Assembly (NCBI RefSeq): GCF_008831285.2
Contig: NC_045149.1
Location: 5,509,500 to 5,573,499 of the forward strand
Direction: 5' to 3'
Length of the DNA: 64,000 nucleotides
DNA from: Nymphaea colorata
Taxonomy: Eukaryota > Streptophyta > Magnoliopsida > Nymphaeales > Nymphaeaceae
Below, piece after piece: positions 1 to 64,000 of the stretch (the stretch's first letter is position 1; the number at the start of each line of letters is the position of its first letter). Under the pieces are notes generated by a model. That model was not told the origin of the DNA, searched no databases, and was given only the letters and a program-made list of their open reading frames with translations. Both the position numbers and the translations under genes were made by a program.

Positions 1-265
1 CCACCAAATTGTGGCAGGAGGCAGAAGAGGTAATCTTTTATGGCTAGATCACAGAATGAGCATCACATATTTGGCAAACATAAAAGTCAGTTTCAGTACG
101 GTTGTGCACATAACAAAAGACACCTTAGATTCTATTTACTCATATTTGTGAGGTCCTCTACAAGTAATTTCTAAAGGGAGTACATTCTATATGCCCAATT
201 TTGTTGATTACTACTCAATAAAAGTTTGAGTTTATTTTTTGAAAAAAAAATGAGGCACTTGTGAC
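1..265. other. non-coding flank, nothing recognised
   Basis: AT-rich sequence with no coding similarity that I can recognise. It ends with the 8-bp target duplication (258-265) of the adjacent MITE. Confidence 0.5.
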
Positions 266-554
266 TAAGCTTGGGCATCGGGCCCGAGTACCCGGTACCC
301 AGCCCGTTCAGGCCCGGGTTCAGGCCTGAAAAAAAATCGATCCAGGCTGGCCCGATAACATATCAGGTCGGCCCGAGTCGGCTCAATTTATTTTTTTAAT
401 ATTATTTCATTTAATGATGATATATATTTTATTATTAACATATATATTTTATATTTAAATTTTTTCATTTATAAATTAATTTTTTTATTTTAACGGGGCC
501 AAGCCGACCGGGTCCAACTTTTATCTGCCCGGGCTTGCCTGATGCCCAAGCCTA
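266..554. mobile_element. hAT-type MITE, 289 bp
   Basis: The ends are inverted repeats: the left end reads TAAGCTTGGGCATC and the right end is its near complement GATGCCCAAGCCTA. They are flanked by 8-bp duplications CTTGTGAC (258-265) and CTTGGGAC (555-562), one mismatch. The ends are rich in GCCCGG blocks around an AT-rich core with no coding capacity. An 8-bp duplication is typical of hAT transposition. The element belongs to the same family as the one at 2801-3056. It would need a transposase supplied from elsewhere. Confidence 0.8.
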
Positions 555-562
555 CTTGGGAC

Positions 563-1349
563 CTGTAATTGATCGAAGACCTTAATTGAGAAACGAGAAA
601 AGCAGCAGCTTAAAAGATTTCCTATTGATAATGGTCATTAAATTTTACAATAAATTTGCTAGTTATTGTAGAGATGAGGGCCTAGATATACAGTGTGTTA
701 TTGTTAAGACACCCCCAATAGAATGCGGTTGCAGAGTATATGAATAAAACTTCGTTCGAAAAAGCACATTTCATGCTATCTAATGTAGGCTTGAAAAGGA
801 GTTTGGGCAAAACCAATTAGTATCGCTTGCTATATGTTAAGTCAACCTTTTAATGCTTCAACCAAATGCAAGACACCTGAAAAATTATTTGTCTAGTTGA
901 TTGTAGGCTTAAGACTAGCCCTTGGTCTTGGGCCCCATCCACTTGCCACCCTATCTCACATTGCTTGGAAGAGGAGCTTGAAGCTTGAAGCATGGAGTAC
1001 TAAACCCCTTTGGATCTAGACTTGCTTGACATATACAGCTTGTTCTTGGACTTGGAGCTCATGTTGACCTTGTTTGCTTGCATAGTTATATTTTAGGAGG
1101 GGGCTGCCATCACAGAAGACATATCAGCCAGGAGGAGCCTGTGCAATAAATGCCAGGCCAATCCCACATAGATGTGTGGTCTAGCCTTGTCCATGCACCC
1201 TCATCACTATCTACCACCCTGCTCATGCCAGCTAGCCTGCAACGGTCATCTGTAAGCTATGCATGCCAACCACCTAATGTGCCGCCCTTCAACCAGCAAC
1301 GTGGCCCTTCTTTTTCCACTTTCTCTTTGAAACAAGGGGGCTGCAGATC
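563..1349. other. non-coding, nothing recognised
   Basis: No coding similarity or structural repeat seen. A 132-codon open frame starting at 1150 has no recognisable motif and overlaps non-coding repeat sequence, so I do not call it. Confidence 0.4.
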
Positions 1350-1610
1350 CATCTTTTTTACTTGTTTTGCAATTGTATCATTTCCTTTTTGGAGTTTTAT
1401 TGCACTTCCAACAACAAACAAAAAAAAAAATTCTCAGAAAATTGAGAGGTTTAGTGTGCTGTTGATGAACCTGTCAATTGTTTTTTTTTTTTTGTCTATA
1501 AATATCCTAGAACTTGTCTTTTTGTATAATTTGAAAAAAAGAAAATAGAACTAAACAATAATTAAGAGTATTTTTTTTCTCAAAGTTACGTCTTTCTTGC
1601 TCTTGCCCAA

Positions 1611-2344
1611 TGTTTTAAAACCTAGTGAGTAGAGACTCGACTCGTCCATCCTTGACTTGGGACTCACCGGGTCAATCCTGGTGACTTGGGCTGGGTTTTC
1701 TTAACACTTTGTTTAAGAAAAAAATATATAACTAGTCATTTAAACATAAAAAGTTTGTAAAATAACTTGATCATATGTACAACTTAGAAATAAGTCAACT
1801 TAACGTTAAGTAACTACTACTACTATGCAGCATTTTTTCAACATAACTAAGTAGCAAGTTTCAATATAACAATGAAAAATCCCTTGACCAGAAACAAATA
1901 TTAATTTACAACTCTCCAACAAACTAAACATACATCTATATATTATCTAAAATTGTAACTCCAAAAGATGAAGATACCAATAATGTAAAAATTAAAATAT
2001 ATAGATAATGATACATGAAATTAAGCTTAATTAGCTTTAGGTTTTCATTTTACATATGTAAATTTAATAAATGAATTAAAATATTCTAAATTTTATGTTC
2101 CAATAAGTTAAAAAGTTCATGTCAAAAGTTCATCAGGTAATTAATAACCAACCCCATGTTGCTTGCACAATATGAAGTTTATTACCAGATTGATGAGTCA
2201 AACCTAGTGTAGATAAGTCAAACCGTGTTTTGGCCAAGGCAAATCGAATCATGCCCGACTCAAGCTGAGTTTTTACTTATTCGGTTGAGCCGACAGGGGC
2301 CGAGTCAACGGAGTCAAAGAGTTTACTTGGCGAGTTTTAACTGT
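1611..2344. mobile_element. non-autonomous TIR-like insertion, ~734 bp
   Basis: The insertion is defined by comparison: unit B of the tandem duplication lacks this stretch. The borders carry the imperfect direct repeats TCTTGCCCAA (1601-1610) and TCTTGTCTAA (2345-2354). The ends share a short inverted TTAAAAC-type motif and several GACTCG/CGAGTC words near both termini. There is no coding capacity. The 9-10 bp duplication would fit a MULE-type element, but the terminal repeats are too decayed to assign a superfamily. Confidence 0.55.
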
Positions 2345-2800
2345 TCTTGTCTAATTTAAACTTAAAATTAGCCGGTGCGGCTACTTACAGGTCTTAAAGT
2401 GGCAATTCCACCATGGAATTGGGGCAAATCCCATTCGGAAGGGGTTTGTGCATCAATGAGGTAACTACGTCCAACCAATGTAGCTCTCCAATAGATGCAA
2501 TACTCCATCTAAAAGTCAAGGAACAATTCCGATGTAGAAGTTGCCAACTAGGTGAAACAATTATAGTCTTATTACTTCTTGTGTTTATGTTTATTTTGGC
2601 ACTGCACCATTACACACCTTGCATGTGGACTGACTTAACATAATTGTACCATGTACATGAGCTACACACAATACCCAAGTTGTGCAAAGCCTTCGATTCT
2701 CCAATAATTCATGTTAAGACCCTGTAGGCCGCTCACTAAACTTGCCGCCTTCCCTTAGTTCATGCCCCTCTCCTCTCCTTAGTGAAAGTGCATCCATGTG

Positions 2801-3056
2801 TAAGCCTGGACATTGGGCTGGCTCGACCTGTTGAGCCCAGACATCTAAAACTCGGGCCCGGCCCGACTAGACTAGGAAAAGCTAAGCCCAAACCCGGCCC
2901 GATTAAATCAAAAAAATATTTTTTAATATAAAATAATACATAAAAATAATTAATTGTAATAAAGTATTATAAATACATATATAAATTAATAAAAAAAATA
3001 ATTATCGAGCCCAACCCGGGCTTATGGGGCCCAAGTCGGGCTGATGCCCAAGCTTA
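2801..3056. mobile_element. hAT-type MITE, 256 bp
   Basis: The left end TAAGCCTGGACATTGGGC pairs with the right end GGGCTGATGCCCAAGCTTA. Flanking 8-bp duplications are TCCATGTG (2793-2800) and TCCATGCG (3057-3064). The paralogous site in unit B, near 4793-4805, holds one copy of this target and no element, so it is an empty site. The core is AT-rich with GCCCGG-rich subterminal blocks, as in the element at 266-554. Confidence 0.85.
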
Positions 3057-4070
3057 TCCATGCGCCCACCAAGGCTATGTAGAGTGGCCTGTTGGTAGGC
3101 CTAATATGCTCGACGTCTGTGGCATCCTCGGCCAAGGTTATCATGGCTGTCCAACAACCCTCTTCTCTTGGAAGTGATAGTGTGCATGCACATGCCCGTA
3201 CCACCCATGCCTCCACCTTCTCGGCCTTAAACAAGGCCTTGCCTTGCTTGTAGCAAGAAGTCTGACGCTCCTTCTCAAAAGCACAGTCAAAGGTCATTGC
3301 GCAGTCCCAACCCTTAGTATTTGGGGAGTGGCTTCAGCATGCCTAGCACTCATCATTTGGTGCTCCTCGGTATAGCACTATTGTGCCCTTTGACCATCGC
3401 CTAATCAAATGCATGGCCCATGCCCCTTCCATGTCCTAAGATTGCCTACCCACTACCCCCAGCTCCAGCAGTGCCACAATGTAGCTTGTTCTCATGGGCC
3501 AAAGACAACCTCCCTACGCCGCCTTCACACCTGACCATGTATTAGACCAGTGTGGACCTCCATAGCTTCAGCCCTATCAGCCACTCTTAGCCTTGTTGCT
3601 ATGCCTCTTGCCTATGCAAGTGGCCCTACTTAGCCATCGACAAGGCAATTGCATGGACTCTTGGCTAGCCTAATTGCATGGATCCTGACCCTTGGCCCTA
3701 ATCTTGACTTGGCACCTTGTAGGCCACATGCGTTAGTTCAAGGGATCCACCCTTGGGGACAAATGAGCTAGGCCCAACATGTAGTTGCTAAGGTCAACAA
3801 TTCTTGGTCAGACCATGACAACTGTTGGCCCATGCTAAGACTTTATCTAGTCTTCTCCTACTTCTCAACCTCCAACCTTTTCTTCTTGGTTTGGACATCT
3901 CGGCTTCTGCAAGCATGTGCACAAGCATCATAGAGTGATGAATTCATATTTGAGAGCAAACTCTTAGTTTCGGAAAGTTGGGATATTTGTGCTTCACACT
4001 TGTCTGGACAGGATCTAGTGAGTATAAGCATCCTCAACCTAATAGCTTAGGCTTAAGAGGGTGAGACTTT

Positions 4071-5895
4071 GGATGTAGCCCAATCCTTTCGACTTATTTT
4101 GTGAGTGTATTGGTTCTTTTTTTTGGAGCTTTATTCCAATCCCAACTACAATAAAAAGCTTCAAAAAAATTGAGAGATTTATCATGCTTTTGAAGAACTT
4201 ATCATTTGCTGTTTTGTCTATGAATATCCTGGAACTCATATTCTTGTATATTTTGAAAAAATAAAAAAATAAAACTTAACAATCTTCATGAGTAATTTCT
4301 TCTCAAACTTGTGTCTTTCTTTCTTGTCTAATTCCAACTCAAATCAGCTAGTGTGGCTACTTAAAGGTCTTCAAGAGGCAATTCCACCATGGTATTGGTG
4401 AAAATCCCATTTGAAAGGGGTCTCGTGCAACAACAAGTTAACGACATCCAAATAATGTAGCTCTCCAATGAATATAATAAGCTACATGGAGTTCATGTCA
4501 GCCATCTTCAAATCCAGGAACAATGCCACATAGAAGTCCCTAACTAGGTGAATTGGCCACAAATTTCTTGCTTCTTGTGCTTATGTTTATTTTGGCTCTA
4601 CATTATCACACACCTTGCATGTGCACTTCCTTAACACAATTGCACCATGCACATTAGCTACACACAGCACCCAAATTGTGCAAAGCCTCCCATGCTCTGA
4701 CTTTTTTGGTTAAGACCCTTTAGGTCCCTTGCTGACCTTGTCTACCTCCGTTGGTGCAGGCCCCACTCCTCTCCTTGCTCCTTGGTGGTAGTGCATCCAT
4801 ATCCCCAGCTGAGGCTAGGTATAGTGGCCCATCGTCAAGCCTTTAGTTGCTCGACACCCATGGCATCCTTGGCAAGGCCACCAACCTTGGCCAAGGTTAT
4901 CATGGCGGCCGAACAACCCTCCGTACTTGGAAGTGATAGGTGTGTGTCCATGTGCCCTTGCCACACATGCCTCAACTTTCTCTGCCTTGAATGAGGCCTC
5001 AGGTTGCTTGCAGAAAGAAGCTTGATGCTCTTTCCCAAAGCACATGGTTGAAGGTCCATTCCCCACCACAACCACTTAGTATTTTGTCAGCACTTGGTGC
5101 TCCTCGGCATAGCACTATTCTACCCTTCAACCATCGCCTAATGAATGCCTAACCCATGGTCATGTAAGTCTCACAATGCTAGTTTTAATCATGCCTTATC
5201 TCATTCCCTTCATCGGATGCCCTAAGCCTAATGATTGACTACCCATTACCCCCACTCCCACTAGTTCCCCAACTCAGATTGTTCACTTGGACCAAAGTCA
5301 TCCTCCCCAAGCCGCTCCCTTACATGCCTGACCATGTATTAGGCTTGTGTGGACCTTCCATGGCCTCAACCATATCAGCCACCCTTAGCCTTGCTGTTGC
5401 TAACCCTCTTGCATACGCAAGTGGCCATACTCAACCATTGACAAGGCAATTGCATGGACTCTTGGGTAGCCCAACAGCATGGAGTCTGACCTTCGGCCAT
5501 CATCTTGACCTAGTGCTTGGTAGGCCAAAGAGTTAGTTCAAGGGATCAGCCCTTGGGGACAACCTAGCTAGGCCCATCATGCTGTTGCTAAGTCCCCAGA
5601 AATTCTTGGTCGGACCGTAACAATTTTTGGCCCATCCTAAGGCTTGATCTAGACTTCTCCTATTTCTCAACCTCCAACATGTTATTTTCGGCTTGGATGT
5701 CTCAGCTTATGAAAATATGTGGATAAGCATCGTCGAGCGAGGAATTCATATTTGAGAGTAACCTTTTGGTTTTATAAAGTTGGGATATTTGTGCTTCACA
5801 CTTGTTTGGACAAGACAAATGTATAATTCCATGTGAATATGAGCATTCCTAACCAAATAGCTTAGGCTTATGAGGTTGAGACTCTCGATGTACTT
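4071..5895. repeat. tandem duplication unit B (non-coding)
   Basis: Second, shorter member of the tandem pair described at 1350-4070, about 1.8 kb. It lacks both insertions carried by unit A and so shows the ancestral arrangement. No gene is recognised. The high-copy look of the sequence would also fit two LTRs or two solo copies of an unidentified repeat. Confidence 0.75.
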
Positions 5896-6224
5896 TTTTA
5901 TGAATCACCCTTATTACATCTAAAAAATGAATGCTACACTAAGTGTAATGTAGACAGAGGTAAAAAATACAGCCAAATTAAAATATATATATATAAATTT
6001 TGAAATTGGTTTTCCAACTCTTGGGCAGTCATCAAGTTCTTCACAAAAACCTTCAGTGTGTTACTTTTCAGTCGTGATCAAATAGATGAAAACTCTCAAC
6101 ATATGAGCAAATAGAGGAATACAACGCTGCTATATGCAAATAGAAGAGCGATATTAGACATTATAAAGGTACACATATGTTCATATAGTTGTTTATACTT
6201 TATCATTTATAGAATTAATTGTTA
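5896..6224. other. non-coding, AT-rich
   Basis: No similarity recognised. It may be the eroded 5' part of the copia element that follows. Confidence 0.3.
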
Positions 6225-7543
6225 ATGGGGAACCCTCATTATATTCAAAAGTATTGAATTGTGCTGATTTTCATAAGTGGTTGGTCATCATTTACGATAA
6301 ATTTGAATCTCTACACAAGATTTAAACATGAGAACTTGTAAAACCTTTGAAAAGATGAAAATATCATTGGTTGCAAGTGGGTCTTCAATAAGAAGGAAAG
6401 TACTTCAAGATTAGTAAATGCAAGGTATATAACACATTTAATTCCAAAGGGATACGTCAGGGTAAAGGAATTGATTTTAATGATATTTCTCTATTATTGA
6501 AACCTAATTCTGTAAATGCTTTACTTGCTTTGGTTGTCATATACAATATTTAAAAAAATTTGATGTTGAAACAGTTTTTTACATGGTAAACTAGCAATGC
6601 TTATATGTAGGCTTCAACCTATGGGTTTTCTCATTGAGTGAAAAAGTGACCAACTTTATTTTGTAAAAGAAATCATTAAATGACTTGAAGCGGTCTTCTA
6701 GACAGACATAAAAAGTTTGATATTTCTTTGCCAAAGTTTAGCTATTGCAGAAGAGAATATGATAATTGTACCTATTATAGAAGGATTCAAAAAATTTCTT
6801 ATATCTATTTATTGCCCTATATTGATAATATGTTGAAAAGTGCAATTAACAAATAAGTTTGAGATGAAGGAACTGGGTCATACTAAGAAGATTCTTCATA
6901 TGGAAATTCATAGGGATCAAAAGGAAAAAGAATTATATCAGTCTCAATGAAAATATATGGAAAAGATCATTGAAAGTTTTTATATGAAAAATGGCAAACC
7001 TGAAAATATCCATCTTACTTTACATTTTGAATTATCTGCTCAGCTCATTTGTCTCCTCAAATAGAAAAAGAAATAATGCATGTCGTACGTACCATATTCT
7101 TGTGCAATTGGTAGTATTATATGTGTGATGGTTCACATTAGAGTTGATATCTCACATGTAGGTTGGTATGTTAGCATATACATGTTACATCTTGGCAAAG
7201 GTTATTGACAAATAATAAATTGGATATCATGTATCTGAAGGACATTTTACATACTCCATTTAGAGTTTGCCAAGAGAATTGATGGCTTGATTGGATATAT
7301 TTTTAAACTATGTCGGTAACCTTGCTAGAATGTCACTTATTGACTATGTTTTCTCTCTTGGATATTTTTCTACCAGTCAAAAGCTATTTTACAATTTACT
7401 ATTGCATTATCTGCTATATAGGTTGAGTATATTATAATCACTAAGGTAGATACACAAGATTTTAGTATAGAGGGCATGTTGTGTGAACTTCTTTTGGTCC
7501 AAGAAAAACTTATTATTTATTGTAATAATCAAAGTGTCATTTA

Positions 7544-9694
7544 GGTCAGGTCCTATTTGATGCACATGGATTTTACTGTGCACCGGTTGGAATTGCCATT
7601 TTGGTAAAGTTTTCCATAACAACATCAAAAACAGGGAGCCGAGGGTAACTTTACCTTGGAAAAAAGTCAGACCTCGGGGGGTTGACTTTTTTCCTCGATT
7701 TTTTTGCCTGTTAAGGCTTTCTCATTGTTCTCCTTCGTTTCTCTTGCTCAGAACAGCAAGGCGGGCCTCGGCAGGGCGATTGTTCCTCTTCATCACAGGT
7801 AAGACACCAAACTATTCTTCGCCATCCCTCTCTCGAGTCATCTCTATTTTGTCTCTCCCTCTCCCTCTGTATGTCGGCCGCACGTGCCTTCTCTCCCTTC
7901 CTCTCTTTATGTCGGCCGCATGCCATGGAGCAGCCATCATCTTCTGTCCATTTTTCATGCTTACCTTGGTAACTTGCCCTCCCATCATCATCCATTTTTT
8001 GTTTTGTGCAAGTACATCCAAGAAGGCTACCTGTTCATCAAATCAAAGGTTCCCAATATTGCTTGGCGCAAGGTAAAACCCTAACCATCCGTAGGTTGTC
8101 CTTTCGCTTGCTAGGCTTAATATCTCTCCTGTCGCTTCTTGATCTGGTTTGTTCTCTCCATTCCTTATCTACTACGCTACAAGTTTCCTTTTGTTTCTTA
8201 CATCCTGCACAGTTCGAGAGAAAGGCTTTAATTGGTGGAGCTGCTCTTTTGTTTCAGATTGATTAGCGATATGAATTTGTTTTAGGAAAATGTGGTAGTC
8301 ATCATGAAATCTTTTTCAAAATTTTTCTGTGCTTGTCCTTTTCTTTTCCCATGCTTCTTTATGTTGTGATTACCTTGATAGAATAATGGCTTCTTCATGC
8401 TAGCTGTGAGTGGCAACAATAATGTTATTGTCATATTTTCTTTATGTGTTCTGTACTTGTCATCATTTCACTCTGAAGTGTAAAATTTTCTATTGTCATC
8501 GTTGTTCATTTTAGTTGATGAATCACAATTCGAAATGGATTCTGTGATTGCAATTTGTAAAATTCTGTTAATTGTATGATAACATGAAATTTTGTTGTAA
8601 ACATTGTTGTTGAGGCCTCCAACATATTCTAAAATTTAGCTGGGACAGGCTGGTTACGCAGGATCATTTCCAAAGCTGGGGAATTCAAGCAGCTAGCCAA
8701 TGCTATATATGTAACAAACAAGTAGAGAGTAGCCATCATGTTGTCATTGCTTGCACTGTAGTATCTAAGGTATGGTATATGGTTGTTAATCGTTTTGGCA
8801 TGAGAAGGGTCCCCTGGCAAAACATTCAAGCTGAGATCAAATTTGGAGGAAGGTTAAATTGAAGCAAAACTGGCTAAAAACAAATGATGACTCATAATGT
8901 TTCACATAGCAATTTGGAGGTGTGGTGGATAAGAAGTATGATAGCTCATGGCGATGAAGAAGCAATTAATGTTACGTGTATGCAATCTATTGTATGGCAA
9001 TGGTGCAGGCAGTCCTTTATGACCATGAATTGGAATGATGCAGACAAGAAAAAGGTTGGCATCTGGCTTGAAACAGCGTTGAAATGTGTGGACGTTGGAG
9101 CAGAGGAGACGGGATTTGTCACAGCTTATGTGGTAGTTGTAAAATGAGTTAAATCGATTCTATTATATGCTTGCTTTTCCAACAGCTTAGAATCTTGGAA
9201 TTGAATAAAGTGATTTAGAGGTGAAAATGCTCAAGATTTTGCAGAATATAAGGTTCTTCATTGGTGTGTTAGCAGTTCCACAAATGACCAGCAGAGGATA
9301 GGTTTAATAACAAATAATAAAGGCAGGGCCAAGAGACTTAGAGCTACTCTTAAAGGCATATGGCATTGCCTCAAAGGTGGGCCTCTGTGAGTGACTTTTG
9401 CTGCAGATTTCGGCTGGGAGATAAAGAAGTTCGATTGGAGATTGGAAGGATGATTTTAAACAACGGGGAAACTGATGGCAGGTGTGAAAACGGAGAATCG
9501 GTCAAATAATTTTATCCACAAACAATTTTTCGTGTCCAGCAAACACCGAAGTTTTTTTCTCAAAAGCAATTTCTAGGCCATCAAACATGGCCTGGCTTTG
9601 GAAAAAGTAAGTTTTTCTTACTGTACACTTTCCTTGCATTTTTTTCCTTAAAAAAATCTCTACTAAAAAAAATTTTGTGACATCAAACAGAGCC
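7544..9694. mobile_element. PIF/Harbinger-like non-autonomous element with cargo
   Basis: The element sits inside the copia RNase H region. Both borders carry the 3-bp duplication TTA (7541-7543 and 9695-9697), the target preferred by PIF/Harbinger transposases. The ends are related inverted repeats: CCTATTTGATG near 7552 and, on the other strand at the right end, CTCTGTTTGATG. Ignoring the element and one TTA makes the flanking copia frame continuous. The interior is not transposase. It has CT-rich, 5'-leader-like sequence at 7700-8260, a zinc-knuckle-like coding relic at 8641-8850 and an unrecognised 87-codon frame at 8884-9147. The cargo suggests capture of host sequence. Confidence 0.7.
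8641..8850 (+). pseudogene. zf-RVT-like (LINE/non-LTR) coding relic
   Basis: An open 70-codon stretch without a start codon. It has the layout of the zinc-binding region found after plant LINE reverse transcriptases: W-RL-T-D at the start, WG, a CYIC pair, an E-S-HH segment, then C and VW. The spacing fits zf-RVT (Cys-x2-Cys and His/Cys) by eye. No upstream RT is visible. It lies inside the PIF-like element and so appears to be carried sequence. Similar-looking motifs occur in host-derived RNase H-like proteins, so the assignment is moderate. Confidence 0.5.
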
Positions 9695-9860
9695 TTACTT
9701 AAAAAATTCAATGACACCACAAGATGAAAAAACATATTGGTATCAAGTACTATTTTATTTGAGATGTTTTTCACGAGATAAAATTGGTACTATCGATAAT
9801 TAAGTTGATGTGTTAACCAAGCTATCTCCAATTGCCAAGATTAATAATTTTGCTTGTTGT

Positions 9861-10477
9861 GATGAGTCATTTTATTGCTATGTTAGTGAAGGCAGAGCAA
9901 CATTGGCATTTTATTTAGAATCTTTAAGGTGTTCAAATCAAGGTGGAGTCTTGCTATGTCTAACTTGAATGCCACTTGAAAAAGAAATTTATACATTTGA
10001 GGTTTCATGAAATAATCTAAAATATGTGAATTACCAGGGAAAGTGAGAGACAAAATAGACTTCCGTTTGATGTAAAAAAGAATTTTTCTTTTGTTGAAGA
10101 AGAAGAAGAGAAGAGGGTTTCTTGGTTTTCTTTTGCTGGTGAAAGCTCTGCACTTGGTATTAAAACATTAAGAATGTGCTTGTCTACTTCCTTAAGAGAT
10201 AAACAAGTATTATACTTATTCAAAGGTATTTTCTCAGCCTTTACAACTTCTTTTACACTTTATTATCGACTCTAGGGATTTTGCCCCTATTTGGAACTGG
10301 GGCTTTTAACTGCATTTGTCTTGAATAATAATAAAAATTGTGCTTTTTGTTTGCTTGTGGATGTACACATCACCTAACCATGTATAATTTGTGCTTTGAT
10401 ATTACAAGCACAATTTTTATTATAAGCTGTGTAAATTATTTGTTTTTACGTATTTGGTTATGTTTTTTCTTCTTAAT
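9861..10477. other. non-coding, probable copia 3' region
   Basis: This follows the RNase H tail. A CAAGGTGGAGT purine block near 9940 resembles a polypurine tract before a 3' LTR, but no LTR pair could be matched. Nothing else is recognised. Confidence 0.3.
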
Positions 10478-11428
10478 CTTGAGAGTGTGGGAGAGTGATA
10501 CGAGCCTTAGTCTGAGTAGGCCTAACCAAGGCCAAAGGCACGGCCACAGTGAGAGATTACGGCTCAGTGGAATTAAACTTCGAGCCTAGAGCAAATGCAG
10601 TGGGAGGTGCGGGAGGATATGCAACGGCTCTAGGACATGAATGAACTAGGTGAAGACCAGCAATTGGAGGAATCCGCGAGTTAGGATACTAGATCCATAG
10701 GACTTCTCCGGTATAGGCCATGGTCCATTCTTGAGTCGTGTCGAAACCCAAGTCTCTAGAGTCGGTCTAGGACGAGTCTAGGGAGGTCTCTTGGCTGAAT
10801 TGAGCTCAGCTCAATGAGGTTAAGGGATGTGTCCGAAGTTTGGGCGGCAACCCGGACGAGGTCCCCACCTTGAGCTCACAAGACTCAAGGGGCGTCTAGC
10901 TAGGACTTAGCCGTTTTTCACTTCTTGATTTGCTTTATTTGAGTTTGCGCCAATTCAGTTTTGGATTCAAACTTACCAAGGCGGGTTGTGCCTTGGATCC
11001 GTTTTGCTTTAGCATATTCTGGATTTGGATTTGGGCTGGTTCCATGCAAGGGAACCAGATTTATGTACTCATGTATATAAGGTTTTGATTCATGTGTAAA
11101 CGCATGCAATTTTGGGAATTTTAGATCATTTGATTTTTGCTTCTCTTTCTCCTCACGTTTCTCCTCTCTTCACGTCAATCCCTCTCTCCCTTGTCTTTCT
11201 TCTCCCCTCCACTCTCCTAAGACCAGCGTGCTGGCCCCTCTTCCCCCTCTTGTCTCCCTCTCCTCTCTTCTTCTTCCATCATCTCTCTCGTCATCCCCTC
11301 TTAGTCACATTTATCTCCAACATTGAAGAAGAAGGAGCGGCAATTCCTCTAGGCGAGCCACGGCCCTAGGGGGATTTTCAACACTTCGACTTCACCTCGG
11401 ATCTGCATGCCTTGGGTGCAATTCCTCT
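10478..11428 (+). mobile_element. probable 5' LTR of an unclassified retroelement
   Basis: The stretch starts with TGAGAGTGTGGG and contains a TATA box (TATATAAGG, 11074-11082) followed about 60 bp later by a pyrimidine-rich transcribed-leader-like tract. Just past its end is CCATATCAGAGGAG (11430-11443), which resembles the tRNA-Met primer site TGGTATCAGAGC. No second LTR copy was found in the window, so the borders are tentative and it could be solo or truncated. Confidence 0.4.
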
Positions 11429-11443
11429 GCCATATCAGAGGAG

Positions 11444-13559
11444 TTAGAGGCTCTAGACGCACAAAGGAGGCTGCGGTTTCATCTCTAGTAGCGCAGCAAC
11501 CCATCGTGAATCAAGAAAGAAAGGTTAGTTCGTTCCCGTTTTGGAATTGTTTAAGTAACGTGTTGGCTTAGTTTAGTTTTGGATCCCTCGAGGGAGGGGT
11601 TGGAACTCTTGAGTCACAGCCAAGATTCCATCATCTTCTTTGCGAGGAAGTCACTTCTAAACCAGGTTTTACAAGTCTTAGAAGGATTTCAAAGGAGACG
11701 CGCTTGCCAACGTTGAAAGAAAGTTCAAATTTGGTCTAGTAAGGGCCAAGCTTCTTCAAAGAGAAACACAGAACTTGCTGGAGTTTTCACTAGAAAATCA
11801 ATATTCCATCAACACGTTCCACGGTGAAATACCATCAAAGCCAACAAGGAAACATATTTGAAAAATCAGCGTGAGAAAAGAAGAAGAACGCTGGTGGTTT
11901 CGCGTGGAACGGCCTAGGCGATTGCAAGCTCCAAGCCCCGGGAACTTCTGGTTTTCCAGCGACCTCTGCCATAATTCCGGCCACATTTTGGGGATTCTGG
12001 TCATCATCACCCAAGGACCAAAGTGCCCTTACTTGCCACGAAGTGGGATCATCCTTGTCAAGGGTAATTCCATCCAAAGTTACTCCAAGGGGATATCGCA
12101 TGAAGAGGAGATTTTCTAGGCGAGAATTAAGGGGAAACTCCTACATTCTAGCTTCAAAAAGTGGTACGAGCTTCATCCTTACCCATCTAAGTCTCTCCTA
12201 GCCCTTCATCCAGATCCTTAGGAGAAGATCTGACCCTTGATTTGCACGTGATTTGAAAGAGAATCCCCACATTTGGAATCATCATTCCACAAGGCGCCAC
12301 CTCGCCACATGTGACTACATTGGAGGAGCCGGCGCCACTAGTGCCCACATTTGGAGGGATTTGCTCTTTAGTTTAGGTGATTCAATCATTAACCATCCCT
12401 AGATCCCAGCCACATCACATCCCACTTACCACCTTTGAATTTTCAGCCTTAGATCTAGAGGATTATCCTAGGTTCAAGTGTGGGAGTCCACCTTTTGATC
12501 CCACGTCAAACTCACTCACGTGATCCCTAACCCTCCTTAGTTCCTCATTAGCTCTCTCATTTAAACCCAAGCCACTCGTTCAATCATCCTTGAACCTAAC
12601 CACCAGTTCCTAATCATCATCCCACATTCCCTTGTCTTAAGCCACCTCATTCCAGACCTCACACCCTTAGATCATCTTCCCTTACACCGTAGCCGAAGCC
12701 GTCCAAGCCCCTATCGCTCCTAACCGGCCCTAAGCCAGCCACACTTAGGATCATTACCAAGCTCTACGGCCGAGCTTTCCTCTATTGACTGTAGTTAGGT
12801 AATTCCTCAGCTAAGACCAAGCTGAATCCACCCATCCCCAGCCACGACTACAGCATTTGGTGTGCATCCTTGGGCATTTCATCCACTCGCCCAAGCGAAT
12901 TGAGGTTGCTATCACCAAGCAACCGGATCCCGTGTGCTACCACGGCACTCAGCCAGGTGGGCTGAGCTAAGAGGCTCTCTCTCAGCTATATCTAGAGTCT
13001 GCTGCCACACCCGGAGCAGCAGCATTTGTATCAGCTCCGTCAAAACCAGCAGCAGCAACCGAGTTGAAGAGAAGACATCAAAGACTTTACCAGCAATCTT
13101 CTCCAACTTGGCGTCTTACTTGGCGTTGCAGCACCTTCCACCTTAGTGTCTCGATTTTCTCAGCTGCAACCTGACGTCTGGAATTCATCCTCAACAGCAC
13201 CTACAGCAGATCATCAAAGAATTCCAGAAGATTCATCAAATGAACCCCGAGCAAGCCTTGGGGAGGTACTTCATTTAGACTAGTTAGATTTGCTATTTTC
13301 CTTGCATAGTTTTGAATCGCTTCCGCATTTGTCCAGTATTCCTGTAGTTTTTCGGTGGCTTAGAGCCTAAGATCCGGCTACAAGGAGTGTGTTTGGTCTG
13401 AGTCTAGCCTTAGTTTCCTCTTTGAGTTGTGTTGGTTCAATCTTTAGGCGTCTTTAGACCCGTGTGGACCCTCTACGAGGATCTTGGGTGTAGGATCGAC
13501 TCTAGGACTGGGCTGTCGCCTATACTGGGGTTAGGTCCTAACAGAGAGTGTTTACATCT
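11444..13559. other. non-coding leader-like region, more GC-rich
   Basis: No gag or pol motif is visible on either strand. The sequence is less AT-rich than its surroundings and full of short overlapping open frames without recognisable domains. Position after a primer-site-like motif suggests the untranslated leader or internal region of a non-autonomous LTR element. Confidence 0.35.
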
Positions 13560-16050
13560 AAAATTTTGCAATCTTGCATATGACTATTCATATGATAAAA
13601 CTTCAAAAACAAACTTGCTTCCTTATCTCTTGCGAGAAATTGCAGGAAATACAACCTGACCTATCGGTACAACATATGACCGTTCATCATGTTTTTACTA
13701 GTGGTAATCATATCAAAGACTAGGTTACATATTTCAGATTGTAACTTATGATTGTCATCTAGATCTGAGCATGTCCTACTTTTGAAAAAAATGAGATTTT
13801 TGAAAATATAAATGAATCATCATAAATTGAAATGCTTACTAAAGGAAAATATATTTGGAACCCAGGTATGTAGTTCATGATCCGTATCATCATTGATCCT
13901 TGCAATATTTGAACATCTAATATTATCCATGCAAACTAGGTTCAGGCATACTTAAGATCCAGTTTCAAAGGTTTTGTCCCATGGACCTAAAGACATCTAT
14001 GATGTGAAATATGAAATATTGATATCCAAATTTGAGTTCAAGTTTTGATTAAAGAAAACTCCTTTTACTTTATGATCTAATTCAAAGATCTAAATTTGAT
14101 TATTCGAAATTGGAGTTTTAGATCTAAGAGGTCAACTGGTTGAGATCTAAGTTCAATTTTGAAATTTAAACTTGTGTGATCTGAGTTCTTGGTCCAATTG
14201 ACACAAAAATATGAAGTCCAAAATTCAAAATAGGATCTAATCCTATAATCTATGAATTTATGATCCAAAATACCATATTAGACATCCAAATTTATAGATA
14301 TAATGTCCAAAATCTAAATTAGAATCTAATGTTGTATAAGATTCAAAATCATGATACAAATTCATCAAAATTTGGGTCCAAAGTTCCCAATGTGAGAGTT
14401 ACTAATCAACATCGAAGATATGTTTAGAAGGTCTAAAATCCAATTCATGAGGTCATGATCCATTCTAAGTTTACACGACCTATCTGGGTTCAAAAAGGTT
14501 GACTTAGATAAACCTAACTAGGATGAGGCCTAGCTCCAACATGGGTTAGGATTAGGTTCACTATAGTAGGCTGAATATCTAATCTGGGTCAAGGCATTGA
14601 GTGGGCCTTACATGGTCTAGGTAGGGTGAATCTGAGGTGTAGACCTCAATCATGTTCGAACCTAGTACTTCAGAAAATAGGTTAGAAAACAGGTTCAATT
14701 TGTAATGATGTTCATTTCAAGACTATGCTTTTAAAAATTGTATGCACATGAAAGTCAGTTTGGACCAATTGCATGCAAGGATTATTATCCCATTTATGTG
14801 GTTGATCAACCCAACATGATTCTCTCATTGACTTAATTCAATGTGCAGGGTTTACAATTGAGGCATGATGTTATGTGCAAGCAAACTATGAATGACACCA
14901 AACATTACAAAATATAACATATTTAAATATAATATGCATGATTTTGAAAATTGAATCCATGCTGGGGCTATACTAGATCAAGAATACATGCACAAAAGCT
15001 ATTGTCACGAGTATGTGATGAGCAAGCTTGGATTTCATAGTGAATTTGAATTAAAATTTGAAATCAAATGTTGCATTATAATATTAAAACCAAACACAAT
15101 ATGCATAATAACAATAATGTAAACTAACATGTTAAATTAAGATTTGCAAGCCTAGACAATTTATAGTAGAGTTAGGACACGTTACAAGACCATAACAATG
15201 TATAAAACATGAGAGAAATTAAAATTAGATGCTAAAATCAGATTGAAATTAGGGTATCAAGCTGAAACACAAAATTTGGCTATCAAAAAAATATGACAAC
15301 ATGATTCACTGGGTGACTTTGATGCCTTCAAAACCTATGTTAACCATGTTAGAGTGTCACGAGAGACAATCAACTCCAAGTGATAGTTTTGAAATTTTTT
15401 TGAATCTGAAAGAAATTAGAAATTATGGAAAACAATCTAAAACCAAGTTAAAGATGTACATTTGGTTCAACTAAAACCATAACAAATCAGTTTGGATTGA
15501 CCTGAAAAATAGTCAGTATATTCTCTGTGTAACAGAGAATCACTAAGAATTTACAGATTGGAAAACATGCATGAAATAAAAAGCTATGGCATTAGAAACT
15601 TAGGGTACAAATACAAAAAATAAAAAATAGCATAAACTAAATTGCTTTAAGGATGTTCTGACAATATTTGAAATGATGAAAAGGGTATTAAAGCAACTTA
15701 ATTTTTCTTAACAATTGGTCCATAGATTCTGCATAAACGAGTATGCACAAGGTTTGATTTAAAAAAAAAAACCAAACAAACATAGAAGAAGGAAACATCA
15801 TGAAGTTGACAAAAAAAAAAAATGGAAAAGTTGTAGAAAATATTTCCGAGTAAATAATCTAATTGACTGATCACATCAACTTAGAATTGGCTAAAGTTTG
15901 ATAGAATGAACTATGAGTCATATATCTAATTTTTGGCTTATACATAATGCGAATTGGGTTCCCCAATCAAAAGTTATGAAGTTCGCAAGTTCGACCAAAT
16001 TTCAAAATCTAGTTTCTGTGTTTAGAAGTTGTAGAAAAAAGATTTTGAGA
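13560..16050 (+). repeat. AT-rich dispersed repeat, plus-orientation copy
   Basis: The sequence matches the reverse complement of 27600-30345 over its whole length in co-linear order. Anchors are CCTTATCTCTTGC (13620s versus 30260s), ATCAAAGACTAG (13710s versus 30170s), the TAACAGAGAATCA block (15530s versus 28280s) and the GACAAAAAA...AAAGTTG block (15810s versus 27760s). It has no coding capacity. It looks like the internal or LTR part of a large retrotransposon derivative. Confidence 0.7.
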
Positions 16051-16539
16051 AAATGACCAAATGTCGGACCAAGGAAACTTAAAATTTGATAAATTTTGGG
16101 AAGAAGAAACTAGATAAGTATGAGAAACGCATGCCTTTTAGGGATCATCAGTACGATTTTTGGTTAGAAAGATATAGCCTTTCAAAGTTAGGTAAAATTT
16201 TGGAATTTATGCAATTTCGAATTTTGCAAATCAGTCATGCATATTCCCATCACAAGTCAAATCATACACCCGATTTGAATACAAATATTTTGGATTTGCA
16301 TTGGCCATTCATCGTTGGCCATGCACCATTCTCCTCTTTATTAAATCATTTAATTCACAGATTCATGGGAAGGGCCATTGGGGTAAAATATGCAAACACA
16401 TCACATTTCATCGTACACAAATATGGCATCTTCCTTCCTAAGTTGCCTGGGCATCCATCTGGAATCAAACGTTAAATTACGTTACACATATAAATCTGCA
16501 ATTGAATGGCAAGCACAATTAGACATGCTCTTTAAATTA
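16051..16539. other. non-coding, nothing recognised
   Basis: A 129-codon open frame begins at 16086 but shows no domain, and its surroundings are the tail of the AT-rich repeat. I see nothing else. Confidence 0.3.
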
Positions 16540-16894
16540 AAGATCAATGACAAAATGATGGAAGAGGATAAGTGACTCTACCTCTAGAGATACAATGGTT
16601 GCCAACGAGCATGGCAATATACCTAGGCCGAGGGAATATGAGAGATTAGCTGTCATGAAAATTGAAAGAAGGACCACTTGGCTAGCCCATATCGGAGGAT
16701 CATTGTACATAAGTGATATCCATAGGAAGACCGCTTCGTAACCTTGCTGAAGCCGATAGTCCCTGCAATAATGGAACAAGCCACAACACTAACCGGAAAG
16801 ACAAAGGGGCTTGTTTACCTTGTAAGGTGTCCTGAGGCACCAGAACTGGCACATCGATTGGGAGCAACCAGCCATTATGTGGTGAACCGTGTAA
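16540..16894. other. unidentified segment next to CAND1 fragment
   Basis: Less AT-rich than its left neighbour and with open frames on both strands (80 codons on minus from 16779, 60 codons on plus from 16744). I recognise no family. It begins where similarity to CAND1 stops, so it may be a further captured fragment or part of the carrier element. Confidence 0.3.
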
Positions 16895-17211
16895 TTCCAG
16901 GGCTTGTAATTCCTTTTACTAGTTGAGGAGACCGTGTCACAATAACACGTTGAGCAACACTCATGTTGCCGACTTCAGCAATAATTGTTTTCAGTGCAAC
17001 ACTTGCAACATCGCGATGCTGATCTATCCAATGCAGTATTCTACTACACAACTTATCTACCATTTCCAGAACCCTGTCTTCACTGACCTTCTTCACCAAT
17101 GGTGCCAAACTTTTGACAGCTAATCTGGAAGCATCACCGGCAGCATCATCAAGTTGCTGAGCACAATATTTGATAACTTGATGCCCAAGTCACTTTCAAC
17201 TTTACAAATAG
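16895..17211 (-). pseudogene. CAND1: CAND1-like gene fragment (one exon)
   Basis: The minus-strand translation over about 100 codons matches the N-terminal HEAT-repeat region of plant CAND1. It contains QLDDAAGD, LAVKSLAPLVKK, KLCSRILH, DQHRDVASVALKT and SPQLVKGITSPG in the right order and spacing. CAND1 binds cullins lacking NEDD8 and drives exchange of SCF substrate receptors; the full protein has about 1200 residues, so this is under a tenth of it. Similarity stops abruptly after GITSPG at about 16895. At the upstream side an intron-like CTTCTAG acceptor precedes the exon near 17212, which points to a DNA-level copy and not a processed transcript. It lies just downstream of an SNU23-like fragment on the same strand. 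Confidence 0.8.
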
Positions 17212-17299
17212 CTAGAAGGGTGAATGTCACAACCTCAAACCAAAACTTTCTTCACGAGTGAACAAGAATAGAAAGCTACAAGCTAAGGGATCATAACCT

Positions 17300-17629
17300 C
17301 CACCTTCAAACCACCATTGATGTGCTCCAAGAAATTTGCAGAAGAACCCTATACTATGCATTCGTAAACATCACAATAATACCTTGCCTGCTGACTTAAT
17401 GGTGTCAGAGGAGTGACAACATGAGTCTTCCCCAAACGAGAATCCGTATCAACATCATAGTCCCTTTGTTTCAGTGGTTTTCTTTGCACTGAGCCTTTGT
17501 TTTTTGCTCAAACCGGTCTTCGTCTTCCTACAACTCACGTTCATGCCCCCACTCCAAATACTGCTCTTTGTTTCATTTTCTTTTGTGGGTATTGCCCACC
17601 CCCATGGTGTTGCTAGTAGAAAGAGCCAT
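17300..17629 (-). pseudogene. SNU23: SNU23/ZMAT2-like gene fragment (N-terminus)
   Basis: The minus-strand translation starts at an ATG (17629-17627) with MALSTSNTMGVGN. It goes on through NKEQYLEWGHERE, VQRKPLKQRDYDVD, SRLGKT and VVTPLTPLSQQA to a broken matrin-type zinc finger (YYCDVYEC then FLEHING). Two frame changes and two stops are needed. The second finger cysteine pair and the histidine half end at HING, after which similarity is lost. SNU23 (ZMAT2) is a U4/U6.U5 tri-snRNP protein that helps activate the spliceosome; plant forms have about 200 residues. A copia element inserted six bases upstream of the ATG separates it from its leader-like sequence at 20972. Confidence 0.75.
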
Positions 17630-17635
17630 CAGAAA

Positions 17636-17954
17636 TGTTGAAATAAGAGAGAAAGAATGATAGAGCAACCACACATTTTTTAACGTGGTTCGTCCTGATC
17701 AGTGGGCAACGTCCATACACAAGACAACATATTGGCTGCTTTCATACACTAATAACAATGAGTTCTTTTACAAGTGAGAGAACAAAAAACTTCACACACA
17801 TTCATCATAAGATAACTGGCCAAAGGAAGGAGATGATAACTATTTAAAAATAACTGCCAACATAAAAAAAAAGAACAAAAAACAAAAAATGAGACACGTC
17901 CTTATAAATATAACTGTTCAAGAAAGGGACGTGCATAAAACCCTTTCTTCAACA
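17636..17954 (-). repeat. 3' LTR of copia element 1 (319 bp)
   Basis: Read on minus it starts TGTTGAAGAAAGGGTT and ends TATTTCAACA. It aligns with the 5' LTR at both ends. TATTTATAAGGACGTG-type promoter sequence lies about 40 bp inside. Confidence 0.75.
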
Positions 17955-19960
17955 CTCTCCCTCAAGTGGAGCGTAGAGATTATAGAAGCCCCACTTGAAT
18001 TTTAGCTCCTCAAGCCGTTTCATATCCAAGCCTTTAATTAATCCATCAGCAAGCTGATCATTGCTTCTAGTATATGGAGTTGTAATCATCTTTTGCTGAA
18101 CCTGTTCATGCACATAAAGGCAGTCAATTTCTATGTGTTTAGTGCACTCATGAAATACCTGCAATGTGTGTCGCCGCTTGATTGTCAAATGTATGGGAAC
18201 TGATTTTTCAACTTTGAATCTCATTTCACAAATGAGAGATTTAACCCCAACAAGTTCACTCGTTGTAGTAGTCATCGCCTATACTCTGCTTCTGCACTGG
18301 ATCGTGACATTGTATGTTGTTTTTTACTTTTCCATGTCACTAAATTTCCTCCAACAAAAACATCATATCCTGATGTGGGTTTTCTATCTATGCTGCCAGC
18401 CAATCAGCATCTGTGAATCCTCTAATATCAATGTTTCCATTTGCCTTGTGCCATAATCTTTGACCTGGAGAGTCTTTCAACTATTTCAAAATTCTATCAA
18501 TAGCTTTCATATGTATATTCTTAGGGGAATGCATAAACTAACTGACCGGACTAACGACAAATGAAATATCAGGTCATGTTACCATGAGATAAATCAGTCT
18601 TCCAACCAATCGTTGATATCTAGAAACATTTCCCAGAGCTTGATCATCTTTCACATCCAATTTTATGTAGAGTTCAATAGGTGTCAAGGCAGATTTAGCT
18701 CCAAGTTTTCCTATCTCCTTGAGAAGATCAAGGGTATATTTTCTGAGAGATATAAATATGTCTTTCTTTGATTTAGATATTTCTATCCCAAGAAAATATT
18801 TCAACTTTTCCAAATCTTTTATTTCAAAAGTTTGGTGAAGGAATTGGTTGGTGGCAGAATTCTGGTCATGATCATTTCCTGTTACAATAATATCATCAAC
18901 ATAAACAAGAATTATCATTATTGTCTCTTCAGCACTTTTAATAAATACTGAGTTGTCTGCAAGACTATGTTTGAATCCTCTGTATTCTAAAACAGTGCTT
19001 AGTTTTTGATGTCATGCACGAGGAGATTGTTTAAGACCATATATAGACTTTTTGAGTTTGCACACTAAGTTTGGTTTTCCTTTTTTAGGGTACCCTGGAG
19101 GTAATTGTATATATACTTCCTCGTTCAAATCACCTTGTAGAAATGCATTTTTCACATATAACTGAAATAGTTTCCAATTGAGATTGCAAGCAATGGATAA
19201 AATAATTCTGGCAGTGTTCATTTTAACAACGGGAGCAAATGTTTCATCATAGTCCAATCCATGAGTTTGAATGTAGCCTTTTGCTACAAGCCGAGCTTTG
19301 TGTAGCTCTATGGTACCATCACTATGATACTTAGTTTTAAAAATCTACCTACAGTCAATCACCTTCTTATCATTTGGCATTTAAAACCAGTTCCCAAGTG
19401 TTATTTTTGTGAAGAACATTTAGATAGGAATTTGGATTAACAACTTCAGATATATTACTCAAGTATGCAACGTGTTTGGATGATACCCGATCATAGCATA
19501 GATAATGATTAATTGAAAATGTTTCAGTAGAATAAGTAACATAATCTTGCAAATACCTTGAAGGGTATGTGTCCATTTGAGATCTTCCCATTGTAGTCTC
19601 TAGAATTGAATTTTGGATAGATTCATCCTCGTTAGAAACACCATCATCAGCATCACCTTCATCCGTCACCTCATTAAGGTCTGCTTGTAGTTGAGGTGAA
19701 GCAATAAACACGTCAAACCCTTTGTAGTCCTCCATTGTATGTGTAATATTATGGTTTAATGACTCCCCCTTTTGCTCAATGGCCTTAAAGAATTGTTCCT
19801 GCTCATCAAAACAAATATCTCGTGAGATCAACACTTGGTTGATTTTTAAATCAAAGCACCAATATCCTTTTTTTGATGAAGAATACCTTAAGAAGAATAC
19901 CTTAAGAAGACACACCACTTCCACTCCTTGTAGAAGGAGCTATTCTCGTTTGGATTTGGG
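17955..19960 (-). pseudogene. copia pol relic: RT and RNase H
   Basis: From the 5' side on minus: the post-integrase motif (KGYWCFDL and ISRDICFDE, around 19850), an acidic linker, and the RT entry from about 19385. The block [11 protein letters not shown] to YGLKQSPRA is at 19257-19015. The catalytic YVDD lies at about 18905, and LKYFLGIEI and SRYQRLVGRLIY follow. The RNase H end with ECTKHIEIDC and LADGLIKG is at 18145-18000. Reading is broken by several stops and shifts. Protease and integrase are absent. Confidence 0.8.
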
Positions 19961-20424
19961 AGGTCACCAGTAACTTATTCAAGTTTTGATTTTCCACTAA
20001 AAAGTAATGTTGCTGATTTTGACCATGCAAGATAATTTATCCCATTGAGAAACACTGATGTGATTTCAATAGCAGGATTGGGTTGCTGTTGAACAACAAT
20101 CTTCTCAATGACTCGATTGTTACCTGTTTAAGCCATGATGCTCGTGAAGATGAGAATAAGGAGATCAGGTATGCTCAGGCATCGTCCAGGACCAGAAAAC
20201 ACTCGTCGAATTTTTAAAAATCACCTCCAACTCGAAAAAATTTAAAAATTGGACAGGAACTCACTGACGGGGGGAGGAGTGGATGCCCCTAGTTTCAGCT
20301 CCGAATGAGTACCTGGAGAGAAATCGCGTGAAGATTTCTTCTTGTCTTCTGGTTGTTCTTCAGGTTTGCAGGAAGCTTCAGAAACCTGGGTACTTGTAAA
20401 ATCCACCATTTTTCGCAGAATCAT
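19961..20424 (-). pseudogene. copia gag N-terminal relic
   Basis: A minus-strand start at 20424 opens 60 codons of hydrophilic sequence. From about 20115 the translation contains FLNGINYLAWSKS, the usual N-terminal copia gag (UBN2-type) motif, then KSKLE. It then runs directly into post-integrase sequence at about 19960. Zinc knuckle, protease and integrase were lost in one deletion. Confidence 0.6.
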
Positions 20425-20828
20425 CCAAAAAATCTAAAACTTGGTCCAAAAATAGTAGACACCAGCCCGAATCCAACACCTTCTTGCTCAACCCTTGAAT
20501 CTACCCCAAAGAGGAACACGTGAAAGAGAAAGCCATGCCTAGACAGAATCACAGGAAAACTTGCAGCGATAGACAGTTGTTCAAAAATCTGTATCTCCTC
20601 AACAACTGCTCCAAAAAATTTGAAATTTGGCAGGGAGAAACTTTAGATGTAGATGATTCTAACGAGCCTATGCTCGATACTTTCCGACATAGGAGCTGAC
20701 AGTGCCAGTCATGGATTCCGACAAAGTTTCTGAGTTGGTGTGTCTGCTCGACTTCTCGACAGAAAAACACAAGAAGCTCTCTGAAACTTAGGATCAAAGC
20801 CCCAACAACCTCAACGAAAATGCTACAT

Positions 20829-20840
20829 GCTTTGATACCA
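20829..20840 (-). other. primer binding site, tRNA-Met type
   Basis: Read on minus, TGGTATCAAAGC follows immediately after the 5' LTR end. Confidence 0.75.
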
Positions 20841-20966
20841 TGTCGATGGCTTGATCAGTGGCTTATGTGTGCACACAAGACAGCACAATGGCTGCTTTCA
20901 CTCACAAATAACAAATGAGACATGTCCTTATAAATATAACACGTGCATAAAACCCTTTCTTTCACA
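20841..20966 (-). repeat. 5' LTR of copia element 1 (126 bp, deleted)
   Basis: Read on minus it starts TGTGAAAGAAAGGGTT and ends CATCGACA. It shares both ends with the 319-bp 3' LTR but lacks about 190 bp of its interior. Confidence 0.7.
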
Positions 20967-20971
20967 ACAAA

Positions 20972-21306
20972 GCTCTAGGTTTCAGCTATTAGTAAGATAA
21001 TAGGAACGGTCTCTCTCCGCTTCAAGTGTGTAGGAGAGCATGAAACAAAAAGGGCACCAATTCTTGTCGTGGCATCAGGATTCTCATGAACCACATGGAG
21101 AGAGAGAGGTAATGGTTGACAAAGAAGAAGAAAAAGCGACATGGAGAGAGAGAGGCAATGGTTGACAAAGAAGAAGAAAAAGCGACAGAAGAGGGAGGCA
21201 GTGATGGAGCTGAGTGATGAAGACGCGGAGGAGGTTGATCGGTGGGGCTGTAGCAGCTGCCGACACCTCCCATGTACATTGCCGGAGGGTACAGGAGACC
21301 TCGGTG
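20972..21306 (-). other. leader-like sequence split from SNU23 fragment
   Basis: On minus this runs toward the copia insertion and ends with a plant-leader-like GAAACCTAGAGCT, which would sit just upstream of the SNU23-like ATG before the copia insertion. It also contains a 46-bp tandem duplication. The upstream part appears to continue the serine-rich fragment at 25929-26289. No protein is recognised. Confidence 0.4.
21093..21184. repeat. 46-bp tandem duplication
   Basis: Two almost identical 46-bp units (21093-21138 and 21139-21184) start ACATGGAGAGAGAGAGG and end AAAAAGCG; they differ at one base. Confidence 0.85.
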
Positions 21307-21311
21307 GTAGA

Positions 21312-21775
21312 TGTTGGGATTTCTCTCCTTGATGCATACACAAACGATATGCCCTAAACAACAGGATCATGCTCATGCTAAATCATTGAATTAAACAAAA
21401 CCTTAAACTAAAGCGGAAGCGTACCTGAATCCATCTGATCTGGTGCACGGGAAGATCGCAGCAGGGTCTTTGAGGGTACGTGCAGTGCGCGTCAGATCTC
21501 TCTCAGATGAGGAAGAGAAAACCCTAGAAACCAAAGCCAACTGTACGCACGACTCCAGGGACCACTACCATTTTATAATGAAGACAATTACGAATTCTAC
21601 CCATCAAAGAGTCTGTAATTGCATACTGGTATCTATACATTTCAAAATTACCCCATACCCTCTAAAATGATGTAATATCCCAAAATGCAATCACTTAAGC
21701 GGATATTTACTTTAAGATAGCCATAATGTTTGAAATTCCTTATAGACATATGCCGGCCCACCAAATGATCTTACA
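21312..21775 (-). repeat. 3' LTR of hairpin copia element (464 bp)
   Basis: Starts TGTTGGGATTTCT and ends TGATCTTACA on the plus strand. It is the same length as the LTR at 25460-25923 and differs from it at about 26 positions by eye count, mostly C/T or G/A changes. Confidence 0.9.
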
Positions 21776-22189
21776 ATCTCTCACTTGAGCCAAATATGTC
21801 TTTATACATTTAAACATTACACAAAACCTTAGGAGCTCATAATTGCTATCTTATTAAACGTCATTTTCACCAATCTCGTCCATGACCATATCAACATAGA
21901 ACGAAAGTGGCTTTCGCTATAATAAAATTAGCTAAACCTTCAATGATCACAAATGTTAACATAATCAATGTCATAGATCTGATATAGATGTATAGCATGA
22001 GAATTACATGCAATGTGATTACAACATATCTATTTTCAACTGGTCCAACTTTAAAAACCTTAGGAGATCAAAACACAAACACATAAATACATAATAGAAC
22101 CAAAGAACTTTAAACTTTATTTTGTAGAAAACTGAATATGTGTCCATACATAAGAGCAAAAAAAATACAAACTCTCATTAAACCAGCAC

Positions 22190-23830
22190 ATCATCCAAGA
22201 ATAACACCTTCATACGAACAGCATGTTCGTTAAAGACCTTATGTGTTAAACCCTTGTAAGCGGATCCGCAATTATAGAGTCTATCCCAATATGCTCTAAA
22301 GACACCTGACCATTCTGTAACCTCTCTTTAAGAGCCTAAAACTTAATGTCGATGACAAAATTTCGCAATCATAAAACATGATTGGATGCCTCGTAACATA
22401 CTATGTTACCGACTTGGCACCCAACAAAGTCAGAATCTGAATACCCAATGATCTTCAACTAGTCTGACTTTCTATATACGAGCATAAAACCTTTTGTTCT
22501 TTGTAAGTACCTCAAAACTCTTTTGGCTGCTTTCTAATAATCCATACTAGGATTACTTAAGTATCTGCTTAACAATCCAACGATAAATGCAATATCCGGA
22601 CTAGTACAAACCTGAGCATACATAAGGCTTCCAACAAAAGACAAATAGGGAATCATTTCCATTTCCTTAGATTTGATTTCACTTTTAGAGCACTGTTTGA
22701 GACTAAACTTGTCTTCTTTAGCAACTGGAGTATCTCCTGATTTACAATCCTTTATGCCATATCGCTGAAGCACCTTATCAATGTAGGCCTTTTGTGATAA
22801 TCCAAGAATACCCCGAGAACGATATCAAAATATTTGGATCCCCAAAACAAAAGATGCGCAACCAAGATCCTTCATGTCAAACTTTGTTGACAAAAATTTC
22901 TTAGTTTCATGCAATATGCCCACATCATTACTTGCCAACAATATATCATCGACATATAAAACAAGAAAAATAAATTTGCCCCCACTGAACTTTTGGTATA
23001 CACATTCATCAATCATATTAGTCTCGAAGCCAAATGAAACTATAACTTGATGAAATTTGTAATACCACTGACGGGAAGCTTACTTTAGCCCATAGATGGA
23101 TTTCTTTAGTTTGCATGTCATTTTCTTTGCATCTCCTGAAGCAAAGTTTTATGGTTGCACCATATATATCGTTTCATCAATGTCTCCATTTAGAAATGTT
23201 GTCTTAACGTCCATCTAATGTAGCTCTAAGTCAAAATGAGCTACAAGTACCATGATGGTCCTGAAAGAGTCTTTCGACAAAACTGGAGAGAAAGTCTCTG
23301 TAAAATCAATGCCTTCTTTTTTAATAAAGCCCTATGCGACAAGATGTGTCTTATACCTTTAGATGTTTCCTAATGAATCTGTCTTGATTTTAAATATCCA
23401 TTTACAACCAATGAGTTTCACACTTTCAGGTAAGGAAACAACTTTTCATACGTCATTACCCATCATGGACTTTATTTCCTCATTCATGGCATCCATCCAC
23501 TCAAGAGCTTTAGAACTCTTTATTGCTTGCTGGAGGTTGACAAGTTCATCCTCCATTAAGCCCATATCAACATCATGTTCTTGGAGATAGACAAAATCAT
23601 TTGAAATTGTACTCCTCTCTCTAGTGGATTTCTTTAGTGACACCTCTACTTGATTTTCTTGAGGTTGTTGAGTTTGTTCTTCAGTAGGGAGATCGACATC
23701 ATTGCCTTCTTCTGAATATGTTGATGGAACAATGCCAGGAATAAAGACCTGACCATTGCTTTCAACATTTGTATGAGTAGACTCACATCTCTCTTCAAAG
23801 GCAATGCTTATAACCTGATTTTGTAGCCAT
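22190..23830 (-). pseudogene. copia RT-RNase H relic, sense arm and tail
   Basis: Minus-strand translation gives, in order: a linker with EEQTQQPQENQVE (near 23660), EWMDAMNEEIKSM (near 23480), the RT core with KTTFLNGDIDE (near 23190) and LKQASRQWYYKF (near 23060). The catalytic YVDD is near 22945. VGSLMYAQ and SPDIAFIVGLLSRYL follow at about 22600, then the RNase H relic YSDSDFVGCQ near 22420 and the terminal IADPLTRGLTHKVF near 22245. Stops and deletions make it non-functional. The part from 22965 upward also forms the left arm of the hairpin. Confidence 0.8.
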
Positions 23831-24052
23831 GAAAGAGGAAGAAGTAGGAATAGGGGACGGCAGGCAGGGGCGATGGAGGAACACCGGCTGGCGATAGGGG
23901 CAGCGGCTGAGGCCGGCCATTATGGCAGCACGGCGGGCTGCGACCGCCGGTTCGGGTTACAGCCGGTGCCCACCCACCTCCGTCCCGCCCGTTTTTGTTT
24001 TTCCCCTTCTGTTTTTCTGTAGGAACAGCAGAAAGGGGAGGAAATCAAAACC
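22965..24052. repeat. hairpin left arm (~1.09 kb)
   Basis: The reverse complement of this stretch matches 24264-25346 almost continuously with scattered mismatches. Landmark pairs are GGGGGCAAATTTATTTTT (right, 25330s) with its complement near 22975, and GTAGGAACAGCAGAAAGG (left, 24020s) with its complement near 24285. It covers RT-coding sequence (to about 23830) and then a GC-rich non-pol segment. Confidence 0.9.
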
Positions 24053-24263
24053 GACCCGGTCCGACCCACCCACTCGACCGACCGGGCGTCGTCTCCACCG
24101 CTCCCCTGCCGAACGATAGGCGGGCGGTGACCTTCCACCAACAGGCCACCTAACTTCTCGGGTGGCCGCCGGCCGGTGCCGTCTAGACGGCCGGCCGTCG
24201 CCCGGTGCGATGGCCAGCCGTCTCCCACCAAAAACCGTCCAGAATCGGCCGGTTTTCTACCCT
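24053..24263. other. GC-rich hairpin spacer, ~211 bp
   Basis: The unpaired centre between the two arms, strongly GC-rich (many CCGGCC and CCGACC words) and unlike the AT-rich host DNA. No protein is recognised. The inner ~220 bp of both arms have the same GC-rich character, so spacer and inner arms probably come from one foreign GC-rich fragment. Confidence 0.7.
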
Positions 24264-25346
24264 TTTTTTATTTCCGCTCCTTTCTGCTGTTCCTACAGAA
24301 AAACCGAAGGAAAAAAAAAACGGGCGGGACAGAGGTGGGTGGGCGCCAACTGTCACCCGAACCGGCGGTCGTAGCCCGCCGTGCTGCCATAACGGCCGGC
24401 CCCAGCCGCTGCCCCTATCGCCAGCCGGTGTTCCTCCGTCGCCCCTGCCTGCTGTCCCCTATTCCTACTTCTTCCTCTTTCATGGCTACAAAATCAGGTT
24501 ATAAGCATTGCCTTTGAAGAGAGACGTGAGTCTACTCATACAAATGTTGAAAGCAATGGTCAGGTCTTTATTCCTGGCATTGTTCCATCAACATATTCAG
24601 AAGAAGGCAATGATGTCGATCTCCCTACTGAAGAACAAACTCAACAACCTCAAGAAAATCAAGTAGAGGTGCCACTAAAGAAATTCACTAGAGAGAGGAG
24701 TACAATTTCAAATGATTTTGTCTATCTCCAAGAACATGATGTTGATATGGGCTTAATGGAGGATGAACCTGTCAACCTCCAGCAAGCAATAAAGAGTTCT
24801 AAAGCTCTTGAGTGGATGCATGCCATGAATGAGGAAATAAAGTCCATGATGGATAAGGACGTATGAAAAGTTGTTTCCTTGCCTGAAAGTATGAAACTCA
24901 TTGGTTGTAAATGGATATTTAAAACCAAGACAGATTCATTAGGAAACATCTAAAGGTATAAGGCACATCTTGTCACAGAGGGCTTTATTAAAAAAGAAGG
25001 CATTGATTTTACAGAGACTTTCTCTCCAGTTTCGTCGAATGACTCTTTCAGGACCATCATGGCACTTGTAGCTCATTTTGACTTAGAGCTACATCAGATG
25101 GATGTTAAGACAGCGTTTCTAAATGGAGACATTGATGAAATGATATATATGGTGCAACCATAAAACTTTGCTTCAGGAGATACAAAGAAAATGACCTGCA
25201 AACTAAAGAAATCCAGCTATGGGTTAAAGCAAGCTTCCCGTCAGTGGTATTACAAATTTCATTTAGTTATAGTTTTATTTTGCTTCGAGACTAATATGGT
25301 TGATGAATGTGTATACCAAAAGTTCAGTGGGGGCAAATTTATTTTT
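24264..25346. repeat. hairpin right arm (~1.08 kb)
   Basis: Inverted copy of 22965-24052. On the plus strand it encodes the same RT fragment (EWMHAMNEEIKSM near 24810, LKKSSYGLKQASRQW near 25210, DECVYQKFSGGKF near 25310), so it is antisense with respect to the element's own direction. It breaks off inside an A/T run just before the leader and primer site. Confidence 0.9.
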
Positions 25347-25445
25347 TTTTTAAAGCAATACTTGCAGCCAAAGAAAAAAAAGAACATCCAAATGGGAAGA
25401 CGCACAAAAACATCCAAAAATTCAACGAATCAATAATGAAAATGG

Positions 25446-25459
25446 GCTTTGACACCAAA
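25446..25459 (-). other. primer binding site of hairpin element
   Basis: Read on minus, TGGTGTCAAAGCCC follows the end of the 5' LTR by one or two bases and resembles the tRNA-Met primer site. Confidence 0.65.
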
Positions 25460-25923
25460 TGTTGGGATTTCTCCCCTTGATGCATACACAAACGATATGC
25501 CCTAAATAACAGGATCATGCTCATGCTAAATCATTGAATTAAACAAAACCTTAAACTGAAGCGGAAGCGTACCTGAATCCATCTGATCTGGTGCACGGGA
25601 AGATCGCAACATGGTCTTCTAGGGTACGTGCAGTGCGCGTCAGGTCTCTCTCAGATGGGGAAGAGAAAACCCTAGAAACCAAAAGCAACTGTACACACGA
25701 CCCCAGGGACCACTACCATTTTATAATGAGAACAATTACGGATTCCACCTATCAAAGAGTCTGTATTTACGTACTGGTATCTATACATTTCAAAATTACC
25801 TCATACCCTCTAAAATGATGTAATATCCCAAAATGCAATCACTTAAACGGATATTTACTTTAAGACAGCCATAATGTCTGAAATTCCTCATAGACATATG
25901 CCGGCCCACCAAATGATCTTACA
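25460..25923 (-). repeat. 5' LTR of hairpin copia element (464 bp)
   Basis: Partner of the LTR at 21312-21775, same length and same TG...CA ends. A 5' leader with AAACCCTAG-type sequence lies inside. It is followed on the right by the target duplicate ATAGA. Confidence 0.9.
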
Positions 25924-25928
25924 ATAGA

Positions 25929-26289
25929 AACAGGGGAACTCGAATTGGAACTATCGGTGGATTTTTGTGGCAACGATTCAAAATGGCAGAACGAATTGGA
26001 TTTTTTGTTTATGCAGTTTTGTGAAGTGGATGATGTGGGCAACAAACAAGTAGAAGTGCTTGTCGATGATGCAGAGGGCACACTCCGGTGGCGTTTCAAT
26101 GGTTGAGAAAATAGAGGTGACGGCCCTGATGTTGCCAATGTGGAAGGAAAGGCACCATGGTAGTGGAAGAGAGGACGCTAGCGATACTGCTGCATTGGAA
26201 TTGGATGGTCAGCGGAGACAGGGATCAAAGGTGGGAAAACTATGGCAGCTGGCTGAAATGATCGGAAACCAATTGACGGTGGGATTACG
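25929..26289 (-). pseudogene. serine-rich gene-like fragment, unidentified
   Basis: A minus-strand frame opens at 26138 with MATSGPSPLFSQPLKRH and continues as serine/threonine-rich sequence to the copia insertion at 25928. The sequence on the far side of that element (21306 downward) continues in the same frame. The N-terminus resembles an organelle transit peptide in composition only. I recognise no family. It lies upstream, on the same strand, of the SNU23-like and CAND1-like fragments, as part of one mosaic. Confidence 0.35.
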
Positions 26290-26757
26290 CGGACTGTTCA
26301 ACGAGTCGAATTAACTCGAGCTCGATTGCAATTGGCTCGTTTATTAAATGAGTCGAGTTTGAGTTAAGAAATGAAATCAACAACCTAAACGAGTCGAGCT
26401 AGAGTTAAGTGGGCTCGGTTCAGTTAAACTGAGTTAAGCTCGATAAAAAATATATATAAAATACATCTCATAAAAGTATAAAAAAAATAGATTGCTCAAA
26501 TGAGCATACACGTGATATGCTGCCTCTTCCTTTAAAAACTAATTTTTTTAGTGAAAGGCTTGGCTCGGCTCAAACCAATCTTCGGCTCGAGCTGAATTGA
26601 GCCGAGTTCGAGTTTTAAGAACCCAAGCCAAGTCGAGCTTGAGCTAAAAAAAATTGAACTCGAGTCGAGCTCGAGCCGAGTTCGAGTTCCTTTCAAGACA
26701 AATGAGTTGAGTTCGAGCTGACTCAACTCGGCTTGAACTCGCTCATGAAGAACCCTA
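26290..26757. mobile_element. hAT-type MITE, ~468 bp
   Basis: Flanked by GATTACG on both sides (26283-26289 and 26758-26764). The right end, read inward on minus, is TAGGGTTCTTCATGAGCGAG and the left end is GGACTGTTCAACGAGTCG, a decayed inverted match. Both subterminal parts are dense in CGAG/CTCGAG words. No coding capacity. Confidence 0.7.
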
Positions 26758-26764
26758 GATTACG

Positions 26765-27599
26765 GGCTTAGGCCTTGGGATCATGGATTGTAATTATGAT
26801 GGAAGAAGAAGGAGAATAATGGAGAAATGTGGTGAGGGTCGAGTGGAATGGAATAATAATAATAATTCAGAGGATGAAGAGGTAAAAAAGGGAAGTCGTC
26901 GCTAGTGACAGGTCGAAAACGGGAGAAGGAAGATGAAAACGAGTGATGCAAGGGGGAAAGAGGGAAGAAAAAGGGGAAGCCCCGTGCAGAAGAAGAAAAA
27001 CCGAGGAAGAAATGAAAAAAACGAGAAAAAGTGGATGGAGCGAGTGTGGTTGAGGAGAGAGAAAGAGGGAATAAATTACAAAAAAGGGGGGAAACGGGGT
27101 ATGAAGAAAAAGTAGGTTAGAGAAAAGTCAGGAATCGTAGAGAGAGAAAAAATACAAAAAAGAAAAATAAAGAGTAATTAGGAAAATTTGAAAAGTTTGC
27201 AAATTTAATTTTAAAAATTGTTTTAAATTCCTCTTCAGAATAACATTTGATTCGATTTTAAATATTTAAAATTGACTTGAATTTTTTTTAAATTTTTAAA
27301 TTCATCTGAAAATTGATTGAAAACTATTTAAAAACCCTTGGAAATTGATCTTCATTAATTAATAATTAATTGTGAATTTTCAGAAATCGATTTTGAGGTG
27401 ATCTCAAAACTTGGGCATTGTTAGAATTAATTATCAATTATTTGAAAAAATGCTTCTAAAAATAATTTTAAAGCTCCATTTAAAAATCCAATGACATTGA
27501 TAGGTAGATACCCAAAATTTTGGATTTTAACATGGAAAATCTTTGGCTTGGGTAAAATGGTTGGGTGACCTAAGTGACTTGGGTTTAGATGCTCAATGC
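26765..27599. other. purine-rich then AT-rich non-coding DNA
   Basis: Positions 26790-27180 are strongly purine-rich (GAAGAA, GAGAGA words), followed by low-complexity A/T. A 60-codon frame at 26933 is lysine/arginine-rich because of the base composition and is not called. Confidence 0.4.
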
Positions 27600-30345
27600 T
27601 GAAAATAGGATGTGCTTGTTTCATGGGTGTTCACATTTTGTGTTATGTAAAAGCCAAAAGTTAGACCTTTGTGTCTAGTTTCTTTCCTTCAATTTTTTTC
27701 CAATTTTATGTTGATTTGACTAGCCAATTAAATTATTTATTTGGGACTTTGTTTCTGCAACTTTTCTGTATAAGTTTATATAATCATATTTTTTGTCAAC
27801 TTCGTGATGCTGTATCTTTCTCTCTGTTTAATCTTTTTCAAAATTTTCAACTCTTGTTGATTGTCTATTATGTAGAGAATCTATAGACCAACCAACGATT
27901 AAGGAAGCTCAGTTGAATTGATACCTTTTCCATCATTCCAAATGTCGTTAGTGAATAATTAAAGCAATTTTGTTTTAATTATTTTCTGTCATTCATGTTT
28001 CTATTCTAAGTTTCCAATGTCATAACTTCTTACCACCTTGCATGTTTTTATGAGCTATAAAATCTTGTTGATTCTATGTTATGCAAAGAATCTACATATA
28101 AAGTTAAGATAAACAGAGTTGACTTGACACTTTTTTCATTGTTCGAAATATTGCCATAGAGTCATCAAACCAATTTTGTTTCTGTTATTTTCTGTCATTC
28201 GTATTTATGCCCTAAGTTTTTCAATGACATAACTCTTTACCTCATGCATGTCTATAAGATTCTGTTGATTCTCTATTATGCAGAGAGTCTATAGAACAAT
28301 TTTCAGATCAATCCAAGTTGCTTTAGTAGGGTTTTGGTCGGACCAAATGTACCTCTTTAACCTATTTTACGTACTCTATTTCATGTGTTTTATGATTGTT
28401 CTCATAGCTTTCCAGTCCCATGTCTCTATGATCTGAAAAGGTTATTAAAATCTATTACTTGGAGTTGATTTTTTTATGTATAGGGAGTCTCCCTACCAAA
28501 TTCCGTGCCAATTTAAGATACATAACTTAGTTTTTAAAGTCATCAAAATCACTCGTTGAGTTAAGCTTTCATGTTTTTCAGACTTGACCAAATTTTAATG
28601 TTCCACCTTGTTAGCCTAAGTTCAATCCGATTTTACTGTCCAATTTTATTTTTTCCGTGTTTTAGACATAGTTAGAGAGTTTGTAATGTATCGAAATCTA
28701 GTACAAGGTGACTAGGCTTGCAAATCTTAATTTAGCATGCTAGTTGTATTGTTGTTATTATGGATGTTGTGTTTGATTTTAATATTATAATGCCCATTCG
28801 ATTTCCAGTTTGCATTCGAATTCACTAAGGAATTCACGCTAACTTATTACGTGAGTCATGACAATGGTCATTGCACGTAGGTTCAAGATCTAACTTGACT
28901 TCTGTTTGGGTTCAATTTCAAAATCATGCATATCCTAATTGGACATTCTACAATGTTCATGTGCATTCATATAGTTTGCATTACTTTGCATCATGCATTT
29001 AATTTCAAACTCGTGCACTTAGAATTAGGTCCATATAAAAATCAAGTTGGGTTGTCAACTACATGTATGCGACAATAGTAGATGCATGTCCAAGGTCCAA
29101 AGTAACTTTCATGTCAATACAATTTTCAAAACATATATTTTAAGCTGCACATTTTCAAAATTGAACTAGTTTTCAAACCAAATTTTCAAAGCCCTAAGTT
29201 CAGACATAATTGAGATCTAAACACTAAATTTAACCAACCTAAAACGACGTTGGTGTTACTTGATGCCTTAGTCAAGGCCTGACATCGAGACCACTACCAT
29301 GAACCTAAAATTAATTCAAGTTGGAGTTAGGCTAAAAGTCTGATCCTATAGGTTTATTCAGGACAACTCCTTCAGTTCAATCCAGGTTTGTTCGTGTGAA
29401 CTTAGAATGGATCTGGATCTCGTGAATTGAATTTTAAATCTTTGAATTTGAATTTGCATCTAACTAAATCTGTAATTAGAAAAATGGATCTTGATTTGGA
29501 TATTTTATTTAGAGTATTAGATCTAGATTTCAAATAACTTGGACCATGGTCTTCCAGAGAATTGGATTCAAATTTGGAATTTGAATACTATATCTAGAAC
29601 ATTGGATTTTAGATTTTGTAATTAGGAACAAACTTTCAGCCCTTTAAGAATTAGACCCTAATTTTGATTTTAGATTTTAGGTCTCTGCATTATCTGGATC
29701 AAGATCTCACATTTTACAAATTTTGGATTTTAGAACTTAAACTCATATTTAAAAGCCAGTCAACCCTTAGCTTCAAACCATAATTTAAAACTTTTAGATC
29801 TAGACCTTTGGTTGGATCACCAGGAGTAAATTCAAAATTTTGTTGAATATGATAGTGAATTCAGATTTTGAATCTCAATATTTTGGATTTCATATCATAG
29901 ATCTCTTTAGGTTCACATCCCAAAGCCATAGAAACTAGATCTCATGTATGTTTGAAACTAGTTTGCTTGCATTCATATAAGATCTAGGAACTTGTGCATA
30001 AATTGATGATGATATAGATCATAAACTACGTCCCTAGATTCTAAATATACATTCTTTTAGTTCATGCACTCCAACTTTAAACGATCTACATAGTTTTACC
30101 AAATCTCATTTTCTCAAAGGACACTTAAGGACCTTTATGACACCGGAACTTGGAATCTGGAACATTTAGTCTAGTCTTTGATCTGAGTACCTCTAGTAAA
30201 GGCACAAGGAATGGTCATATCACATATACAACAGGTAGGCTTCTATCTCTCGTAATTTCCTGCAAGAGATAAGGAAATGATACTTTTTTTGGAAATTTTT
30301 CCATGTAAATTGTCATGTGTAAAATTTGCAATTTTGCATGTAAAT
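27600..30345 (-). repeat. AT-rich dispersed repeat, minus-orientation copy
   Basis: Reverse-complement partner of 13560-16050. It additionally holds a local tandem repetition of a ~160-bp unit, recognisable by the recurring words TGTTGATT, TATGCAGAGA and TTTCTGTCATTC at about 27850, 28070 and 28270. No coding sequence. Confidence 0.7.
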
Positions 30346-30694
30346 GGGGTTCTAAGACCAGCATTGGTTTTAGCTTTAAAATAATGCCTAATGGGAGAGG
30401 TAATCTAGGGTTTCTCACCTTCTTCATGCATGGACCTAGGGTTTCCAAAATCAAAATTAAAGAAAAAAAACTTTTGTTTTAAAAATCACCGAGAAATATG
30501 TTTTCTAAAGTCTTTTCATCTAAAAATTAGACCAAATTAATGTTTAATGCGCATAGACTACTGTCAAGAGCACAATACTAGTCTTATTGATAGAATGACT
30601 AGTCAAACTATGTTTTATGCAGCTTTCATGACCACAGTGCTGCAACAAACCATCCATAGTGAACATGCATGCCTAGATTTAGATGCATAATGAT

Positions 30695-31379
30695 AGAAGG
30701 GAAATTCCCCAAATGGTGCAGCTAGGCCTGAATTTAAGAGAAAAATCCCCAAAATTCCCAACATATGTGACTAGAAAAGCCCTCCAAGGGCTGACCATAC
30801 ATACCTTTAACTATCCTTAATTCCTAAAGGGAAGATGTCTAGTTTCAATTATGCCAAATTTACCTCTCTCTTCGATACTTAGATCCACCTCCTTCCAGCT
30901 TAATCTAAACCTATATTCAACAGAAAACCTAGAAGGGAAATTCCCCAAATGGTGCAGCTGGGTCTGAATTTAAGAGAAACCCCCAAAAATTCCAAGCACA
31001 TGTGACTAGAAAAGCGTGGGCTGACCATACATACCTTTAACTATCCTTAATTCCTAAAGGGAAGATGTCTAGTTTCAATTATGCCAAATTTACCTCTCTC
31101 ATCCATACTTAGATCCACCTCCTTCCAGCTTAATCTAAACCTGGATTCAATAGAAAACCTAGAAGGGAAATTCCCCAAATGGTGCAGCTAGGCCTGAATT
31201 TAAGAGAAAACCCCAAAAGTTCCAAGCACATGTGACTAGAAAAACCCTCCAAGGGCCAACTGTCCCTTACTCCTAAAGGGAATGTGTCTAGTTTCAATTA
31301 TGCTAAATTTATCTCTCATCCATACTTAGTTCCACCTCCTTCCAGCTTAATCTAAATCTGGATTCCATAGAAAACCCCC
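30695..31379. repeat. three-copy tandem repeat, ~233-bp unit
   Basis: Units begin with AGAAGGGAAATTCCCC at 30695, 30931 and 31161. Each contains GGTGCAGCT, ATGTGACTAGAAAA and CTTCCAGCTTAATC in the same order. The first two are 236 and 230 bp; the third has an internal deletion after CCAAGGGCC and ends near 31379. Confidence 0.9.
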
Positions 31380-31949
31380 ACCAACTACAGCCCGTACATC
31401 TGAATTAGGCTTCATAAGGGCCAAAGAGGCCACGATTTCATGAATTCATTGAAGACGAATTTTTACTAAGAATCATTGAAGGCAATTAATTAGACAACAA
31501 ATTTACATGGTAAAACATGAAATTTACAATGAAAACTTAACCTTGTTACTGCCCATTGTCTCCTTCCTCTCTCTCTCTCTCAAGGTCTCATTCTCTCCTT
31601 CCCTTCTTCCTCTCTCTCTTAGTCTCTTTGTATCTCTCTCTAGTCATGGCAACTTGCCTTGATGTCAGGCCCTGGTTTTGCAACCAGGCCTGGCATACAA
31701 TGGCGGCCGGATGTCTGTTGGATTTGTCTTTGGGGTTTTTCGTTCAAGGCTGGTTCTTGTTGGACGTCAGTGCATGTAGTCTGAACCATTATCTCAAGAT
31801 CTTGGGTTGCTAGACTCTTTTCACCACTTGGTTATCTGGATCATATTTAGTTGAACGTGGCTACTTTATGGAGCATAGTATCAGAGGCAGCAGGCTTTCA
31901 TTAGAGGATGTTAGATGCTCTATTCATGGTACAAAAGTTCAAGTTTTTG
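31380..31949. other. CT-rich, leader-like non-coding stretch
   Basis: Pyrimidine-rich tracts at 31555-31640 are followed by an 85-codon frame without recognisable domain. This could be the 5' part of the MULE element whose transposase relic follows, but no similarity supports it. Confidence 0.3.
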
Positions 31950-33430
31950 GCATCATTGTCACCTCCTTTCTCCAGTTTCTTCAAGCAAACATAGGTTTTT
32001 CGATCTGCGATAGTGACAATCAACCTTTTGATATATTCATGAGTGGTTATTTAAGGCTTTCACCAAAACCATGAATGGGAAACACCACAAGGTTGCACTT
32101 GCAAGTAACGAAAATGCAATAGCAGCCAGTGTCTTACGTGTGGGTAGAGGCACATCATCAACTTTAATTGTGGCATATTTCCCAAAACACAACAAAGAAA
32201 ATAGGCCACATATTGAATAAAAAAACTGGCATCAAGAAGTGCTTTGCAGAATGTGCACTCAAGTGTGAAGATGCAAAGACATTTGAATATGCATGGGAAC
32301 AAATGATTTATGCCTATGACCTTGAAGAGAATGTTTGGCTTCAAATGTTGTATAAAGACAAAGTAAAGTAAGCATTGACATATAGAACATTTGTGTAAGT
32401 ATGATAAACACACAAAGAGTTGAGAGTATGCATGACACACTGAAAAAGGGAGTCTACTATTGTTTGTCAATATACTGATTCATGGAAAAATATGAGTTAT
32501 TTGTTAACGGTGTTAAGCAGAGTAAACTTGAAGAACATGTGCAAAGCTACAATTCCAGACCTCAAACTCTAAGCATAAATATGTTGGCTGGAGCTACAAT
32601 TATGAATACATCAATCACATCTGAGTGGTTTAAGCAGGTAGCAATCCAGGCAACTAATTAGGGCATAGAATTAGATATGCAAGATTCAAATATGCTTAGG
32701 TACTGTGTGGTATGACATAGAGAATGGTTTCTTAAAAGGAAGATTTTGTATGTTACTTACTATGTTGATACCAGTGTTATGCAATGTTCCTACAAGAAAT
32801 ATGAATTCAAATGTATTTTATACTGTTATGTGTTGAAGATGCTTGATCAAGAGGATATTAGATGAGTATCTGATGCATATATCATGAGAAGATGGACAAA
32901 ACACACAAAGGTGGAGATATTGAAGAGGATGCCTGATATTCCTTATGATGAGGATCCTAGGCGTCAAATCACCTCTTGTTACCAGCTTTATGCAAATCAC
33001 TCATGCATGTTGCACACTTGGCAACAAGAGTCGACTAAGCATATGAACACACGAGGCAGTTCGCAATTGAAGTTCTAGACAAAGTGTTGTCACTTTGCTA
33101 AGAGAGCAATGCAGCTCTGAAATGTCAGTCTCAAAGAGATAGTCTGATGGCAACAAACCATCAAAGAAAAGAATGAATAATTCGAGCATAAATATCATAT
33201 TCGACAAAACATGCCAATGTTGTCAATTATGAGGGAATGATACAAACAACAAAAAGGTTTGAAGAAGAAGTCAAGATCTAATATCAGTCGCCATAGGACA
33301 AAACTTTCATTGGAAAATACTGGCAAGAGAAAGAAGAAGAGACAAATAAGTGCTCTGCAAGAGCAACCAACCAATCTATCGAGTTACGTTAAAGTAGAAA
33401 ATCATGGTGTTGAAACACTGATGTCGTCCT
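31950..33430 (+). pseudogene. FAR1/MULE-type transposase relic
   Basis: Broken plus-strand translation follows the second half of FAR1/FHY3-like (MULE-derived) proteins. WLFKAFTKTMNGKHH is near 32045. LWHISQNTTKKIGHI (32163-32210) is next, then AWEQMIYAYDLEENVWLQ near 32300. NTQRVESMHDTLKKGV is near 32415, and a SWIM-like segment CSYKKYEF with the IMRRWTKH motif follows at 32790-32900. In the SWIM segment the second Cys and the final His read as Tyr, so zinc binding would be lost. The N-terminal FAR1 DNA-binding domain was not found. At least four stops or shifts interrupt it. Confidence 0.75.
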
Positions 33431-34179
33431 AACTAATGCAGTAGTTATATCCAAGTGGCGGTTTTATTGATCCCATGGTAAGTCTTGATATCTACCTCTA
33501 TTATTTATACAAGCCTATCGTAACACAGTATTTGACTATCACAGAGCTGTGTGGTTTTGTATAATTTCCAATAAGAATCTATGGATGTGCTTCCTCATTG
33601 AATAATCATCATTGTGTTCTGATAATAGAGCCAAACAAATCTTTGCCTTAGAAAAACTATCTAATTGCATACAATTTTCTAGTTTTTGGTGATTACTTAT
33701 GCTTGTCACATAATTAACACATTGAAGCACACATGCGATGAGGGTCTTGTCACACACACCATTACACAACTGTCATTATAGTGTGTGATACTTCACGCGA
33801 TAGTGAACGCTATATTATAGTGTTTTGTACAATTGACCCGTAGTGAGCATGACACTATACGTGACAATGTGATAAAGAGTACACAAGAAGTGTGATATAA
33901 CTTGCAATATAAATGAGAGATTTGTTCTAAAAATGTTTCTACAAGAGTTATCTATACACCGATAGGGAAAGCGATAGGTAGTGTAGTAAGACTTGCGATA
34001 TTAGAAGGACAAGAATTTTTATTTAAACTATCATAGAACTAGGGTTGACAGTGTGTTACATTGTATGTGACTTCGCAAAGAGAGTGCAATAAAACTTGTT
34101 ATATAACAAATACATTAATTTTTATTTAGAATTGTCTTGTACATGTGATATCATGAAATATCTAGTGGCTCTGTAGTGG
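33431..34179. other. non-coding, AT-rich
   Basis: Contains clustered GTGTGATA/CACACC-type words near 33750-33900, which could be subterminal repeats of the MULE element, but no clear terminus is visible. Confidence 0.3.
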
Positions 34180-34680
34180 CACTCGATGACATCTTGCACC
34201 TTAGCCATTGGTTGGAGGTTTGTGAGTCACTATCCTATTATACCTCTAGTCACCAATGAAGTAAAACAAGGTGATACTGTCTTCGGAGATGGTTTGTAAC
34301 ATCTTCTTGTGTAAATCTTGACTTTTGTCTGCTAAAAGATCCTCTATGAACCCCATCATTGATACACCATAATCAAAGTTGTCTTGTTGTTGAAGTCATT
34401 TGATGAGAAATAATTTGTAGTTGTCTAGATTGCAATGGAATGCTCTTGTAAAGACCCTATACTGTAGAAAAAGTAGATGAAGTAAGGGTTGTCTACATGA
34501 TCTCTTCTACTCAACAATATAATCCTTAACATGCATAACAGCACTACTACATCAAAGGCCTATTGTTCAGGGTTAAGGAAGGTTAGAGAACTGTTCATCT
34601 ACAGATATTTCTTCTTGTTGTTGACAACATATATTTTAGGTCGACCCACAAATAAGGAAGAATGACCTGGAAAGGAAAAC
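34180..34680 (-). pseudogene. Ulp1-like protease relic, copy 1
   Basis: Minus-strand, diverged copy of the region 36250-36700. The segment around the expected nucleophile reads QQQDNFDYGVSMMGFIEDL, with tyrosine (codon 34369-34371) in place of the catalytic cysteine, followed by HKKMLQTISEDS. The His-Trp part upstream is eroded. Ulp1/C48 domains are often carried by plant MULE and CACTA transposons, and this is likely such a relic. Confidence 0.55.
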
Positions 34681-36249
34681 ACAATTACAAGTATATCACA
34701 CAAGTGAAATCAAACTGTACAAGTGGAGGCCAAATTGGGCAGACGATTTCACATTCTATTGATCAAATTGGAGTTTTCACTTCTTCATTTAGTCTATCAA
34801 AAAGATAGTTCTTTTCTATTATCTTAATATTACAGTGCAAAAAATGTCAAGTTTTTGCATCTCCCTAGCTATATGCTAAATCTAACAGATGATCAACAAT
34901 TTTCCATAGCAAACAAAAACTCTAACAGGAAATAACTGCTAGAGCAAATCTGCATGAAACATGAAGTCAATATCATCCAAATATGACCCCACTGAAATTA
35001 CTAACATTTTCGTAAATTCATCATAACCTACATAACAACAATGAATCACACACATATGATAGTCAAAAGTAAGGAATAAAAATTATATGATCATTACATT
35101 ACTGTTCTCATTTGGAGGCCAAAAATTGTCCTCCATAATGGTGATAAAATTTTCTGCAAGGGGTCAACTCCTTATGCTTGCTTGGCTTTGTGCCTTCCTC
35201 CTTCCATTTGTTGGTTTGGGTTAAGGAGTTTCTAACATGGTTCTCAATGCTGGGGCATCTATTACTATGGAGCTTCCTGCTTCCCCTCCCATTCTTTCCA
35301 GCTGCCATAAACTCCTAGTTCTAAGGTGTGCTATTTATAGCTGCCTAAACGACACAACACTATTACATCTTTTCAATAAATGATATTAAAAAACTTCTGC
35401 CAGTTTGGCACAACATCGTCATATGTTGTGCCAAACATTTCAAAGATTTTAGGAACAACAAGAATCTCTAGAGGTGCGATAAGTATCCTACCAACTTCAT
35501 ACAATTTTGAGTGTGATTTTCCATACCAAGTCAGCTTATTGGTTTATCAGATGCATTCTTGTATAAAAAGGCATGAGAAAATATAATCGAACTCACAATC
35601 GAATAGTGATGCTATCAAACATATCATCACCCATACAACGTAGCGGTCCTTAAGACTTCTGCATGTCAAATGCAATTGCATCGTATGTCATGTCATTCTT
35701 TGCAATGATATTCAAAACAACGAGATTCTCTAGGATATTTGAAATTGTGGCATTTCATACATTGATGGTTGAATAGTGAGTTTGATAGTGTGAGGCTGTT
35801 TGTCCTAGTCCTGGTCTGTTTAGTTTGAGCACTTGCATGACATATTTGTTGGATATTGAGGGTGACTGTTTGCGTCAAGTGATATTGGATACAACAAATT
35901 TAAGTGTGATTGTTAGGATTTAGTTTCACACCATAGATGGTCTGATAATGAGTAGTGTAGCACACGAGACAATGCATATGAAGGTTTGTGGTTGGTGGGT
36001 TCAATTGTATGTGTAGTGAAGAGAATTCTACCAATATGACATATGATATGTCTATTGGGTATTGAGCATGACTGTTTGTGCAATAGTTAATGGATGTTGA
36101 TGCAGTAGTGAAAACAAATATGCATTGTTCTTTAATGTACTATAGCATATTATGTCTATAAATGAAATAATACAATAGATTACACATGATCAATGTAATA
36201 GTGAATTTTCTTGGAGGAATCTGCATAAGTACCCTATGTTTTTTTTGCT
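34681..36249. other. non-coding spacer between Ulp1 relics
   Basis: No recognisable protein. A 66-codon minus frame at 35308 has no known motif. The spacer is probably the upstream part of copy 1 and downstream part of copy 2. Confidence 0.3.
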
Positions 36250-37480
36250 TTTGGTATTCAATCGACAAGGACAATAGTTTGCCGCATATGGTTTGTGACA
36301 CTTTCCTATGTAAACCTTAGCTTGTGCCCTTTGTGTAAATCATCCATGAACTTGATCACGAACACACTACAGTCATAACAATTGTTTTGCTGTGGACATT
36401 TGACATGAAAGACCTTGTAATCTTTCGACAGGTTGACTCATCCCTCTTTTCATGAAAGTATAATGTCGAACAAGAGGATCAAGTTAGTACATTGGAACAT
36501 GAAATGTATTGTACACATTTTTATAACCATTAATGTGCAAACTAATGCACATGCATTGATTGCTTGCTGTTTGGAGTCAATGTGGGTGAGCAAAATGTAC
36601 AGCTACAGACATTTCTTCCTGTTGTCGACAATGTATAGTACCCAATGTGTCGATTTAGTCCCCAAACACGACATAATGAACTGGATGGACATACAAGAAA
36701 AATATTAGTGAAAACTAAATGTGAAGGATCAATAATAGTTGTACAAAGACATACCATTTCACAATCAAGAACACCCACGTAACCTGGAAGAGCAGAAAGT
36801 GTTCCCAACATTCTGGTTGTTCAATGTTGTCCTAATCATTTCCTATTTTGTTCGTGTGATGAACATTCCAAACAAATATTGTAACAATGATAGAAATGTA
36901 GTAGGAAAACTACCATGAAATAGGACATGATTATCCTAGTGTGGTCTCTCCAAAACTGCCCAAAAAAGTCTATGAACTCATTGAAACCCTATATAAGAAC
37001 AATGCCATTTCATACACCCTAGATATAATAGTCCCCGCTAAAGTTGGTTTGCAAATAAGCACCTAGTTATTGATCTCATGTCTAGGCTGAAATCCTCTTT
37101 AATTGGAGAAACTAACTTGACATCTAGATTCAGAATAAGTGCTATGGAATACTTTTGCATATTAGACACACTCCCTTTCACATTCTTCTTCTCTCAATCA
37201 CTGTCTTCCTTTTCTTGTCTTATCCCTTTGGTATGAGAAACACTAGCCTTCTAGTGCAATACATCGTTTTGTTCCTTCTGCTTCAATCGCTTCTGTAGCT
37301 CTGCTTCATGTTCTGGCTACAAGGGCATCCATGGTAGTTGACAGTTCTTCCTATTCATTCTCCTTGTTTTAGTTTCACACTTCTGACATAATGTTTCTTC
37401 CATGAGTTGTATTCTTTTAAATCTCAATGCGAGCATCCATTTTCAAACCGTAAAAAAAATCATGATGCAACATCCATTAC
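36250..37480 (-). pseudogene. Ulp1-like (C48) protease relic, copy 2
   Basis: Minus-strand translation begins with a lysine/glutamate-rich linker (KQKEQNDVLH near 37270). It goes on to RSITRCLFANQL near 37060, then STHWVLYIVDNRKKC (about 36655-36610) and QQNNCYDCSVFVIKFMDDL (about 36400-36340). The HW pair and the cysteine at 36369-36371 fit the His and Cys of the Ulp1/C48 catalytic triad, and Gln precedes as usual. Stops (for example shortly after the catalytic Cys region) make it non-functional. Ulp1-family proteases cleave SUMO-like tails; in transposons their role is unknown. Confidence 0.6.
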
Positions 37481-37649
37481 CCTATGGTCAATAGCTGCCA
37501 CTAGATCACATGCATGATCTTCTTACCCATACTATCAAGACACAATGCTAGATACACATAATTTAAGGCATGCATCCTCTATCATAGGTTTTCTCATTTT
37601 CATGAGCATCACTATGCAGCAATGTTCTCAGTTGGACAACAGGTGTCAT

Positions 37650-39060
37650 CGGACTCAAAATCGGTCAATGAGATAAGCTTCATTTTAGGCATATGCACTC
37701 TGCCATAGGTTCACATCTTTGAATGAGCATCATTAAATCACAGTAATGGATGCAATCAGTCTTTGGATCGCTCAACATCGGTGGCCATCGAACATACACT
37801 CACTCAGCTTTTATTTGCCAAGATGATCCCCACTAGAATGGTTGTGATCATAGGTCACTATTGAACATGAAACAGATTTAGGAAAGACACCAGAATGTAC
37901 TCTCGATCTCAAGATCACTCAACATCAGTGGCTTGAGAAGCTTGCACTAGAAAACTTAATCGGACTCAGGTCTTTTATCAACAAATGCAATCGAGCATAT
38001 AATTGTGTTTCATCATTTTCAAACCATGTGTTTGACCAACACTTCAAGTATATGTTGTGTGATCATTTGATCGACCTTCATCTAAACATTTGAAGTTCTT
38101 CCATTGCATCATTTGAGGAGCGTGCAGTGGAAAACATGATTAGACTCATGATCCCTCAACATCAATGGCTATCGAGCATACAATCACTCATCATCATTTT
38201 CAAACCTCATGTTTGACCAACACCTCAAGGTATATGTTGTGCGACCATTGATTGGCCTTCATCTACTCATTTGGAGTTCTTGCATCACATTGCTTGAGGA
38301 ACATGCACTGAAAACATGATTGGGCTCAGGATCACTTAACATCAGCAGTGATAGAGCTCAAAAGCATGCACTTTATCATTTTCAAACCATACATTTGACC
38401 GACACCTTAAGATATATGTTGTGCAACCTTTTGACTGACCTTCATCTACACATTTGAAGTTATTCCGTTGCATAGCTTGAGAAGAATGCACTAAAAAATA
38501 TGGTTGGACAAGATCCCCCAACATCAGTAGCTATTGAGTATGCAATTGCACTTTTGACTGACACCTTAAGGTATATATTGTGTGACCATTTGATCGACCT
38601 TCATCTACACATTTGGAGTTCCTCCATTTTATGGCTTGAGGAGCATGAACCGAACAAAATGATTGAACTGAAGATCGCTTATCGACAAATGCTATCGGAC
38701 ATATAATCGGCCATTCAAGGATGTTCCCCAATCGACACATTGGTGATCGCAATCACAATAGAAGATTCAAGAAGAGACAGGTCTTTGAATCGATAAACAT
38801 CGGTAGTGGTCGGGCATACAATTGCGCTTCATTTTTTTCAAACCACAACAAAGACCGTGACATAAGTGTTGTGTGCGGGTACGTGTGGTCATTTCTAAGT
38901 TTCCTTTTTCATACCTTCCAATTCATGAACACATGTATGACCCTTTGCTTGAGCTTCATCTACATAGTTGGAGTTTGAACTTACATGTCTGAATCACCAT
39001 TGACTAGTTTGTTTACACCCTAACAAGAAGGATGATCCCCACTTGACCCCTTATGACCTA
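37650..39060. repeat. satellite-like tandem array A, ~180-bp unit
   Basis: Diverged direct repeats share CTTCATCTACACATTTGGAG, CTTGAGGAGCGTGCA, CAACATCAGTGGCTATCGAG and TTCAAACC blocks in constant order. The CTTCATCTA word recurs at about 38076, 38257, 38440 and 38599, giving spacings near 180, 180 and 160 bp. A related array in the same orientation lies at 47400-48320. No coding capacity. Confidence 0.75.
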
Positions 39061-39459
39061 GGTCACCGTTGAACATGAACCAAGATAAGGAAGACTGTTT
39101 GAATGGGCTGGATATCCGTCTGAATTGCTTTTAAAAATTTGAATATGGTAAGCAATTTAACATCCTCATAAGAAAATCGGATCGGAATCAGATTTAAGAA
39201 ATAACATTCAATTGGATATGAATTCAGTTTTAAATAAATATCCAATCATATACTAACTATCTTAACAAGTATATCTGAATCTGAATCCAAACCGTGAGTT
39301 GATATCTGAATCTAAATTATAACTTGATATTGAAACCATGATAGCTGATATCTGAATCCTATTGGCTAATATCCCAATCTGAAGCACGAGAGCTGATATC
39401 CTAATCCTGTAGCCTAATATCTGAATCCAGTGACAGCTTGAGTTGGTGGTCATAGGTTT

Positions 39460-40990
39460 TGAAGTTGCAACCTATGACAATGGTAGGGTGTTTAGGCAAA
39501 AGGTCTAGCCAAATGCACTAACCTAACATCAGGTATAAGAAAAATATAAATGTTATATGTAGGTATAATCTGACTAAGAGCTAATGACTTCCATGGAGTT
39601 GCATATAATAATATCCCTATAGTTACCATATACACCATTTAACTTAAAATATTTAAAACTATATTATATAAAATTATTTAATTAATTAATTAATAATGTG
39701 TTTAATTAAACGTTTTTGTGTAATCAAGCAAACTATTATAGTTAATGCATCAACCAAGCAGGATGTCTTAAATAATATATTCATTTAATTGGAAATAATA
39801 AAGACAACTTCAATCAAGAAATTCAACAAAATGGAAATTTTTTAAAGTATGAAAAAGACATTTTTAGAGCTATAAATTTTTTAAGGGACCATTATGTCAA
39901 ATTGGTTCCAAGAATAGCTACATTATATATTTAAAAAATGGTAGGTTTAAAAAAAATTATTGGCATGTACGTCACGTATGAGAGAACTCGAAGAATTGAA
40001 ATCAGTCGATCGTCAAATATTGCCTAATGACAAATTTGTTTAAAAAACCACCCCTAAAAACACCTTGCAACGAAGCATTAGCAACAATTATAGCATAGTC
40101 ATGGTTTATGGTCACTCTAGCAAAGGCTTATGGTGTTTTTTGTAGTTATCCAGCAGCAGGCTAATTTCAAATTTTTGAGACTCATAAAGTCAAAATTTGA
40201 TAGAAACTAAACAAGTTACTTCTTGGACAAAAGTACCAAACAATGTACTTTAATTAGTACAATTATATTTGGGTAATTTAACCTAGTAAATATGATCTGT
40301 TAATCAATGTTTCTTATATTTTTTTAAAAAAACAGTTGATGGCAAAAAATATACTTTTTTTAAAACCAACTTAAAAGAAAATATATTTTATAACAAATAG
40401 AAATTCTTAAATGCATTATGATATTCATTTTAAGTTGAAAGCATCTTCACTATGCTTAATCTCAAAAATGTACTAATATGAAAAAACTACTGAACTCCTA
40501 AAAAAGTTTTATTTATCAAATTATCAATTACTTATTTAATCATAAAAGTAAATTATTTTGTGTAATAATATAATTTATCCAAAGTCTTAGGTATTTGATA
40601 TATAACACATAATTCACAAATTTGAAAACAAAAACCTTTAACTAGTAGGAAAACAACAAATTGTTCGATTTAATAAATTATCTTATATATCATTGGATTA
40701 AATATACAATTTTATGTAAAAAAACACCTATTTCAATAAAGGTAAGAGGACTAATAAATTATCTGATATATCATTGAACAGTCTTTTTATGGATGTAACA
40801 CAAATTATTTCAATTAACCCACTGAAATGAGAAAAAATATTAAATAATGTCTTTTTTAAATGAGAAATAATATGGGTCACTTGATCAATGTTCAATATAC
40901 TAGTCATTTTAGACAAGTATTTAAAAAAAGAGAATTGATCAATATGAAGCAATTTATAGTCCAATTTGCTTAAAAAATCAACTCGTTTAA
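39460..40990. other. AT-rich non-coding DNA
   Basis: Very AT-rich with TTAATTAATTAATTAA runs near 39680. No gene seen. Confidence 0.5.
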
Positions 40991-40992
40991 TT

Positions 40993-41157
<165 letters not shown>

Positions 41158-42109
41158 GAAATGGGCTTAATCACACCTAATTGAAATCATCTGTGAATTG
41201 AAATGGTTAAAAATATATTTTGATTATAAAAAATAAAATTTGAAAAGTATTAAGAAATCAAGCATATATTAAAAAATGGAAATACAAGCTTCCCGCCTAT
41301 TTCCCTTTGCTTCTAAAAAAAAATCTTTCTATTGGTTGTTTCATGCAAGTTATTGGAGAGTATTGGCTGTCCAGCTACCTCTCTCTCTCGTTTCTTCTTC
41401 CCTACACCACCCAGCAACAAAAATGAATGATTGTTTAGGTTTGTTTGGAGAAAATTTGGGCAACTGGCCTACTCAAAGAGATGAAAGAGAAGTGTTGAAA
41501 CCTGAACGGCACCAAAAAAACTTCCAAGCACCTCCAAGGATTCACAGATGGTGTGATTGCTAAGGTTTGTCCACATCCACCTTTCTCTCATTTTACATCA
41601 AAATCAATGTGCATGTTGTTTTGTATTCTATTCTTCTATTTGAACACTTTTCCTTTTTTTTTTGTTTACACATAACTATGGTCTGATTTACCTGTTGCAA
41701 GTTGTTCCCTTCCCCCGTATGAACACTTACCTTCCTGCTGTTAACCTTCATGTCCTGCATAAACTGTCACCAGTCTTCCAATGCTTCCTTTAACATACTC
41801 AACCCCACAACAAGAACCAGCAGAGCTATCATACTGACAGCAACAAAGGGAGTTAGAGGGGTAAGGGACAGAGCAGCAGCCAAAAGAAAATATAGAGTAG
41901 CAACTCGGCAGAACTGCTAAAAAGTTGCTTTTTGTAAAAAGGTAAGGGCATTGTATTTGGTGGTTGATATATAATTGTTTGAACCTTAAGGATAATGCTA
42001 ATTAATGTAGAGGAGAAATTCAGCATGACCTTTTGATGCTCTTGTTTGTATTGTTCATGAATCCTTGAGAAGCATTTGAATCATTTGAGGCTTAGCTTTC
42101 TCTATTATC
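41158..42109. other. leader/intron-like non-coding DNA
   Basis: Contains pyrimidine-rich, 5'-leader-like sequence at 41380-41410 and a 95-codon frame from 41276 with no recognised domain. It may be upstream sequence of the captured CcdA gene, but nothing proves this. Confidence 0.3.
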
Positions 42110-42581
42110 TTGCTTTAGTGGCAGGATTCTTCTCGGTTGCTTCAGCAAATGCATCTGTGGAACACATCCTGGTAGCCAATCATTGTCTTAATGTTAAACT
42201 TTGATTTTCTAGAAAGTCCATTGATAGAATAGGGAGATCCTTGTACTTGCATGTTGTAATGAAAAAGCAATTAATTTTGCTTTTTGTATTTGGATTAATG
42301 AATGTGCAATCCAATGTATTAGCGGATGCAACCCTTGGAGATTGGTTTGGAGGCTTCCTATATACAGTTGGGAAGCAAGCCAATGTGGCTGTTCAAGACC
42401 AGATTTTAGCACTGAATTTAACAAGGTTAAATGCAATTTTAGTTTGCAATTTTGTTGTGTAAGTTGCAATAGAATATGACTTAAATTTGATTTGTCTCTT
42501 TGCAGTTTGGTGGTAATTTTTTGTGTTGGTCTTGTTACAAGTCTACACTAAGTGTGCTTCCATTGACCCTTGGCTACGCTG
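42110..42581 (+). pseudogene. CCDA: CcdA-like gene fragment, two exons with intron
   Basis: Exon 1 ends at 42425 and contains ATLGDWFGGFLYTVGKQAN and VAVQDQILALNLT. An 80-bp intron (42426-42505, GT...TTTGCAG) follows. Exon 2 (42506-42581) gives VVIFCVGLVTSL and then, after a small deletion and frame change, TLSVLPLTLGYAG. It ends at a GGTAAGCC donor. Joining the exons at this intron keeps the frame. Plant CcdA is a polytopic thylakoid protein that passes reducing equivalents across the membrane for cytochrome c assembly. Its catalytic Cys region (SPC) is exactly what is missing. Only the segment around the first membrane span is present. The retained intron shows a DNA-level copy. Confidence 0.75.
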
Positions 42582-44411
42582 GTAAGCCTTGTAGAATATC
42601 TGCTATATTCTTTCTATTGATTAATTTATTAGGATGGTTATTCCTAGTTGCCCTGCATTAGCTTATCATAAATTAGAAACCATCATGAACTGAAAGTTTT
42701 CTAAGGTAAAAGCCAGATTTTTTATTCAATAAGACCTTATTGATTCATCTAAGTGTGTTTGCAGGTCAGATACTGATTCCGTGAAAATTGAACTCTACCA
42801 ACTCAGATCAATAGCCTGAAATAGCTAGACGTACAACAAGCATTACAAGATTCCAAAGGCAAAATCCTGACTTTTGTCGAAATCATGTAGCTTATTGGAG
42901 TTCATATGCTTTACTAGTTCAGATTCATCAAGTTTGGATGTGATCTGCTCTAGTAATGGTATCAGATGCTGATTCAAACTATCCATACTCTATCAAGGTT
43001 AATGGTGACGGTCTGGCAGAGGCTAAGATTGTTTCGTCGAACCATTTTTAATGAGTATAATGATGCCTAACAAAAGTAGCTAGTTAATGCTACCTAGAGA
43101 AATGGATGGGGGAGATCGTTAATCTCCTTGTGGAAATGATTTGGCACATTATCTAATCTGCTTATCTTCTAGCTGTGTCAACATGGTTTTCTGTAGGACC
43201 GGTGCTCTAGAAAATAAACAAATTACAACATACGTGTGTGCATGCAAAAAATGAAGTGTTAAACATTTAATTTACTGTTAAGGTGTGAGCAAGCTAGGTC
43301 ATTCTGTTGTTTGCTTATCAATTGGTGACCTATCTATGTTGAAGCTCCCATGGAGTGCCTGATCGAAACCTATTGGAATCCACACAAAGTTATGCTTTTA
43401 TTTTTAATATGGCCAGTTCTCTTTGGTCTCTTCTTACGCTTGTAATTGAAAGAGTATTTTGTTATGTTGCATGGATCGTTACAAACAAATTTGTTAGGCA
43501 TGTTTATGGCTTATTGGTTTACTATATGCAAACAGCATTAAGTGTTTATGTGGGAGGCAGTTGGCTGGTTGCACATTCAATGATTTATATACTGGAGTTT
43601 GCTGAATGTACACCACGGTGTACTTAATAGTCATAGACATGACGTGTGGTTATACCTGGCTTTCGTGGTCTCAGGATTCCAGGAAATGTTTTGAAAAGAA
43701 ATTGATAAATGTCACCCTTACTATTGAAAATTATATCTGTTGGAAGAAGTGGAGCTTAAGTCCCCTTACGTCTAAATAGTGTAGGTTTGAAACTTCATAA
43801 CCATTTTAGAACTTGAGGTTGTTCCATGGCACAACTGTGGTTGTCAGTAAGCATAATGTTTAAACCCATGGCTGTTGGCCTTTGTAAAACACGTGTCCAC
43901 TTGAGAACTTAGTTGGTTGATCATGGTCTCCTACTTGTTGATCCTATGTTGTTACACTACAATTGGTGCAATGGAAGCCAAAACTTTTTGTTTTGGAAGC
44001 ATGTTTTCCAAGAAAGAGTGTTAATTGAGAGTTAAGTAACTTGCAGTATCTATTATTCTCATATACATAGGTCATTTGGTCCTAATCCAGGATACCTGAT
44101 AATTGCAAGTTGGAGCATAGTGACCCAAGGTGCATACTTAGTAGTCAAAAGTGCACCTAAGCGCCTATCTTTTTTAGTAGGCTGGGAAACCTAGGTGTGT
44201 AGCCAAAATAATCTGCTCAACTTTGAATTTGAGTTTTGTTTAGTTGAAGTTGTGTGCATGCAAAAAATGAATATTGTGCGCATTGGTTATTCTCAAACTA
44301 TTTGAATATGCGGCTCATGTTTTTTCATATTCTCTCCAGCACGCTATCAAGTGCATTTGTTATGTTATAAATTATTCATTTACTTGTTTCTATTTTTTAT
44401 ATATGCAATAT
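42582..44411. other. non-coding, nothing certain
   Basis: Could hold intron sequence of the CcdA copy. The word GTGTGCATGCAAAAAATGAA occurs twice (43235s and 44250s), a short direct repeat about 1 kb apart. No further exon recognised. Confidence 0.3.
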
Positions 44412-46473
44412 ATGGATTATACAACAGGTGCTAATGCTTCTAGTTTTGTCTATGCCAACAATATAGAAACTGACATGCATCTTACAAAGGCCAATCACTA
44501 AAATCAGCAATATGGAAAGAGTTTAGTAGGACAATAAACAAATCATGTATTCAACATGTTGTTTGTCAACACTGTAAAGTATCTATAGATTGCAAGAGAT
44601 GGGCACCACACATTTTAAAGAATCATTTAAAAGCATGTCCTCAAAGGTCTAACTTAGAATTAGGCCAACAACATCTTGTCATTGGTGGAAAGACTAATGA
44701 TGGAAAATATACTGTTGGGACTTTCAAGTTTGATTCAAATAAAAGCCAACTTGATTTAGCCAATATGATTATTCTTCATGAATATCCATTTAGTATAGTT
44801 AGTCATTCAGACTTTCAAAAGTTTATTAAATGATTACAAGCATAGTTCAAGTTATTGTCACGTAACACTGTCACATCAGATTACATACACATATTTTAGA
44901 GAAGACTAATGGGAGGATTAGCCTCACGTCTGACATGGACTTCATCTTGTCAGAAACATGGTTATTTATATTTAACTGCACATTATACTGATAATAGTTG
45001 AGAAATAAGAAAAAAGTTCTCAACTTTGTTACAGTTGAAACACCTCATACAGGAGAAAAACTTGCATCAGTCATCAAAGATTGTTTACTAAAATGAAACA
45101 TTGATTGCTACTTATTTTAAATTACATTAGATAATTGTTCGACAAATGATATCATGGTTACAAAATTGATAGAATGGATTCTTAAAAAGGATGCACTTAT
45201 TTGTAATGGAAAATTTTTTCAAGTTAAATGTGCTGCTCATTTTCTTAGTTTGGTTATGCAATATGGTGTCAAAGTAATAGGGATGTGATTGACAAGATCA
45301 TAGAAAGTATAAAATATATCAAGGCATCTCCAACTTGATATGAAATTTTTGATCCAGTAGCGCATCATGCCAAAGTTATTTGTGAAAAAAAGTTATGTCT
45401 TGATGTTCCAACTAGATGGAACTCAACATTTCTTATGTTTGATGTAGCATTACAATATAAAGAAGCTTTTAGTCGTTTTCAAGAACTTGATCATCACTAT
45501 CATTTGAGACTGACTAAGGACAAGTGGAAGAAGGCTACTATTATTCATAACAGTTTAAAAATATTTTATGATACTACTAATGTCATTTCTATAGTCAAGC
45601 ATCCAACTTCTAATATCTTCTTTAAAGAGTTTTGTGATATAATAATGGAAATTGAAAAAATTTGTTCAAGTTTAGATATTTGCTTTTCAAATATGACAAT
45701 GAGGATGAAAACAAAGTTTGACAAGTATTGAGATATATGCAATTTAATTTTAGTAGTTGCAGTTGTTTTTTATCCTCATTATAAGATGAAAATAACTGAG
45801 TTTTATTATAGACAATTTTATAAAGATGAAGCATATGAATATGTCTCTGCAATTAAAAACTATATTTGTAATCTTTATGATAAATTAAAGCTACTTATGC
45901 ATTAAAGACACTGTCTACTAGTACTGGTTATATTGTTGATCTTAAGAAGGATAGTGATGCATCTAGCTTTACTTCTTTGATTGAATTTTCTTCTTGTAAG
46001 AAGCCTAAAATAAGTGCACTAGATAACTTTCTTGAAGAACCACCACAGAGCCAACGCATAAAATCAGATTTGGAGTCTATTTGGCAGAGCCTATTTATCC
46101 AAAAAAACAATCCAATTGACATTTTGACATAGTAGAAGGTCAATGCACTTAAATACCCTGTGTTATCTAAAATGGTATATGATATTTTAGCTATTCTTAT
46201 ATCAACTGTTGCATCATAGTCAACATTAGCATAGGTGGACGTATTCTTGCTTTTATATAGAAGTAGATTAGGTATAAAGACCATGGAGGCTTTGATTTGT
46301 GCACATGATTGGTTGCGAGATCAGACTGAAGATAATTTACTTATTATTAATGCTTTTAAACGTACTTTTGTATTGCTTATTTTATTTTTTTGTTAGATGA
46401 TTCCGATTTGCCTACACCTTTGCTTGAAGAGGAAACATCATTTGCATCTGTATACATTGAAATTGAATCATAA
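44412..46473 (+). pseudogene. hAT (BED-finger) transposase relic
   Basis: In order on plus: the start MDYTTGANASS; a BED zinc finger (AIWKEF, then VCQHCKVS, then HLKACPQ) at 44505-44645; and FDSNKSQLDLANMIILHEYP near 44730. A DDE-region relic (CAAHFLSLV near 45230) and a 98-codon open part at 45435-45731 follow. The C-terminal dimerisation block LKYPVLSKMVYDILA and MEALICAHDWLRDQTED is at 46150-46330. The end is LPTPLLEEETSFASVYIE, with a stop at 46471-46473. It resembles plant RICESLEEPER-type hAT proteins of about 680 residues. At least eight stops or shifts are present, so it is inactive. Confidence 0.85.
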
Positions 46474-46858
46474 ATGAGAGGTATATATTCTTTTGTACTT
46501 ACTTGCTTTCTTTACATCAATGAAAACCTATAGTTATTTGTGTCTAAGATGTTTACTTAATTAAAATTTTTATTTGCATAATGCAGGTTAATTTGATAGC
46601 ATTGTCCTCAATATAGTGTCAATATGTTTGAAGTATATATCCAAGTAGCAAGAACATATCCATTGTGGCAAATTGAGGCATTGAAAAAAAAAATTGCAAA
46701 CTTGTACTACATGGTGAAATGTTTGTTTCTTTTATTAAAGTTGTCAAGGATAACTCGTCTAGTGTTGCATCAACGCACAACAACCAAGTACAATTTTTGG
46801 AAATTTAAATTTGCATGCACTAGAGAATAAAGTTTGATGATGTAGTGTAACTAATATA

Positions 46859-46891
46859 TGTGTGTGTGTGTGTGCGTGTGTGTGTGTGTGT

Positions 46892-46942
<51 letters not shown>
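46859..46942. repeat. microsatellite (TG)n(CT)n
   Basis: About 36 bp of TG repeats followed by about 48 bp of CT repeats with few interruptions. Confidence 0.97.
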
Positions 46943-47059
46943 ATGTCAAGTTTTGGCTAGTGTGATGTTAAGATTGAGTTTTATAGTTCATTTAGTGTTT
47001 ATTGTATACTTTTCGTACATAAATATATTTGGATCAAATTTTCATATGGCTTAAAAGTC

Positions 47060-47392
47060 ATAAATCAGATTTAGATGGATTCAGATATAACTTAAAAGTT
47101 GGATTCGGATCGGATTCAGATATAACTCGAAAGTCAGATTCAGATCGGATTTGGATATAACTTAAAAGTTAGATTTGAATCGGATTCGGATATAACTTAA
47201 AATTTGGATTTTGATTGGATTCAAATATAACTTAAAAATTGGATTCGGATGTAGATTTTAAAGTAGAATTCGAATATGTTATAAGTTTTTTTATCCGAAT
47301 TTGAATCCAAGTCTGAATTCAAATATATGAATATCCAAAAAATCGGATATGGTAAAAGATATATCTGATCTAAATCTGATCTGCTGACATCC
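47060..47392. repeat. hAT right subterminal repeat cluster
   Basis: A roughly 30-35 bp unit of the form GGATTCGGATCGGATTCAGA plus TATAACTTAAAAG recurs about six times and is followed by the terminus CTGACATCCCTA. Such subterminal words are usual transposase binding sites in hAT elements. Confidence 0.7.
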
Positions 47393-47399
47393 CTAATCA

Positions 47400-48320
47400 T
47401 AAGTAGTCAAATGTGTTCCCCCAAGGAAAAGACACTGACAAACATGATCAGACTCAAGATTGCTCATCATTGGTGGCGATCGAGCATACAAACCATGCTT
47501 TATCATTTTCAAACCACACGTTCGACTGACACCTAAAGATGTACATTGCACGACCATTTGACTGAACTTCATCTACACATTTGGAGTTATTCCATCTTAT
47601 AGCTTGAGGTGTGTGCATCATGATCAAACTCATGATCATCAACATCAGCAGCTATCGAGAATACAATCACGCACCATCATTTTCAAATCATAATTTTGTC
47701 TAACAACTTAATGTATACTTGATTGGACTTAGGATTGCTTAACATCGGTGGCTATCGAGCATACAATCACTCTTCATTATTTTTAAACCTCACATTTGAG
47801 TAACATCCTAAGGTATATATTCTCCAAACCACTTGATCGACCTTCATCTACACATTTAGAGTTCTTCAATTGCATCATTTAAGGATCATGTTGTGATTGT
47901 ACTCAAGATCACTCAACATCATTGGCTCTCGAGCATACAGTTGTGCTTCATCATTTTCAAAACCTCATGTTTGACCAACATCTTAAAGTATATGTTGTGC
48001 AACTATATGATCAACGTTCATCTACACATTTGGAATTTTTCCATCGCATCGCTTGAGGAGCGTGCACCAAAAAACATGATCAGAGTCAAGATTGCTCAAT
48101 ATTGGTGGCTATCAAGCATACAATCATATTCGTTTTCAAACCATACCTTTGACTAGTACAGAATGTATATGTTGTGTGACTATTTACTCGATCTTCATCT
48201 ACCGTAAAATATTTTTGCCCCTACATCTTTCAATGGTGGTGGCGATTGAGTACACAATCATGTATTTTCTTTTTCATACAACAATTTGACCAACATTATA
48301 AGGTGTGTGTGAGGGCATGG
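47400..48320. repeat. satellite-like tandem array B, ~180-bp unit
   Basis: Same unit and orientation as array A at 37650-39060, more eroded. CTTCATCTAC-type words are at about 47570, 47846 and 48196, and a GTTCATCTAC variant near 48017. Confidence 0.7.
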
Positions 48321-49690
48321 GCTATCATATCTCAGTTATATGATCAAATCTTCTTATAGGTTGTACACGAAGCAGTAGAGTTGATACAAAAATCGTTGGA
48401 GAATTAGACATGTTAGGTAGTCAGTCCATTCATCATAATATAGGGTTTGTGAATTTTTGCTTTACCGAAGATGTGTGATCATTATACGCAATAGCTAGGT
48501 GATTCACACATACCTTATCTGTTATCATATTGTACATAGTGTAGTCGCCAGTTAACCTTCTTCTCTAGCTTCCCACTGGTTAGAAGGATGACTCACTAAA
48601 GTTTGAAGCTATTCACTTTTTCGGATCATATACAAGTCAAGTGATTGATGCAAATCCTATATGTTTGTGAAGAAGCTTTGGATTTGATTGAAAGTTCATT
48701 TTCAACTTCATTTTGAACAAATGATTTGAACTTTGTTTTGGATAAATTTGAGTAAAATTGAGACAAGTTGTTTAGAAATTAAACTGTTTTGACAAGTTAT
48801 TTGAAAATTCAACTTGTTTAAGAGAATTTGGATAAATTCTCTTGGGCAAAATTGAAAAATCTCCAAATTGGTTTTAAATTGAAGACCATTACTTTGGTAA
48901 AAGATGTACCATTTTAATTTGATTTCAAAATTGACAAGGATATTGAAAATTGATTTGGATCGTGGTTTTGATCAAAGATTTTGTAATTTTGCTTGATAAT
49001 TTGAAATTTAGATTGAAAAGTTGGATAGATAATTGGGAATTTGACTTGAAAAATTAAAGATTTTGGTGATTGAGATATAGTTTCTTGTTGTGAACTCAAG
49101 ATCTTTCATGATTTTAGATCTACTTGTGATCAAATTTTTAGGAAACATGGCTAAGTTGACTTATCAAATGGACCGAATTTTAGACAATGTGGCCAAGTTT
49201 TTTTAGCAAATGATTAATTTTTTGAAATCTTTTTTTGCCAAATCATGTAGTTAAGTTTAAGAGATATGAACTTGATTTCAAATGAGTTTTCTTTTTAGAG
49301 AAGAGTTGGCATTGGTTAAGTAAAAATGTACTCTTTCGACGATACATGAGTTCCAAAATATTAAAACATATGTTGTTTTCAAACGTATTTTAGCCAAATT
49401 AGGATATGATGCTTGTTCTTTTGAAACTAAGTGAAATTGCTAAATTCTTGTTGCAATATGACTTGGTCATCTTTTGCAAATCAAAATTGAATCATTGAAT
49501 TTCTAGAGTAAGTGCACGTAGTGCAATTGATTTAGTGAATGTAAATGAATAAAAGAAGAAGAGAAACTATATGAGACATTTATTATTCTCTCATAATCTC
49601 TCAATATTCACTCAACATAAACATGCATTATATGATCCACACACACACAAAGGTTGATTTTAACTCACATCCATAGTGGGGTTTTGCCAT
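48321..49690. other. AT-rich non-coding DNA
   Basis: Low-complexity sequence rich in AAATTG and TTTGAA words between 48650 and 49300. By position this would be the truncated internal part of the minus-strand LTR element whose primer site is at 49692, but no gag or pol motif is visible. Confidence 0.4.
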
Positions 49691-49691
49691 A

Positions 49692-49703
49692 GCTCTGATA
49701 CCA
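49692..49703 (-). other. primer binding site, tRNA-Met type
   Basis: Read on minus, TGGTATCAGAGC, a perfect match to the common initiator tRNA-Met primer site, four bases from the end of the LTR-like sequence that ends GGGGTGTGACA. Confidence 0.75.
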
Positions 49704-49707
49704 AAGC

Positions 49708-51500
49708 TGTCACACCCCAACCATTTTGATCCTCAAATATTTTTTTTTTAAACATAAAACATTGAGGTGCGACGACACAACAATTCAAAAGAAAATGAGC
49801 CATGCCATTCAAAACAATAGGACAAACTTTCCATTGTATAATCAATTTCGTTCATACAAATTACTCCACATTTCTCAATAAGACGTATGAGAAAAATGCC
49901 CCAAAACCATGACATTGATGCCTAACAAAAACAAGACATCAATAAGACCAAAACAAGACGCGTCTGCACTACAAAAGACCCAAAACCTCTCTAGTAGGAT
50001 GTGAGTATAGTCATCTGATCTACCTGCTACCCTGGGTTCGCCAAAACCTGAAAAATAAAACAACAGAATGCTTAGCCTTCATAGTATGACAACAAGCTAG
50101 ATAAATCTCTAACCCTCTAAGTAAGGGCCAAATATGGGGTATAACAATTACAAAAACAAATCATGATCATGTCGTGATAGAGCGTACAGTCACACGACTT
50201 ATCATGAAAACCCCTCACATATACCATGACATGTAAAGGCCACTTGATGGCCACGATAACACATTCACAAATCACATGCAACTCATGCATAAACATATCA
50301 TTCTAATTCACTTCAATCACATTCTTTTCATTTACATTAACTTTAGTGAATTGGCAGCTCTTGTGGGTGTAAACACAGGCACGTGCACACCGTGGGCAGC
50401 CTACAGCCGGGAGATAACCCCCGTGGTGGCCCGAAACAATATGGATTCAGTCACAACAATATGGATTCATTCACATTGTAGTGGAAGAGCATTCGTCCAT
50501 GGATGTGTGAATTCCAATGAGAGATACTCAGTCTTTCCTAGGACACCCAGTTTGGGAAGGCAGGAGTACAACGCTCCAAGCACATCACACAAAAATACCT
50601 TGGGGCCTTGCACCGCCTGCGCTTTGAACAGGCGAGACCAATGGCGAAGGCGGGACATCTCCCAAACACATTGCCACAACCCACTGGCCTTCCATCTCTT
50701 ATTCTTTCTTTCTTATCATTATGATTACACATTCACAAAATGACTGGCTAGCTCATGAGGTTGGTTTACTTCACGAGTGCACCCACACCTCCAATTGCCT
50801 CCACACGAGGGCTACACATAATACTAACATTCTTAGCCAGCCGTCATAGCATTACAGGTACAACTACCCTTAAATTCATTCATTTGTATCATACCCATGG
50901 CAATGCACATGCAACATACCACAACATTCACATTAATCAAATACATAAATCACATCTTTCAAAACTTAGCCAAACCACAGAGAGTAGTCTTGATCTGTGA
51001 TTGGCTCGTAGGTGTCCTATACAGTTATCATTCTAGGATGTTTTTCTAATGCACAATCGGGGTCAAGGAGATACTCAACTCGATACCCCACCTTATTTAT
51101 CATAAGCAGTAATCAATTATAGCATGCACACGAAACTACATAGTAATTTTCAAAACAAAACTTATCACATAAACATTCAATTCTCATATAAACAATCATT
51201 TAATCACATCGCAACCATTCAATCACATCACAATCATAGGATCCAACGATCCTGAAAACACACGTTCAAAAGTTGGCCCCATGCAGGGATGTGCCTAGAA
51301 TGCCGTCATACCTGTCGCGCATCCACAAAACACCAAAAATGCCTCGAGCTTCGAATATGGTCACTCAAGGTCTACTTGACGTGCTAGGTGTACCTGCAAA
51401 CATAAGTAAATGATAAATTCTATGCTCACTTCACTTTATAATTTATACAAGTATGAAACATAATCATTGAGGCATGTCATCACCTCAAAAGGGGTCGACT
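49708..51500 (-). mobile_element. LTR-like sequence (right border unclear)
   Basis: Begins TGTCACACCCC on plus, a frequent LTR terminus in plants, with the primer site next to it on the left, so on minus this is the 5' LTR. The outer border was not found; 51500 is only an estimate from a change in sequence character. No second copy is in the window. Confidence 0.45.
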
Positions 51501-52105
51501 GGTAGTGTCGACTGACAAAGCCCTCCAGTATGCCTCTCCCCAACTCCTTGAGGTTGTCACCAAATGATTTAAGCTCTATGTTTTTTATTTGAACTAATCA
51601 CTAAACTGCTTCTCCCTTGCTTCCTTAGTTGAGGCGTCTACCCTGCAATTAAGATTCTCAACATACAACGTATATGCACATCAATAGAAGCATATTTCTC
51701 AAGGTCGCTAAAACTAAACCTTTTTCACAACATCACAATCTCTACCATGCTTCCTAATCGCTTTGAAAATCAACCCATCATGCTAAAGAGATAGATATAC
51801 ACGTGGATTCTCATCCTTCTCAAAATAGTCCTAAACTTTTTTCAAAATAGCAACATCGCTAGCATGCATTCTACTTCATCAAATCTTGAGTCTAGCATGC
51901 TCAATTAATAATTATACATGCTCCAACAACAAATATTCAAAAATTTAGGCTCGATTGCTCACCACAATTTTAGCGTCACAACTGTTGTAGAGTTCTTGGC
52001 AGCCACTTCGAGTGTTTGATCAAGTGCCCATGCCAATGATTGTCCGTTGTCGACGATAACAACATGGCCTAATTGCTGGTAAGAGGGGGAAGACAGACTT
52101 CCTTA
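51501..52105. other. non-coding, nothing recognised
   Basis: No coding similarity or repeat structure recognised. Confidence 0.3.
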
Positions 52106-52472
52106 GTTGATATCCAATCAAACGGCAATAAGTACGATGAGCATCAACGAAAGAGAGATGAAAAGAGAGGTCTGTCGTGAGAAGGAGGCAATCGACAAGG
52201 CAAAAAGGGAGCTTCGGCTGAGAGACAGGGTTCAGTTAAGGGAGACTCGCACGGTTAGGGAGAGGAAGTGGACAGAGAGAGATGGGAGAGGGTTGCACAG
52301 TAGGGTGAGGCTGCAGACAGAGAGGCGGAACGGGCAAAGAGGGTTCATACAGAGGGGAGAGATAGACAAGAGGGCGAGAGGGAAGAAGAGAGAGAGAAAA
52401 CGTGCGGGAGAAGGGGGAGCAGGCACGGGTGAAGGGGAAAAGAATAGAAAATGGGGAGAGGGAGTGAGGAGT

Positions 52473-52507
<35 letters not shown>

Positions 52508-52590
52508 GATGTGGTGAAGGGCGAGGGAGAAGAAAAAGAAGAAGAAGAAGAAGGAGGAGGAGAAAGAGATAGTGGGAGGGACCGACGGCT
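52106..52590. repeat. GA-rich low-complexity tract
   Basis: Almost pure purine on plus, including an (AG)n run at 52475-52503. The 136-codon frame through it encodes only Arg/Glu/Gly-rich sequence dictated by composition. Confidence 0.85.
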
Positions 52591-52835
52591 AACCTATGCA
52601 ACGCCGTCGCCGCCACTGTCCTTCATCCGCTGGCCCAAGCGTCGCCGCTGCCACAGCCTCCGTCGTCGGTTGTTCCTCCCGCCTCCAGTTTCTTCTTTGC
52701 TACGCAGTAGAGTTAACGAAGAGGAAGACGAGGGAGAAGAGGCGTCGGGCTCCAGTTCGTGCGTGGAGCTCGGGTCTGGGTCTAGACCCGCTCCAGCTCT
52801 ACCTAAAACAAAAACGTGCATTATAGATACGATGC
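52591..52835. other. GC-rich exon-like segment, unidentified
   Basis: A sharply bounded, GC-rich stretch (GCCGTCGCCGCC, CGTCGCCGCTGCC) between the purine tract and AT-rich gypsy sequence. Open on both strands, no domain recognised. It could be a captured first exon of a host gene, read on minus into a CT-rich leader; this is speculation. Confidence 0.3.
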
Positions 52836-52989
52836 CCCTTTAGTTGGTTTGAAAATTACAAAAAATGTTCTTGTCAAAGCACAATTGTTTTGAAATTTTT
52901 GAATTGAAAATTCAAATATATAATTTCTTGACATGCAAAGCATTGATTGGATAAGGGATTTTGACCTCATCGGCATCAATTAGGCAATA

Positions 52990-55135
52990 AGAATTGCAAG
53001 GTAGAACCATTTTTATGACATATGGTCCTTCCTAATTCGGTGCCCATTTTCCTTTAGGTCTACTCTTGAGTGGAACTACTGATCTTAAAACAATGTCATT
53101 TACCTGAAATTTTCTTTCAATGACTGGCTTGGCATATTGTCGGACGACTATCTTGCGATAGACTTTAGCGTGCTCTATTGCTTGTATCATTTTCTTGCCT
53201 AAGAGGTCTAATTGAGCAAGTCTTTTTGGTTGGTACTTGCTAGTTGGAAACTCAATGAGAGTAGCAAATTTCATTGTTGGTTTTTGGACATGTATTGGAA
53301 TGACAATTTTCGTTTCATACACTAATTCTGCTAGTATAGCATTGGTAAGAGTTTGAATCATGGTTTGATACACCCCAAGTGCATTGTGCATTTTCTCATG
53401 TCAATCCTGGCCTGTTTCGATAGTTTTTTTTTATGACACGAATCAAAATTTTGTTAGTTGCTTCTGCGTGACCATTACTCTGAGGGTAATATGTGGTAGA
53501 AAAATGATGTTGTATTTTGTATTTGTGGCAAAAATTGTACATTTTCTCATTCTTTGAAAAATGAGTGTCATTGTTTGAAGCAATATCTGGCATTGGAAAG
53601 AGTTTGAATCATGGTTTGATACACCCCAAGTGCATTGTGCATTTTCTCATGTCAATCCCTACCTGTTTCGATAGTTTTTTTTATGACACGAATCAAAATT
53701 TTGTTAATTGCTTCTGCCTGACCATTACTCTGAGGGTAATATGTGGTAGAAAAATGATGTTGTAGTTTGTATTTGTAGCAAAAATTGTACATTTTCTCAT
53801 TTTTTGAAAAGTGAGTGTCATTGTTTGAAGCAATATCATTTGGGATGAGCAAACCTATGCAAAAGGTTTTTATGAATGAAAAACACAACAACATCATCCT
53901 TCGACTATTTTTAAGTGATTGTCTCCACCTATTTGGTGAAGTAATCTATAGTTGCAAGAAAATACTTGTGCCCATTTGAGGCAGGTGGATTGATCGGGCT
54001 GACCACGTTGAAGACCTACATTGAAAATTGCTAGAGTGAGCTGATTGAAGGAAGGTATGCTGCTAGAGCATGAATTAATGGTGTGTGCGATTGACATCCA
54101 TTGTATTTTTAACAATTGGTGACAGTCTTTATGCATTGTGGGCCAATAGTACCCTACTCATACTGTCTGCTTGACGAGGGTTTGATACTCCACATGTCCC
54201 CTACACATTCCTTCATGAGTTTGAATGACTTCTTGCACCTCATTTGCACCGAGACATCTAGCATATTCTGTACTGAATTATCTTCTATATAAGACTCCAA
54301 CTAAAATGAAATATCTCTTAGAGTTCTTCACTCCTTTCGAGTCATTTCAGGTTGAAATACTCTTGTTTGGAGAAAATGTTTAATGTCATGATACCATGGT
54401 GTTTCTCCACTTTCTACTTGTAGTACCTATTCTAGCATGACATAGGATGGTTGTTCGAGTCTACCAACTTCAAAAGATCTGATGGACTTTAGGTTTGAAT
54501 GTGATGGTAGAGCCCAAACTGACAGACCATCTGCAATTGGGTTAACGTTTCTTTTGACATGTGAGAGTTGCATTCAAATTGCTTTATGAGAAATATTGCT
54601 AATTCTTCATATGAGATTAATTTCTGATCGTTGACTTGCCAATCTCTATTAACTTCACTGGCAAATAAGAGAGAATCTCAAAAAATGTGGACTCTTTGAA
54701 CTTTTTGAGAAGTATTTTAAGTCTTTGTATTAAGGTCCTGTATTCTGCCATGTTATGTGTGCAGAAGAAATTTAATATGAGAAAGTAAGGAATCACTTCC
54801 TTCTTTGGTGCAATGAAAAGTATCCCAATGTCTACCCTATCTATGTTTTTAGATCCATCAAAGTGCATCTCCCACATCGGCTTTGGTTCAGTCATTAGAA
54901 TTTGTTCATTATCTGAAAAAAAGTTGTCATTTGCTTTGATTTCATTAGCTAGAAGGAATATAGCTGTTCAATGATATATTTGAGTGGATTGAGCTTAGAT
55001 AAAATTTTGGCATCGCATGGTAATAGGTAGTGCCTTAATTTTTGCTAAGGCTAAACAAGTGCTTTCCATGTGCAAGTAATTCTTCTCACACTGCACAAAT
55101 GTTTTGTTGATGTAATAGATAGCATGCTCTATTTG
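52990..55135 (-). pseudogene. Ty3/gypsy pol relic: RNase H and integrase
   Basis: Minus-strand order: the RT tail (KTFVQCEKNYLHMESTC, near 55080), ILSKLNPLKYI near 55000, RNase H (WEMHFDGSKN at about 54870 and CTHNMAEYRTLIQRL at about 54755), then integrase. The integrase core shows NGHKYFLATIDYF near 53960 and the DNDTHF/YYPQSNG/AEA segment, which occurs twice (53835-53650 and 53590-53400). The C-terminus with RLAQLDLLGKKMIQAIEH and FQVNDIVL is at 53391-53032. The order RT, RNase H, integrase is that of gypsy elements; the RNase H type suggests the Tat/Athila side, which I cannot prove. Stops and shifts are frequent. Gag, protease, most of RT and both LTRs are missing. Confidence 0.8.
53341..53842. 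repeat. tandem duplication in gypsy integrase, 251-bp period
   Basis: Units 53341-53591 and 53592-53842 start ATTGGTAAGAGTTTG and ATTGGAAAGAGTTTG and differ at only around a dozen positions. Both encode the same integrase core segment, including the catalytic Glu neighbourhood. Confidence 0.9.
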
Positions 55136-55553
55136 GCATCCTTCTTCACAATTGTGGGATGGTTGAGTTTATAATGCATGATTCTTCTTGTTAATTCCAA
55201 TGTTAGATCACTTCTTGTTGTGTTGGAAAACGTGAAATAAGCTTGTTTTATTGGTCTTCTGATGGAATATATATACATATATATCTGAGGTAATATTTTT
55301 ATATGCTTTTTTCAAGAAAATGTTTGTTTTATATGGCTGCATCATAAGTCACTTATATTTTTTTGTCAAATTCTCCTCATTTGTAGCTTGTGGACAAGTG
55401 AACCATCAGCAGCTTTGCACATCGTGCCTTGACCATGATGATGCAGCCATGTTGTAAGACATTCTATGCTTTCTCTTTTCCCAATTCCCTAGACATGAGT
55501 AAATTTTGAGGGGTGGTATACATGCTTGTTCAATTTGATTTCTTTTTTCAATT
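55136..55553. other. AT-rich junction sequence
   Basis: Separates the gypsy relic from the permuted copia frame. No LTR, primer site or coding similarity recognised. Confidence 0.4.
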
Positions 55554-57104
55554 GTGTTGTTGGAAGATTGTTCTCTCTTGGATCTTCTTATGGCATGTCT
55601 CGTTTGCTACCAGGTTGAAACTAATTTGGACGATGGAGGGACGGGGCAGAAGATTGGGATTGGTTCGGCTATTGATGGGCTCTACAGAATGCCAGTACAG
55701 GTTGCCTCTGCTTTGATTTCAGCTACCAGTGGACAGTTGTCTGGCGTGGAGGACAGATCCGTTATTATGCGCTGGCACGAGAGACTTGGTCATATTCCTT
55801 TTCAGTTGATTAAACAGTTGTTTCCTAAGATGTTTCAGTCTGTTTCTTTGGACACCTTCGCCTGTGAAGTGTGTCAGTTGTCTAAGCATGTTAGGGCCTC
55901 GTACCCTATTTCGTTCAATAAAACCAGCCGTCCATTTGCTTTGGTTCACTCTGATGTTTGGGGTCCTTCGGGAGTACCCACCTGTCGTGGTTTTCATTAT
56001 TTCATGACTCTTATCGATGATTACTCTCGGTGTACGTTCGTGTATTTGTTGAAAGAACGTAGTGAAGTTCCCGGCATTGTCAAAAACTTCATTGCATTTG
56101 TTGAAACTCAATTCCAGACCCCTGTTCAGACCCTTCGTACTGACAATGCTCGAGAGTATGTCTCCCAATCCCTTGATGACTTCTTGCGAAGCAAGGGGAT
56201 TATACATGAAACATCCTGTAGCTACACACCTCCTCAGAATGGCGTGGCTGAAAGGAAAAACCGTCATTTGTTAAATGTCACCCGGGCCATCATGTTTCAA
56301 CGTCATGTCCCTAAGCGGTACTGGGGTGATGCACTCCTAACTAGTGCTCATCTCATTTACCGCATGCCTACTTGTGTGTTGAATGGTCATTCCCCTTATT
56401 CTGTTCTATGGCCTACTCAGAATCCCTGGCCTTTGACCCCTCGGGTGTTTGGGTGTGTTTGCTTTGTCCATGATCATAGTCCCACTCTCAAGAAACTTGA
56501 TCCTCGGTCCATCAAAGCGATCTTTTTGGGGTATTCCTCCACCCATAAGGGATACAAGTGTGTTGACCCTAGCACTTCCAGAGTATATGTCTCCAGGAAT
56601 GTTACCTTTCATGAACATGAGTCATACTTTCCTGCGAATCCTCTTCAGGGGGAGTGTCTAGGTGAGAGAGTGGACGAGTATTCTTCGCATCAGTTGATCC
56701 AGTTCACAGATTTCTTGGATTACACGGCCAGTTCTCCGAGTGTGAGTGTGGTAGACACAGTCAGTGAGGACAGAGACAGTCAGATGGAGGGGGGCCCTGT
56801 GGAAGAACAGTCCCGTGATCATTTGTTTGGTCAGGTATACAACAGGAAGAAGAAGGATGTGATGGAGGTTGTTGATGTTACCAATCCTGATCTTGTGAGC
56901 TTCCCGGATGATCCAAGTCCAATGAATGAAGATCTTCCCATTGCCCTACGCAAAGGCACCAGGTCATGTACTTCTCATCCTATTCAGAGATTTGTTTCGT
57001 ATGCTAAACTCAGTAAAGACTATAAGTGCTTTATTACCTCTTTATCTATGGCTGTTATTCCCAGGTCAGTGGAGGATGCCAGGGAGGATCCCAAATGGCT
57101 ATAG
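55554..57104 (+). CDS. copia integrase region, first part of permuted ORF
   Basis: A 516-codon open frame. The first ~20 residues have no similarity. From about 55620 the translation enters a copia polyprotein in the middle: GTGQKIGIGSAIDGLYRM, then the GAG-pre-integrase zinc motif (RWHERLGH, CEVCQLSK; residues ~73-110). The integrase core follows, with Asp in VHSDVWGP (~residue 133), Asp in LRTDNAREY (~197) and Glu in NGVAERKNRHL (~232). The post-integrase linker is acidic. It ends at a TAG (57102-57104) that replaces a Gln codon; the frame continues unbroken after it. All three DDE residues are present, so decay is slight. The start codon is chosen only because it is the first ATG. Confidence 0.8.
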   Translation: MLLEDCSLLDLLMACLVCYQVETNLDDGGTGQKIGIGSAIDGLYRMPVQVASALISATSGQLSGVEDRSVIMRWHERLGHIPFQLIKQLFPKMFQSVSLDTFACEVCQLSKHVRASYPISFNKTSRPFALVHSDVWGPSGVPTCRGFHYFMTLIDDYSRCTFVYLLKERSEVPGIVKNFIAFVETQFQTPVQTLRTDNAREYVSQSLDDFLRSKGIIHETSCSYTPPQNGVAERKNRHLLNVTRAIMFQRHVPKRYWGDALLTSAHLIYRMPTCVLNGHSPYSVLWPTQNPWPLTPRVFGCVCFVHDHSPTLKKLDPRSIKAIFLGYSSTHKGYKCVDPSTSRVYVSRNVTFHEHESYFPANPLQGECLGERVDEYSSHQLIQFTDFLDYTASSPSVSVVDTVSEDRDSQMEGGPVEEQSRDHLFGQVYNRKKKDVMEVVDVTNPDLVSFPDDPSPMNEDLPIALRKGTRSCTSHPIQRFVSYAKLSKDYKCFITSLSMAVIPRSVEDAREDPKWL

Positions 57105-58245
57105 GCCATGACAGAGGAGATGGACGCCCTGGCAAAGAACAATACGTGGGAGGTTGTTGATATTCCTAATGGAACTCACTTAGTTGGTTCCAAGTGGGTG
57201 TTTACTGTGAAGTACAAACCTGATGGCACTGTAGAACGCTATAAAGCTCGTCTCGTTGCAAAGGGGTTTAGCCAGAAATATGGGATTGACTATCTTGAGA
57301 CGTTCGCTCCCGTTGCTAAACTGAAGACAGTAAGGGTCATCTTAGCTCTGGCAGTACAAAAAAAGTGGAGCATAGACCAACTTGATGTCAAGAACGCCTT
57401 CTTGAATGGTCACCTTGAGGAAGAAGTCTATATGAGCATGCCGCCTGGATATGCGCAGAAAGGAAAGTGCTGTTATCTCAAGAAAGCATTGTATGGCCTC
57501 AAGCAGTCCCCTAGAGCGTGGTTTGAAAGACTAAGGGTTGTGATGAAGACTAATGGATATAAACAGGGAAATGGTGATCACACCCTCTTCATCAAGCAGA
57601 GAAATGGTCTAGTGAGCCTTCTACTAGTATATGTTGATGATATGATTGTCGTTAGGCGATGTACACATTGTCACAAGTCAGGACATTTTGTTGATTTTTG
57701 TTGGGATCTACACCCTGAGAAGAGACTTGTTCGTGGTCGCCCTCCGTCGAGTCGGCGAGGTTCTCTTGTGCAGGACTCAAATCAGAGTGGCTCTTCTAGT
57801 AGTGAAAAGTCGAGGCTTTCCCCGGATCAAATTAAGGAACTACAAGCTTACATCAGTCGCCTTTCTACTACGTCAGAGGACACATCTACGTCTGATGGAG
57901 CTAAGTTAGCTCAGGCTCTTGTGGCTACTAGTGATCAAGGTAATTCTCCTCCCGGTGATTGGATTGTTGACAGTGGGGCTACTCATCATATGACCGGGGA
58001 CCCTAAGATGTTTCAAGAATACAAGTTGACTTCTGGGCAGCAGCGTGTTTCTATGGCTGATGGGTCTTCTATTTCTGTGGCTGGAAAAGGGAGTTTATCA
58101 TTACTGAACAAATATTGTCTTCATAATGTCCTGCATGTTCCTAATATTCCCATAAATTTGTTATCTGTCAGCAGTATTACCAAAGAGCTAAACTGTAATC
58201 TAATATTCTCTGCTGATCGTTGTTTCCTGCGCGACTCTTCTAGTT
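55612..58245 (+). mobile_element. circularly permuted copia polyprotein segment
   Basis: The two outer ends (55612-55625 and about 58240) correspond to neighbouring positions of a normal copia polyprotein, just after the protease and before the GAG-pre-integrase motif. The inner junction (about 57654) joins RT to the gag zinc knuckle. The segment is therefore a rotation of one contiguous piece running from zinc knuckle to RT. No LTR, primer site or polypurine tract is seen on either side. Confidence 0.75.
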
Positions 58246-58247
58246 AA
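57108..58247 (+). CDS. fused copia RT N-half, gag zinc knuckle and protease
   Basis: A 379-codon frame in the same phase as the preceding one. Residues 1-182 are the N-terminal half of copia reverse transcriptase ([42 protein letters not shown], catalytic YVDD at 57630-57641). At about 57654 the RT stops and the frame passes directly into the gag zinc knuckle CTHCHKSGHFVDFC (from 57660). A Ser-rich linker and the aspartic protease (IVDSGATHHMT, Asp codon 57969-57971; LLSVSSITKEL) follow. In every copia element known to me gag and protease come before integrase and RT, so the order is rotated. RT thumb and RNase H are absent. Confidence 0.85.
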   Translation: MTEEMDALAKNNTWEVVDIPNGTHLVGSKWVFTVKYKPDGTVERYKARLVAKGFSQKYGIDYLETFAPVAKLKTVRVILALAVQKKWSIDQLDVKNAFLNGHLEEEVYMSMPPGYAQKGKCCYLKKALYGLKQSPRAWFERLRVVMKTNGYKQGNGDHTLFIKQRNGLVSLLLVYVDDMIVVRRCTHCHKSGHFVDFCWDLHPEKRLVRGRPPSSRRGSLVQDSNQSGSSSSEKSRLSPDQIKELQAYISRLSTTSEDTSTSDGAKLAQALVATSDQGNSPPGDWIVDSGATHHMTGDPKMFQEYKLTSGQQRVSMADGSSISVAGKGSLSLLNKYCLHNVLHVPNIPINLLSVSSITKELNCNLIFSADRCFLRDSSS

Positions 58248-59689
58248 TCCATTGTGGGCAGTGGCCGATTCATGGCTGTTATGTTCAAACCAATTCAGAC
58301 TTTAATATCTTTGGACCACCTTCAGTTGAGTCTGCTGCAAAAAGAGCAACTTCTTTGATTGACCAATTTTAATAGCATTTGTTTAACAAAAAAATGATTA
58401 ACCAAATGGCACAAAACTGGGTCCAACGTTTGAATCTAATGACCATTATAAATAGTCAAAAATTATATCGTTCTTTACTCATGGATTGTTTGCACACAAG
58501 ATTTAGTTTCCATGAAAATTAAAATTAGTTGAAATTATTAACTATTCCTGCTCTATAGGTAGCAAGAAACAACATTTGAACCTGATGTCAAAGGATTCTG
58601 AAAATAAGTGCCTAAAATAAAGGACACACTCAGACACCATCGAAGATATAATATTTGCCCAACTTTACTTAGACCAGCAAAGGCTTAGAGTGGCCTAGAC
58701 CATAGATCAGGCCGTGCTTTGGACCTACCAAATCTACCTTTTCAACTTTCTGTGAGAAGATTATGTCGCAAGCTGTTCAATGCACCATCACTTTTTCTCA
58801 TCTTTAAACAAATGGCAAACTTTCCTGTGAAAAGACGAAATGCAAGTCCCTCTCTAGATCTACCACAAGATGAAAGAACTAAGGCAATTTTTTTTTCAAA
58901 AAGAGACCAAACAATTTTTCTAGAAATAACTATAACATGGCCAAAATTTATCTATGTATCAGTTGCTCCACAACAAGTTGTGGGAGCAATTTCCAGCTGC
59001 TTCATGCTTCCCACAAACACTAAGTGGCAAAACATTACATCTGCAACCACTTAAGTAAAAACATGCATATTCTTGAACTTATGACATCTGAAGTTTAGAA
59101 CTTCACCTATTTAAATTGACATTGATATTTAAAATATTTATATCATTTGTGCACTCAGTTATTTTTTCATCATGTCTCTGTGCATGAGTTGCTTCATTAT
59201 AGTCCATTTTTAACCAGAATAGGGTTCTCTTATAATTTGTGGTTGTCATGAAGGCGTCTACCTCACAGAAATTCATTTTCGGACACTTCTTTATGTTGTC
59301 CATTCTATAACTCTATCTGTCGATTGTAATCCATTTATTTTTCTATAATCTATATGGACTGATAATTTAAATTTATTAATGTTTACTTAGATTATGTTTC
59401 ATCAATCTATTAATGTTTACTCAGCTATTTCTTCGAAGGGGCCTTATTGTAGTTATGAAGTTTTTGCTAAATTCTCACAAAACTTAACAAAAGCAAAGGT
59501 TATATAAAAATTAATAAACAGATAAAACTTCATTTTTTTGTTTTTATAAAAAAAAAAACTCATCAAAAGCCAAGTTCTGATATATATGAGTTTTGTGGAA
59601 ATATAATTCTAAATTGTGTCAATTCAATCTTATTGTATAAAATCATATACATTTCGGGATTCAACAAAGTTCCAGAAAAGCTGGTCTCG
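58248..59689. other. non-coding, nothing recognised
   Basis: A 111-codon frame at 58719-59054 shows no domain. The stretch becomes AT-rich after 59050. Confidence 0.35.
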
Positions 59690-59960
59690 TTCCGTCGTTC
59701 TTATTTATTCACTTGCGTTGCGTAATGCCAAATTTCTGCGGACAGCAATACCGCAAGGACCGAATTAGGATCTTCCAGTGACGTCAGGCTTTGCCAGCCC
59801 CGCAAGAACATTTCGTTTGAATTGTACTGCGGGGACGTACCCGGCTGTCTTTTAAACTTGCGTAAGCAGTAGTTGGAATTCGGGTAAGCCCCTCCTTCTC
59901 TCAATTTGTCAGTTGCAGTTCGCATGGATCGGTGGTCGCCCTTCTGTTCCCTCTCCTCTT
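59690..59960 (+). promoter_or_regulatory. possible promoter/5' leader of an unseen gene
   Basis: A low-repeat, GC-balanced stretch (TGACGTCA-like TGACGTCAGG at 59779) with a pyrimidine-rich end (CCCTCTCCTCTTTG near 59950), in contrast to its AT-rich surroundings. It has the look of a plant promoter and first exon, but no open frame with recognisable protein follows. Weak call. Confidence 0.2.
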
Positions 59961-60832
59961 TGTTTTCCCCCTTTACTGTTCGATTTTTATGTTACCTTTC
60001 AATCAGCATAGTTTTCTGTTTGTATCTCCAAGTTTTCTTCTGAAACTAGTGCATGTAATTTTAGGATATATTTTTTTTTTTCCATCGTCAGGACTCTGAA
60101 TGTATTTGCGCTTACATGTTTCGGATTCCGATTTCTTGCTGCCTTATTCTTAACGGCTTGATTTTGTCTTCGAAGATCCCAAATACATACTATTTTCTCG
60201 TTGCTGACTCCCAGCTAGTCTGTTAATTATGCGAACAGGTTTTTGGATTTATTGTCTTGAGATGCTTTACATTAGGTCTTAGATAAGGGCCGGGTGGAAG
60301 TTTAGGGTTTGGGAAGAAACATATTGTCTATGCCGAAGCCTAGTGTCCGTCGTATTGGGAAAATGATGGAGGTTTCGGTCGTCATGGGAAAATGATGGCG
60401 GTTCACTTTTCTCATCAGAGGAACGGCTTAAGTAAAATTCGTGGACGAGAAATGTAAGAGAAGAGGAAGAAGTCTAACAGAGAAAAATGGTGGATCAACT
60501 TCATCAATGAGGATACCTAAGGATCTTTTATAATTAGAAGCATGGATAAGCTAAGCTAATTCATGCTTCATCGGATGTGCCAAGAATTGGATTGAAGAAT
60601 TTAGTACTTATAAGAGTTCTAAGAGAGATTGAAATTTAGCAGGGCCAGTCATTCCTTTTGATCATTACATAAAATCTAAAGTTCAAACTATGAAAACAAA
60701 CTAGCAATCAAAGAAGTGCAAGAAAGATCTTTGTTTGTGTTGAAGGATTTTAAGGATATGCAATTTAGGGATGAATTCTTATGAATGAACACAAGGAGAC
60801 ATTTGCAAGCCTCAATGAGTTATCTATGGATA

Positions 60833-60834
<2 letters not shown>
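59961..60834. other. non-coding, intron-like
   Basis: T-rich, intron-like sequence without recognised exons. Confidence 0.3.

Positions 60835-60890
<56 letters not shown>
60835..60890. repeat. microsatellite (TA)n(CA)n
   Basis: About 20 TA units followed by 8 CA units. Confidence 0.97.
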
Positions 60891-60891
<1 letters not shown>

Positions 60892-60900
60892 AAATATGAA

Positions 60901-61047
60901 AAATAAATAAATAAATAAATAAATATATGGGGCCAGATCACAAGCAACAAATTGTCATTTTGGCCCTACTTAAAAGATCGAGTATACTTGTTATAGAAGT
61001 ATAACATAGATAAATAAATAAATAAATAAATATATGGGGCCAGATCC
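60901..61047. repeat. direct repeat with (AAAT)n, ~110 bp apart
   Basis: The word (AAAT)n TATATGGGGCCAGATC occurs at 60901-60939 and 61010-61047. Confidence 0.85.
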
Positions 61048-62138
61048 AAACACGTCTAATATGGAGCACCTCTATTTAAGACATGCAAAATTGTTTTACT
61101 TAATGCCATGTGCTTCAGAGCAATACCCATAACAAACTGGTATGATACCGGTGCAGGTACCGGTATGGCTTCCGGTATGGTCAACGCCACATCGGGTATG
61201 GTCAACATACCCGAGGCCAAATCTCAGTCCATTTCCAGACTCGGTTGAAAAACGGCAAAAAAACATTGGTTCCCTAAAAAAAAAGAACAAAACAAAAAAA
61301 GAGTTTTTTTCCCATTTTTTTGAGTTTTTTTTTGTTTTCTTCATTTTAGGTTTTTTTTCTTTACGGTTTTTTAATGTCAAACTGGTTGTTTCCATTTTCT
61401 AATCTTTATTTATTGCTTATCTTTTTTTTTTTTTATGTTGTCTTCTTGGCTTCTCATTTATTTTATCCTTTCTTAATTCTTAAGATTTTTAAATTTTTAA
61501 AAATTTTACCATATTTTTCCTTCTTTTTCAAGCTCACCGTATTAGCTTAAAAATATAATGAATTAGGTCTGAAGGCATGACTAACTGATGTTGCTTCTCC
61601 CTTGAACTTTTTTTTTTTTTCTCTTCTTTTATTTTCTGCATGATAAACTATGGTGAGATGGAGTACCATCCAAATACCCAAACAGATAATGATTAGATAA
61701 GATTTTCATAGAGGAGTTGAATCGGGAAATTGGAGAAAATACTAGTACGCAATGAGGAATCCATCAATGAAAAGATGAGGAGAAACAAAGGTATATGGTA
61801 TAAGGAGGAAGGCTCAAGAATAGAAGGAGAAAATATCAATCAACATTAGAACTTTGAAATTCTAGTTGAGAGTTGAGAACAGCAGCCTTGACCTCCTTCC
61901 CTTTTTTTTTTTTCTGATCTGCATGGTAGGTCTGAAACAATTGTATTTCTGCCTCATATGCTGATTGACATCTCAACGTAAAAGTCTTCGAGAAAGTGTG
62001 ATCAACAGAAACTTTATATCCGAACCAATGTTGAATAAAAGTAGGACAGAGAATGTGGAGAAATTGCAGATTGATACAAATTAACTTTGTTTTGAGCAAC
62101 AGATATGTTGTAGTTCATGATGCTTGCTGTTCTTTAAC

Positions 62139-62177
<39 letters not shown>

Positions 62178-63028
62178 TTGACTGAAATAAAAAGTTCGTT
62201 CAAGAGTTCATATAGTTATGGAATAGAATTTATGTATGGAAGTATAATGAGCTCAGCTAATGGAAGTTCTACCCTGGAGATCGAGACTGTAGGGTAATAG
62301 AAGAGGCAACTAAGACAAATCAAATTCTTCCCTTTTGATGCCCCAAGTTATCCGTTTAACATATGGACAAATGTGAAGATTCCTTGTGCATCCTGCTATG
62401 TCTCTCGCACCATGTAATCCGGCAAGTACTAAGTTGCTCTTGGCAAAGTGCCAATGTAGGCTCTGAACTCTACAGATTGCCAGCAATAATGGTCGTATAT
62501 CTCTGTTTCTGAAATGCCAATTGCTATTGTCCCTTGCATATTCCGGGCCAGAAAAAATTGCCATCCTACTGTGCATGCTCGTCCAACTGGGGTGCAAAGA
62601 GGAGAACAGAAAATGAGTGTAGTCAGTTACATGACAATTTATCTTGGATCTGATTAGTGTTATTTGGAAAAATTTCATTCATGAAATCATGATGGCTTTT
62701 GTTTTGTACAAATATTTATGAAGCATGTGGTAGTCTAGCTGAAATCTCTAGTTTCTAGAGTTAATAACTGCAATATCCTAATTTATATAATTATTGCTGC
62801 GCCAATTTTATTTCTAGATACTTATAATTTATGCAAATTTTGGGGAAGTTGTGCATGAAGTACTTGTTTCAAACTTTATAGTTCTTGCAAATGCAATGCA
62901 CTAAGCATATGGTTCTTGTAAATCCAATGCACGACAACAATGTTTGGATGGAGGGAAATAGGGGGAAGGGAAAGAAAAGAAAGGTTAATATGGTGTTTGG
63001 ATGTCTACTTAAAAAGGAGGGAAGATAA
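61048..63028. other. non-coding, nothing certain
   Basis: Contains CCGGTA-rich words at 61148-61180, T-rich low complexity at 61300-61620 and a (TA)n run at 62140-62174. A 122-codon minus frame (62678-62310) has no recognisable motif. Confidence 0.35.
62140..62174. repeat. microsatellite (AT)n
   Basis: About 17 AT units. Confidence 0.97.
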
Positions 63029-63222
63029 TGTTACAGCCGACAGCCTTAGAGAGAGAAAACGTAACTTCATTCACTAACCCTAATCTCCATAATAAAGAGA
63101 TTAGGGTTGAAGAGAGATTTACAAAGTACATGAACAGAAAATAGAGGAATGTTTAAAGAGACCTCCTAACTATTAAATATTGCAAAGAACCACCTAGAAA
63201 CATAAACTCTTCTAATTCAACA
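63029..63222 (-). repeat. 3' LTR of a copia element (194 bp)
   Basis: Read on minus it starts TGTTGAATTAGAAGAG and ends CGGCTGTAACA. The polypurine tract GAGGGGGAG lies directly before its start on minus. The partner LTR is outside the window. Confidence 0.75.
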
Positions 63223-64000
63223 CTCCCCCTCAAGCTGGAGCATACATATTAATCACAGCTTGTCACATCATCTAGAATAGTCACCAATAGGAAGAGCTTT
63301 AGTGAAGACATCTGCAGCTTGATCTTTTGATGATACATGAATGGTGGTTATGGTTCTTCCTTGAACGAGATCCCGAATGTAATGGCAGTCCACTTCAATA
63401 TGTTTAGTTCTCTCATGGAAAACTGGATTATTCGCAATGTATGTGGTTGTTCGATTGTCACAATACATCTTCATGGGAAGCGGAATCGACGCTCTTAGGC
63501 TAGATAGCATGGATTTAGCCCAAGTCATTTCAGCGGCAGTTTGAGTCATAGCTCTGTATTCAGATTCTACACTAGATCTTGACACCACACCTTGTTTTTT
63601 GCTTCTCTAGGATATAAGGTTGTCTCCCACAAATACACAGAATCCTGTGGTAGATTTCTTGTCTTGGACTGCACCAGCATAGTCAGCATCAGTATAGGCT
63701 TCCACTTCCAGGGTCTTGCCTTTTGTGAACAAAAGTCCTTTGCCAGAAGATGATTTCAGATATTTGACCACCATTAAAGCAGCATCCCAATGAACTTTCC
63801 TGGGTCTTTCCATAAATTGACTTAGTTTCCCCACTGCAAAACTAATGTCTGGTCTAGTCACAGTAACATAGAGGAGCTTTCCAATAAGAGACCTGTATGA
63901 TTGAGAATCGACTAATTCTGATTGGTCATCATGAAGATGTATGCGTGGATTCATAGGTAGATTGGCCGGTTTAGCTCCTAGCATCCCGGTGTCTTGCAAT
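63223..64000 (-). pseudogene. copia RT tail and RNase H, runs off right edge
   Basis: On minus, entering from the window edge: the RT connection (SYRSLIGKLLYVTVTRPDI, about 63905-63850, then FAVGKLSQFM), then RNase H (EAYTDADYAGAVQDKKS near 63680, FCVFVG). A TAG stop (63607-63609) stands in place of the conserved Trp codon. The frame continues as VSRSSVESEYRAMTQ, YCDNRTT, ERTKHIEVDCHYIRD and AADVFTKALP. Apart from this one stop the frame is open, so the copy is young. The 5' part lies beyond 64000. Confidence 0.85.

Follow-up and report, generated by a model that had tools for sequence, protein, structure and literature searches.

In the genome of Nymphaea colorata, we have found a copia fragment on chromosome C12 in which the integrase-RT part precedes the zinc knuckle-protease part, and both parts match a single copia copy of normal order on C7, where the two outer ends of the fragment are almost adjacent. 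This fragment is probably the product of an LTR-less DNA circle that originated from C7, was opened once, and was joined into C12 by end joining, and the event would be a recent one. The stretch analyzed here, which is called the window in the following, is 64,000 nucleotides long (C12:5509500-5573499), and the genome searched was the Nymphaea colorata assembly to which it belongs (407.8 Mb, 783 contigs).

Domain layout of the segment

The permuted order was evident from Pfam matches in two adjoining open reading frames. The first frame (55539-57104) contains the gag_pre-integrs, rve, and SH3 domains, and the second (57105-58247) begins with RVT_2, covering model positions 1-175 of 244, and continues with Pol_BBD and a protease region with the DSGA motif; the families found in the segment are PF13976, PF00665, PF25597, PF07727, and PF22936. 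The first-pass annotation, which was made from the letters alone, had described integrase-RT before zinc knuckle-protease in a frame with a single in-frame TAG, and both descriptions are borne out, the one stop being found at 57102-57104. The segment that it had placed at 55554-58247 is also real, but its precise limits, 55638-58236, differ from those positions by up to 84 bp; similarly, the joint expected at ~57654 is present but is placed at 57650/57651 by DNA copies in the same genome. The features are as follows.

55338-55637, plus strand: left flank, single-copy except for 50 bp (55580-55629) that are 90% like C3:20464952-20465001
55630-55637, no strand: 8 bp that separate the C3-like match from the segment; may be filler or native sequence
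55638-57650, plus strand: piece A, with the GAG-pre-integrase start, integrase core, SH3-like domain, and RT N-terminal part to YVDDMIV; equals L009 (the C7 copy) 5192-7204 (blastn, 2,013 bp, 10 mismatches, no gap; 99.5%)
57102-57104, plus strand: in-frame stop, assigned to the window side by comparison with C7 and 20 other informative copies
57650-57651, no strand: inner joint, L009 7204 fused to 4604; read as the circle-closing joint
57651-58236, plus strand: piece B, with the gag zinc knuckle, linker, and protease to its C-terminal end (blastn, Pfam); equals L009 4604-5189 (blastn, 586 bp, 2 mismatches, no gap; 99.7%)
58236-58237, no strand: right outer junction; in C7, 2 more bases reach the start of piece A
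58237-58700, plus strand: right flank; 101 bp without a match elsewhere, then from 58338 ~75-82% like a C8 locus

The segment is a copia fragment and not an element, because the C7 copy has LTRs but the segment is without them. The 5′ LTR-gag stretch of C7 found no match anywhere in the window (E 1e-3), and for the stretch from the RT C-half through RNase H to the 3′ LTR, the only matches were to other copia-like stretches of the window, at 18.5 and 63.2-63.7 kb (68-87%). From ~19.4 to 62.9 kb of the window, the segment excepted, the LTR, gag, RT C-half, and RNase H of C7 were thus all unmatched.

Elsewhere in the window, we noticed two arms of copia RT region, 1,039 bp each and inverted relative to one another (22963-24001 and 24311-25349), which are 96% complementary and 309 bp apart and form a large palindrome from which hairpin RNA could arise. 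Also, a tandem duplication with a period of ~250 bp and 96% identity is located at 53339-53837 inside an apparent decayed gypsy-type element on the minus strand, and an open reading frame at 45339-45731 resembles part of a hAT-type transposase; the latter two assignments were made by eye.

The probable donor copy on C7

By blastn, both pieces matched a single copia copy of normal order, locus L009 on C7, as two ungapped blocks that stand there in the normal order with 2 bp between them. The outer ends of the segment, which had been claimed to be adjacent points of the parent element, are accordingly neighbors in the alignment with this same-genome copy. Among the 39 non-window places listed, 24 were compared, namely the top four and 20 more that follow the ranking closely, with one higher-ranked place left out. 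Both pieces were carried by 22 of the 24, and the order was normal in all 22, C7 included; the remaining two had no piece A at the cut-off used. In C7 and the 21 other copies with both pieces, the source order was indeed protease-integrase-RT-RNase H. C7 was, furthermore, the best non-self match among the matches listed for the protease, joint, integrase (56250-56610), and right-end queries.

Seventeen sites are common to the window and C7 and are present in at most one of 20-23 other informative copies; 11 of them are in piece A and six in piece B (two of the six being adjacent), and the same count made for each of the 23 other copies gave 0-2. Given the identities of 99.5% and 99.7% and 17 rare sites versus 0-2, the matching of both halves to C7 is not a matter of chance. 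The rare sites are spread over both pieces, and therefore one donor lineage is indicated, C7 or a near-identical copy. Because no third member of the lineage appeared among the scored matches, C7 itself would be the simplest donor. The stretch occurs once at C7 with no tandem there, and the LTRs of C7 are identical over the first 249 bp, beyond which the match to the 3′ LTR ends.

A segmental duplication of the C7 locus was also considered and rejected; the C7 flanks match the window only at 64-86% over 42-270 bp, and these matches fall in other copia-like stretches.

Junctions and acceptor site

Inspection of the joint for microhomology, which had been called for in the first-pass annotation, revealed 0 bp shared and no inserted base in the comparison of the window with L009. 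The inner joint is spanned by one of 40 scored genome matches, the other 39 matching one half only, and the right outer junction is likewise spanned by one of 40. The donor sequence missing between the outer ends amounts to 2 bp, while two random ends in 2,601 bp fall within 2 bp of each other ~0.2% of the time. No target-site duplication was found, the flanks sharing no word of at least 7 within 80 bp and one 6-mer against 2.8 expected; nor was an LTR end found at any junction of the segment, a poly(A) tract at its outer ends, or an N base at 55000-59000 of the window. The two ends of the circle share a short near-repeat of 8 positions (one mismatch, one base out of register), which is weak, being reached in 161 of 5,000 random draws, in which draws <100 bp apart were skipped but counted.

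As for the flanks, the C3-like stretch on the left has weak further likeness to C3 upstream and is an old shared stretch. The 8-mer at 55630-55637 was also found once in L009, but no source is shown for it because shuffles contain the 8-mer as well (36 of 200). The relatives of the flanks in the genome, on C3 and C8, are different loci, and therefore no empty acceptor site was recovered from them. The flanks possibly include a host exon.

Routes to the permuted order

The segment consists of two blocks from one donor in the same orientation and in swapped order, its outer ends are adjacent in the donor, and its junctions have no shared base at the inner joint, a loss of 2 bp at the opening, and a possible 8-bp filler. 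In the first-pass annotation, it was proposed that a circle made of part of an element, from zinc knuckle to RT, had been opened at a point between protease and integrase before its reinsertion, and this proposal agrees well with the arrangement seen here. In such a route, L009 4604-7204 (zinc knuckle, protease, integrase, and RT N-half), a stretch of one young copia element, would have closed end-to-end into a DNA circle without microhomology, the circle would have been opened once between protease and integrase with the loss of 2 bp, and end joining would then have ligated the opened ends into a break in chromosome C12. The DNA of the circle might have been cut from the C7 locus or might have been C7-templated cDNA. 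A single cut in a circle gives the order, the orientation, and the adjacency together, and the bare junctions would point to end joining; from these sequence features, we infer the circle intermediate, its DNA nature, and non-homologous end joining. The more specific proposition that a circle of the C7 lineage, made while young, re-entered the germline genome via host end joining without integrase and left a permuted copy has, in our estimation, an even chance of being right. If it is, a reinserted copy would at first read through as a single long fusion in which the domains have a new order, given a donor frame that is free of stops and a circle whose length is divisible by three.

The strongest competitor, while still unlikely, dispenses with the circle: two linear fragments of one donor molecule, separated by the same cut between protease and integrase, would have been captured at a single break and ligated in swapped order and in the same orientation. 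The same three breaks are needed and the same three junctions are left as in the circle route, and bare junctions fit end joining of fragments as well. The two ends of one break must, however, part and then rejoin on the outside, and the observed arrangement is one of several orders and orientations, whereas a single cut in a circle always produces it. Ligation of two fragments is therefore less likely than the circle, since its order and orientation come by luck.

LTR retrotransposons are frequently found in tandem in plants (PMC11899658), and deletions in a tandem array or duplication of the element could leave A-B; nonetheless, this origin is very improbable, given that the adjacency of the outer ends would be a coincidence (~0.2% within 2 bp), that C7 has no tandem, and that the rest of the C7 element is unmatched over the ~19.4-62.9 kb of the window described above, the segment excepted. 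An assembly artefact, to which we attach about the same low probability, would require three independent false joints in a region (55000-59000) without N bases, and the segment does not represent misplaced C7 reads because its 12 differences from C7 are dispersed. Retrocopying of a back-spliced circular RNA is more doubtful still; pseudogenes derived from circRNA are reported in animals, but the donor bases are AC after 7204 and CT before 4604, giving neither a GT donor nor an AG acceptor in the back-splice arrangement on either strand, and the outer ends are without a poly(A) tract or target-site duplication. Least probable of all is an integrase product, either an autointegration circle or ordinary integration of deleted cDNA: truncated copia eccDNAs and truncated insertions do occur in Arabidopsis, but the truncated insertions described in that study all had two LTRs (PMC10462705), while no junction here has an LTR end or a target-site duplication.

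Age and reading frame

Returning to the DNA circle as the preferred route, we estimated the age of the insertion from the 12 dispersed differences between the window and C7 in 2,599 sites. When polarized by the commonest base among the other copies, six changes are on the window side and six on the C7 side; eight of the 12 sites are variable in at least one further copy as well, and the strictly private changes are three in the window and two in C7. Substitution rates in plants are 0.7-1.3 x 10^-8 per site per year, with which the insertion would be roughly 0.2-0.3 million years old. The first-pass annotation had left a choice between a very recent event and a product that was kept, and the few differences from C7 speak for the former.

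The latter finds no support. The stop at 57102-57104 is absent from C7 and 20 other informative copies and hence most likely dates from the move itself or from the time that followed. The window-side changes are three silent, two missense, and one nonsense, against a neutral expectation of ~0.22-0.30 silent, 0.67-0.74 missense, and 0.03-0.04 nonsense, and thus have no sign of constraint, although the power of only six changes is low; on this basis, selection acting on the fused frame was rejected. Indeed, youth alone explains the open frame. The donor frame is open with no stop from L009 4232 to 8156, and the inferred circle (L009 4604-7204) has a length of 2,601 bp, which is divisible by three; therefore, the frame crosses the joint, for which the chance was 1 in 3. 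A circle of L009 4604-7204 would, as a side aspect, carry an endless reading frame.

Among the 17 sites shared by the window and C7, nine are non-silent, compared with ~70-78% expected without constraint, which hints that the lineage was still partly constrained; this hint does not settle whether C7 genomic DNA or cDNA formed the circle. At the protein level, private changes were counted at 7 of 289 conserved columns, a count superseded by the DNA comparison.

Relatives at the protein level

The integrase-RT part is covered by a protein of N. colorata (82% over 94% of the query), and the zinc knuckle-protease part is covered by proteins of N. thermarum with up to 89%. Among the matches listed (238 proteins), the permuted order was found in none of the 122 proteins with at least two of the three pieces, in a comparison that spanned ~209-911 aa and had full polyproteins outside it. 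A scan of prokaryotic genome contigs found no relative.

Other rearrangements were seen in N. thermarum. In the protein P0025, a stretch of the segment's family (protease to pre-integrase) is succeeded by one from a second copia family (protease to integrase), which makes it another rearranged copia polyprotein. P0121 and P0233 have internal deletions that in both proteins start immediately behind the protease motif VSMAD and end at different points on the right, and this site is possibly a deletion hotspot. Also, positions 50345-50837 of the window match the C-terminal part of P0233 (67-82%), where this repeat is fused to the segment's copia family.

Comparison with known systems

Reinsertion of a circle is already known as a kind of event, and it is the donor class and the setting that appear to be new within the literature searched. 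Serial translocation via circular intermediates was reportedly described by Durkin in 2012 for color sidedness in cattle, and is said to have been found by Galeote in wine yeast. Our segment is like these cases in that the swapped order would mark a circle, and unlike them in that a transposon fragment was moved, in a plant.

In human circle-mediated segmental duplications (cSDPs), the pieces are in the order B-A, and the junctions have 0-2 bp of microhomology or 1-27 bp indels; the closing junction is blunt or has 1-2 bp, the indels are at the opening and insertion points, and neither repeats nor transposase are needed (PMC7450558). The change from A-B to B-A, the bare closing junction, and the short indels at the opening are all shared by our segment, whereas cSDPs comprise tens of kb or more of genomic DNA and the segment is 2.6 kb inside one plant copia element. 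Three human cases of eccDNA-mediated duplication are described in which the circle was cut somewhere and reintegrated; in one of them, the donor was identified with a tree of 15 copies (PMC7188851). Those duplications are ~20-130 kb with 95-97% identity; here, the identity is 99.5%, the donor is marked by 17 sites, and the junctions are base-resolved.

In plants, LTR-less or partly deleted copia circles are known from EVD and ONSEN in Arabidopsis (PMC10462705, PMC10255303). As described there, these circles are free, their reinsertion is left open, and truncated insertions kept both LTRs, while the segment is a candidate for a reinserted circle. Plant reinsertion of such circles is described as unproven (PMC5338827) and plant retrotransposon circles as a probable dead end (PMC10462705), whereas a paper on tomato mentions reinsertion as a possibility that was shown in other eukaryotes (PMC11044480); no wording on reintegration or reinsertion was found in the main text of a 2026 review of plant eccDNA (PMC12975422). 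In a fungal screen, no such event was found in 306 genomes, in which transposable elements were masked (PMC9694575), and repeat masking conceals insertions of this class. We recognized no report of such an insertion of a plant retrotransposon circle in the open-access literature searched. That plant circles derived from retrotransposons are more than dead ends is a reading to which we would give equal weight for and against. The present locus is a candidate that is resolved to the base, has a named donor, and is young. Swapped pieces of one element with donor ends 0 to a few bp apart form its signature, which is searchable in any long-read plant genome.
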